Positions 1 through 36,443 of a DNA stretch of 36,443 bases are shown one piece after another. Numbering within the stretch: position 1 is the stretch's first letter; each line of letters opens with the position of its first letter. The position numbers and the translations under genes are program-made. A model generated the notes under the pieces. The model was not told the DNA's origin. It saw nothing but the letters and a program-made list of their open reading frames with translations, and did no database searches. The DNA comes from a virus. The stretch is taken from positions 1 to 36,443 of IMG/VR virus record IMGVR_UViG_3300048694_000673; one strand, given 5' to 3'.

Positions 1-38
1 AATATATTGTTCTCGTGATTGTTATTTTAGGAATAAAA

Positions 39-1397
39 ATGTTCAGACAAATTAGTAGTATGTCAAATGAAGATATTGAAAATGAAATTTTTGAACTTAA
101 TAACTTACTAGAATTATCCGGTAAAGTTAATGTCGATGTAATGCTACAGAAAAAAGTAAATTTAGAAATTTTAGAAAAATATAATTTAACTTTAACACCA
201 AATGGTGAATTTTTTCATAGGAACTTTAAAGGTTTTTTACCTCAAATTCTAGAGAAGATGTATGATGATCGGACTGTTTATAAGAAAAAGATGATTGAAG
301 CACAGAAAGAGTATCAGACGGCAACTGATGAAAAAAATAAAAGAGATATCAACGATAGAATATCTAGATATAAAAATCTTCAATTGGCTAAGAAAGTAAG
401 TCTTAACTCAGCTTATGGTGCTTTAGGCTCACAATATTTTAGATTTTATGATATCAGACTTGCTTTAGCCATTACTCTTTCTGGTCAGTTATCTATTCGT
501 TGGATTGAGAATGATATTAATCGATTCATGAATAATATATTGAAAACTGATAAGAAAGATTATGTGATTGCTTCAGACACAGATTCAATCTATCTTCATC
601 TTGGTCCTATCGTAAAGAGTGTATTCAACAAGATGCCTGAGGCAAACAAGATTATTGATTTTATGGATCGTGTTTGTGAAGATAAATTACAGCCATTTAT
701 TGATAAAAGTTATCAAAATCTAGCTGATTATGTTCATGCATATGATCAGAAGATGAAGATGAAAAGAGAAGTATTAGCAGATAAGGCTATTTGGACTGCA
801 AAGAAAAGATATATTTTGAATGTTTATAATTCAGAAGGTGTAGCTTATAAAGAGCCATCTATAAAGATTCAGGGACTAGAGGCTGTGAAATCATCAACTC
901 CCAGTGCATGTCGAGAAAAGATCAAGACCGCACTAAAGATAATTATTAATAAAAGTGAGGGCGATCTTCATAGATTTATAGAAGATTTTCGGAACGAGTT
1001 TAAGCAATTATCTCCTGAAGATATAGCATTTCCTCGAGGTATGAATGGATTAGGACAATATGCTGATAGTAAAAAGATATATTCTAAAGGTACTCCCATT
1101 CATGTTAGAGGTTCATTGATATACAATCATTTCATTAAGGAAAAGAAGTTAGAAAAAAGATATGAATTGATTGTTGAAGGTGAAAAGATCAAGTTTATAT
1201 ATTTGAAAGAACCTAATGTATTTAAGTCTGATGTGATTTCTTTTGTTAATAGAATACCGAAAGAATTTGACTTAAGTAATGTAATAGATTATGATACACA
1301 GTTTGAGAAGTCTTTTGTTGAGCCTTTAAGAATAATATTAGAATGTATCGGTTGGAAGACAGAGAAGATAAGTACATTAGATGCATTTTTTACATAA
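39..1397 (+). CDS. 43: Family B DNA polymerase (gp43-like), C-terminal palm/thumb part
   Basis: Replicative DNA polymerase of the T4 gp43 type. The ORF shows motif B (KKVSLNSAYG, with the following FRFYD as in T4) and motif C (ASDTDS), then a palm/thumb region with the T4-like KSSTP and HVRG stretches, ending in an aromatic tail (DAFFT) like the clamp-binding tail of the family. The exonuclease domain and motif A (DxxSLYPS) are missing. The frame is open to the left edge, so this may simply be a truncated gene. However, ATG 39 is preceded by AGGA (29-32) at a 6-nt spacing, and the codons before it do not encode motif A in any frame, so a split polymerase starting here is possible. GTG at 15 is another in-frame start. 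It lies directly upstream of uvsX, a usual neighbour in marine T4-like phages. Confidence 0.9.
   Translation: MFRQISSMSNEDIENEIFELNNLLELSGKVNVDVMLQKKVNLEILEKYNLTLTPNGEFFHRNFKGFLPQILEKMYDDRTVYKKKMIEAQKEYQTATDEKNKRDINDRISRYKNLQLAKKVSLNSAYGALGSQYFRFYDIRLALAITLSGQLSIRWIENDINRFMNNILKTDKKDYVIASDTDSIYLHLGPIVKSVFNKMPEANKIIDFMDRVCEDKLQPFIDKSYQNLADYVHAYDQKMKMKREVLADKAIWTAKKRYILNVYNSEGVAYKEPSIKIQGLEAVKSSTPSACREKIKTALKIIINKSEGDLHRFIEDFRNEFKQLSPEDIAFPRGMNGLGQYADSKKIYSKGTPIHVRGSLIYNHFIKEKKLEKRYELIVEGEKIKFIYLKEPNVFKSDVISFVNRIPKEFDLSNVIDYDTQFEKSFVEPLRIILECIGWKTEKISTLDAFFT
1267..1295 (+). promoter_or_regulatory. Possible sigma70-type promoter inside the polymerase gene
   Basis: TTGACT at 1267-1272, a 17-nt spacer and TATGAT at 1290-1295, placed about 110 nt upstream of uvsX. 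The match is good but lies in coding, AT-rich DNA, where chance matches are common. Confidence 0.3.
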
Positions 1398-1406
1398 GGA
1401 TTATAT

Positions 1407-2453
1407 ATGAGTTTATTAGATAAAATAAAGAAAAATAGTACAATTAAAGATAGTGCTATTCTAGCTAAATCCAAGTTTTTTTCTGAAAAAGACATGGTTC
1501 AAACGGATGTGCCTATGATGAATGTAGCATTATCAGGTTCATTAGAAGGTGGTTTGACACCAGGTGTAACAATGTTTGCTGGTCCATCAAAGCATTTTAA
1601 GACAGCATTTAGTCTATTACTTGCAAAAGCTTATTTGGACAAGTATGAAGATTCTGTACTCCTTTTCTATGATTCAGAGTTTGGAACACCCATTTCTTAT
1701 TTTGATACTTTCAGTATTGATAGAGAAAGAGTCTTACATACTCCATTGACAGATATTGAACAATTAAAGTTTGATATTATCAATCAGCTAAACAACCTAG
1801 AAAGAGGTGAAAAGCTTTTTATTGTGATTGATTCGATAGGCAATCTTGCATCAAAGAAAGAAGTTGAAGATGCACTAGAACAAAAAGCTGTTGCTGATAT
1901 GACACGCGCGAAGCAAATCAAGAGTTTATTCAGAATGATTACACCACATCTTTCGATCAAGGATATTCCTCTCGTTGTTGTCAATCATACCTATAAAGAA
2001 ATTGGTATGTTTCCTAAGGATATTGTCGGCGGCGGTACCGGAAGTTATTATTCCTCCGATAATATTTTCGTTATTGGTAGACAACAAGAAAAGGAAGGTA
2101 CTGAGGTTGTTGGATATAACTTTATCATTAATGTTGAGAAGTCTAGATATGTTAAAGAAAAGTCTAAGATTCCCATCACAGTATCATTTGATGGTGGTAT
2201 TAACAGATATTCCGGATTGCTTGATACCGCTATAGAAGGTGGATTTGTTGTAAAACCTTCAAACGGTTGGTATAGTAAAGTGAATCCTGAAACCGGTGAA
2301 ATTACAACCAAAGTTAGACTAGCAGATACGCAGAATTATAATTTCTGGAATTCGATTCTCGAAAGTGATAAATTTAAGGAATATATTAAACAAAAGTATG
2401 AGGTAGCTAATGGATCTATTCTCGAAACTGAAGAAGAAACCGAAGAAGCGTGA
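1407..2453 (+). CDS. uvsX: UvsX-type RecA-like recombinase
   Basis: ATP-dependent strand-exchange protein of the T4 UvsX family, used in recombination-dependent replication and repair. Walker A is AGPSKHFKT (about residues 58-66), matching the GPSKxFK form typical of UvsX rather than bacterial RecA. A Walker B strand (LFIVIDSIGNL) lies near residue 140. A VVNHTYKEIG stretch and the GGGTGSYYSSD loop follow, as in other UvsX proteins. The length of 348 residues is normal, and the acidic C-terminus (ETEEETEEA) is also seen in relatives. It follows the polymerase by 9 nt and overlaps the next gene by 44 nt, so these genes are probably co-transcribed and translationally coupled. Confidence 0.95.
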   Translation: MSLLDKIKKNSTIKDSAILAKSKFFSEKDMVQTDVPMMNVALSGSLEGGLTPGVTMFAGPSKHFKTAFSLLLAKAYLDKYEDSVLLFYDSEFGTPISYFDTFSIDRERVLHTPLTDIEQLKFDIINQLNNLERGEKLFIVIDSIGNLASKKEVEDALEQKAVADMTRAKQIKSLFRMITPHLSIKDIPLVVVNHTYKEIGMFPKDIVGGGTGSYYSSDNIFVIGRQQEKEGTEVVGYNFIINVEKSRYVKEKSKIPITVSFDGGINRYSGLLDTAIEGGFVVKPSNGWYSKVNPETGEITTKVRLADTQNYNFWNSILESDKFKEYIKQKYEVANGSILETEEETEEA

Positions 2454-2769
2454 GTATAAAGAAAACATAGATTTTGTTTTCATTGATGCACCAGATGATC
2501 AGCTAACTTTAGTGAAGATAATATCGGGAGATTATTCCGGTATTATCTTTCATTTTGGTAAAGTAAGTGTTGATTTAAATGGTGAACAACCCAGATTGAA
2601 GTATGAATATACTATAGTTGATTACGCATCAAAAGATCAAAAAGAGTTGACTTCTGATGAAGTTTTCTTTACAATGCTAGGAGATATTCTTGTCTCAATC
2701 ATCGAAAATAATCTTGGAGAAGTAGATGCACCGTCTAGAACTGACGATATTGAAGAATTTGATTCATAA
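2410..2769 (+). CDS. Small conserved protein between uvsX and gp41
   Basis: A 119-residue protein with a basic N-terminus (KLKKKPKKREYK) and an acidic C-terminus (RTDDIEEFDS). I recognise it as a small unknown protein found between uvsX and the helicase gene in marine T4-like phages, but know no function. Its start lies 44 nt inside uvsX in another frame and is supported by GAGG 7 nt upstream. Its end overlaps the helicase gene by 44 nt. No cysteine cluster, membrane segment or signal peptide is visible. A role in replication or recombination is suggested only by position. Confidence 0.8.
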   Translation: MDLFSKLKKKPKKREYKENIDFVFIDAPDDQLTLVKIISGDYSGIIFHFGKVSVDLNGEQPRLKYEYTIVDYASKDQKELTSDEVFFTMLGDILVSIIENNLGEVDAPSRTDDIEEFDS

Positions 2770-4123
2770 TGATGAATACACACGAAAAGTAATACCATTT
2801 ATAAAGCCCGAGTATTTTACCGAAAGGACAGAAAAGGTATTATTTCAAGAAATATCCAAATACATTGAGACATATAATACATTACCAACTCATGAATCCC
2901 TGATTATTAACATTAATCAATCCAATTCATATAGAGAAAATGAAATAAAGAATGTCTTTGATATTCTAAATGAAATCAAGAAAGATACAGAAACTAATCA
3001 TGGTCAATGGTTGATTGATCAAACTGAAAAGTTCTGTCAGGATAAAGCGATCTATAATGCAGTATTAGAATCTGTATCTATACTTGATGATAAAACTGGA
3101 ACAAAAGTCAAAGGTAGTATTCCTGAATTATTATCCAGAGCATTGGCTGTAACTTTTGATAGTCATGTTGGACATGATTATATTGGTGATGCTGAATCGC
3201 GTTATGAATATTATCATAAGTCTGAAAAGAGAATTCCATTTGATATTGAATTCTTCAATAAGATCACAAAGGGTGGATTGCCGATCAAGACATTGAATAT
3301 CATTTTGGCGGGCACAGGAGTTGGAAAGTCATTAGTAATGTGTCATATGGCATCGGCTTGTCTTGCTGCTGGTCTTAATGTATTGTATATTACATTAGAA
3401 ATGGCAGAAGAACGAATCGCAGAAAGAATTGATGCTAATCTTTTGAATATAGATATCAATGATTTGATGAATATTCCAAAGAAAGACTATGATCGAAAGG
3501 TAGATGTTTTAAGAAATAAGACTAATGGTAAGCTTATTATTAAAGAATATCCAACAGCATCAGCATCCACATTACATTTCAAGAGTTTGATTAATGAATT
3601 GAGATTGAAAAGGAACTTCAGTCCTGATATCATTTTTGTTGATTATTTGAATATTTGTACTTCTGCAAGGTTGAAACATGGAGCTAATGTAAATTCATAT
3701 AGTTATATTAAGGCTATTGCTGAGGAATTGAGAGGACTTGCTGTTGAGAATGAGGTACCTATTTTTAGTGCGACCCAGACTAACAGACAAGGCTTCTCCA
3801 GTACGGACATCGGATTGGAAGACACTTCCGAATCGTTTGGATTGCCGGCAACTGCTGATATGATGTTTGCTTTGATTAGTACGGAAGAATTGGAGCAGAT
3901 GAATCAGATAATGGTAAAACAGTTGAAAAATAGATATACTGATCCCAACAAGAACAAGAGATTCGTGATTGGTGTGGACAAGAGTAAGATGCGATTATAT
4001 GATGTGGATCAGTCGGCCCAGAGAAATATTTCTGATTCTGGACAGGAAGATAGACCGTTGAATACGTTTGGAAATAGGGAAAGAAGATATTCTGAGTCAA
4101 AGTTTAAAGAGATAAAAGTATAA
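2726..4123 (+). CDS. 41: DnaB-like replicative helicase (gp41-like)
   Basis: Hexameric 5'-3' replicative helicase of the DnaB/gp41 family, which unwinds DNA at the fork and works with the primase encoded at 24276. The N-terminal helical domain (about residues 1-150) is followed by a RecA-like ATPase with Walker A AGTGVGKS (195-202) and the DnaB-typical LYITLEMAEERIAER just after it. Walker B is PDIIFVDYLNI near residue 300, and a polar ATQTNRQG stretch lies further on. The length of 465 residues matches T4 gp41. The start at 2726 has GGAG upstream and lies inside the previous gene. The stop overlaps a late promoter box that serves the next gene. Confidence 0.95.
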   Translation: MHRLELTILKNLIHNDEYTRKVIPFIKPEYFTERTEKVLFQEISKYIETYNTLPTHESLIININQSNSYRENEIKNVFDILNEIKKDTETNHGQWLIDQTEKFCQDKAIYNAVLESVSILDDKTGTKVKGSIPELLSRALAVTFDSHVGHDYIGDAESRYEYYHKSEKRIPFDIEFFNKITKGGLPIKTLNIILAGTGVGKSLVMCHMASACLAAGLNVLYITLEMAEERIAERIDANLLNIDINDLMNIPKKDYDRKVDVLRNKTNGKLIIKEYPTASASTLHFKSLINELRLKRNFSPDIIFVDYLNICTSARLKHGANVNSYSYIKAIAEELRGLAVENEVPIFSATQTNRQGFSSTDIGLEDTSESFGLPATADMMFALISTEELEQMNQIMVKQLKNRYTDPNKNKRFVIGVDKSKMRLYDVDQSAQRNISDSGQEDRPLNTFGNRERRYSESKFKEIKV

Positions 4124-4126
4124 ATA
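4119..4126 (+). promoter_or_regulatory. T4-type late promoter box TATAAATA
   Basis: Exact TATAAATA overlapping the helicase stop codon and 27 nt upstream of the ATG at 4153. This is the T4 late promoter consensus used by gp55/gp33 with the sliding clamp. It marks the switch from replication genes to genes for virion or internal proteins. Confidence 0.7.
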
Positions 4127-4152
4127 TGAGATAATATCTTATAGGAAATAAA

Positions 4153-4890
4153 ATGGCTGGTACCAGTGCGGAAAGACAAGAGAATGGTGTTATTGAAAAA
4201 ATAAAAAATGCTGTTCAAAAAAACAAAAAGAATCCAATAACATTGAAGGCTGGTAATGTAATTATTGAAGCTGTTATTGATGCTGAAAAGTTTAAAGGAA
4301 GACAGCTTGGTGGTTCTGAGCCTTATACTGATGTTGTAATTTATTATAAAAAGAATGGAAAAATAGAGCAATTCAATTGTTCTTTAAAGGGAGAATCTGC
4401 TCCCTCATTAGCTGGTGGAGGTCTAAGGGGATTAGAATTGGCTGTTCCTGGAATAGCAAAGAAATTCATGAGAAATGCTTTTAATGAATTGCAAAAAAAG
4501 AAAAAATTAAAAACAGGCGATAAGGTTCCTGATGTTTTTGGTGAAATAAGTTCATCATCCAAAATGAAGATTGTTATAGGAAATGAAATGATGGGTGGAC
4601 CTATAGATTTTATGTACATAGGTCCAATGAATGTTGTTGGCAGATATGATGAAAAAAAGAATATCTTGTCATTAAATGGGAATTTAATTGAAGCTGAACA
4701 CTATGCTAAAACACACAAATTGTATTTTCGTTTGAGGGCAAGAAGAGAAGATCAACGATTTGATCCAGATGCTAAAGACAAAGACGGTACACCTAAAATT
4801 TATGGTATTTCTCCTTCGAAAGGAGATAGTGCAGGAAGAATAGTTGTAACAGATAAAGTTCCATCAACGGGCGTAATTATAAGGTTGTAA
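4153..4890 (+). CDS. Conserved phage protein of unknown function, late
   Basis: A 245-residue soluble protein with start ATG 4153 and AGGA 6-9 nt upstream. It resembles an unnamed conserved protein of marine T4-like phages that begins MAGTxAERQENxVIEKI. It is lysine-rich at the start, with a glycine-rich SLAGGGLRGLELAVPG stretch near residue 90 and GGPIDFMYIGPM near residue 150. No catalytic motif, signal peptide or membrane helix is evident. It is the first gene after a late promoter box and 1 nt before the ligase-like gene, which suggests a virion or head-associated role, but this is inference from position. Confidence 0.7.
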   Translation: MAGTSAERQENGVIEKIKNAVQKNKKNPITLKAGNVIIEAVIDAEKFKGRQLGGSEPYTDVVIYYKKNGKIEQFNCSLKGESAPSLAGGGLRGLELAVPGIAKKFMRNAFNELQKKKKLKTGDKVPDVFGEISSSSKMKIVIGNEMMGGPIDFMYIGPMNVVGRYDEKKNILSLNGNLIEAEHYAKTHKLYFRLRARREDQRFDPDAKDKDGTPKIYGISPSKGDSAGRIVVTDKVPSTGVIIRL

Positions 4891-4891
4891 A

Positions 4892-5332
4892 ATGCTAAAC
4901 TTTAAAACATATCTCACAGAAGCTACCGATGATGACGGTAAACTAAAACATATTCCTCACGCAGAGGATCATCCACTTCATCATGGTCATGCTGGATTTG
5001 AACATGCATATGGCGCATTAATGCAAGCACATGAACACATGGCAAACAAAGAAAAGAATAGCAATCTTACAATGAAGTATGATGGCTCACCTTCTTTAGT
5101 TTTTGGTCATCATCCAAAAACAGGTAAATTCTTTGTTGCATCAAAATCTGCATTCAATAAGAATCCTAAGATTAATTATTCAGAAAAAGATATTGAGACA
5201 AATCACGGTCATTCACCGGGTCTAGCTCATAAATTAAAACACGCACTTAAACATCTTCCTAAAGTAACACCTAAAAAAGGTGTTTATCAAGGCGATATGA
5301 TGTTTTCCCATGAGGATCTGAAACATGAGTAA
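4892..5332 (+). CDS. Ligase-like nucleotidyltransferase (DUF6267-type), N-terminal half, with capsid-targeting-like leader
   Basis: First half of a protein that is usually a single chain in marine T4-like phages (I recall it as DUF6267). Residues 1-10 (MLNFKTYLTE) line up without gaps with the T4 internal-protein capsid targeting sequence and end in LTE before A11, a gp21-type cleavage pattern. KYDGSP at 62-67 looks like motif I (KxDG) of covalent nucleotidyltransferases (DNA/RNA ligases, capping enzymes), where the lysine receives AMP or GMP. VYQGDMMF near 131-138 could be motif III. The chain is very histidine-rich. It stops at 5332, and the rest of the domain continues in another frame from 5325, with 8 nt of overlap. 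The family assignment is fairly sure; the enzymatic activity is inferred from short motifs. Confidence 0.75.
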   Translation: MLNFKTYLTEATDDDGKLKHIPHAEDHPLHHGHAGFEHAYGALMQAHEHMANKEKNSNLTMKYDGSPSLVFGHHPKTGKFFVASKSAFNKNPKINYSEKDIETNHGHSPGLAHKLKHALKHLPKVTPKKGVYQGDMMFSHEDLKHE

Positions 5333-6074
5333 AGTATCTTTTACACCAAACACAATCACTTATACTGCTCATGGGCCACAAGCAGAGAAGATAAAAAAAG
5401 CTAAAGTCGGCATTGTTGTTCATCAACAATATCACGGCAATGATCTTGAATCAATGAAAGCATCTCCTCATACCGATCATGCGACAGAATTTAAACATCA
5501 TCCAGATGTATATCATCATTCAGCCGAACATGATACAAGTAAAATAGATTATACACATAATGATCAAAAAGAATTCCATAAACACATGGCAGCCGCTAAA
5601 CATATTCACGATACATATGGTAAAAAAATGTATCCTGCTACAGCACGCCATCAAGGTGAAGGCAATCATCTAGAGACTTATATTAATCATACAGTAAGAA
5701 CAGATGAAGCGCCAACTTCTGAAGGTTTGAAGAAACATATTAAAGAAAAATTCGCTAAAGCATCAGAAAAATTAAAGTCTGAAAAAAGCAAATCAGCAAA
5801 AGAAGCCGAAGCTGGAGAACATACTAAACATATTGAAAAGAATAAAGAACATTATGATCATCTCCTATCGATGCATCATCATCTCCAACAAGCAAAAAAC
5901 GTGCTAGTAAAGAATCTTGAGAAACATGAAGGTGGATATGAGCATCATATTGATCATAATAAATCAAAACCTGAAGGATTTGTTGTGAATCATGAAGGTA
6001 AGCCAACCAAGCTTGTAAATAGAAAAGAATTTGCTCGCGCCAATCTATTGAAAGTAAAAGCATGGAAAAAATAA
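5325..6074 (+). CDS. Ligase-like nucleotidyltransferase (DUF6267-type), C-terminal half
   Basis: Second half of the protein begun at 4892. It opens directly with KVSFTPNTITYTAHG, which in relatives follows GD(L/M)MF in the same chain. KVGIVVHQQYHG near residue 28 could be motif IIIa. PEGFVV at 216-221 fits ligase motif IV (EGxVx), and the lysine-rich tail (TKLV...LLKVKAWKK) could supply motif V. A long charged helical insert (about residues 130-190) separates these. The ATG at 5325 overlaps the upstream stop (ATGAGTAA), so it may be translated by re-initiation. Alternatively a +1 shift at GAG-TAA would rejoin the two halves, or the break may be an indel in the assembly. It has no leader of its own. 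Confidence 0.7.
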   Translation: MSKVSFTPNTITYTAHGPQAEKIKKAKVGIVVHQQYHGNDLESMKASPHTDHATEFKHHPDVYHHSAEHDTSKIDYTHNDQKEFHKHMAAAKHIHDTYGKKMYPATARHQGEGNHLETYINHTVRTDEAPTSEGLKKHIKEKFAKASEKLKSEKSKSAKEAEAGEHTKHIEKNKEHYDHLLSMHHHLQQAKNVLVKNLEKHEGGYEHHIDHNKSKPEGFVVNHEGKPTKLVNRKEFARANLLKVKAWKK

Positions 6075-6229
6075 AAAACTTTAAATCATACATTACAGAG
6101 ATACAAACTAAAGATGTATTGCCTCCATCAGGTGCGGGTAATGATGCAACTGATGGAGTAGTAAAGAAATATGCAAGCGATACACCAGGACAAAAATACA
6201 AAGATATTAAAAAACAAGTAAATAAATAA
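6062..6229 (+). CDS. Small protein with capsid-targeting-like leader
   Basis: A 55-residue ORF whose ATG lies 13 nt inside the previous gene, in a different frame. Residues 1-13 (MEKIKNFKSYITE) contain the same NFKxYxTE pattern as the start of the 4892 protein and end in ITE, again matching (I/L)xE. The remainder is small and polar, with a proline/glycine-rich middle (VLPPSGAGND) and a basic C-terminus (KKQVNK). If the leader is cut, a peptide of about 42 residues would remain, like the short internal peptides of T4 heads. No known domain. The ribosome-binding site is weak, so it may depend on coupling to the upstream gene. Confidence 0.6.
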   Translation: MEKIKNFKSYITEIQTKDVLPPSGAGNDATDGVVKKYASDTPGQKYKDIKKQVNK

Positions 6230-6247
6230 TTCGCATGTGAGGTTGTT

Positions 6248-7105
6248 ATGAAAGATGTGGTCGTTGGTTGTATAACCAATTATAATTTTGATACTATTAA
6301 ATATTGGGTTAATTCATTAGATAGATCAGGTTTTTCTGGTCATAAGATAATGATATGCTACAATATAGATTATAGTGTTTGTGATGAATTAACTAAAAGA
6401 AATTATAATGTCATTGGTTTTGAAAGAAATGATGTTGAAGGTAGACTTGAATTTCCAAGAGATTTTTCTATTGTTGTAGAAAGATTTATTCATACTTGGT
6501 ATTTCATTAAAAAGATAATTGAAACTGAAGATATTAGATTTCTAATTGCAACTGACGTTAAAGACGTTATTTTTCAATCTAATCCTTCTGAATGGTTAGA
6601 ACAGAATATTGGTTCTCATAAAATCAATGTAGGATCAGAATCCATTTCTTATGTTAATGAGAAATGGGGTCAAAATAATATGATTCAATCATTTGGTAAT
6701 GAATTATATAATTCAATGAAAGATAAAATCATATGTAATGCCGGTACCATTTCAGGACATGCAAAAGAATTAACTGATTTGATGTTGAATATCTATCTTA
6801 TTTGTTCTGGAATGCCAGGTCAAATATCTGGTGGTGGTGGCCCAGATCAAGCTGCCATGAATATTCTTCTTAATAGTGAACCATATAAATCTATCACAAA
6901 AGTATCTTCATCAGAAGATGGCTGGTGTGCCCAATTAGGCACCACAGGATTAACATCAAAGTGTTTAAATGATATTATTGAACCTATGCCTATTCTTAAT
7001 CCTGATAATATAGTTTATACCAGTCAAGGAAAACCCTTTACATTAGTTCATCAATATGATAGAATTCCATCTTGGAAGAAAATTATTGAAGAGAAATACT
7101 CATGA
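6248..7105 (+). CDS. Putative glycosyltransferase
   Basis: A 285-residue protein that I take to be a GT-A-fold glycosyltransferase. A beta-strand start (VVVGCITNYNFDTIKYWVNSL) leads to FLIATDVKDVIFQSNP near residue 100, which occupies the place of the DxD metal/sugar-nucleotide motif in families reading xxDxRDxxFQ. A glycine-rich GQISGGGGPDQAAMN near residue 197 resembles the acceptor-side loop (..PDQxxxN) of such enzymes. Its start has GAGG upstream. It is the first of six sugar genes, and its end overlaps the next gene by 4 nt (ATGA). The donor and acceptor are unknown. Confidence 0.65.
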   Translation: MKDVVVGCITNYNFDTIKYWVNSLDRSGFSGHKIMICYNIDYSVCDELTKRNYNVIGFERNDVEGRLEFPRDFSIVVERFIHTWYFIKKIIETEDIRFLIATDVKDVIFQSNPSEWLEQNIGSHKINVGSESISYVNEKWGQNNMIQSFGNELYNSMKDKIICNAGTISGHAKELTDLMLNIYLICSGMPGQISGGGGPDQAAMNILLNSEPYKSITKVSSSEDGWCAQLGTTGLTSKCLNDIIEPMPILNPDNIVYTSQGKPFTLVHQYDRIPSWKKIIEEKYS

Positions 7106-7860
7106 GAAATAATCTAGTTATTGTTCCTGTAGGTTCTTCTATTGAAAGATTTTTACATAATTATAATGTTTCAAAAGAAAATCATTGGCGCCAAGCTAAT
7201 CAAGATAGAAATTATGATATTCTTGCTGTACAATATGGCGAATATGAACCCGAACAAGGTACATATGATAAATTTTACAAGATTAAAGGATTCAAATGGC
7301 CAATCTTGAAGAAACTTAATAAGATGATCGACCTTACAGAATGGGAATATATCGGTATTTATGATGATGATGTTATCTTAGACTATCAGACAATGAATAA
7401 GTCTTTTGAGTTTGCAAAAGAAAAGAATTTAAAAGCATTTCAGATTTCTTTAGCTGAAGGTTCTGAATCACAATGGCCAGTAACTCGTAATAAAAAAGAC
7501 ATTATCTATACATATACCAATTTCATTGAGATAATGTGTCCAGTATTTAATAGAATTAGTCTTGAAAAGGTACTTAAATTGATTGATTCATATGATGTTT
7601 ATACTGGCTGGGGTATAGATTGTATATTATCAGAATATCTAGAGACTGATCCCGCTGTATTGCATTTTATCAAGATGTTTCATCCACCTCGTCCAGAGAC
7701 TGGTAGTGAGTATGATAAGTATAAAGCGTTTAGTGAAATGGATGAATTGTTCAAGAATGTATATCCAAAGATAATGCAACAAAGTGGTAGAGATATAAAA
7801 ATAGATTACACAAGATTTAAAGATGAAGTGAAGCAGATTATTTTTAATACTGGAGTTTAA
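7102..7860 (+). CDS. Putative glycosyltransferase, DUF707-like
   Basis: A 252-residue protein with YIGIYDDDVILD near residue 91, a DDD metal-binding motif after a hydrophobic strand, and GWGIDCILSEYL near residue 170, both features of DUF707-like putative glycosyltransferases. The MFHPPRPETGSEYDKYK stretch near residue 196 is also typical, with a histidine that could coordinate the metal. The start overlaps the previous stop (ATGA), indicating translational coupling, and the epimerase gene follows after 1 nt. The sugar and acceptor cannot be told from sequence. Confidence 0.7.
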   Translation: MRNNLVIVPVGSSIERFLHNYNVSKENHWRQANQDRNYDILAVQYGEYEPEQGTYDKFYKIKGFKWPILKKLNKMIDLTEWEYIGIYDDDVILDYQTMNKSFEFAKEKNLKAFQISLAEGSESQWPVTRNKKDIIYTYTNFIEIMCPVFNRISLEKVLKLIDSYDVYTGWGIDCILSEYLETDPAVLHFIKMFHPPRPETGSEYDKYKAFSEMDELFKNVYPKIMQQSGRDIKIDYTRFKDEVKQIIFNTGV

Positions 7861-7861
7861 T

Positions 7862-8773
7862 ATGAATGTTATTGTTACAGGTGGAGCTGGATTTATTGGA
7901 TCACATATAGTTGATCAACTTGTTGATAAAGGTTATAAAGTTAAAGTTATTGATAATGAATCATCAACAGTTCATGAGAGATTTTATTATAATAGAGAAG
8001 CTGATTATTATCCATTTGATATAACTGATTATGAATCAACACGAAATCTATACAATGACGTTGATTTTGTGTTTCATTTAGCGGCTGAGTCAAGAATTCA
8101 GCCAGCTATTGAAAATCCCATTCTAGCTATTAAAACTAATACATTAGGTACAGGAACCGTATTACAATGTGCAAGAGAAGCTGGTGTTAAAGGAGTTATA
8201 TACTCATCAACATCTTCTGCGTATGGATTGAGAAATAAAGGTGCGTTACATGAAGAATTATCTGATGATTGTTTAAATCCTTATTCAGTTTCTAAAGTAT
8301 CGGGTGAAAAACTATGTAAAATGTATTCAGATTTGTTTGGTTTATCTACAGTAGTTTTCAGATATTTTAATGTATATGGTCCGAGAGAACCTATTAAAGG
8401 TCCTTATGCACCTGTTGTTGGACTTTTCTTGAGACAGAGAAAAGATAATCAACCTTTAACTATTGTTGGTGATGGTAGTCAACGAAGAGATTTTACGCAT
8501 GTATATGATGTAGTTGATGCTAATATTAGAGCTATGGACAAGATTAAAGAAGGAACAGTGTATAAAGGTGAATTGATTAATATAGGTACAGGTCTTAATC
8601 ATTCTGTATTAGAATTAGCTATGAAAATATCAGATTCTATCAAGTTTATTCCACCTAGAATTGGTGAAGCTAAAGAAACATTGGCTAATACTACAAAAGC
8701 ACATAAACTTCTTGGATGGATTCCAAAGGGAAACATTTTAAAATATATTCAGGAAGAATTGGAGAAAAAATGA
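7862..8773 (+). CDS. NAD-dependent nucleotide-sugar epimerase/dehydratase (GalE-like)
   Basis: Extended short-chain dehydrogenase/reductase acting on a nucleotide sugar. The Rossmann NAD motif GGAGFIGS is at residues 7-14, with acidic D31 after the second strand. The catalytic triad is present as SSTSSAYG (115-122) and Y141-SVS-K145. YFNVYGPRE and the substrate-side GDGSQRRDFTHVYDV follow in the usual order. The length of 303 residues is normal. Together with the mutase at 10150, the simplest role is making UDP-galactose from UDP-glucose, but other epimerases share all these motifs. GGAG precedes the ATG, and the end overlaps the methyltransferase by 4 nt. Confidence 0.88.
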   Translation: MNVIVTGGAGFIGSHIVDQLVDKGYKVKVIDNESSTVHERFYYNREADYYPFDITDYESTRNLYNDVDFVFHLAAESRIQPAIENPILAIKTNTLGTGTVLQCAREAGVKGVIYSSTSSAYGLRNKGALHEELSDDCLNPYSVSKVSGEKLCKMYSDLFGLSTVVFRYFNVYGPREPIKGPYAPVVGLFLRQRKDNQPLTIVGDGSQRRDFTHVYDVVDANIRAMDKIKEGTVYKGELINIGTGLNHSVLELAMKISDSIKFIPPRIGEAKETLANTTKAHKLLGWIPKGNILKYIQEELEKK

Positions 8774-9357
8774 ATATATTTCTTGATTTAGGAACTCATT
8801 ATGGACAAGGTTTAAGAGAGTTTATTGATAGATTCAAAATGGATAGCAGTTGGATTATCCATACATTCGAAGCTAATCCTAATACCTATAAAGTCTTTAT
8901 GGATGAATATCATAAATTAACACCTTGGGTAATACCACACAATGAAGCTGTTTCTGCTCATTATGGCACATTGACTGTTAATATTGAGACACCTCCCAAT
9001 GAAGATGCAACAGGAATGGGTTCTTCTGTGATTGATCTTGATAACTGGAATCCTTGGGGCGGTGAATTACGTCAAAATTTTAATACAAAGGCTACTGTTC
9101 CATGTATTGATCTATCCGATTTCATTTCTAAGAACTTCAAAGAAGATGATACTTTGATAATCAAGATGGACATTGAGGGTTCAGAATATGAAACTCTTGA
9201 AAAGATGATTAATGATAATATCATGGAAAGAGTTAATTTCATTGCTGTTGAATGGCATTCCAGATTCTTTGTGAAGAAATTAGAAATAGAAGAAAAAGAA
9301 AGAAATATTATTAAAAGAATAAATGAACTTAACATTAATTTGGAATCGTGGAAATGA
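8770..9357 (+). CDS. FkbM-family SAM-dependent methyltransferase
   Basis: A 195-residue Rossmann-fold methyltransferase. The start at 8770 is an ATGA overlap with the epimerase, with GGAG 6 nt upstream. A reading from 8716 would run back into the epimerase gene. DLGTHYGQG near residue 5 is motif I for S-adenosylmethionine, HTFEANPNTY near residue 33 contains the acidic ribose-binding residue, and LIIKMDIEGSEYETL near residue 130 is the signature of the FkbM type (xKxDIEGxE). FkbM enzymes usually O-methylate sugars, which fits the surrounding glycosyltransferases. The target is unknown. Confidence 0.85.
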   Translation: MNIFLDLGTHYGQGLREFIDRFKMDSSWIIHTFEANPNTYKVFMDEYHKLTPWVIPHNEAVSAHYGTLTVNIETPPNEDATGMGSSVIDLDNWNPWGGELRQNFNTKATVPCIDLSDFISKNFKEDDTLIIKMDIEGSEYETLEKMINDNIMERVNFIAVEWHSRFFVKKLEIEEKERNIIKRINELNINLESWK

Positions 9358-10157
9358 GTCAAGGCTATTTTTTAATTGCTTTAGGAAAAAGATATATTGA
9401 TGAATGCTGTCTCTTAGCAAATACTATACGAAAATCAGGTGATCAAAGACCTATAAGTCTATTAGTTCATGATGAAGATAAAGATTACGCAAAAGAAAAA
9501 GAATTATTTGATAAGTTAGTTTCATTTGAACCTTTATCTGGTTTATATTATCAATGTGAGACAAACTTTGAGAAGTATTGTCTATATCCACGAGTTAATT
9601 TCGATTATTACATACCTTACGACGAAAACATCATTGTGGATAGTGATGTTTTGTGTCAGTATAATCCCGATCATGTTTGGAATTTCTGTCAGAATAACAA
9701 TTACGGTATTGTTATGCAAGGTAGAATCAATGATCCAAATTGGCATTGGGGTACTATTGGAGAAGTATCTAAAGAAGTTGGTAAGCATGTTCCTCATGTA
9801 CATGGTGGATTTTTCTATTTGAGAAAAAATACTTTTCTTACACCATTCTTTGAGTGCGCCAAGCATGTATTTTTTAATTATGATAAGTATAAATGTAAAA
9901 GATATTTCCGTGGCGGCAGAGTAGATGAAATTCTTTTTGCTATCAGTTATGCTCATTTTGGTATTGAGCCAGTCGAATTTGATGAATATCCTATAATGAC
10001 ATTCAATTATTCATCTAATATTGATGTTCCATCCAAGCTGCAAACAGAAGGTGGACAGAATATAGAAATGAATAATTATCCTCCATTTATTCATATGTTT
10101 GACAAAATGGAAGGTAATGAATTTCAGAATTTGTATAGGAAAATAATGAATGTATGA
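9354..10157 (+). CDS. Putative glycosyltransferase, GT8-like
   Basis: A 267-residue protein starting at an ATGA overlap with the methyltransferase (an upstream GTG at 9348 is less likely). The N-terminus (YFLIALGKRYIDECCLLANTIRKSG) and ENIIVDSDVL near residue 98, a DSD form of the DxD motif, resemble GT8-type retaining glycosyltransferases. HVHGGFFYLRKN near residue 147 and the late IHMFDKMEG histidine fit the acceptor and metal sites. It overlaps the mutase gene by 8 nt. Fold assignment is fairly good; sugar specificity is not visible. Confidence 0.7.
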   Translation: MSQGYFLIALGKRYIDECCLLANTIRKSGDQRPISLLVHDEDKDYAKEKELFDKLVSFEPLSGLYYQCETNFEKYCLYPRVNFDYYIPYDENIIVDSDVLCQYNPDHVWNFCQNNNYGIVMQGRINDPNWHWGTIGEVSKEVGKHVPHVHGGFFYLRKNTFLTPFFECAKHVFFNYDKYKCKRYFRGGRVDEILFAISYAHFGIEPVEFDEYPIMTFNYSSNIDVPSKLQTEGGQNIEMNNYPPFIHMFDKMEGNEFQNLYRKIMNV

Positions 10158-11244
10158 TTATTTGATTGTGGGATCTGGTTTTTTTGGTTCCACTTTTGCA
10201 AGACTAGCAACAGATGATGGTAAAAAATGTCTTGTACTTGATAAAAGATCACATATTGGCGGAAATGCATACAGTTCAAGAACTTTAGATATCGATGTTC
10301 ATCAATACGGACCACATATTTTTCATACGAATTCCAAAGATATCTGGTCTTTTGTCAATAAGTTTTCTGAATTTAATAACTTCATCCTAACTCCTAAATC
10401 ATTTGTGAATGGTAGATTATACTCATTACCATTCAATATGAATACATTTCAAGAGATATGGAATATCATTAAACCAGATGACGCTAAAGCAATCATCGAA
10501 AAACAAAAGTTTAAAGGTATACCATCCAATCTAGAAGAACAAGCTTTAAGTCTGGTAGGTAAAGAAATATATGATCTTCTAATCAAAGGTTATACCCAAA
10601 AACAATGGAAAAAAGAACCAAAAGACTTACCATCTTTTATCATCAAACGATTACCAGTTAGATATACCTACGATAATAATTATTTTAATGATAGATATCA
10701 AGGCATACCCGTCGATGGATATGACAAACTGTTTGAAAGAATGTTAGATGGAATCGATGTTCAATTAAATACCGATTTTTTATCAGATAGAGAGTATCTG
10801 ACAAGAATGACAAAAAGAGTTGTATATACCGGTAAGATAGATGAATACTTTGATTATGAATATGGTGATTTAGAGTATCGTGGATTATCTTTTGTCCATG
10901 AAAAACTTGATGTAGAGAACTATCAAGGTACTGCTATGGTTAATTATCCTTCATTGGATGTACCCTGGACAAGAATAGTAGAACATAAGCATTTTACCGG
11001 TGTATCATCCAAATATACTATCATAACCAAAGAATATCCCGTATCATGTGGTAGAAATGATATTCCTTATTATCCTATAAATGACGAAAAAAACAATACA
11101 AATTACACAAAATACAAAGAAAAAGCTGCAAATGAGAGTAATGTTATCTTTGGAGGTAGACTTTCTGAGTATATGTACTATGATATGCATCAGGTAATAG
11201 GATCAGCTATGGCAAAGTATAGAAAAGAAAAAGATTATAAATAA
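10150..11244 (+). CDS. glf: UDP-galactopyranose mutase
   Basis: Flavoenzyme that converts UDP-galactopyranose to UDP-galactofuranose, the donor for galactofuranose-containing glycans. The FAD-binding motif is GSGFFGSTFARL near residue 8, followed by the second nucleotide strand (KCLVLDKRSHIGGNAYS) and HQYGPHIFHTNS, all highly characteristic of Glf. KGYTQKQWKKEP near residue 148 and RLPVRYTYDNNYFNDRYQG near 172 contain the family's substrate-binding tryptophan and arginine/tyrosines. FGGRLSEYMYYDMHQ near the end is the C-terminal FAD/substrate segment. The length of 364 residues is normal. It closes the sugar cassette, and a late promoter box overlaps its stop. Confidence 0.93.
   Translation: MYDYLIVGSGFFGSTFARLATDDGKKCLVLDKRSHIGGNAYSSRTLDIDVHQYGPHIFHTNSKDIWSFVNKFSEFNNFILTPKSFVNGRLYSLPFNMNTFQEIWNIIKPDDAKAIIEKQKFKGIPSNLEEQALSLVGKEIYDLLIKGYTQKQWKKEPKDLPSFIIKRLPVRYTYDNNYFNDRYQGIPVDGYDKLFERMLDGIDVQLNTDFLSDREYLTRMTKRVVYTGKIDEYFDYEYGDLEYRGLSFVHEKLDVENYQGTAMVNYPSLDVPWTRIVEHKHFTGVSSKYTIITKEYPVSCGRNDIPYYPINDEKNNTNYTKYKEKAANESNVIFGGRLSEYMYYDMHQVIGSAMAKYRKEKDYK
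11236..11243 (+). promoter_or_regulatory. T4-type late promoter box TATAAATA
   Basis: Exact TATAAATA overlapping the stop codon of the mutase gene and 30 nt upstream of the ATG at 11274. It has the same arrangement as the box at 4119, and both precede a gene or run of genes with a capsid-targeting-like leader. Confidence 0.7.
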
Positions 11245-11273
11245 TAAAAACCCTTATTTGCTGTAGAGGCAAA

Positions 11274-13241
11274 ATGAAATTTAAAGAATTCCTATTAGAA
11301 TCCGAGGAAAAACACGGCGTCTTAGCGTTTGGACGCATGAATCCTCCAACTACCGGTCATGAAAAATTAGTCAATAAGGTTAAAGAGATAGCCAAGGAAG
11401 TTGGTGGAGAACATCATGTTGTTCTTTCAGCATCCCAGGATAAAGCTAAAAATCCTCTTTCAGCCGCTCAGAAGCAAAAACATGCTAAACGAGCATTTCC
11501 AAATACCAATATATCGGTAGCTACCAAAGAACATCCAACATTCCTTCAACATGCTGCTAAACTTCATAAAGCAGGTGTTACTCATCTTCACATGATTGCA
11601 GGTTCAGATCGCACTGAAGAATATAAGAAAAAGCTTCATCAATACAATGGTACCCATAAAGGTGCATTATATAATTTCAAAAAGATAACTGTTCATAGTT
11701 CTGGTGAACGTGATCCGGATGCGGAAGGAACAGAAGGTATGTCAGCATCCAAGATGCGCGAACATGCTAAGAATGGTAATTATAACGAATTTAAAAAAGG
11801 TATACCTTCTCATGTATCACATGAACATGCCAAAGAGATGTATCATGATGTTAGAAAAGGTATGGGATTACATGAATCTGTAAATGAAGCATTTGATCAG
11901 ATGCTTACTGAAGGTGTTCATGATAGAGGTATATTTAAAGCTGTTTTCATGGCAGGTGGTCCAGGATCGGGTAAAGACTTTGTGATGAAGTCTATTTTTG
12001 GTGAATCGGGCAATGCAGCATATGGTACTAGTACCACATCAGGATTGATTGAGATTAATTCAGACAAAGCATTTGAGTATCTAATGGATCAAAATGGTTT
12101 AGATAAGAAGATGCCCGATTCAGAAGATCAGCAACGTGATGTGTTAAGAGGTAAAGCGAAGAATATTAAAGAACTTCGTCAAAGATTGGCTATATCTGGA
12201 AGAAATGGTTTAATTATAAATGGAACTGGTGATGATCCAGAAAAATATGGTCAATTAAATGATGTATTGAAAAAACTTGGTTATGAAACCAAGATGATAT
12301 TAGTCACTACTTCTGATGAAACATCCCAAGAAAGAAACAAGAAACGTGGTGCTAGTGGTAGTAGAGAAGTGAAAGAACCCATCAGAAAAGCAAAGTGGGA
12401 AGGTGTTCAGAAATCTAAAGATGCTTTCAAGGATATGTTTGGTGATGATTTTCTCGAATTTGATAATGATATAGATTTGAAATCAGATAAAGTACCAGAT
12501 GAATTGAAAAAACAAAAAACAGAAGAGCTTTTGAGTATTTTCAAAAATGTTAATAAATGGATCGATAAGCCAGTTAATGGTGAACAAGCTAAAAGCTGGA
12601 TTGGTGGTCAATTAAAATCATCTGATAATCTTCAAGTATCTAAACAAAAACCACCAGCTGGTTCTAATGCATCGGCACAAGCACAACAGATGGGTCTAGA
12701 ATATTATGGTTTTGGAAGATATGGTAAAGATGGTAAAACTATGTATCATAGCATTCATGATAGATTAGTACCTGTTGTTAAAGGTGTAAAAGAAAGTATT
12801 GATGATGATTTTGATGAAATTATTTCAGAGTCTTATGGATTGTCTGATGATTCTTCAAGAAGATTGCTTCTTTTAGGAACAGACATAAGTGAAGAAGATA
12901 CAGAAACAAGAATATCAACAATCGATAATTCTGATATATCAGAAACGGAGAATACTAATGAAAGCTTTAATAGAGAAGGTAAAAAAGTTATTTCAGAAGG
13001 AAGAATCTATAGTGATAGAGGAAATAGCTATAGTACCAGAAAAGAAGATGGAAGAAACGGATATCAAGAAATTGCCGAAGAAAAAGAGAAAGTACACAAA
13101 AAAATCAGTTTAAATAAATTGAAGATTAAATTAAATCTAAAGCCACAAAACATTGATGATGAGTTTGGTAAAACGGATCAGGATGATGCAATAGATGGAC
13201 CTGAATTTTTAAGACCTCCATTGGGAAGCACAAGGGATTAA
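11274..13241 (+). CDS. NadR-like fusion: cytidylyltransferase (NMNAT-like) domain plus P-loop kinase, with capsid-targeting-like leader
   Basis: A 655-residue modular protein. Residues 1-9 (MKFKEFLLE) resemble the T4 capsid targeting sequence and end in LLE. Residues about 14-195 form a nucleotidyltransferase domain with FGRMNPPTTGH (the (H/T)xGH site) and MSASKMR at 156-162, the counterpart of the ISxTxxR motif. Residues about 215-425 form a P-loop kinase with Walker A GGPGSGKD (228-235) and a zeta-toxin/polynucleotide-kinase-like layout. The C-terminal 200 residues are low-complexity, ending in a conserved-looking tail (DEFGKTDQDDAIDGPEFL). NMNAT plus kinase is the NadR architecture, so NAD synthesis is possible, but specificity is unproven. 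Protease-like sites (SVNE205, MLTE213, IISE519, VISE575) sit between modules. Confidence 0.8.
   Translation: MKFKEFLLESEEKHGVLAFGRMNPPTTGHEKLVNKVKEIAKEVGGEHHVVLSASQDKAKNPLSAAQKQKHAKRAFPNTNISVATKEHPTFLQHAAKLHKAGVTHLHMIAGSDRTEEYKKKLHQYNGTHKGALYNFKKITVHSSGERDPDAEGTEGMSASKMREHAKNGNYNEFKKGIPSHVSHEHAKEMYHDVRKGMGLHESVNEAFDQMLTEGVHDRGIFKAVFMAGGPGSGKDFVMKSIFGESGNAAYGTSTTSGLIEINSDKAFEYLMDQNGLDKKMPDSEDQQRDVLRGKAKNIKELRQRLAISGRNGLIINGTGDDPEKYGQLNDVLKKLGYETKMILVTTSDETSQERNKKRGASGSREVKEPIRKAKWEGVQKSKDAFKDMFGDDFLEFDNDIDLKSDKVPDELKKQKTEELLSIFKNVNKWIDKPVNGEQAKSWIGGQLKSSDNLQVSKQKPPAGSNASAQAQQMGLEYYGFGRYGKDGKTMYHSIHDRLVPVVKGVKESIDDDFDEIISESYGLSDDSSRRLLLLGTDISEEDTETRISTIDNSDISETENTNESFNREGKKVISEGRIYSDRGNSYSTRKEDGRNGYQEIAEEKEKVHKKISLNKLKIKLNLKPQNIDDEFGKTDQDDAIDGPEFLRPPLGSTRD
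12958..13113 (+). CDS. Possible small basic gene overlapping in another frame
   Basis: A 51-residue reading frame fully inside the 11274 gene, shifted against it. It has a strong ribosome-binding site (GGAG at 12947-12950, 7-nt spacing before ATG 12958) and a protein-like composition: an amphipathic start (MKALIEKVKKLFQKEE) and a lysine-rich tail (KLPKKKRKYTKKSV). In the main frame this stretch is polar low-complexity sequence. It may be a real overlapping gene or a by-product of AT-rich coding. Confidence 0.35.
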   Translation: MKALIEKVKKLFQKEESIVIEEIAIVPEKKMEETDIKKLPKKKRKYTKKSV

Positions 13242-13242
13242 C

Positions 13243-13821
13243 ATGAAAAATCTTAAGAATTATCTTACTGAATTAGATGAAAAGCTTCAAGAGACAACTA
13301 TAAGTGAGGCTATTGACTGGCATGTAAAAGAACAAGTACCATTGATTGAATCTATTTTTCGAGTTGGTTCAGAGAAATATTTTCAATTATTTCGTGAAGC
13401 AAGAGAGATGTTGAATAATGGTGCATTTGATCATTCATCATTAACTAATCTTGATCTTTCTATTTTAAGAGAAACTGATTTAGGTATTATTGTTGAACAT
13501 GAAGGTAAAATGGTACCATTAGATTGTCCTATGATTGAAGAGGAAGAGAAGCATCCTCCTATTGGACAGCCAAAGCGTGGTGGAACTAAGAAGTTTTATG
13601 TATATGTGAGGAAACCTGATGGTGGTATCAAGAAAGTAAGTTGGGGTGATACTACAGGATTATCTGTTAAGATGAATAATCCTGAGAGAAGAAAGTCATT
13701 TGCTGCAAGGCATAAGTGTTCTATTCAGAAAGATAGAACAAGTGCTGCATATTGGGCATGTAATACTCCTCGATACGCAAAGAGTTTAGGATTATCTGGT
13801 GGTGGAAACTTCTATTGGTAA
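13243..13821 (+). CDS. Conserved phage protein with capsid-targeting-like leader
   Basis: A 192-residue protein, one nucleotide after the previous gene. Residues 1-10 (MKNLKNYLTE) align without gaps to the T4 capsid targeting sequence and end in LTE; a second site of the same kind (TISE22 before A23) follows. The C-terminal 100 residues (KKFYVYVRKPDGGIKKVSWGD, then a Cys/Trp-containing AAYWACNTPRYAKSLGLSGGG) form a module that I recall as common in marine phage proteins with no known function. Cys and basic residues in ARHKCSIQKDR...YWAC could bind a metal, but only two cysteines are present. Its end overlaps the next gene by 23 nt. Confidence 0.75.
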   Translation: MKNLKNYLTELDEKLQETTISEAIDWHVKEQVPLIESIFRVGSEKYFQLFREAREMLNNGAFDHSSLTNLDLSILRETDLGIIVEHEGKMVPLDCPMIEEEEKHPPIGQPKRGGTKKFYVYVRKPDGGIKKVSWGDTTGLSVKMNNPERRKSFAARHKCSIQKDRTSAAYWACNTPRYAKSLGLSGGGNFYW

Positions 13822-14080
13822 TCCATATAATGATACGAGAACAGGAAGTGTTATAAATCGTATTTTTTCGAAAGATGTTGATGAGAGTGAATTGATTTGG
13901 CATCGTGATAGGAAAGATAGAAAGATAAAAGTTTTAAGTGGTATTGATTGGAAATTACAGATGGATAATGAAATGCCTGTTGTAATGGAAGAGAATATGG
14001 TGTATTATGTGGAAAAAGAAGTGTTTCACAGGATAATAAAAGGTAAAGAAGATTTAATAATCGAAATAGAAGAGGATTAA
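13799..14080 (+). CDS. Small cupin-like phage protein
   Basis: A 93-residue protein with a GTG start (AGG 8 nt upstream) inside the end of the previous gene; GTG 13802 is an alternative. ELIWHRDRKDRKIKVLSG, followed by WKLQMDNEMPVVMEENMVYYVEKEVFHRIIKG, alternates strands and turns and places H34 and a later H in the positions of a small beta-barrel cupin, as in similar small proteins of T4-like phages. A metal-binding or sugar-binding role is possible. The function is unknown. Confidence 0.65.
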   Translation: MVETSIGNPYNDTRTGSVINRIFSKDVDESELIWHRDRKDRKIKVLSGIDWKLQMDNEMPVVMEENMVYYVEKEVFHRIIKGKEDLIIEIEED

Positions 14081-14081
14081 A

Positions 14082-14342
14082 GTGTTAATAAGAGTTTTGA
14101 GTCGAGAGCAAACATTAAATTCAGCATCAAACACAACTGTTAATAATGCTGTCGTTGTTAGACTTGTACATATTGGTTCACAAGAGCATTTGATAACTAT
14201 CGCCGATGGCTCCGGAACAAATACAGGAACAATTACATTATTAACCAACAGTGAAGTCATTATTGAAAAAGATAGAACAGAGACATTGCAAGTTGATACG
14301 GGTAGTGATGTGAAAGCAGTATCAATTGCATATAAGAATTAA
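14082..14342 (+). CDS. Small probable structural protein
   Basis: An 86-residue protein with a GTG start, supported by GAGGA about 7 nt upstream, 1 nt after the previous gene. It is rich in Thr, Asn, Ser and Val with alternating beta-strand pattern (HLITIADGSGTNTGTITLLTNSEVIIEK), typical of small phage virion proteins. No cysteines, membrane segment or known motif. It resembles small proteins encoded near head genes of marine myoviruses, so a minor virion part is likely, but this rests on composition and context. Confidence 0.6.
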   Translation: MLIRVLSREQTLNSASNTTVNNAVVVRLVHIGSQEHLITIADGSGTNTGTITLLTNSEVIIEKDRTETLQVDTGSDVKAVSIAYKN

Positions 14343-14365
14343 ATTAATAAGAAAAGGAAATAAAA

Positions 14366-15607
14366 ATGTTTAATGATAAACTAACAAAAAATATTGCCGA
14401 AGCAGCAGCAAAAATTATGCAAGAGGATCTTAAGGGTATGCAAAAGAAATTAGATATTAATGAAGCTGTAAAACCAAGTTATCAACATTATAAAAGGGAA
14501 GTTCTTCCTTTATATCATAAACATGGTTTATCGCCAGAATTTGCTAAAGCTGTTGATGATCATGTTAAAAAATATGGTGATCAGCAAGTTTATAATCATC
14601 ATGGCGATGCAGGTGGTGGAATGCCACATTGGTTTGATAGCGATAAACAAAAAGTAAAATCTTTAAAACCTCATAAAGGTTATGATGTTAATGAAGGTAT
14701 TGAAGATCGTTTAGAAGCTGCTCGCGCGAAAGCAAAAGCTGCTGGTAAGCCAGTAAATCCACCCGCAAAACCAGCAGCAACTAATATTCGTAAAGTATCA
14801 GGAACAGCATATGGTGGTTCAGCACAAAAAGATGAACCAGAATCAGATGATGACAATAAAAGTGTTGATACACCAAAACGTGGTCGTGGACGTCCAAAAG
14901 GTAGTACAAATGTGCGTCGTTATGACACAAAAGTTTATTCAGATGAGCCAGAAGCACCAAAACGTGGTCGTGGACGTCCAAAAGGTTCGAAAAATAAAGT
15001 CAAGCTTCAAGGTGAATCATTTTCAGAAATTATGGAAGATTTAAAAACTGGTGGATTGAAAGCATTATATGATCATGTTATATTAGAAGAAATCATTGAA
15101 GAAGAGCCAGACAATGAACAATTCACAAAAGAATTGGAAAAACAAAAGAGAAAAGAAGCTGGAACAGCTAAAGATGATGAAAAGGCAAAGGTAGCTAAGG
15201 CATCAGTGCAAGCTGTTAAGAATGAAGAAGTTGAGAATGAAGAAGTTGAATTAACAGAAGAAGAAAAATCTGAATTAAAGGTTGGTGATAAGGTTCATGC
15301 TGGATATAGATATAAAGGTGGTGCAGGATATAAAGGCATTGTACATAAAGTAGAACCTGATCATGTTTTAATTAATGTTGGTAAAGATAGATTTGGTGAA
15401 AAGATTGTAAAAGCTTCTCATAAAGTTGTGACGAAAGAGGAAGTTGAAGCGATTGAAGAGCGCGAATTGACTCCAGCGGAGACAGAAAAGAAAGAAGAAA
15501 TTGTTAAGTCAATGAAGAAAAATATGGCTGGATTTAAGGAACGCTATGGTAAGAGAGCAAAAGAGGTAATGTACGCTACAGCTACAAAGTCAGCTAAAGG
15601 TGAGTAA
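14366..15607 (+). CDS. Modular AT-hook DNA-binding protein, probable internal head protein
   Basis: A 413-residue charged protein built of short modules. Two AT-hooks (KRGRGRPKGS at about 171-180 and 199-208) predict binding to the minor groove of AT-rich DNA, which fits this genome. Residues 304-355 (LKVGDKVHAGYRYKGGAGYKG...) look like an SH3/KOW-type barrel. Residues 380-408 (KSMKKNMAGFKERYGKRAKEVMYATATK) are a helical tail I recall in many marine phage proteins. Sites of the (V/I/L)xE-small residue type occur at IAE12, INE33, VNE110 and possibly LTE298. DNA-binding in the head or soon after entry is inferred. Start ATG 14366 has AAGGA upstream. Confidence 0.75.
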   Translation: MFNDKLTKNIAEAAAKIMQEDLKGMQKKLDINEAVKPSYQHYKREVLPLYHKHGLSPEFAKAVDDHVKKYGDQQVYNHHGDAGGGMPHWFDSDKQKVKSLKPHKGYDVNEGIEDRLEAARAKAKAAGKPVNPPAKPAATNIRKVSGTAYGGSAQKDEPESDDDNKSVDTPKRGRGRPKGSTNVRRYDTKVYSDEPEAPKRGRGRPKGSKNKVKLQGESFSEIMEDLKTGGLKALYDHVILEEIIEEEPDNEQFTKELEKQKRKEAGTAKDDEKAKVAKASVQAVKNEEVENEEVELTEEEKSELKVGDKVHAGYRYKGGAGYKGIVHKVEPDHVLINVGKDRFGEKIVKASHKVVTKEEVEAIEERELTPAETEKKEEIVKSMKKNMAGFKERYGKRAKEVMYATATKSAKGE

Positions 15608-15608
15608 T

Positions 15609-16676
15609 ATGGCAAAACCAATCTCTGAAATTAAACAATCGACTGGCAAGCTGAAAGATGCTTGCTGGTCGGGTTATACGGCTGTGGGTATGAAAGAGAA
15701 GAATGGTAAGAAAGTGCCTAATTGTGTGCCTGTTAAGGAAGCAAAAGATGAAGATGAGTATGATCAAGAAGGAGATATGGCAAAAACACAACTCAGAAGT
15801 ATAATGCATGATGCGAAAGAACTTCATGATATGCTTGAGGACAATGATAATTTGCCAGAATGGGTACAATCAAAAATCACATTAGCACAAGATTATATTT
15901 CTACTGTACATGATTATATGGGATCAGTTCAGGAAGGAACAGAACAACAAGGTCGATTTTCATCTGGTGCACCAAAGAGATTGATTAAAGCTCCTGTTTT
16001 GGTACCTTCACAGCATATGGATACACATAAGAAGCCATATAAGACTGCACCCGGTGAAGCGACAAAGATAACACAACCTGTATCAAGATTATCTGTTGTA
16101 AAGAGTATAGCTAAACAAAGAATGGGTGAAGCAGTAGAAGAGCCTCCATTTAAAGGACCTTATAAGAAAAAGGAAGAACCTGTAACTGATAAGTCTGGAG
16201 CAAAACACTCACAACTTTCAAGAGTTAAGCATTTGGCTAAGAGTGCAATGAAGAAGCAAATGAAGGAGCAATATTCAAAAGATAACAGGAATGTCGATTT
16301 ACAGCATGTTAATGAAGCTAAAGAAAAAAATCACAAATCTGGTTTTGTTGCGATAGCAGTAAATCATCCTATGTCTCCTGAAGGACAAAAAGGAAACAGA
16401 TACACTGTTTTTTTCAAAGCTGACCGCAGTTCTCCTAGAGGGAGAACTAAAGCGAAAGATATATCCCATCATCAAGATGTAGAATCTGCTGAAAAAGCCA
16501 AGCAAGATTATGCATCGAAATATTCAAAGTTTGGCGTTACTGCATTGAAAAGATATAATGAATCTGTTGAGACAGAGCCAAACAAGATGAAAGACAAGAA
16601 TATTAAATTAACAGGAAAGAAAGATAAGTTTATTAAAGATCCAACATTAACACCATTGATATTGAGACAAGCTTAA
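15609..16676 (+). CDS. Modular phage protein, probable internal head protein
   Basis: A 355-residue protein starting at ATG 15609 (a GTG at 15600 overlaps the previous stop; the ATG has AGGTGAG upstream). The N-terminal module GKLKDACWSGYTAVGMKEKN..VPNCVPVKE and the following EGDMAKTQLRSIMHDAKELHDML..LPEWVQSKITLAQDYISTVHDYM are both modules I recall in many marine T4-like phage proteins of unknown function. The rest is basic and low-complexity. Sites VKE-A, VQE-G, MGE-A and VNE-A separate the modules and resemble prohead protease sites. No catalytic motif seen. It overlaps the next start by 1 nt. Confidence 0.7.
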   Translation: MAKPISEIKQSTGKLKDACWSGYTAVGMKEKNGKKVPNCVPVKEAKDEDEYDQEGDMAKTQLRSIMHDAKELHDMLEDNDNLPEWVQSKITLAQDYISTVHDYMGSVQEGTEQQGRFSSGAPKRLIKAPVLVPSQHMDTHKKPYKTAPGEATKITQPVSRLSVVKSIAKQRMGEAVEEPPFKGPYKKKEEPVTDKSGAKHSQLSRVKHLAKSAMKKQMKEQYSKDNRNVDLQHVNEAKEKNHKSGFVAIAVNHPMSPEGQKGNRYTVFFKADRSSPRGRTKAKDISHHQDVESAEKAKQDYASKYSKFGVTALKRYNESVETEPNKMKDKNIKLTGKKDKFIKDPTLTPLILRQA

Positions 16677-17179
16677 TGATTAAACATAATTATGGTATCA
16701 TTTATTGTGATATGGACGGCGTACTAGTAGATTTTCTTGGTGGTGCTGAAAAAGTATTAGGACATGCTTTTGAGGCACCATATCAAGATAAGAAAGAGAA
16801 ATTTGAAAGAAAATACAAGATAGCACAGACAGAAGATTTTTGGGCTAATTTGCCTTTAATGAAAAATTCTATGACATTGTGGAATTATATTAATAAATAT
16901 AATGCACATATTCTTACTGCTTATGCTGATTGGGACGATAATTCGAGAAAAGGAAAACGTGATTGGGTTGAGAAACATCTTCATCTTCCCTTGAATCGAT
17001 TTCATGCCGTAGCCAGAGATGAAAAGAAAGATTACGCAACATCAGGTAATAAACAGAATATTTTAATTGATGATTATGAGAAGAATATAAAGGAATTTAA
17101 TGCTGCGGGTGGAATTGGTATACATCATGTAAATATCAGAGTAACAATAAGAAAACTTAAAGAATTAGGATTCAAATAA
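16676..17179 (+). CDS. HAD-family 5'(3')-deoxyribonucleotidase-like phosphatase
   Basis: A 167-residue haloacid dehalogenase phosphatase. Motif I DMDGVLVDF near residue 12 carries the nucleophile and acid/base aspartates. ILTAYA near residue 79 is motif II (Thr). RDEKKDYA (about 119-126) supplies the motif III lysine, and NILIDDYEKNIKEF near 130 is motif IV (DD). The pattern and length match the 5'(3')-deoxyribonucleotidase (NT5C) group, which dephosphorylates nucleoside monophosphates. This could balance nucleotide pools with ThyX and the ribonucleotide reductase. It starts at a TAATG overlap. Confidence 0.8.
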   Translation: MIKHNYGIIYCDMDGVLVDFLGGAEKVLGHAFEAPYQDKKEKFERKYKIAQTEDFWANLPLMKNSMTLWNYINKYNAHILTAYADWDDNSRKGKRDWVEKHLHLPLNRFHAVARDEKKDYATSGNKQNILIDDYEKNIKEFNAAGGIGIHHVNIRVTIRKLKELGFK

Positions 17180-17190
17180 AGGAGAAAGAA

Positions 17191-17748
17191 ATGTCCCTAT
17201 GGTCTAATACAGACGCAAATACAAGCGTACCAAAGTTTGCACCTTCAACTGTAAAATTACAGAATACACAGTCAAACGTCGATGTTATCTATGATAATAC
17301 TCAAATGAGTTTAGTCCAGACTAATAAAGGTGTTGGTATATTTGGTGTAGATGCAACAGAACAAGGAGTTGCTGCAAATCCAAAAGGTGGTCATGCTGGA
17401 TGGAATCTAGTTACACTTGGTGCAGGTCCGATTGTTTCAATTACTGCTAATAGTGGTGCTTATAGTCCAGATGGTAATGTTTATCTAAGCTTTTCTGGTG
17501 GCGGTAAAGGAACATTAGCTGCTAACGCGCAAATTTCTGTAAATGCAACATCGAAATTGATTCTTGCAATCAATGTTTTAACACCTGGTCTTTACACATC
17601 AGCGCCTTCAGCAACAGCGACAAATGCTAATGCATCATTTACCATAACAATGGGTGGTCGTGCTGGTCGTGTTCATAGAGAAACATTGGTAGCAATGGGT
17701 TCAATGACAAGCGATGGAAATGACGATACAATATTTGCTGATTCGTAA
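17191..17748 (+). CDS. Probable virion structural protein
   Basis: A 185-residue protein rich in Ala, Ser, Thr, Asn and Gly with alternating strand pattern and almost no charged clusters. The start MSLWSNTDANTSVPKFAPSTVKL resembles a structural protein common in marine T4-like phages, and the C-terminus contains GGRAGRVHRETLVAMGSMTSD, also typical. The ribosome-binding site AGGAG is strong, as expected for an abundant product. No exact late promoter box precedes it, so it probably depends on upstream late transcription. Whether it belongs to head or tail cannot be told. Confidence 0.7.
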   Translation: MSLWSNTDANTSVPKFAPSTVKLQNTQSNVDVIYDNTQMSLVQTNKGVGIFGVDATEQGVAANPKGGHAGWNLVTLGAGPIVSITANSGAYSPDGNVYLSFSGGGKGTLAANAQISVNATSKLILAINVLTPGLYTSAPSATATNANASFTITMGGRAGRVHRETLVAMGSMTSDGNDDTIFADS

Positions 17749-17778
17749 TTAACTGAAAGTTGGAGTAGTAATTATATA

Positions 17779-18189
17779 ATGTTCTTTGAATCTTTAAATA
17801 ATGATAATTTTATACTTTATGCTGCAAAAGCTTATGAAAAGCCTAACTGTATAAAAAGTGAATTCAAGGAAGATTTAAAGAGATTAAATTATATAAAGAA
17901 ATTGTTTAGGCGTTATTTAAAGAACAATGACTTGAAAGAGAGATTGATACTAAATCATCTTGTAGTAATTTACAATGTGTTTGGTATTGAAGCTTCAACA
18001 AGGATGTTGTTTTATCATATAGATGTAGAATGTTATTCAGCACTTAAGACTTTTTTAATATTTCTTAATTATATGCCAAATATAGTTAAAGGAATAAACG
18101 ATAAGAATATAATATCATCAGATATACCTGTTGATATGAATATAGCAAGTATGCTTAGGAGATTAAATGAAAACGCTGAGAGAAATTAA
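17779..18189 (+). CDS. Conserved phage protein of unknown function
   Basis: A 136-residue helical protein of a kind I recall in many T4-like phages, with FEEDLKR-like (FKEDLKRLNYIKKLFRRYL) and ERLILNHLVVIYNVFGIEASTRMLFYH core segments. It is strongly alpha-helical with a hydrophobic C-terminal half but no clear transmembrane helix or signal peptide. No function is known to me. It lies 30 nt after the structural gene and overlaps the next gene by 23 nt, among late genes. Confidence 0.7.
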   Translation: MFFESLNNDNFILYAAKAYEKPNCIKSEFKEDLKRLNYIKKLFRRYLKNNDLKERLILNHLVVIYNVFGIEASTRMLFYHIDVECYSALKTFLIFLNYMPNIVKGINDKNIISSDIPVDMNIASMLRRLNENAERN

Positions 18190-18598
18190 AGAACATATAG
18201 AAAAAGTATCTGGCGGATATAGATTAGTTTCAAAAAAGACAGGAAAGAATCTAGGCACTTATCCATCAAAGTCTGGTGCTGAAAAACGTGAAAGACAAGT
18301 TCAATACTTTAAACATCTTCACGAAATGGAAAGAAAATCATCACAAGCTAGATTTGAAGCTGGATTGAAACGTGGCGGATATGATGTAAATGCTCGCGCC
18401 AAGTTTTGGGCAGATAAAATGAAAGAATTGAAAAAGCAACAAGCTGATTATGAAAAAGAACGTGGTGAATTAAAGAAAGAAGATGTTGCAGTTAATTCGG
18501 CAGGTGCTGGTAATGTAGCAGGTATAGGTGTGGGAAAACAAGGTGAGCCGGGTATAATGCCAAAGAAGAAAAATCCATTTTTAAAGAAACTAAAATGA
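18167..18598 (+). CDS. Small basic modular phage protein
   Basis: A 143-residue, strongly basic protein. GGYRLVSKKTGKNLGTYPSK followed by SGAEKRERQVQYFKH (about 16-50) is a module I recall in many phage proteins, sometimes attached to larger ones. The middle is a charged helix (ADKMKELKKQQADYEKERGEL) and the end has a glycine-rich VNSAGAGNVAGIGVG stretch plus a KKKNPFLKKLK tail. The start MKTLREIKEHIEK lacks the (L/I)xE-small residue ending of the leader seen elsewhere. It overlaps both neighbours (23 and 4 nt). The function is unknown. Confidence 0.7.
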   Translation: MKTLREIKEHIEKVSGGYRLVSKKTGKNLGTYPSKSGAEKRERQVQYFKHLHEMERKSSQARFEAGLKRGGYDVNARAKFWADKMKELKKQQADYEKERGELKKEDVAVNSAGAGNVAGIGVGKQGEPGIMPKKKNPFLKKLK

Positions 18599-19185
18599 TT
18601 TCTTGGATTTCGTTTATACCTGAATCAAGTATAATAATGATAGTACATACGCTATTGGTAATAGGTATAGTTGCGTATTTTGCATCTAGATATTCAGGAA
18701 TATATAAGTTTATTTTATCTCCAATAGCTATAATTATCATTATTTCTACCATATTTGCAGAAGGTATATATTATAATCAGAAAAAATATCAAGAGCAAAT
18801 GCAAGAATATCAAAACAAGATACATGATGCGGAAGAAGAAGCTAAGAAAGCTAGTGATAATATACGAATTAAGTATATTGATAAAGTAAAAGTCATAAAG
18901 GAAACTAGTGATGAGAATGTTAAATACATTGAAAAAGTTGTTACACAATATGATAGTAGCTGTACTTTGTCTAACGCTGCAATCATGCTCCACAATAGTT
19001 CCAGTCAAAATGTCGTGGCCAGAAGTTCCGGAGGAATTGATGAAGGAACCTCCGATGTTAAAGCAAGTGAACTCCTTAAAGTCATCACAGACAACTATTC
19101 AACCTATTACCAAGTAAGAGAACAATTACTTGGATGGCAAGATTGGTATAAGGAACAAAAGAAAATATATGAAAGTGTGAAATGA
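18595..19185 (+). CDS. Inner-membrane spanin (Rz-like)
   Basis: A 196-residue lysis protein predicted to sit in the inner membrane and reach through the periplasm. Two hydrophobic segments (about residues 8-30 and 38-57) are followed by a long charged coiled coil (QKKYQEQMQEYQNKIHDAEEE and on) and a C-terminal domain with SCTLSNAAIMLHNSSSQN and NYSTYYQVREQLLGWQDWY, which resembles Rz-like proteins. A second, lipoprotein frame lies inside it at 18911-19117, the Rz/Rz1 layout. The pair should fuse inner and outer membranes in the last step of lysis. Two N-terminal hydrophobic segments instead of one is unusual. It overlaps both neighbours by 4 nt. Confidence 0.8.
   Translation: MISWISFIPESSIIMIVHTLLVIGIVAYFASRYSGIYKFILSPIAIIIIISTIFAEGIYYNQKKYQEQMQEYQNKIHDAEEEAKKASDNIRIKYIDKVKVIKETSDENVKYIEKVVTQYDSSCTLSNAAIMLHNSSSQNVVARSSGGIDEGTSDVKASELLKVITDNYSTYYQVREQLLGWQDWYKEQKKIYESVK
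18911..19117 (+). CDS. Nested outer-membrane spanin lipoprotein (Rz1-like)
   Basis: A 68-residue ORF entirely inside the i-spanin gene in another frame (an earlier GTG lies at 18908). A basic start (MRMLNTLKKLLHN), a hydrophobic stretch and a lipobox (LQSC, Cys26) form a lipoprotein signal. The mature part STIVPVKMSWPEVPEELMKEPPML is proline-rich, as in Rz1-type o-spanins, and would be anchored in the outer membrane. Complete nesting in Rz is the arrangement of phage lambda. Alternative starts ATG 18920 and 18953 exist; 18953 would give a shorter signal lacking basic residues. Confidence 0.75.
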   Translation: MRMLNTLKKLLHNMIVAVLCLTLQSCSTIVPVKMSWPEVPEELMKEPPMLKQVNSLKSSQTTIQPITK

Positions 19186-21044
19186 AAAAATTTAGTGAAT
19201 ATGATGAAAAACAGAATAAAGAACCTGAACACAAATCTCTTTTTGAAGAAATTTTATTCAAAACAAGAAAAAATAAAAAGTATTCAGAAAAAAATGAAAT
19301 TCAAGAAGAATTCATTCAAGAGTCTGAACTTGTAATTGAATCCGAACCTGAACCTGAACCTGAACCAATAAAACAAATAGTAACAGAAGTTACTGCTACT
19401 GATAATGATGGTATTTTACTTAAATTAAACAAAGGTGAAAAGGGTGATAAAGGAGATCCTGGTCCAGAAGGTCCTATTGGTCCTATGGGTCCACAAGGTG
19501 AGCGTGGTGAAACAGGATTAAGAGGAATTCAAGGATATCCGGGAATACAAGGACCTGTAGGTCCAGAAGGTCCTATTGGTCCAGAAGGTCCTATTGGTCC
19601 AAAAGGTAATAAAGGTGATCCAGGTTCACAAGGTAAACCCGGACCTAAAGGAGAAAAAGGATCAAAAGGTGATAAGGGTGACACTGGCCCTATTGGTCCT
19701 ATAGGTCCAAGTGGAGGTCCAATAGGACCTCAAGGTCCAGCTGGCCCGCAAGGCGAAAAAGGTGAGAGGGGTGAAAAAGGTGAAAAAGGTGATCCTGGTG
19801 ATATCACAAAGATTAGTGAGTCTATTACAAAATTAAATGAAGATGTTAGCAGAAGAATTAATAAAGTTGTTTCGGATTTTGGTGTACTATCTGCATCAGG
19901 TGGTTCAGGTTCATATTGGTTATATGATTTAGGTGATACGGATCATAGTATAAAAAATGCGACAAATGGTCAAGTATTAACATATAATTCATCAACAAGC
20001 AAATGGATCGCACAAGATCCTACTGGTGGCTCAGGTGGCTCAGGCATCGATCAATTTGCAAGAGATACAGCAAATTCAGCTAATGTATTGTCACAATCAG
20101 CCTATGCATTCGCTAATACTGTTAATGTAAAGACTGATTCAGCTTATGCATTCGCTAATACTGTTAATGTAAAGACTGATTCAGCTTATGCATTCGCTAA
20201 TACTGTTAATGTAAAGACTGATTCAGCTTATGCATTTGCTAATACTGTTAATGTAAAGACTGATGCTGCTTATGCATTCGCTAATACTGTTAATGTAAAG
20301 ACTGATTCAGCTTATGCGTTTGCTAATACTGTTAATGTAAAGACTGATTCAGCTTATGCATTTGCTAATACTGTTAATGTAAAGACTGATGCTGCTTATG
20401 CATTCGCTAATACTGTTAATGTAAAGACTGATGCTGCTTATGCATTTGCTAATACTGTTAATGTAAAGACTGATGCTGCTTATGCATTCGCTAATACTGT
20501 TAATGTAAAGACTGATTCAGCTTATGCGTTTGCTAATACTGTTAATGTAAAGACTGATGCTGCTTATGCATTCGCTAATACTGTTAATGTAAAGACTGAT
20601 TCAGCTTATGCGTTTGCTAATACTGTTAATGTGTTTGCACAAGCCGCATTTAATTACGCGAATACTGCTTTAACTGCAAATAGTGTATTATCGCCGGCAT
20701 CTAATAGTAGTGTAGCGAATAGTGTTGGTTATTTAGGAATTCCTCAAAATAGTCAATCAAGCAATTATACATTAACTATTGCTGATCAGAGTAAACATAT
20801 ATACGTTACTGCTAATTCTACTATTACTATTCCAGCAAATTCATCTGTGTCATTTCCACTTGGTTCAACATTTTCTGTTATTACTGCTGGAGGTGTTACT
20901 GCAAACGTAGCAATAACAACGGATAATTTATATCTTGGTGGTATTGGTAGCACAGGAACTAGAACTATATCGCCATATGGTATGGCAACTGCTATTAAGG
21001 TAACGGCTAATACTTGGTTTATTTCGGGTGCTGGTGTTGCATAA
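19182..21044 (+). CDS. Collagen-like fibre protein with tandem 14-residue repeats
   Basis: A 620-residue fibre-type protein. Residues 1-84 are charged, with a PEPEPEP stretch. Residues 85-205 are collagen-like Gly-X-Y: 40 triplets interrupted by one extra glycine at about 178, which should form a trimeric rod. After a linker, about residues 306-484 hold 13 copies of a 14-residue unit (consensus SAYAFANTVNVKTD). The C-terminal 110 residues (YTLTIADQSKHIYVTANSTITIP onward) look like a beta-rich virion domain found in other phage structural proteins. It is probably a tail or head fibre that touches the host. The start overlaps the spanin stop by 4 nt. MKKFSEYDE resembles the leader of internal proteins but lacks the (L/I)xE end. 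Confidence 0.85.
   Translation: MKKFSEYDEKQNKEPEHKSLFEEILFKTRKNKKYSEKNEIQEEFIQESELVIESEPEPEPEPIKQIVTEVTATDNDGILLKLNKGEKGDKGDPGPEGPIGPMGPQGERGETGLRGIQGYPGIQGPVGPEGPIGPEGPIGPKGNKGDPGSQGKPGPKGEKGSKGDKGDTGPIGPIGPSGGPIGPQGPAGPQGEKGERGEKGEKGDPGDITKISESITKLNEDVSRRINKVVSDFGVLSASGGSGSYWLYDLGDTDHSIKNATNGQVLTYNSSTSKWIAQDPTGGSGGSGIDQFARDTANSANVLSQSAYAFANTVNVKTDSAYAFANTVNVKTDSAYAFANTVNVKTDSAYAFANTVNVKTDAAYAFANTVNVKTDSAYAFANTVNVKTDSAYAFANTVNVKTDAAYAFANTVNVKTDAAYAFANTVNVKTDAAYAFANTVNVKTDSAYAFANTVNVKTDAAYAFANTVNVKTDSAYAFANTVNVFAQAAFNYANTALTANSVLSPASNSSVANSVGYLGIPQNSQSSNYTLTIADQSKHIYVTANSTITIPANSSVSFPLGSTFSVITAGGVTANVAITTDNLYLGGIGSTGTRTISPYGMATAIKVTANTWFISGAGVA
19434..19796 (+). repeat. Collagen-like Gly-X-Y coding repeat
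   Basis: Forty Gly-X-Y triplets, many as GPI GPE, GEK GDK or GPK. The phase is broken once by a single extra glycine codon (31 triplets, one Gly, then 9 triplets). Confidence 0.9.
20097..20633 (+). repeat. 13-copy 42-bp tandem repeat
   Basis: In-frame direct repeats of a 42-bp unit encoding (S/A)AYAFANTVNVKTD, starting at 20097. The copies are almost identical at DNA level; differences are mainly TCA/GCT in the first codon and CATTCG, CATTTG or CGTTTG later. The last copy lacks the KTD codons. Such near identity suggests recent expansion and copy-number variation by recombination or replication slippage. Confidence 0.95.
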
Positions 21045-21802
21045 TGGCTAGTATTTCAACAACACAATTTTGGTGGCAATATACTTCGCCTAATGCATTA
21101 CCATCTTTACAAGTATGGTATTATGCTAATGATGGATTACAATTTAATAAAACATCAACACCTCTTGCTAACAATACTAATATAACTTCATGGCAAAATG
21201 CTGGTGGATTAACATCACATGATTGGAATTCTACTGGTGGAAAAAGACCCACTTTTTTCACACCCGTTAAAAATGGATTAGGTGCTGCAAGATTTTCTCC
21301 GGCGGCAACATCATCATTGACAATTAATCCTGTTGCTTATATGCAAAGTTTATCCGCTGTGACGATGGCAATTTTATTTCGTTCATCAAACACAAGTGCA
21401 GGTACAAGAATACTTTCTACGACAAATACAAATGGATTTAGATGGGGTCAAAACGGTACACAATGGATTGGAGGATTTTCTGGTGCTACTTTTACAGTAG
21501 ATACTAAAGTTGTTGATACAAATTGGCATAATATTATAATAAAATTTGATGGTTCACAGTCTAATAATTCCACTAGATTAACATCCAAATTAGATGGTAA
21601 TGATCTTTCATTAACATTTACAGGCACGGTAGCAAATACAACATCTGCTTCAGAATCAACTTTCTATGGTGGTGTTGATTCTACTGGTAATTCAAATTAT
21701 TGGGATGGAGATATAGGTGAATTAATGTTCTGGACCCGCGCGCTAACTTCAGGTGAAATTACTACAGTTAAAAATTATCTATCAACTAAGTGGGCACTAT
21801 AA
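21044..21802 (+). CDS. LamG/concanavalin-like fibre or adhesin protein
   Basis: A 252-residue protein starting at a TAATG overlap with the fibre gene, so the two are probably made together. LQVWYYANDGLQFN..., NITSWQNAGG and the late FYGGVDSTGNSNYWDGDIGELMFWTRALTSGEI follow the order of LamG-type jelly-roll domains (the xGxIGEhxhxxRxLTxxEI ending is characteristic). These domains bind sugars or polymers, so host-surface binding is likely. No signal peptide. It may be part of the fibre tip. Confidence 0.75.
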   Translation: MASISTTQFWWQYTSPNALPSLQVWYYANDGLQFNKTSTPLANNTNITSWQNAGGLTSHDWNSTGGKRPTFFTPVKNGLGAARFSPAATSSLTINPVAYMQSLSAVTMAILFRSSNTSAGTRILSTTNTNGFRWGQNGTQWIGGFSGATFTVDTKVVDTNWHNIIIKFDGSQSNNSTRLTSKLDGNDLSLTFTGTVANTTSASESTFYGGVDSTGNSNYWDGDIGELMFWTRALTSGEITTVKNYLSTKWAL

Positions 21803-21813
21803 TAAATACACAT

Positions 21814-22233
21814 ATGAAAAAAATAATAATTCTATTTGCTTTTATATTGCTTTCGGGATGTAGTACCGTAACGAGTTTATATGAAAGATATACTATAGCG
21901 CCATTTGATTCATATGAATATACACAAGTTACACAAATAAGAACGGCATCAATTGTTGCAATTACCGCTTGTTATGATTTAAATACCTCGACGGAAAATG
22001 CACAATCTTTATATAATGCTGCATATGGTTTAAAACATTATTCACAATATATACCTGATAATGAGCAGACATATCAATTAGTAGAAAAATTGTTTATTAT
22101 GGCTGATGATTTTAATAATAGATATTTAAAGAATGAACCTGTAAATAAGACATATTGTGAATTGAAACTAAAATCGATATCATCGGCAGCCGAATCTATT
22201 CAAAGAGTAATAGGAAAGAGACCTAGAAAATGA
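21814..22233 (+). CDS. Putative lipoprotein
   Basis: A 139-residue protein. The start at 21814 gives a clean signal peptide (MKKIIILFAFILLSGC) with lipobox LSGC, whereas reading from 21790 adds eight polar residues before it. The mature chain is helical with two further cysteines (ITACYDL, TYCELK). It is presumably anchored to a host membrane after expression. Position beside the endolysin suggests a lysis or superinfection-exclusion role, but no family is recognised. The stop overlaps the next gene by 4 nt. Confidence 0.7.
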   Translation: MKKIIILFAFILLSGCSTVTSLYERYTIAPFDSYEYTQVTQIRTASIVAITACYDLNTSTENAQSLYNAAYGLKHYSQYIPDNEQTYQLVEKLFIMADDFNNRYLKNEPVNKTYCELKLKSISSAAESIQRVIGKRPRK

Positions 22234-22445
22234 CACCACAAGAATTAGCACAAAAAGCGCAAGAACTTAAAGATTTATATGAAGCACAACAAATTTCTGA
22301 AAGTGAATTTAAAGAACTTGTTGAAACATTAATTCTTCAAGAATCTATAGATAATCAAGCTTTACAATTCGAAGAGAACATACATTTTAGAAATATGATT
22401 GTTAATGTAGTTAATATAGCTTCTACTATTGCGGGGAAAGTATAA
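22230..22445 (+). CDS. Small helical protein beside endolysin
   Basis: A 71-residue protein with ATGA overlap upstream and TAATG overlap downstream, so tightly coupled to the endolysin gene. The first 45 residues are acidic and helical (ELAQKAQELKDLYEAQQISESEFKEL is the general character), the last 25 more hydrophobic (MIVNVVNIASTIAGKV). The hydrophobic end might touch a membrane, but it is short for a transmembrane helix. No family recognised. Confidence 0.65.
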   Translation: MTPQELAQKAQELKDLYEAQQISESEFKELVETLILQESIDNQALQFEENIHFRNMIVNVVNIASTIAGKV

Positions 22446-23068
22446 TGGAACTAACACTTGATCAATTAAAACAATTACTTCCTAAAAATCCATATGTTGA
22501 TCATTGGCATCGTGCATTAGCTCAGTTATTACCAGATTATGATATAAACACGCCACAAAGAATAGCAGCGTTTATAGCACAATGTGCCCATGAATCGGGT
22601 GAATTTGTATTTCTTAAAGAAAATCTTAACTATAAATGGCAGTCATTAAGAAAAGTATTTCCAAAATATTTTCCGACAGATGAACTCGCGCAAGAATATG
22701 CAAGTAAGTCAAATAAACAAGAAGCTATAGCAAATAGGGTATATGCCAGTCGAATGGGTAATGGTGATGAGTCAACTGGAGATGGTTATAGATTTTGTGG
22801 TAGAGGATTGATTCAATTGACGGGTAGAGATAATTATACATGGTTTGCTGCATCAATAAATATAAGTGTTGAGGAAGCTTCTGAATATCTTCAGACATTT
22901 GAAGGTGCTGCTCAATCAGCATGTTGGTTCTGGGAAACAAATAATTTGAATCAATGGGCAGATAAAGGTGATATTCTTACATTGACAAAAAGAATCAATG
23001 GTGGAACAATAGGTTTGGATGATCGAATTAAACATTATAATCATGCATTGCATGTATTAGGAATATAA
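22445..23068 (+). CDS. GH19 (chitinase-like) endolysin
   Basis: A 207-residue glycoside hydrolase family 19 enzyme that cleaves peptidoglycan at lysis. AAFIAQCAHESGEF near residue 41 holds the catalytic acid (E50), LKENLNY near 57 the likely second acid (E59), and YRFCGRGLIQLTGRDNY (115-131) is the conserved substrate-groove segment. GAAQSACWFWETNNLN and TKRINGG follow in family order. No signal peptide, so a holin or similar pore is needed, matching the membrane proteins at 23289 and 23964. Length is normal for a single-domain phage GH19 lysin. Confidence 0.92.
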   Translation: MELTLDQLKQLLPKNPYVDHWHRALAQLLPDYDINTPQRIAAFIAQCAHESGEFVFLKENLNYKWQSLRKVFPKYFPTDELAQEYASKSNKQEAIANRVYASRMGNGDESTGDGYRFCGRGLIQLTGRDNYTWFAASINISVEEASEYLQTFEGAAQSACWFWETNNLNQWADKGDILTLTKRINGGTIGLDDRIKHYNHALHVLGI

Positions 23069-23070
23069 TA

Positions 23071-23292
23071 ATGAAAAAGATTATTCTTTTATTCGCTTTA
23101 GTTCTTTTAGGATGTGAAGAAAGATATCGTTATCCATGTCAGAATCCAGATAATTGGGAACAGCCATTTTGTAAGAAACCATATTGTAGTGCAAATGGAA
23201 CTTGTCCAGAAGATTTATCACATTATGTAAAAGATAAAGAAGAAAAGAAATCTAGTGGAAATAATCTTATTTGTAAAGGAACTTGTCAATGA
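23071..23292 (+). CDS. Small Cys-rich lipoprotein
   Basis: A 73-residue protein with lipoprotein signal MKKIILLFALVLLGC (Cys15) and then CEERYRYPCQNPDNWEQPFC, CSANGTC and CKGTC. Eight cysteines in all, probably forming disulfides in the periplasm. I recall similar small lipoproteins (C(E/D)xRYRYPCQxPxNW) in marine phages next to lysis genes; their function is unknown. It is two nucleotides after the endolysin and overlaps the next gene by 4 nt. Confidence 0.75.
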   Translation: MKKIILLFALVLLGCEERYRYPCQNPDNWEQPFCKKPYCSANGTCPEDLSHYVKDKEEKKSSGNNLICKGTCQ

Positions 23293-23765
23293 TTAATTTT
23301 GGCGAAAAATATACGTCAGAAGAATTAAATGCGCGATTGAAGTTTTTTATCGGTTTAATTCTTGGTTTAACATTATTTGGAATTGTTTTTGTTGTGTTGT
23401 ATAGTCTTATCTTTGTAACACAACCAATGAATGGAATGAGTCCTGTTGATAATAAATTCTTTGAACTTATTATTCCTATTGCAACATTCTTGACAGGTAC
23501 TCTTTCTGGTATTATGCTTGCTGGTGATGATAAAGAATCTAGAGCAAAAGCATTAGAAGCTGCAAATAGACAACCCGCAATAGCTTCTACTGTATCAACT
23601 CCACGTCCTATGTCACAAACATTGACAGCACCAATTGGTTCTGGATATGTTACAACAACAAATATACCACCTGTTAGTCCTGTAACACCTGTTTTTAATG
23701 CACAAGTAGTAACTGGTTTTGGAGGTAAACCTGCACCTATGCAACCTCCACAGCCTGAAATTTAA
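23289..23765 (+). CDS. Membrane protein, holin candidate
   Basis: A 158-residue protein starting at ATG 23289 (ATGA overlap). Two hydrophobic segments, about residues 16-44 (FFIGLILGLTLFGIVFVVLY) and 60-80 (ELIIPIATFLTGTLSGIML), are followed by a cytoplasm-like charged stretch and a long Pro/Thr-rich tail. Two transmembrane helices and the position after the endolysin fit a class II holin, but the 75-residue low-complexity tail is unusual, so a different membrane role is possible. Confidence 0.6.
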   Translation: MINFGEKYTSEELNARLKFFIGLILGLTLFGIVFVVLYSLIFVTQPMNGMSPVDNKFFELIIPIATFLTGTLSGIMLAGDDKESRAKALEAANRQPAIASTVSTPRPMSQTLTAPIGSGYVTTTNIPPVSPVTPVFNAQVVTGFGGKPAPMQPPQPEI

Positions 23766-23781
23766 TTAAAGGAAAATAATC

Positions 23782-23964
23782 ATGAAAAAACTTTTATTGG
23801 CATTAGCATTAACATTAACAACATTCAATTTCTCTTTAGCTGCTGAACAAAAACAAGTTTGTGTTGATCAGCAACAAAAAAATGGAACTACGAAAAAAGT
23901 TTGTAAAACAATCAAAGTTCATAAAAAGCTAGAAGTTGAAAAGAAAGATGAAAGTAAGAAGTAA
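23782..23964 (+). CDS. Small secreted basic protein
   Basis: A 60-residue protein with a standard signal peptide (MKKLLLALALTLTTFNFSLA, cleavage predicted after SLA-A). The mature part of about 39 residues is lysine-rich with two cysteines (QVCVDQ, KVCKT), likely a disulfide. Strong AAAGGA ribosome-binding site. It is probably periplasmic. No family recognised. It ends in a TAATG overlap with the next gene. Confidence 0.65.
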   Translation: MKKLLLALALTLTTFNFSLAAEQKQVCVDQQQKNGTTKKVCKTIKVHKKLEVEKKDESKK

Positions 23965-24209
23965 TGAGCCCGATAGAATCTTTTGACACGAACGAAAGGA
24001 TAGCTGTGTTAGAAACGGAAGTTAAAAACATAAGTATTAATTTAATTGATCTTCGGCGTGAGCAAAAGGAACAGCACCAATGTCTTATGGAAAAATTCGA
24101 TAAGGTAGAAGAAAGAATATCTGATATCGAAAGATGGAGATGGATTGTTGTTGGTGCTGCTCTAGTAATTGGTTATATTATTGACCAAATTATTCAGAAA
24201 ATAAGTTAA
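23964..24209 (+). CDS. Coiled-coil protein with C-terminal membrane anchor, holin-like
   Basis: An 81-residue protein: residues 8-55 form an acidic coiled coil (ERIAVLETEVKNISINLIDL, then REQ.EQH and ERISDIER), and residues 58-76 a single transmembrane helix (WIVVGAALVIGYIIDQII). This layout resembles XhlA/hemolysin-type phage holin components. It is the last gene before the terminator at 24226, so it closes the lysis operon. Either this or the 23289 product could be the pore former. Confidence 0.65.
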   Translation: MSPIESFDTNERIAVLETEVKNISINLIDLRREQKEQHQCLMEKFDKVEERISDIERWRWIVVGAALVIGYIIDQIIQKIS

Positions 24210-24216
24210 ATTGTAG

Positions 24217-24245
24217 TTGACAACAAGCATCGGACTATGTAAAAT
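24217..24245 (+). promoter_or_regulatory. Consensus sigma70-type promoter before primase
   Basis: TTGACA at 24217-24222, exactly 17 nt, then TAAAAT at 24240-24245. The start of transcription would be near 24252, inside the right arm of the terminator. The ten bases GTAGTTGACA at the -35 side are identical to those at 33901. Confidence 0.75.
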
Positions 24246-24260
24246 AGTCTGATGCTTTTT
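24226..24260 (+). terminator. Rho-independent terminator of the lysis operon
   Basis: Left arm AGCATCGGACTA (24226-24237), loop TGTAAAA, right arm TAGTCTGATGCT (24245-24256) with one G-T pair, then a T run to 24260. It lies 16 nt after the last lysis gene and overlaps the promoter on the same strand. Confidence 0.85.
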
Positions 24261-24275
24261 CTTTGGAATTTTACT

Positions 24276-25319
24276 ATGGCTCTTTTTATTGATCTAAAAT
24301 ATACGCATTTACTCTCTTCTAGACTAGATAAGTTTGTAACAAAGGGAGAATATCTATTCAATTTCCGTTGCCCGCTCTGTGGTGATTCTCAATCTAATCA
24401 GTCTAAAAAACGTGGTTTTATCTTTAGACGTACTACTAGTCTTATTTTTAAATGTCATAATTGTGGACAATCTTTATCTCTCGGTAATCTAATCAAAGAA
24501 GTTGATAATAATCTTTATAATGAATATGTATTAGAAAAATATAAATCTGGTGAGACACCATCAAAGAATATTAATACTCCGATTGAAATACCGGCAATAA
24601 AATTCGGTAAAGATGAAAAACGAAAACTATATGAAAATGCTGAATGGTGCGATGTTTTACCTGAACAGCATTTTTGTAGATTATATCTAAGAAACAGAAA
24701 ATTACCTGATTTTGTTTATAAACATCTTTTATTTACGACAAATTATAAGAAATTTGTTGATGAGGTATATCCTGATCATGATAAAGAATTAGAAGAAGAT
24801 GCCCGTGTGGTAATACCTTTTTATGACACAAATGATAATCTTATAGCTATTTCTGGTAGAGCATTAGAGAGTGGTTTAAAGAAACTGAGATATATTACAC
24901 TTAGAACTAATGAGAGTGAAGATAAGTTGATATATGGATTAGACAGAATTAATTTTAATAAGCCTGTAATGATTGTTGAAGGACAGTTTGATTCATTCTT
25001 TTTGAATAATTGCATTGCAGCATGTAATTCCGATCTTCTTGGTACTTCAGAAAGAATCAAAAAGGATCATAAAATCAAGACTGTATTGATATATGATAAT
25101 GAGCCTCGGAATAGAGAGATTATTCGAGCGATGAGAAAAGCTATCAAAAAGCATGAAAATATTGTAATTTGGCCAGATAATGTTGATGGTAAAGATATAA
25201 ATGAAATGATTATAAATGGTATGCCGATTTCAGAAATAAATGAAATTATAGATAAGAATACTGTTTCTGATCTGAAAGCAATGACAAGATTCACATATTG
25301 GAAGAAATCAAACGATTAA
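24276..25319 (+). CDS. 61: DNA primase (gp61-like)
   Basis: Primase that makes RNA primers for lagging-strand synthesis with the gp41 helicase. The start at 24276 (MALFIDLKY) is preferred because ATG 24252 lies within the terminator stem. A zinc-binding domain has CPLCGDS (Cys32, Cys35) and CHNCGQ (Cys60, Cys63). The Toprim part shows MIVEGQFDSFFL (about residue 231) with the catalytic Glu, and TVLIYDNEPRNRE (about 271) with acidic metal ligands. The length of 347 residues matches gp61. It is the first gene after a consensus early-type promoter and begins the nucleotide metabolism block. Confidence 0.9.
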   Translation: MALFIDLKYTHLLSSRLDKFVTKGEYLFNFRCPLCGDSQSNQSKKRGFIFRRTTSLIFKCHNCGQSLSLGNLIKEVDNNLYNEYVLEKYKSGETPSKNINTPIEIPAIKFGKDEKRKLYENAEWCDVLPEQHFCRLYLRNRKLPDFVYKHLLFTTNYKKFVDEVYPDHDKELEEDARVVIPFYDTNDNLIAISGRALESGLKKLRYITLRTNESEDKLIYGLDRINFNKPVMIVEGQFDSFFLNNCIAACNSDLLGTSERIKKDHKIKTVLIYDNEPRNREIIRAMRKAIKKHENIVIWPDNVDGKDINEMIINGMPISEINEIIDKNTVSDLKAMTRFTYWKKSND

Positions 25320-25329
25320 GGAGTATATT

Positions 25330-25983
25330 ATGAGTGTAAAATTAATTGGAGTTACTGCACCAACTGAAGATAATATGACGGCCGAAGAAATGATTGTATA
25401 TATGGCTAGAATATCAAATCCCACAAATCAGAAAACTAATGAAGCTGGTTTTAAATTGATTAATTATTTAATCAAGAATTCTCATTGGAGTCCTTTTGAG
25501 ATGGTATCTATTGTTGTAGAAATAAATACGACACGCGATATTGCAAGACAGATATTACGTCATCGTTCATTTTCATTTCAAGAATTCTCACAAAGGTATG
25601 CGGATCCTACAAAATCTATGGAATTTCATACAAGAGAAGCAAGATTACAAGATACCAAAAACAGACAAAATAGTATTGAAGTAGATAATGCTGATTTACA
25701 AAGTGCATGGTCCCTATATCAAAATGAAATGGTAATGTATGCAGAAAAAGCATATCGTTGGGCTATTGATAATGGTATTGCAAAAGAACAAGCAAGAGTA
25801 GTATTACCGGAAGGACTGACAGGATCCAGACTGTATATGGCAGGAACATTGAGAAGTTGGATTCATTACTGTCAATTAAGAATGGGAAATGGAACACAGA
25901 AAGAACACGCACAGATAGCAAAACAATGTTGGGACATTATAGGAGATGAGTTTCCGAATGTAGCAAAAGCATTAGAACAATAA
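25330..25983 (+). CDS. thyX: FAD-dependent thymidylate synthase
   Basis: Makes dTMP from dUMP using FAD, NADPH and methylenetetrahydrofolate. The ThyX motif is present as RHRSFSFQEFSQRY (77-90), matching RHRxxSxxExSxRY. EQARVVLPEGLTGSRLYMAG near 157 and the LRSWIHYCQLRMGNGTQKEHAQIA segment are typical of the C-terminal half. The length of 217 residues is normal. AAGGAG precedes the start. It sits between primase and ribonucleotide reductase and so supplies DNA precursors during early infection. Confidence 0.95.
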   Translation: MSVKLIGVTAPTEDNMTAEEMIVYMARISNPTNQKTNEAGFKLINYLIKNSHWSPFEMVSIVVEINTTRDIARQILRHRSFSFQEFSQRYADPTKSMEFHTREARLQDTKNRQNSIEVDNADLQSAWSLYQNEMVMYAEKAYRWAIDNGIAKEQARVVLPEGLTGSRLYMAGTLRSWIHYCQLRMGNGTQKEHAQIAKQCWDIIGDEFPNVAKALEQ

Positions 25984-25999
25984 TAAAAATGGAGAAGGC

Positions 26000-27790
26000 A
26001 TGAAAAAAGAAATGCATGGTATTGAGATAGATTTAAATAGGGATCAATTATTTGATGAATTAGGAATTAAAAGATTAAAAGAATCTTATATGAAAGATGA
26101 TGAAGTTTCACCACAAGAAAGATTTGCATATGTTTCAAAAATGTTTTCTAGCAATACTGAACACGCTCAAAGACTTTATGAATATTCTAGTAGGCATTGG
26201 TTATCTTATTCTACTCCTATTCTTTCTTTTGGTAGGAGCAAGCGTGGTTTGCCTATTTCTTGTTTTCTCCCCTACTTGGATGATTCTGCGGAAGGTTTGG
26301 TTGACTGTTTGTCGGAAGTAAATTGGCTATCAATGTTAGGGGGAGGTATTGGAATTGGAGTGGGTATTAGAAGTGCAGATGATAAATCTGTTGGCGTTAT
26401 GCCTCATTTGCGGACCTATGATGCTAGTTCTCTTGCATATAGGCAAGGAAGGACTAGACGCGGTTCGTATGCTGCTTATCTCGATATATCGCATCCTGAT
26501 ATCTTAATGTTTCTTGAAATGAGAAAGCCAACAGGCGATCAAAACATGAAAGCATTAAATCTTCATCATGGTATCAATATCACTGATAATTTCATGGAAA
26601 TCATCGAAAAAAGCATGATCGATCCAAATTATGATGATACCTGGGAACTTAAAGATCCTCACGGCGATGAAGTAAAAGAAAAGATATCAGCAAAAGAATT
26701 ATGGCAAAGAATCCTTGAAATGCGTATGCATACAGGAGAACCATATCTTCATTTCATCGATACAAGTAATAGAATGATGCCAGAATTTCAAAAGAAATTG
26801 GGTCTATCAATTAAACAATCTAATCTTTGTTCAGAAATTGTACTTTGCTCAGATAAGAATAGAACTGCTGTATGTTGTCTTTCTTCTGTAAATCTCGAAT
26901 ATTTTGATGAATGGAAGTCCAATAAACTATTTCTTCGTGATGTAGCCGAAATGCTTGATAATGTATTGGAGTATTTCATTAAACATGCACCAAATACTAT
27001 CAAAAGAGCTAAATATTCTGCCAGTCGTGAGCGTAGTATTGGTGTCGGTGCATTAGGATTTCATGCATATTTACAGAAAAATAATATACCATGGGAATCC
27101 GTATTAGCGACTTCTGCTAATATGAAAATGTTTAAACATATTCGAAAGAAGCTGGATGAAGCCAACAGAGAACTTGGAGCAGAAAGAGGAGAAGCACCTG
27201 ACGCAACGGGTACTGGATTCCGTTTTTGTCATGTAATGTCTGTAGCGCCTAATGCTTCTAGTAGTATTATTATGGGCAATACGTCACCTTCTATAGAACC
27301 ATATAGAGCAAATGCTTATAGACAAGATACTTTATCTGGTGCTTATCTAACAAAGAACAAGTTTTTAGATAATGTTTTAAAGACTAAAGTAAGTGAAGAA
27401 GAATTGCCAGAAATCTGGTCATCTATTATTGCAAATGATGGATCTGTACAACATCTTGATATATTGACTGATGAGGAAAAAGAGATATTCAAGACGGCAA
27501 TTGAGATAGATCAAAGATGGGTTATTGATCATGCAGCGCATCGCCAAGAGTTTATCGATCAATCGCAGAGTGTTAATTTATTTTTTAGACCTGATGTAAA
27601 TATTAAGTATCTTCATGCCGTTCATTTCCAAGCATGGAAACAGAAAATGAAAACGCTTTATTATTGTCGTTCTGAAAAGATTGGTAAAGCTGATAAGATA
27701 TCAAAGAAAATACAAAGACAAGTTATTGAAGAAATTGATTTGAAAAAGCTAGCCGGTGATGATGATATTTGTTTGGCATGTGAAGGTTAG
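26000..27790 (+). CDS. nrdA: Ribonucleotide reductase class I, alpha subunit
   Basis: Catalytic subunit reducing ribonucleoside diphosphates to deoxy forms, paired with NrdB just downstream. Active-site residues are visible: C88 in ISCFL, N275-L-C277-S-E279 (E. coli N437/C439/E441), the partner cysteine in TAVCCLS (292-293), and the radical-relay tyrosine pair in TLYYCR near residue 550. The C-terminal CLAC shuttle motif ends the protein (ICLACEG). At 596 residues it lacks the N-terminal ATP cone, so dATP feedback through that site is absent, as in many phage enzymes. GGAG lies 6 nt before ATG 26000. Confidence 0.95.
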   Translation: MKKEMHGIEIDLNRDQLFDELGIKRLKESYMKDDEVSPQERFAYVSKMFSSNTEHAQRLYEYSSRHWLSYSTPILSFGRSKRGLPISCFLPYLDDSAEGLVDCLSEVNWLSMLGGGIGIGVGIRSADDKSVGVMPHLRTYDASSLAYRQGRTRRGSYAAYLDISHPDILMFLEMRKPTGDQNMKALNLHHGINITDNFMEIIEKSMIDPNYDDTWELKDPHGDEVKEKISAKELWQRILEMRMHTGEPYLHFIDTSNRMMPEFQKKLGLSIKQSNLCSEIVLCSDKNRTAVCCLSSVNLEYFDEWKSNKLFLRDVAEMLDNVLEYFIKHAPNTIKRAKYSASRERSIGVGALGFHAYLQKNNIPWESVLATSANMKMFKHIRKKLDEANRELGAERGEAPDATGTGFRFCHVMSVAPNASSSIIMGNTSPSIEPYRANAYRQDTLSGAYLTKNKFLDNVLKTKVSEEELPEIWSSIIANDGSVQHLDILTDEEKEIFKTAIEIDQRWVIDHAAHRQEFIDQSQSVNLFFRPDVNIKYLHAVHFQAWKQKMKTLYYCRSEKIGKADKISKKIQRQVIEEIDLKKLAGDDDICLACEG

Positions 27791-27817
27791 CTAACTAAAT
27801 GAAGAAAGTTTAAATAT

Positions 27818-28801
27818 ATGATTAAAAAAGTTAAGTATAAATTAACAGATGAAAGAAATTATTTTCGTCCATTCAGTTATGAATTTGCATATGAAGCTTG
27901 GTTAAAACATGAACAAAGTCATTGGATTCATCTTGAAGTACCGATGATTGAAGATGTAAAAGATTGGAAAAATAAATTAACAAAAGAACAGAAACATTTT
28001 CTTACACAGATATTCCGATTCTTTACACAAGGTGATATTGATGTAGCTGGTGGTTATGTCAAGAATTATCTACCATACTTTCCACAACCAGAAATAAGAA
28101 TGATGTTATGTGGATTTGCAGCAAGAGAAGCTTTGCATGTTGCTGCATATTCTCATTTAATTGAAACATTAGGCATGCCAGATTCAATTTATAATGATTT
28201 TCTTGAATATGAATCAATGAAAGCTAAACATGAATACTTTATTGATCTTTCCAATAAGAGTGGAACAATAGAATCTGTAGCAACTAATATAGCGGCATTT
28301 TCAGCATTTACGGAAGGTATGCAATTATTTTCTTCATTCATTATGTTGTTGAATTTCCCTCGCCATGGTTTAATGAAGGGTATGGGTCAAATTATTAGCT
28401 GGTCAATTATTGATGAAACAATTCATGCGGAGAGTATGATTAAACTCTTTAGAACTTATATCGAAGAGAATAAAGAAATCTGGAACGATGAATTGAAAGG
28501 AAAGATTTATACCATTGCAACTAAAATGGTTGATCTTGAAGATAAATTTATTGACCTAGCATTCTCACAAGGCGCAATGGAAAATTTATCAGAACACGAT
28601 GTAAAACAATATATCAGATATATTGCAGATAGAAGATTAATATCTCTTGGCCTGAAAGGCATATTTAAAGTAAAAAAGAATCCATTACCGTGGGTAGAAT
28701 CTATGGTAAATGCACCAATACATACAAACTTTTTTGAAAACAAATCAACAGATTATGCAAAAGGAGCACTATCCGGTTCTTGGGCAGATGTTTGGGCATG
28801 A
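27818..28801 (+). CDS. nrdB: Ribonucleotide reductase class I, beta subunit
   Basis: Ferritin-like metal/radical subunit of the reductase. E104, H107 and Y111 in REALHVAAYSH keep the exact spacing of E. coli E115/H118/Y122, so the stable tyrosyl radical site appears intact. FTEGMQLFSSF (about 167) and IIDETIHAESM (about 197) supply the remaining metal ligands. The length of 327 residues is normal. The C-terminus (GSWADVWA) should dock to NrdA. It follows nrdA after 27 nt and overlaps the next gene by 4 nt. Confidence 0.95.
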   Translation: MIKKVKYKLTDERNYFRPFSYEFAYEAWLKHEQSHWIHLEVPMIEDVKDWKNKLTKEQKHFLTQIFRFFTQGDIDVAGGYVKNYLPYFPQPEIRMMLCGFAAREALHVAAYSHLIETLGMPDSIYNDFLEYESMKAKHEYFIDLSNKSGTIESVATNIAAFSAFTEGMQLFSSFIMLLNFPRHGLMKGMGQIISWSIIDETIHAESMIKLFRTYIEENKEIWNDELKGKIYTIATKMVDLEDKFIDLAFSQGAMENLSEHDVKQYIRYIADRRLISLGLKGIFKVKKNPLPWVESMVNAPIHTNFFENKSTDYAKGALSGSWADVWA

Positions 28802-29409
28802 TAGAAGATGCAGAATGCTGGATTAAATATCCACACTTAAGAAATTACTTTAACAAACTTTGGTTTTCTGATCAATTAGATTATAACTGTGGACCTTGTG
28901 GTGTTCCTGTGCCACAGGATGGTAAGTATGTTATTCGTCCAATATATAATTTATCGGGTATGGGACGTGGTGCAAAGATTGTATATCTTAAAAAGAATCA
29001 AACTATCATTAAGCCTGGTTATTTCTGGTGTGAATATTTTGAAGGTCCACAATACAGCATAGATTATAAATTTGATCAATATTATTTCAAGCCAATATTA
29101 GCTGTAGAAGGTATTAGAGATCCAGATAAACTGTATAAATTTTTATCATGGAAAAAGACGAATAAAGAGATATATCTCCAACATCCTATCTTTTTCAGAA
29201 TTAAATATGCAGAATATATTAATGTAGAATTTATTGGTGAAAAACCAATAGAGATTCATTTTAGAAGAAATCCAGACTTTTTAAATCATGATTATAATGA
29301 AATTAAAGTAGTCTGGGCTAGTGATAATATCGATATATCGTCGGAATTAATCTCTTGCAGTCAAGAAGAGATTGAAGATGATAAAAGATTAGGTTTTATA
29401 CCAGTTTAA
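28798..29409 (+). CDS. Conserved phage protein of unknown function
   Basis: A 203-residue protein starting at an ATGA overlap with nrdB (reading from 28780 would run into nrdB). It contains DYNCGPCGVPVPQDGKYVIRP, IYNLSGMGRGAKIVYL and, near the end, EFIGEKPIEIHFRRNPDF. I recall proteins of this kind in marine T4-like phages without known role. The E(I/V)H.R near a C-terminal strand and RP(I/V)xNLxGMG pattern remind me of ATP-grasp-like folds, but I cannot confirm that. The CGPC pair could be redox-active. Its 3' end overlaps the convergent Dps gene by 14 nt. Confidence 0.7.
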   Translation: MIEDAECWIKYPHLRNYFNKLWFSDQLDYNCGPCGVPVPQDGKYVIRPIYNLSGMGRGAKIVYLKKNQTIIKPGYFWCEYFEGPQYSIDYKFDQYYFKPILAVEGIRDPDKLYKFLSWKKTNKEIYLQHPIFFRIKYAEYINVEFIGEKPIEIHFRRNPDFLNHDYNEIKVVWASDNIDISSELISCSQEEIEDDKRLGFIPV

Positions 29410-29839
29410 GAAAACTTCTCAACATCCAGTGGTGTTTATCATGAGCACCTATTCTATCTTGGATGAAATTAGAAAGTCCCTGTTCATTGGCCGCATTGGC
29501 TTGTTTGAATGCATCATAAAGTGATGCACGAACAATATCATTATCTGCAAGAAGAATCGTAATCATATCTCTAGCTGTAGGAACTGTCAATTCATCTTGA
29601 ATAGATGAAAGTTCTATATATCTACTTAATGCACCTGGTGCATAAGAATCTAGATAGCGGATATGTTCAGCAATAGGATCTACCGCTGCCCACAATTCTG
29701 AGTAAAGATTGCCGAAGAAGTCGTGCAATTCAGAGAAGAACATGCCTTCAACATTCCAATGAAAATTATGTGATTTCAAGTACAAAGAAAAGGTATTTGC
29801 AAGAACCTTTTTCATTGATTCAGTTAATTCTGTTTGCAT
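29396..29839 (-). CDS. dps: Dps-family ferritin (DNA protection during starvation)
   Basis: The only convincing minus-strand gene. A 147-residue four-helix ferritin-like protein of the Dps family, which forms a 12-subunit cage, oxidises Fe(II) with peroxide and limits hydroxyl radical damage to DNA. Ferroxidase residues H27 (SHNFHWNVEG), H39 (ELHDF), D54 and E58 (VDPIAEHI) have the spacing of E. coli H51, H63, D78 and E82. The basic N-terminal DNA-binding tail of E. coli Dps is absent, so DNA binding is uncertain. GAGGT precedes the ATG, and a minus-strand TATAAATA box lies about 41 nt upstream, suggesting late expression. Confidence 0.88.
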   Translation of the reverse strand: MQTELTESMKKVLANTFSLYLKSHNFHWNVEGMFFSELHDFFGNLYSELWAAVDPIAEHIRYLDSYAPGALSRYIELSSIQDELTVPTARDMITILLADNDIVRASLYDAFKQANAANEQGLSNFIQDRIGAHDKHHWMLRSFLKLV

Positions 29840-29880
29840 TTTGACCTCGATTTAAGAGAGTATAAGTAGAGTGTATTGTA

Positions 29881-29888
29881 TATTTATA
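29881..29888 (-). promoter_or_regulatory. T4-type late promoter box for dps
   Basis: TATAAATA on the minus strand (plus strand reads TATTTATA), 41 nt upstream of the dps start codon. The same octamer precedes the late genes at 4153 and 11274. Confidence 0.65.
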
Positions 29889-29901
29889 AAAGGAAATTTT
29901 C

Positions 29902-30063
29902 ATGAAAAAGATACAACACACTTGTGAAGAATGCGAAACAGAGTTTGCAATAGAATATGATGAATTAGAAGCTGAAGATGGACCTTGTATGTGTCCATTT
30001 TGTGGTGGATATATGATCATGGATTTAGATGAAAATGATGATGAATTCGTGGATCTACAATAA
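29902..30063 (+). CDS. Small zinc-ribbon protein
   Basis: A 53-residue protein with two cysteine pairs, CEEC (8-11) and CPFC (31-34, preceded by another Cys), spaced like a zinc ribbon, and a very acidic C-terminus (DLDENDDEFVDLQ). The ribosome-binding site AAAGGA is good. It lies divergent to dps, with 62 nt between the two starts. Such small ribbons often bind nucleic acid or RNA polymerase, but no partner can be named. It overlaps the next gene by 35 nt. Confidence 0.65.
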   Translation: MKKIQHTCEECETEFAIEYDELEAEDGPCMCPFCGGYMIMDLDENDDEFVDLQ

Positions 30064-30454
30064 TACGATATTCACTATAGACGAAAATGATTCATTGTAT
30101 GGATTTGTTTATTGTATAACAAATCTTTTGAATAACAAAAAGTATATAGGTAGAAAATATCTTACCAGAGCAAAAACCAAACAAGTAAAAGGTAAAAAGA
30201 AAAAGATTAGAGTCGATTCCAATTGGCAAAATTATTGGGGTTCTAATAAGATTTTACTTGAAGATATAGAAAAATACGGTAAAGATAATTTTAAAAGAGA
30301 AATAATTCATTTATGTAAATCAAGAGGAGAATGCTCCTATATGGAATCTAAAGAGATTTTCATGAGGGATGCACTCCTTAAAGATGATTATTATAATCAA
30401 TGGTGTTCGTGTAAAATTCAAAGAAATCATCTGAAAACCCTATTGACTTCATAG
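30029..30454 (+). CDS. SegE-like GIY-YIG domain protein
   Basis: A 141-residue protein with the GIY-YIG signature spread as YGFVYCITN and KKYIGRKYL (about 23-45), then a basic KGKKKKIRVDSNWQNYWGSN and KYGKDNFKREIIH, and an acidic GECSYMESKE with the likely metal-binding Glu. This is the layout of SegE-type proteins common in T4-like phages. It may be a homing-type endonuclease or a domesticated nuclease. The overlap of the start with the previous gene makes the exact N-terminus uncertain (ATG 30041 is also possible). A promoter for downstream genes overlaps its end. Confidence 0.8.
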   Translation: MKMMMNSWIYNNTIFTIDENDSLYGFVYCITNLLNNKKYIGRKYLTRAKTKQVKGKKKKIRVDSNWQNYWGSNKILLEDIEKYGKDNFKREIIHLCKSRGECSYMESKEIFMRDALLKDDYYNQWCSCKIQRNHLKTLLTS

Positions 30455-30471
30455 AAAAATATCATTATAAT
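30443..30471 (+). promoter_or_regulatory. Consensus sigma70-type promoter
   Basis: TTGACT at 30443-30448, exactly 17 nt, then a perfect TATAAT at 30466-30471. It overlaps the stop of the GIY-YIG gene and is followed by about 50 nt of leader before ATG 30524. Confidence 0.75.
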
Positions 30472-30523
30472 GACTGTGCTGCAATGCAACATAGGTTAAT
30501 AAATAATAATGAAAGGAGATTTT

Positions 30524-30601
30524 ATGGAAAAGCTTAAGGAATTTTACAATACTGTAATTGAAATAATTGTGATGATGAAGAATGCTAGGAGGAAACTATA
30601 A
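30524..30601 (+). CDS. Possible 25-residue leader peptide or mini-protein
   Basis: A short ORF (MEKLKEFYNTVIEIIVMMKN to ARRKL) with a strong AAAGGAG ribosome-binding site, first after the promoter at 30443. Its last codons contain AGGAGG, the ribosome-binding site of the next gene, and its stop overlaps that gene's ATG (TAATG). It is amphipathic with a hydrophobic middle. It may be a true small protein or serve mainly to couple translation. Confidence 0.45.
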   Translation: MEKLKEFYNTVIEIIVMMKNARRKL

Positions 30602-30816
30602 TGGAATTATTTTTTGATTATCAGAAGGAATTTGCTAAGAAGTTGATTGATTTCAAGGTAAAAGAGGTTGATTTTTATACCAAATCATTTAATGAAATGA
30701 CAAATTCTGTTTTCGCTATATATACCAATAAGGCAAATGAAATTGTTGCTGGAATGGGTAAAAATGCGAAAGAATTTATCGAAACAGGCTGTATCAGTAA
30801 AACCAACAAAAAATAA
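30601..30816 (+). CDS. Small helical protein, phasin-like in character
   Basis: A 71-residue amphipathic helical protein (FFDYQKEFAKKLIDFKVKEV, then YTKSFNEMTNS) rich in Lys, Phe and Glu. The pattern recalls short phasin-like proteins but similarity is weak. It has a very strong AGGAGG ribosome-binding site and is driven by the consensus promoter at 30443, so it should be well expressed early. No enzymatic motif. The function is unknown; a host-takeover role is possible from position and expression alone. Confidence 0.65.
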   Translation: MELFFDYQKEFAKKLIDFKVKEVDFYTKSFNEMTNSVFAIYTNKANEIVAGMGKNAKEFIETGCISKTNKK

Positions 30817-31015
30817 TATAGTATCATTTGAAACAGCATTGCGCGATGGCTGGTTTATTAAGCTATCGCGCTTTGATAAATATATAATGTTATTGTTCGT
30901 TTCTCAATTTACTGGTAATACTATTATTAGATATTTTGATGACGAAGATATTGCAGTACAATTTATCAATTATGTAATAAATATAGATCCAACATCATTA
31001 ACAATCCAGAACTAA
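30737..31015 (+). CDS. Small phage protein of unknown function
   Basis: An ORF of up to 92 residues overlapping the previous gene by 80 nt; ATG 30764 is a plausible shorter start. The protein-like part is ETALRDGWFIKLSRFDKYIM and SQFTGNTIIRYFDDEDIAVQFINYVI, mixed strands and helices. No signal peptide, cysteines or known motif. A GC-rich hairpin (30841-30871) lies within it. No family recognised. Confidence 0.55.
   Translation: MKLLLEWVKMRKNLSKQAVSVKPTKNNIVSFETALRDGWFIKLSRFDKYIMLLFVSQFTGNTIIRYFDDEDIAVQFINYVINIDPTSLTIQN
30841..30871 (+). other. GC-rich hairpin inside an ORF
   Basis: Left arm GCGCGATGGCT (30841-30851), 9-nt loop, right arm AGCTATCGCGC (30861-30871), with one G-T pair, followed by only three T. 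It stands out strongly from the AT-rich surroundings. It could be a weak terminator, RNA processing site or protein-binding site. Confidence 0.5.
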
Positions 31016-31027
31016 AAGGGATTTCTC

Positions 31028-31531
31028 ATGTTCAAAAAGCATTTAATGGTGCTTTTTGTTATGTTTTTGTTATGTTTCAAATTCGCAGAAGCTCAGAGCG
31101 AACCTATTGTAACTGATTCGACTTCTACTTCCACAAGCACCTCAAGCTCATATAATAAATCAGATTCTAATTCGGTAACAACAATTAGAACACCACCACC
31201 TACAGCAGTAGCTCCTGCAATTACATCAATCAATAATGATCTTTGCATTGTAGGTGCTTCTGGTGCAGTTCAAACACAGATATTTGGTATGTCATTTGGC
31301 GCAACTACCCGTGATATGAACTGTGAAAGAATTAAACTTTCTAAAAACCTCTATGACATGGGAATGAAAGTTGCAGCCGTTTCATTAATGTGCCAAGATG
31401 AAAGAGTATTCAGTGCAATGCTAAATGCTGGCACTCCTTGTCCTATTGATGGTAAAATAGGCGAAGAAGCTAAAGATTTGTGGGATAGAAATCCTGATAG
31501 AAAACCGAAAGATGTTAAGAGTGACAAATGA
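31028..31531 (+). CDS. Secreted protein of unknown function
   Basis: A 167-residue protein with a signal peptide (FKKHLMVLFVMFLLCFKFAEA, cleavage after AEA), a Ser/Thr-rich linker (STSTSTSTSSSYNKSDSNS) and a C-terminal domain INNDLCIVGASGAVQTQIFG followed by NCERIKLSKNLYDMGMKVAAVSLMCQD and CPIDGKIGEEA. Four cysteines in the mature part suggest disulfides. I recall this C-terminal domain in marine phages, next to the repeat protein that follows here; its role is unknown. AAAAGGGA precedes the start. It overlaps the next gene by 4 nt. Confidence 0.7.
   Translation: MFKKHLMVLFVMFLLCFKFAEAQSEPIVTDSTSTSTSTSSSYNKSDSNSVTTIRTPPPTAVAPAITSINNDLCIVGASGAVQTQIFGMSFGATTRDMNCERIKLSKNLYDMGMKVAAVSLMCQDERVFSAMLNAGTPCPIDGKIGEEAKDLWDRNPDRKPKDVKSDK
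31033..31058 (+). terminator. Terminator-like hairpin at the start of a gene
   Basis: CAAAAAGCA (31033-31041), 8-nt loop, TGCTTTTTG (31050-31058): a perfect 9-bp stem with A-rich left and T-rich right arms, followed by TTATGTTTTTG. It begins 5 nt after the A of ATG 31028, in the signal-peptide codons. It may terminate or attenuate transcription from upstream. Confidence 0.45.
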
Positions 31532-33309
31532 TTCGTTTTCTAATAGGATTGTTGCTGTTTTTCTCAGCAATAACATCATCCGCACAAAATACCACAACAA
31601 CATATTATAATCTAAGTGATGATGGTTGGGCTCAAGTAAACCTACCATTTAGTTTTCCATTCTATAATAGATCGTTCACTACATCATTTTTCTTTTCAAA
31701 TGGTGTAGTAGGATTTTTAAATCCAACACATGGATGGTGTTGTGATGGCCAAAATCTCAATAATGTAGGATCAAACTCAGCATTCAATTTTGCAATTATG
31801 CCTCTCTGGGTAGACCTAATAGGTGATAGCCAAACAAAATTCTTTACCCAAACTGATTCTACATTCATGAGATATACATGGCAAAATACCAAAGAATATG
31901 GTACCAATAATAGAAATACCTTCAACGTAGAAATACGTCCAACCGGCGCTATAACAATCAATTATAATCAAGTCAATGTTACAAATCATAATGTAACAGT
32001 AGGAATATCTGGCAATATATCCCAAGGCCAATATAGCCAAATATACAATGGAAGAGGTTTAACAACATCAGGAATTCCTTCAACAATATCATTTACCGGC
32101 ACAGAAACATATGCATGTACATCAAATCCATTATCTGATCCTTCATGTCCCGATTATGCCACAGCATACCTAACACAACAATGTACCATAAGTGCATTAT
32201 ATAATTCTGCATGCCCAGGTTATGCATCAGCATATTATTCCCAACAATGCACTATAAGCGCATTATATGATTCAGGTTGCCCAGGATATAGCATCGCCTA
32301 TTATAATCTCCAGTGTTCATTAAATCCTCTTTATGATTCTGGATGTCCTGGCTATACAACAGCATATCACAATCAACAATGTTCATTAAATGCTTTATTC
32401 GCAACAGACTGTCCAGATTATGCAACAGCATATCACAATCAACAATGTTCATTAAATGCTTTATTTGCAACAGATTGCCCAGGTTATGCAACAACATATC
32501 ATAATCAGCAATGTTCATTAAATGCTTTATTTGCAACAGATTGCCCAGGTTATGCGGCTGCTTATTATTCTCAACAATGTAATTTAAATGGACTATATGA
32601 TAGAAATTGTCCTAATTATTCTGATGCATATGCTAGAAAAATGCTTTTTGAGAATCAAGGAATAGCATCTACAATAGCAACGGCAGGTGTTATAGCAGCA
32701 ACAGCACCAAAAGCACAAGAAATTACTACACAAACTACAACAAGTACCCCTAAACTTGTTTCGGATAATAATGTTAATAGTGTTATAACAAATAATTCAA
32801 ATGCAGCCGCACCATCAGCTTCACCCGCTAATGTTGTTTCATCAGTACCTCTTGTTCAACAACAACCACCTCAAGGCGCACCACAACCTGGACCAGCTCC
32901 ACAACAAAAACAAACTGGGGGACCAGCGTCAGGTTCAAGTCCTAGTCCTCAAGGATCAGCACCCGATCAGGGCCCAAAACCGATGACAAGAGGTGAACAA
33001 TTACAACAAGCAAAAATGAACGCTGCGAGAAAAGAAGCTGCATCTAAAGGTGGTGATGCTATGAAAGAGACAGCTGGAGCAAAGACATTAGAACAACAAG
33101 TTGCAAATCAGAATACTATTATTACCGCAATGGGTTTTAATATGGCTTTTGATGCATATAGTAATATTGTTTTAAAAGATGTTGTATTTTATAGAAGTGT
33201 TGATGTTTATTCAAATCAGAGAAATGTAGATAATGCAAGATTGTTGAGAGGAATGTATGGAGCTAGTGATAGGAGATTTGAAGAAATGAAAGACTTACAA
33301 TACAAATAA
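31528..33309 (+). CDS. Secreted NIDO-like protein with Cys-containing 22-residue repeats
   Basis: A 593-residue secreted or surface protein. Residues 1-19 are a signal peptide (FLIGLLLFFSAITSSAQ). Residues about 25-190 (FPFYNRSFTTSFFFSNGVVGF onward, with FNVEIRPTGAITINY) resemble a nidogen-like (NIDO) beta domain. Then come seven full 22-residue repeats plus a partial one, each CPxYxxAYxxQQCxxxxLYxxx with two cysteines. A Pro/Gln/Gly-rich linker and a helical C-terminus follow. I recall such proteins in pelagiphages. Possible roles are host-surface modification, adhesion or receptor blocking; none is established. The start overlaps the previous stop (ATGA). Confidence 0.75.
   Translation: MIRFLIGLLLFFSAITSSAQNTTTTYYNLSDDGWAQVNLPFSFPFYNRSFTTSFFFSNGVVGFLNPTHGWCCDGQNLNNVGSNSAFNFAIMPLWVDLIGDSQTKFFTQTDSTFMRYTWQNTKEYGTNNRNTFNVEIRPTGAITINYNQVNVTNHNVTVGISGNISQGQYSQIYNGRGLTTSGIPSTISFTGTETYACTSNPLSDPSCPDYATAYLTQQCTISALYNSACPGYASAYYSQQCTISALYDSGCPGYSIAYYNLQCSLNPLYDSGCPGYTTAYHNQQCSLNALFATDCPDYATAYHNQQCSLNALFATDCPGYATTYHNQQCSLNALFATDCPGYAAAYYSQQCNLNGLYDRNCPNYSDAYARKMLFENQGIASTIATAGVIAATAPKAQEITTQTTTSTPKLVSDNNVNSVITNNSNAAAPSASPANVVSSVPLVQQQPPQGAPQPGPAPQQKQTGGPASGSSPSPQGSAPDQGPKPMTRGEQLQQAKMNAARKEAASKGGDAMKETAGAKTLEQQVANQNTIITAMGFNMAFDAYSNIVLKDVVFYRSVDVYSNQRNVDNARLLRGMYGASDRRFEEMKDLQYK
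32146..32607 (+). repeat. Seven 66-bp degenerate tandem repeats
   Basis: In-frame units of 66 bp, each starting at a Cys codon (32146, 32212 and so on) and encoding CPxYxxxYxxxQCxxxxLxxxx; an eighth, partial unit starts at 32608. Units four to six (CPGYTTAYHNQQC, CPDYATAYHNQQC, CPGYATTYHNQQC) are the most alike, pointing to recent local duplication. Confidence 0.9.
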
Positions 33310-33318
33310 GGAAAAGAA

Positions 33319-33900
33319 ATGTCAGACGACAAGAATATAAACAAAAAAGTAGATGAACTAGAAGCGGCCGCAAAAAAGTATGCGAGTAAAGATACCGTCA
33401 TAAGCATTGGCGGATATGAATTCACACCAGCCAAATTAATGGTAGCATTCACATTAGCTTCATCTTTACTAGGTGGATTATATGGATGTTTTGAAGTATA
33501 TAAAGATTATCAAGGAATGAAGAAAAAAATTGCTGAATATGTTTCGCCTGATCTAACTGAAATCGAAAAGAAATTGGAATTAGTTCAACAAAATTCTGAT
33601 AAATCTGTTCAATACACACAAGATATCAAGAATGATTTAAAAACAGATATCAGAAGATTGGAAGGTGTTGTTGATGGATTGGAACGTAATGGACGTCAAA
33701 ATCAAAGAGAAATGAATGAATCTCTTGAAAATGCCAATAAAGAAATGAAGATTGTTCAGCGTGAAATAGATAGAAGCATTCAGACGGTTAGAAAAGAACT
33801 ACAAGATGCTAATAAGAGTCAGGATGTGGAATTAAGAGCTATTCGTCGTGAAGTAGATGAAAAAATCAAAAAGGCATTAGATAATCCATTAGCTAAGTAA
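33319..33900 (+). CDS. Membrane-anchored coiled-coil protein
   Basis: A 193-residue protein: residues 1-30 are charged and polar, about 36-57 (AKLMVAFTLASSLLGGLYGCF) form one transmembrane segment, and residues 65-185 are a long charged coiled coil (IEKKLELVQQNSDKSVQ, then REIDRSIQTVRKEL) with no proline. AAGGA precedes the start. The layout resembles a spanin or a membrane-bound tether, but there is no matching partner beside it. It is the last gene before the promoter at 33905. Confidence 0.65.
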   Translation: MSDDKNINKKVDELEAAAKKYASKDTVISIGGYEFTPAKLMVAFTLASSLLGGLYGCFEVYKDYQGMKKKIAEYVSPDLTEIEKKLELVQQNSDKSVQYTQDIKNDLKTDIRRLEGVVDGLERNGRQNQREMNESLENANKEMKIVQREIDRSIQTVRKELQDANKSQDVELRAIRREVDEKIKKALDNPLAK

Positions 33901-33904
33901 GTAG

Positions 33905-33933
33905 TTGACAAAATTATTTAATTATGTTATTAT
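33905..33933 (+). promoter_or_regulatory. Consensus sigma70-type promoter before RNA ligase
   Basis: TTGACA at 33905-33910, exactly 17 nt, then TATTAT at 33928-33933. It sits in a 53-nt gap 20 nt upstream of ATG 33954 and shares the ten bases GTAGTTGACA with the promoter before primase. Confidence 0.75.
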
Positions 33934-33953
33934 GAGTGAAACTGGAGTATATT

Positions 33954-34964
33954 ATGAGAAAACTTGCGACTATTCGGAAAATTAATGATATCAAGTCTAT
34001 TCCTAATGCGGATGCTATTGAGGTAGCTACTGTTGATGGATGGCAGGTTGTTGTTAAGAGGGGTGAATATAAGATTGGTGATTTGGCTATCTACTGTGAG
34101 ATTGATAGTTGGATTCCCAATTCTATTGCATCGTTTCTTTCTAAAGGAAAAGAACCCAGAGTATATCAGAATATTGCGGGTGAAAGACTGAGGACTGTTA
34201 AACTGCGTGGGCAAATCAGTCAAGGTTTATTGCTTCCTTGCAATATTATTCCGAGACAAGTAGAATTGGGTGAGGATGTTTCAGAAGAATTAAACATTAA
34301 CAAATGGGAAATGGAAATTCCTGCTCAGTTGAGAGGAACTGTGAGAGGATCATTTCCTTCATTTATTCCGAAAACCGATCAAGAAAGAATTCAGAATCTG
34401 GTTCATGAATTGGAACAATGGAAAGGTTCTAATGAACTATGGGAAATCACTGAAAAATTGGATGGTTCTTCAATGACAGTTTATGTAAATCAAGGTTATG
34501 ATGGTGTATGTTCGAGAAATCTTGATTTGAAGCGGGATGATAACAATTCATTTTGGAAAGTAGCTATTCAAGAGAGAATTCATGATAGAATTCGTGAAGT
34601 GTTTGGATCAAGAAATATTGCTTTACAAGGTGAATTGATTGGTCTAGGTGTTCAGGGAAACAAGTACAATCTGCAAGAATTGAAGTTTTATCTGTTTGAT
34701 ATCTTTGATATTGATCGGCAGATATATATTTCTGCAAGAGAGAGACATGATTTTTGTTTTTATATGGCTCTTAATCATGTGCCTGTGATGACTGTTAGAA
34801 GTTTGGATAAAGATGTTACTGTTGCAAGTCTATTGAAGCTTGCGGAAGGACCTTCTTTCCTTAATCTTAGAGTAGAAAAAGAAGGATATGTTTATAAGAA
34901 TATTCGTGATTCGAAGATTTCTTTTAAAACTATATCTAACAAGTTTCTTTTAGGGGAAAAATAA
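33954..34964 (+). CDS. RNA ligase with N-terminal OB-like domain (DraRnl/Rnl5-like)
   Basis: A 336-residue ATP-dependent RNA ligase. The start at 33954 (MRKLATIRKI, GGAG 8 nt upstream) is preferred to GTG 33936. Residues 1-110 (PNADAIEVATVDGWQVVVK, GDLAIYCEIDSWIP) match the N-terminal OB-like domain of Deinococcus-type RNA ligase. The nucleotidyltransferase core has motif I EKLDGSS with Lys168, SRN (188-190), LQGELIG (motif III), EGYVYKN (motif IV) and SFKTISNKF (motif V), so all main motifs are present. It may seal nicked RNA, for example tRNA cut by host defence. It is driven by the consensus promoter just upstream. Confidence 0.88.
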   Translation: MRKLATIRKINDIKSIPNADAIEVATVDGWQVVVKRGEYKIGDLAIYCEIDSWIPNSIASFLSKGKEPRVYQNIAGERLRTVKLRGQISQGLLLPCNIIPRQVELGEDVSEELNINKWEMEIPAQLRGTVRGSFPSFIPKTDQERIQNLVHELEQWKGSNELWEITEKLDGSSMTVYVNQGYDGVCSRNLDLKRDDNNSFWKVAIQERIHDRIREVFGSRNIALQGELIGLGVQGNKYNLQELKFYLFDIFDIDRQIYISARERHDFCFYMALNHVPVMTVRSLDKDVTVASLLKLAEGPSFLNLRVEKEGYVYKNIRDSKISFKTISNKFLLGEK

Positions 34965-35167
34965 TGGATAGATTTGATCTAGAAGAGGAAATAATGCGAT
35001 GCTGGCATGTTACTGATGATCTTAAAACTTTAAGTTCATTATGTGATAAAATGAATGTAGAAACAATCCAAAAAAAGATTGATGCAATTGAACATTTATA
35101 TGATATGAAATTTAATAAGTTATTTGATACTTTTGAGAAACTTATTAATGATGGAATAATAAAATGA
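34964..35167 (+). CDS. Small conserved phage protein
   Basis: A 67-residue acidic helical protein (MDRFDLEEEIMRCWHVTDDL and on) of a type I recall in many T4-like phages, function unknown. The start is a TAATG overlap with the ligase and the end an ATGA overlap with the next gene, so it is translationally coupled on both sides. No metal site or membrane segment. Confidence 0.7.
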   Translation: MDRFDLEEEIMRCWHVTDDLKTLSSLCDKMNVETIQKKIDAIEHLYDMKFNKLFDTFEKLINDGIIK

Positions 35168-35505
35168 AAATTGTAATTAATACCTGTTATGGTGGTTTTG
35201 GTCTTTCTGAACGCGCAATGGAATTGTATGCGAAAAAGAAAGATTGGAATCTTATCATTGATGATGATCAAGGATTCATTAAACATTACTATATCAATGA
35301 AAAGAACGATAATAATTATTTTTATGATCGTGAAATCGCTCGAAATGATTCTACTTTAATTGAAGTCATTGAAGAATTGGGTAGTACAGCGAATGGTTCG
35401 TTTGCTAAATTAAAAATTATTGATATTCCTGATGATGTGGAATGGGATATTGAAGAATATGATGGTATGGAATGGGTAGCCGAAAAACATAGAACTTGGT
35501 CATGA
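35164..35505 (+). CDS. Conserved phage protein of unknown function
   Basis: A 113-residue protein with MKIVINTCYGGFGLSERAMEL at the start and WDIEEYDGMEWVAEKHRTW at the end, both stretches I recall as widely conserved in phages of many hosts with no known role. The middle (RNDSTLIEVIEELGSTANG) is acidic. It overlaps both neighbours by 4 nt. Length is typical. Confidence 0.8.
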   Translation: MKIVINTCYGGFGLSERAMELYAKKKDWNLIIDDDQGFIKHYYINEKNDNNYFYDREIARNDSTLIEVIEELGSTANGSFAKLKIIDIPDDVEWDIEEYDGMEWVAEKHRTWS

Positions 35506-35720
35506 TGAAAAAGATAAATCCAAATTGTGTAAATGATAGTTGTAGATTTGTAGAAGAATCTATTTTTGTTCCAATGTTCAATTCCTATGACATTTATGAT
35601 AATTATGGTAAGTTGATATCTAAGCGAACAAACATTATAAGTAAAAAATATAAATGTTTAGAATGTAAAGAAACTTTCATAAAAGAAAGTATTGAAGAAA
35701 AAGGTCCAATAAATGAATGA
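35502..35720 (+). CDS. Small protein with a zinc-finger-like cysteine set
   Basis: A 72-residue protein beginning at an ATGATG that overlaps the previous stop; either ATG may be used. CVNDSC near the start and KYKCLECKETF near residue 46 give two cysteine pairs that could bind zinc. The rest is polar. It overlaps the next gene by 8 nt. No known family. Confidence 0.6.
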   Translation: MMKKINPNCVNDSCRFVEESIFVPMFNSYDIYDNYGKLISKRTNIISKKYKCLECKETFIKESIEEKGPINE

Positions 35721-35931
35721 TAAATTTTTAAAGATTTATAATGTTGTTAAGATTAAAAATGCAAGATCATATATTAGTGATTGTGATTTTTATGTTCTTT
35801 CTAGTGAAGAATTAGACGAATTTTCTAATGCTATCGTTAATAAATGTTGTAATATTGTACAAGATTCTGTAGATCAAAGAGAACCAGCATCAACATATGT
35901 TGATAAGATTAAAAATTATTTTAAGAATTAG
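35713..35931 (+). CDS. Small phage protein of unknown function
   Basis: A 72-residue acidic protein (FYVLSSEELDEFSNAIVNKC) with two adjacent cysteines and a basic end (KIKNYFKN). The start overlaps the previous gene by 8 nt, and a 9-nt gap follows. No motif, signal peptide or membrane segment. Expression probably depends on the promoter at 33905. Confidence 0.55.
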   Translation: MNDKFLKIYNVVKIKNARSYISDCDFYVLSSEELDEFSNAIVNKCCNIVQDSVDQREPASTYVDKIKNYFKN

Positions 35932-35940
35932 GGAATATTA

Positions 35941-36129
35941 ATGATTTGTCCAAAAACTGGTTTAAATTGTTATGATTATGAATGTATATGGAATGGTTCA
36001 TGTACAAAAAGAGGAATAACAATTCCTATAGGATGGAAATGTCCTAATTGTGGTGCAGGTGTTTCTCCTCAAGAAAAAACTTGTCCAAATTGTAAACCGC
36101 CCCTTGAACCAACTTGCGAGACACCATGA
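35941..36129 (+). CDS. Small zinc-ribbon protein
   Basis: A 62-residue protein with nine cysteines. The C-terminal half, WKCPNCGAG...KTCPNCKP, is a clear zinc ribbon (two CPxC knuckles). The first half has further cysteines (CPKTGLNC, YECIWNGSC), possibly a second site. It probably binds nucleic acid or a protein partner. No family name known to me. The stop overlaps the next gene by 4 nt. Confidence 0.65.
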   Translation: MICPKTGLNCYDYECIWNGSCTKRGITIPIGWKCPNCGAGVSPQEKTCPNCKPPLEPTCETP

Positions 36130-36353
36130 GATATTATTCCTATCACGAATATGATCCCGATGAAAAAGATAAAATAGTTACTCTTTCAGAAGAAGAAATT
36201 CTAAAAGAGTATTATGATTATTGGTATGGTGCCATGTGTAATAAATTTGGTAAGGAATATGTTGAGGCTAATTATTCAAAAGAAGATTGTATAATGGATT
36301 GGATTATTGTTAATTGGGCATGGTCAGATGAAGAGGGACAAAAATGCGATTAA
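36126..36353 (+). CDS. Small acidic phage protein
   Basis: A 75-residue protein starting at an ATGA overlap (a TTG at 36114 is unlikely). It is rich in Tyr, Trp, Glu and Asp (YYDYWYGAMC, MDWIIVNWAWSDEE). A similar small acidic, aromatic-rich protein ending in W.WxxxE is common in phages of this type, as far as I recall, with no known role. It overlaps the next start by 10 nt. Confidence 0.6.
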   Translation: MRYYSYHEYDPDEKDKIVTLSEEEILKEYYDYWYGAMCNKFGKEYVEANYSKEDCIMDWIIVNWAWSDEEGQKCD

Positions 36354-36443
36354 AATATCTTGAAGCTTCTTTATCCCGTTATAAAATTTTTACATTCTAT
36401 TTGGGATTTCCTAGTGATCAATATGAATCTCCTTTTGATCAAT
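36344..36443 (+). CDS. Partial ORF at right edge
   Basis: Reading frame from ATG 36344 (MRLKYLEASLSRYKIFTFYL and on) open to the end of the window, 33 codons visible. GAGGGA lies about 9 nt upstream and it overlaps the previous gene by 10 nt, as is usual here. Too short to classify. Confidence 0.5.
   Translation, partial: MRLKYLEASLSRYKIFTFYLGFPSDQYESPFDQ

Follow-up and report, generated by a model that had tools for sequence, protein, structure and literature searches.

The DUF6267 gene is common among T4-like phages from seas and lakes, and its conserved motifs and a predicted structure make it most likely that the product is a strongly divergent enzyme of the RNA-ligase type. The copy studied here lies in a 36,443-nt stretch of viral DNA (IMG/VR record IMGVR_UViG_3300048694_000673), referred to as the window. 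On balance, we favour the reading that the protein is a divergent covalent nucleotidyltransferase of this type that acts on broken RNA and that, in the lineage of the window, would be packaged by means of a leader and injected. DUF6267 has so far been without an assigned activity, and it was named by no paper in the literature searched. If assigned to the RNA-ligase type, this common gene of ocean viruses acquires a function that can be tested, and the assignment could explain how broken RNA is handled in T4-like phages without a recognisable Rnl1 or Rnl2.

Positions 4892-6074 had been taken as one protein in the initial annotation. Instead, the gene was found as two overlapping open reading frames (ORFs) split by a one-base frame change (Table 1). 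Both pieces exceeded the curated cut-off of 27 for PF19782 (DUF6267), with scores of 159.9 and 162.7 bits. The relatives inspected in IMG/VR were single ORFs, mostly of about 385-415 residues, and when one base was skipped at 5324 a continuous window protein of 393 residues was obtained that follows L001, the closest intact relative (76% identical), across the joint. Both observations favour a gene that was broken by a recent one-base indel or was mis-sequenced, in which case the window copy would give no full enzyme, whatever the family does. We find this account of the window copy as easy to accept as to doubt, because the two halves keep all catalytic positions and the second ORF starts from an ATG of its own at 5325, with GAGG upstream, so that translation as two pieces is possible. 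A contig near-identical to the window and spanning the joint was searched for and none was found; the origin of the break was therefore left at three candidates, and it may be a sequencing error, a recent indel or a genuine two-piece gene.

Table 1. Features of the DUF6267 gene and of neighbouring genes in the window
Feature	Positions	Strand	Basis or remark
Upstream gene, possibly restriction-endonuclease-like (YTDVVI...NCSLK)	4153..4890	+	Resemblance of motifs only; no significant hhalign match
Leader MLNFKTYLTE in the capsid-targeting register of T4; prohead protease predicted to cut behind Glu10	4892..4921	+	IPIII register; cleavage inferred
DUF6267 N-terminal piece, 146 aa: leader and motifs I, Ia and III	4892..5332	+	PF19782 positions 2-124, E 1.5e-46
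Motif I, KYDGSP, nucleophile candidate Lys62	5075..5092	+	K, D, G invariant; residues 62-67 of joined protein
Motif III, QGD	5288..5296	+	Invariant in 255 sequences; residues 133-135 of joined protein
Frame joint: second-frame TGA 5319-5321, ATG 5325-5327, first-frame TAA 5330-5332	5319..5332	+	Sequence
C-terminal piece of DUF6267 in the +1 frame, 249 aa, with motifs IIIa, IV and V and the helical insert	5325..6074	+	PF19782 positions 132-373, E 2.2e-47
Motif IIIa, KVGIVVHQQY	5403..5432	+	Gly, His, Tyr conserved; residues 171-180 of joined protein
Approximate extent of the helices inserted between motifs IIIa and IV	5556..5918	+	Helices 221-341 of L001 model
Motif IV, PEGFV	5970..5984	+	E, G invariant; residues 360-364 of joined protein
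Motif V, KLVNR	6009..6023	+	K, V, R invariant; residues 373-377 of joined protein
Gene with leader-like start MKFKEFLLE, cytidylyltransferase/NMNAT-like and P-loop kinase domains	11274..13241	+	PF01467 E 3.4e-4, PF06414 E 1.1e-13, PF13671 E 7e-10

The ligase-like motifs that had been listed for this protein were all present in the joined protein and in the order given, QGD lying inside the proposed YQGDMMF. The lysine-rich tail that had been put forward as motif V gave way to KLVNR, and the unusual forms of motifs III and V had been overlooked. Invariance was first counted in 57 diverse homologues and afterwards in a larger set of 255 distinct sequences, gathered using the KxDG motif. In the numbering of L001, the invariant residues were K61, D63 and G64 of motif I, K84, Q132-G133-D134 of motif III, H176 of motif IIIa, E360-G361 of motif IV, and K372, V374 and R376 of motif V. 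Because the larger set had been gathered with KxDG, the count for this motif was redone on ORFs picked by motifs IV and V alone. KxDG was found upstream in 323 of 323 relatives, its second, variable place being Trp, Tyr, His or Met; the motif-I lysine, whose conservation in homologues had been set beforehand as a point on which the assignment might fall, was invariant. Two features of the superfamily were missing from DUF6267, namely the Glu of motif III, in place of which an invariant Asp (QGD) was found, and the KxK of motif V, which reads KxVxR, without the second Lys and with V374 and R376 invariant. A pattern of five ordered motifs, composed after the DUF6267 family had been seen, was scanned over 2189 ORF stretches and matched only DUF6267 proteins and a genuine RNA ligase, that of contig L431. 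A looser five-motif pattern additionally matched T4 Rnl1 and one chance family.

An AlphaFold2 model of L001, built with the 57-sequence alignment, had a pLDDT of 90.6 and a pTM of 0.88, with low confidence in the leader part. The eight best rows for this model in a Foldseek search of the PDB were ligases, none of them below an E value of 0.001, and a comparison of the Foldseek candidates with VIA-align 2 gave RNA or DNA ligases in all of the best 50 PDB rows. The Z scores were 9.3 for Naegleria RNA ligase, 8.4 for fungal Trl1, 8.3 for T4 Rnl2, 8.1 for REL1, 8.0 for T4 Rnl1 and 6.9 and below for DNA ligases; since a Z of 7-8 can arise for unrelated models and the best value is barely above this, the fold argument lies in the uniform list of ligases together with the motifs and not in Z alone. 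The structure prediction against ligases that the initial annotation had asked for thus returned a ligase-type fold. A profile search of PDB sequences with DUF6267 gave no ligases, only coiled coils and other chance rows. The hhalign comparison of the family with the window's own RNA ligase gave a probability of 0.2%, no better than an unrelated epimerase, and Smith-Waterman scores against T4 Rnl1 were inside the shuffled range for most members. With these tests of kinship at the sequence level having failed, the case rests on the motifs and the predicted fold, which together argue that DUF6267 very probably has the fold of the ligase-type covalent nucleotidyltransferases.

The distance from the His of motif IIIa to motif IV is 179-239 residues, a good part of it made up of long helices packed as a bundle. 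The naturally short DUF6267 proteins of S-SCSM1 and S-CREM2 (294 and 295 residues, respectively) were missing much of this stretch and kept the motifs, so the insert looks as if it had been added to a ligase-like core. Only about 20 residues follow motif V, with no OB or other C-terminal domain.

DUF6267 was found in 460 of 50,697 phage records, mostly those of marine cyanophages, of Synechococcus and Prochlorococcus. The GTDB genomes contained 38 loci, which are probably phage-derived; almost all of them lie on contigs from MAGs or single-cell genomes. No relatives were found in a scan with the member from a Pseudoalteromonas phage. Neither PF09511 nor PF09414 was matched in 12 DUF6267-bearing phage records, 7 of which are contigs and not complete genomes; T4 has ligases of both families and lacks DUF6267. 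A canonical RNA ligase is encoded separately in the window, at 33936-34964 on the plus strand (PF09414, E 1e-27; PF21189 OB domain), and is identical to that of L431, the nearest relative of the window found in IMG/VR. Since the phage of the window already has this ligase, RNA sealing by DUF6267 would be redundant there.

The window copy of DUF6267 begins with a leader in the register of T4 IPIII, in which residues 4 and 7 serve targeting and residues 8 and 10 processing (PMC9026906). A strict leader was present in 78 of 79 members of the window's clade and in 41 of 78 Melnitz-like members; none of the 79 HTVC008M-like and none of the 77 P-HM1-like members had one, which ruled out the leader as a trait of the whole family. 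A link between leader and histidine-richness was also rejected: only the freshwater clade (L001-L080) is rich in histidine, with about 10% (10.2%) compared to 1-3% in other clades, and the Melnitz-like clade, about half of which bears the leader, is not. On one freshwater contig with 159 ORFs (G001), the leader was found on three consecutive genes, encoding DUF6267, a HAD protein and a nucleotidyltransferase-kinase, and on one further ORF.

For S-CREM2, 727 ORFs of at least 60 codons were checked against the published virion proteome (PMC10665884 Table 3). The exact leader register was found in 3 of the 727, and all three, a SAM hydrolase, an APH/ChoK-like kinase and a cytidylyltransferase, are in that proteome; this correlation is one of small numbers, with the exact-register test made in one phage. 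It is matched by the cytidylyltransferases that were detected in virions of S-SCSM1, with MKSFLQFLKE, and of S-SZBM1, with MRFRQFIIE in a register shifted by one (PMC9602691, PMC9146016). Contaminants are possible in CsCl-purified virions, according to the authors of the virion-proteome papers. Leaderless DUF6267 was absent from the published virion tables of S-SZBM1 and S-CREM2, and the record of S-SCSM1 does not label its leaderless DUF6267 as a virion protein. From its usual neighbours DUF6267 had been expected among the S-SCSM1 virion proteins, but the labelled ones were nuclease-like and NMNAT-like. A prohead protease (PF03420, S77 type) was found in all complete genomes checked, the window being a fragment. 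We lean slightly towards packaging of DUF6267 in the head in this lineage. The earlier proposal of head packaging stands insofar as the leader fits the IPIII register and marks only virion proteins in S-CREM2; it is weakened by the large clades without a leader and by the three virion lists. The findings on the leader point to a simple rule by which the enzymes carried in the heads of these phages could be predicted from sequence.

Other leader-like starts were also seen. A small ORF at 6062-6229 (plus strand) overlaps the end of DUF6267 and starts MEKIKNFKSYITE, which is leader-like and shifted by three residues, and a 192-residue protein with a phrog_7595 match at 13243-13821 (plus strand) starts MKNLKNYLTE. 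In S-CREM2 (OR473000), a virion-detected protein annotated as Cas9 (7704-10313, minus strand) has a leader-like FASFMAEA about 20 residues from its annotated start, and its true start may be a different one.

The cytidylyltransferase/NMNAT-like gene lies downstream of DUF6267 in many clades and is fused to it in S-PM2 and relatives; its cyanophage form, T4-GC190, has been detected in virions (PMC3037559). Directly upstream of DUF6267, the marine clades have several mutually dissimilar families of PxD...SLK proteins. One of these (e.g. L101:1863-2966) was modelled as a Type II restriction endonuclease with a pLDDT of 81 and with Z scores of 10.8 for HinP1I, 9.9 for MspI, 7.3 for HhaI endonuclease and 4.0 for the next match. 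Another (phrog_1462) has one member labelled as a virion protein in S-SCSM1. The two upstream nuclease-like families were not joined to each other by hhalign, nor was the upstream gene of the window joined to one of the two. A HAD protein of the freshwater clade resembles phrog_415 'polynucleotide kinase' (E 6e-11), and on some contigs of that clade this protein and a P-loop kinase domain (PF06414, PF13671) adjoin DUF6267; neither the HAD nor the kinase proteins gave a match in searches of PDB sequences. The DUF6267 gene also lies beside those for UvsX and a DnaB-type helicase. Elsewhere in the window, a long protein at 19182-21044 (plus strand) has collagen-like GxP repeats and, after these, many copies of a unit close to AYAFANTVNVKTD, and a minus-strand ORF at 29396-29839 looks Dps/ferritin-like, a similar-looking ORF being present just upstream of DUF6267 in L001.

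In the proposed mechanism, the nucleophile would be Lys62 of KxDG, whose attack on ATP would give an enzyme-AMP intermediate, a step that could be helped by the Glu of motif IV, the Lys and Arg of motif V and the acidic residue of QGD. The AMP would be passed to a 5'-phosphate end, which would then be joined to a 3'-OH end, and the helical insert may give the grip on the substrate that other ligases get from an added domain. The likeliest substrate would be broken RNA, in T4-like phages without a detected Rnl1 or Rnl2. In the lineage of the window, the leader of the T4 capsid-targeting type would direct DUF6267 into the core of the prohead; once cut after Glu10 by the prohead protease, the packaged protein would enter the cell along with the DNA. 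We consider active adenylylation by DUF6267 probable and the sealing of RNA moderately likely. The atypical motifs III and V and the failure to find a sequence-level link to ligases would speak against the RNA-ligase reading. Also against it, the window copy is split and leaderless DUF6267 is absent from three virion lists.

DUF6267 could instead be a ligase for DNA ends or nicks that is partnered with the neighbouring proteins of restriction-endonuclease fold, the nuclease cutting and DUF6267 sealing selected ends in the repair or recombination of phage DNA. The upstream slot in the marine clades, with one family modelling as HinP1I/MspI, and the adjoining UvsX and DnaB-type helicase genes favour this arrangement, but we regard it as unlikely, as RNA ligases came above DNA ligases in the fold comparison, if by little, and the OB domain after motif V is absent. 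The fused or adjacent NMNAT-like domains suggest another role, in which a covalent nucleotidyltransferase that does not ligate would transfer a nucleotide to the 5' end of RNA, to a protein or to a small molecule, perhaps together with the NMNAT-like domain that is its fusion partner in S-PM2. The atypical motifs III and V and the lack of an accessory ligase domain would suit such an enzyme; the closest folds among the best 50 rows were, however, ligases and not capping enzymes, which makes this role quite improbable. Least credible is a catalytically inactive descendant of a ligase that serves as a nucleic-acid binding or core protein. Such a protein would be in keeping with the Asp of motif III, the missing second Lys of motif V and the high Lys and His content in the window's clade, but the invariance of K61, D63, G64, K84, E360, K372 and R376 over 255 sequences is a mark of catalytic selection.

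An attractive but unproven extension of the RNA-ligase reading is that some T4-like phage heads carry a co-injected set of nucleic-acid enzymes that cut, heal and seal, as a pre-made counter-defence at entry. In this set DUF6267 would do the sealing, alongside a nuclease of restriction-endonuclease fold, a P-loop kinase with an NMNAT-like nucleotidyltransferase and a HAD phosphatase, and one shared capsid-targeting leader would direct several of these enzymes. We regard this extension as unlikely.

Both halves of the window protein are members of PF19782 (DUF6267; phrog_455, cyanophage T4-GC 71) by profile score. Compared to other members, the window copy is split, and it has a leader that is absent from the marine cyanophage members. 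With T4 internal proteins (IPIII), the leader of the window shares an aromatic residue at positions 4 and 7, Leu or Ile at 8 and Glu at 10; in contrast to IPIII, many DUF6267 clades are without a leader, and the packaging and cleavage of DUF6267 are predicted.

Among ligases, the best fold match was the Naegleria gruberi RNA ligase (Rnl5 type, PDB 5cot, 6vt3), aligned over 184 residues with an rmsd of 3.7. The two proteins have the same motif order, but DUF6267 is only 12% identical, lacks the N-terminal OB domain, and differs by its helical insert, QGD and KxVxR. With T4 RNA ligase 1 (PF09511, PDB 9do4, 2c5u) it shares KxDG(S), a conserved Lys about 20-23 residues further on, EG[YF]V and, 12-13 residues beyond it, the Lys of motif V. 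In contrast to this ligase, DUF6267 has neither the Rnl1 C-terminal domain nor a PF09511 family match: the profile gave E 0.13 and 12.5 bits against a window piece, below its cut-off of 28.3, and PF09511 was not among the families listed for the A2 members. The adenylation-domain fold of T4 RNA ligase 2 (PF09414) is common to the DUF6267 model, whereas the Asp of motif III and the motif V without a second Lys set DUF6267 apart. The PF09414 profile matched the controls, T4 and the window's own ligase, and did not match DUF6267. The OB domain that follows motif V in DNA ligases and capping enzymes is absent. DUF6267 is thus RNA-ligase-like by its fold and motif order, and by profile it stands outside the Rnl1 and Rnl2 families.

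Follow-up and report, generated by a model that had tools for sequence, protein, structure and literature searches.

A candidate head-delivered nucleotidyltransferase-kinase polyprotein and its RNA-ligase-like partner in a fragment of a T4-like virus genome

Internal proteins of phage T4 enter the prohead by means of a leader of 10 residues. Residues 4 and 7 of this leader serve for targeting and residues 8 and 10 for processing, and gp21 cuts after L/I-X-E (PMC9026906). IPI-III and Alt are targeted to the capsid, processed by gp21 and injected, and they are a precedent for injected enzymes and inhibitors. The cyanophage 'cytidyltransferase' (T4-GC190; SSM1_190 of S-SM1, gp184 of Syn9, ORF154 of S-CREM2) belongs to the core genes of abundant ocean viruses and has been known in virions since 2010. 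To our knowledge, no function has been demonstrated for it. The authors of the S-CREM2 study proposed it as an NMNAT homologue possibly entering the host (PMC10665884), so that a packaged NMNAT-like protein is an already published idea and not a new one. Kinase, phosphatase and ligase are end-healing and end-sealing activities and belong to the phage answers to tRNA-cleaving defences (PMC7824862).

Here we analysed the window, a 36,443-base fragment of a virus record, and compared a 655-aa protein encoded in it with these systems. With IPI-III and Alt it has in common the leader spacing and the L/I-X-E site, whereas their cargo domains are unrelated to it; in the window protein, a linker that carries cleavage-type sites connects two enzymes. 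The cyanophage protein has a homologous nucleotidyltransferase (NTase) domain (41% identity over 190 aa), a leader, the same location between gp41 and gp61, a DUF6267 neighbour and occurrence in virions, but it is without the kinase domain, and hence the interdomain site is new in the window protein. T4 Pnkp/Rnl1 and the bacterial Pnkp systems likewise link a polynucleotide kinase (PNK)-like kinase, a ligase-like nucleotidyltransferase and, as in some of the present loci, a HAD phosphatase; here, in contrast, these are separate proteins with capsid leaders, the ligase-like DUF6267 is distinct and a HIGH NTase is added. NadR also has a HIGH NTase followed by a P-loop kinase, but the window kinase is of another family, the NTase scores below NMNAT cut-offs, a capsid leader is present and both domain orders occur among relatives. 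Zeta toxin/PezT is what the kinase matches best in Pfam and in PDB sequence profiles, but the kinase differs in having no recognised antitoxin, a virion leader and a fused NTase. As far as the searched literature shows, the kinase, the junction cleavage site and the ligase partner appear to be new.

Architecture, leader and predicted cleavage sites

The features of the ORF are as follows; a slash marks a predicted cut.

11274..13241, + strand: whole ORF, ATG start, 655 aa; leader, NTase, linker, kinase, disordered tail
11274..11300, + strand: capsid-targeting-like leader, residues 1-9, MKFKEFLLE/S, with a predicted [L/I]xE site; T4 ipII/ipIII spacing; mean pLDDT 66
11307..11873, + strand: HIGH-superfamily NTase domain, residues 12-200, from profile and structure matches
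11739..11759, + strand: MSASKMR, an ISSTxxR-type motif, residues 156-162; S157, K160 and R162 invariant in 58 NTases
11874..11924, + strand: linker, residues 201-217, with predicted gp21-type sites LHE/S (E201) and LTE/G (E213); pLDDT 54-75
11925..12569, + strand: P-loop kinase domain, zeta/polynucleotide-kinase-like, residues 218-432, from Pfam, PDB profile, Foldseek and VIA
12660..13238, + strand: C-terminal tail, residues 463-655, with further predicted sites ISE/S (E519) and ISE/G (E575)

The preliminary description of this DNA had reported nucleotidyltransferase motifs followed by a P-loop, and both are indeed found in one ORF: TTGH (residues 26-29), MSASKMR and then GGPGSGKD (residues 228-235). 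The span that it gave, 11274-12570, begins correctly but stops at 12570, where the kinase domain ends, and the gene continues for about 220 residues to 13241, mostly free of domains; a Pfam search of the tail (residues 463-655) found none. With the single 655-aa sequence, a scan of viral contigs gave nothing beyond a 100% identical copy in a second contig (L008) and a search of solved structures gave weak matches only, and therefore alignments were used. In these, R21, G28, H29, S157, K160 and R162 of the NTase are kept in 58/58 NTases, and GGPGSGK and R354 of the kinase in 67/67 kinases. AlphaFold2 with 67 aligned relatives modelled residues 1-462 confidently (mean pLDDT 89.3; domains 12-200 and 218-432), except for residues 1-10 and 201-220, where the confidence was low. 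A PADLOC run returned no result.

The leader MKFKEFLLE/S has the spacing of the ipII/ipIII leader of T4, MKTYQEFIAE/A, and is one residue shorter; it contains the T4-type pattern aromatic-x-x-aromatic-[LI]-x-E within the N-terminal ~10 residues. When a strict leader was defined by an aromatic residue, an aromatic residue at +3, L/I at +4 and E at +6, it was present in 37% of NTase(+kinase) ORFs and 45% of DUF6267 ORFs, against 4% of other genes and 0.05% of shuffles, an enrichment of about 10-fold on NTase and DUF6267 genes across the viral-contig loci (Fisher p 7e-43). In the window, only the genes at 4892 and 11274 carry it among 26 checked. Just 5% of stand-alone kinases have the strict form. 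What they carry is a looser form, found in 63, 78 and 60% of NTase(+kinase), kinase-alone and DUF6267 ORFs, respectively, versus 18% in the background.

The most telling pattern for head processing, as read from the sequences, is the E/G next to the kinase, which would be a point of cutting. In 84 of the 103 distinct kinases its distance to the F of FKA is exactly 8 residues, with L (70) or I (12) at P3 and any of 14 kinds of residue at P2; in 43 it closes a leader of about 8-21 residues at the N-terminus and in 41 a linker after another domain. Because stand-alone kinases bear a T4-like leader that ends at the same residue, a requirement of the fold alone would not explain E/G. The linkers of 43 NTase-kinase proteins contain 38 [LI]xE[AGS] sites (3.8 expected) and their NTase cores 0 (7.3 expected); the kinase core, with 42 matches against 22 in shuffles, is also above shuffles. 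In a second subfamily, of 19 NTase-kinase fusions, the linker carries G[LI][HN]E and the E/G site is missing.

In published virion proteomics, 'citidylyltransferase (T4-GC190)' was detected in S-SM1 and the NTase was not detected in S-PM2 (PMC3037559), and three peptides of the cytidylyltransferase ORF154 were found in S-CREM2, where the authors allowed for contamination (PMC10665884); these detections concern NTase homologues and neither the kinase nor the window phage. According to its record label, GC 190 of S-SM1 is SSM1_190, which is 41% identical to the window NTase over 190 aa and begins with MKKFSAFLNE/A. Delivery in the phage head, which the preliminary description had raised, is thus made probable by the leader, the gp21-type sites and the proteomics of the NTase family, and injection would be the step that follows.

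Families of the two domains

The NTase belongs to the HIGH nucleotidyltransferase superfamily, as it has TTGH and MSASKMR and scores 28.3 bits with TIGR00125 (cut-off 27.7). The 655-aa protein matches the PHROG 'cytidyltransferase' phrog_3041 (E 8e-70), and at residues 17-120 Pfam CTP_transf_like (E 3e-4). TIGR01526, the NadR NMNAT model, is weakly matched by 42 of 58 NTases (best 4e-8) and NadD by 34 of 58, and the matches of the NTase to the NadR, NadD, NadM and CoaD models are weak and all below cut-off. Foldseek found NadD at 1e-4. The predicted fold is of the NMNAT/PPAT type, with VIA Z scores of 13.5-14.9, and is structurally as close to PPAT (14.9) as to NMNAT (archaeal NMNAT, 13.6). 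Known NMNATs stack nicotinamide on a tryptophan, and the sequence of the NTase domain contains none.

Judged by sequence profiles and the predicted structure, the kinase is a zeta/polynucleotide-kinase-like P-loop kinase and not a member of the NadR kinase family. Pfam gave Zeta_toxin (residues 222-387, E 1e-13, 51.6 bits, gathering 22.3) and AAA_33 (E 7e-10, 39.8 bits, gathering 27). Of the 67 kinases, 66 have Zeta_toxin as their best Pfam family; AAA_28, which holds the NadR kinase, is matched by 1/67 (E 0.007). In the PDB profile search the zeta toxin 1gvn came first (3e-7), covering only the N-terminal part (17-126). Foldseek placed the kinase of C. thermocellum Pnkp first (E 4e-5, ranks 1-3), and VIA gave PSTK and Pnkp at Z 14.6. 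The residue after GK of the P-loop is Asp in NTase-fused kinases versus Ser/Thr in most stand-alone kinases.

The kinase varies in its partner. It is fused behind the NTase in the window and in front of it in L055 and L085; in HTVC008M it is a separate gene (gp129) directly before the NTase (gp130), and in the Melnitz phages it is at a different locus. Kinases also lie behind other HIGH-type NTases (L013, L043) and, in Atu_ph07, behind a different domain. By eye, Atu_ph07 gp053 looks like an Alt-type ADP-ribosyltransferase fused via VTE/G to a kinase of the window type, although Pfam did not confirm the transferase half; paralogues with an ADP-ribosyltransferase-like look (gp053-gp056 of Atu_ph07, at L007:190-5590) start with MRWEQL[TN]E or MKWNDLNE. 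CDS 31-76 of Atu_ph07 have been placed among virion-protein clusters (PMC6102473).

The preliminary description had read this arrangement as a NadR-like enzyme for NAD synthesis. The order of NTase and kinase agrees with NadR, and the NTase does have an NMNAT/PPAT fold in its model, but no NMNAT cut-off is reached (17.4 bits with TIGR01526, cut-off 341) and PPAT is as close, and membership in NadR was rejected on this score and on the family of the kinase. Because the kinase best matches zeta toxin, Pnkp and PSTK and hardly the NadR kinase family, the analogy with NadR is one of domain order only. The constant partner gene is RNA-ligase-like and does not belong to a NAD pathway. The structure comparison that it had suggested led to Pnkp/PSTK for the kinase and, for the NTase, to PPAT with NMNAT next. 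The other possibility that it had named, end repair by a kinase of the polynucleotide or zeta type, fits better.

Partner genes

Judged by their sequences, other genes of the window encode DNA polymerase, UvsX, helicase, primase, ThyX and NrdA/B. Its closest relatives that bear names belong to the Kyanoviridae: Pelagibacter phage HTVC008M, Methylophilales Melnitz phages and cyanophages. In these the conserved helicase-primase stretch holds a protein of unassigned family, DUF6267 and the NTase; in HTVC008M, Melnitz and the window the set also includes a HAD-type 5'(3')-deoxyribonucleotidase. Sugar-nucleotide/glycosyltransferase-like genes (6248-11244) separate DUF6267 from the NTase in the window; the block is also present in L089, L098 and L010 and is not at the matching place in HTVC008M, Melnitz and Syn9, where the NTase/DUF6267 core is present. 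In the window DUF6267 is in two pieces:

4892..5332, + strand: DUF6267 RNA-ligase-like, N-terminal piece, with leader MLNFKTYLTE/A and motif I KYDGSP
5325..6074, + strand: DUF6267 RNA-ligase-like, C-terminal piece, with EGFVV and KLVNR

The leader has its key residues at positions identical to those of the T4 leader. The pieces overlap by ATGAGTAA at 5325-5332; relatives have a single ORF, and L008 has an identical split. RNA folding at the frame change found no structure (z 0.22) and so gives no support for programmed frameshifting. To judge from the sequence, the window phage may have a two-piece or a damaged ligase.

DUF6267 is a Pfam family of unassigned function, with 94 ORFs in the examined loci (9 fused to the NTase), and it was not mentioned in the literature searched. 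Its model (pLDDT 91.5, leader disordered) is that of an RNA-ligase-like fold: VIA returned nucleic-acid ligases with RNA ligases leading (Naegleria Rnl Z 8.9, REL1 7.9, Trl1 7.5, T4 Rnl2 7.5, T4 Rnl1 7.0), and the covalent-nucleotidyltransferase motifs I (KxDG), IV (EG) and V (KxVxR) are near-invariant in the alignment. Foldseek gave no significant PDB match (best E 0.047), and the PDB sequence-profile search gave no ligase. HAD proteins with FDIDDTLF adjoin the ligase or the NTase in L130, L043, L120, L154 and L165, several of them with leaders; these are putative phosphatases, possibly of the 3' type.

A second, canonical RNA ligase (PF09414 with a PHA02142 OB-fold) is encoded at 33936-34964 of the window, without a capsid leader. 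A conserved neighbour (window 4153-4890, L002:9194-10252, L004:7248-8333) has by eye a PD-(D/E)xK-like pattern, TDxxI...SLK, and no Pfam match; its Melnitz version begins with MQGFKTFLSE/A. The gene after the 655-aa ORF (13243-13821) looks similar, by eye, to the C-terminal portion of the NTase protein of Melnitz (L004:9959-11911), including the SGGGNF[YF]W end, which is another fusion link.

A possible role in the repair of nucleic-acid ends

From the domains, leader, sites, gene linkage and predicted folds observed here, we infer as the best explanation a set of enzymes that is processed in the prohead, co-injected and used to repair nucleic-acid ends; to this explanation as a whole we give a probability of about 0.45. 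The ORF product would be a capsid-cargo polyprotein that the nine-residue leader brings into the prohead core. A T4-gp21-like prohead protease would trim the leader and cut the linker, releasing active NTase and active kinase, and both would be ejected into the host along with the DNA. There the kinase, of the 5'-OH polynucleotide kinase type, would act with the co-packaged DUF6267 RNA-ligase-like enzyme, joined in some relatives by the HAD phosphatase, in healing and sealing nucleic-acid ends. The most plausible target would be RNA, such as tRNA that a host defence has cut, and the repair would precede all phage gene expression. The third enzyme of the set would be the NTase, although we know of no established role of a HIGH-family NTase in end repair. 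Packaging and processing are probable parts of this explanation; end repair as the role falls somewhat short of even odds. Against the set we counted the missing detection in S-PM2 and the possible contamination in S-CREM2, the 19 fusions without E/G, the rarity of the strict leader on stand-alone kinases, the surplus of [LI]xE[AGS] matches in the kinase core, the Asp in the P-loop, the weak Foldseek result for DUF6267 and the split DUF6267 of the window. More tentative is the idea that aquatic T4-like phages widely inject a processed RNA end-repair kit that mends cleaved tRNA or other RNA before phage transcription; it would consist of a PNK-type kinase, the DUF6267 RNA ligase, a HAD phosphatase and the HIGH NTase, with kinase and NTase synthesised as a single chain and parted by the head protease.

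It is unlikely that the protein is a NadR-like cofactor enzyme that restores NAD early in infection, with nicotinamide riboside or another nucleoside as the substrate of the kinase and NMN as the compound adenylated by the NTase. The domain order, the weak NadR and NadD matches, the NMNAT role proposed for the packaged S-CREM2 protein and the occurrence of true NadR-like proteins in jumbo phages (PMC7824862) agree with it, but the NMNAT matches far below cut-off, the equal closeness of PPAT, the missing tryptophan, the kinase family and the ligase-like partner do not. The best Pfam and PDB profile matches of the kinase would suit an injected zeta-like toxin for host takeover, which phosphorylates UDP-GlcNAc or another host metabolite and whose product the NTase acts on. 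This is quite unlikely, since the PDB match is confined to the N-terminal kinase part, the structural comparison speaks at least equally for PNK and PSTK, no antitoxin gene was recognised beside the kinase and the linkage to DUF6267 would be unexplained.

Because PPAT is the nearest VIA match and sugar-nucleotide genes lie just upstream, a CoA-type cofactor enzyme or a maker of an NDP-linked modification precursor could also be considered, with a role late in infection or in decorating virions rather than in the recipient cell. We regard it as improbable: the sugar genes are missing there in relatives that keep the NTase/DUF6267 core, and the leader and the virion detection argue for packaging. 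Least probable of all is that leader and LxE sites mark a component of the head scaffold or DNA packing with structural enzyme domains; the T4 core proteins gp22, gp67 and gp68 likewise bear such sites, but both domains keep their catalytic residues with little or no variation.

The link of the NTase to a polynucleotide-type kinase and an RNA-ligase-like protein under one capsid-targeting code gives a testable idea, namely pre-emptive, virion-delivered RNA repair against tRNA-cleaving defences. DUF6267 gains a predicted fold, and injected cargo may be readable from sequence, as a leader plus L/I-x-E at domain joints.

Elsewhere in the window, low-complexity proteins are encoded at 14366-16676, one with IAE/A and INE/A near its N-terminus; these are possible head cargo or core proteins. 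One protein at 19182-21044 has collagen-like GxY repeats and a tandem repeat (AYAFANTVNVKTD).
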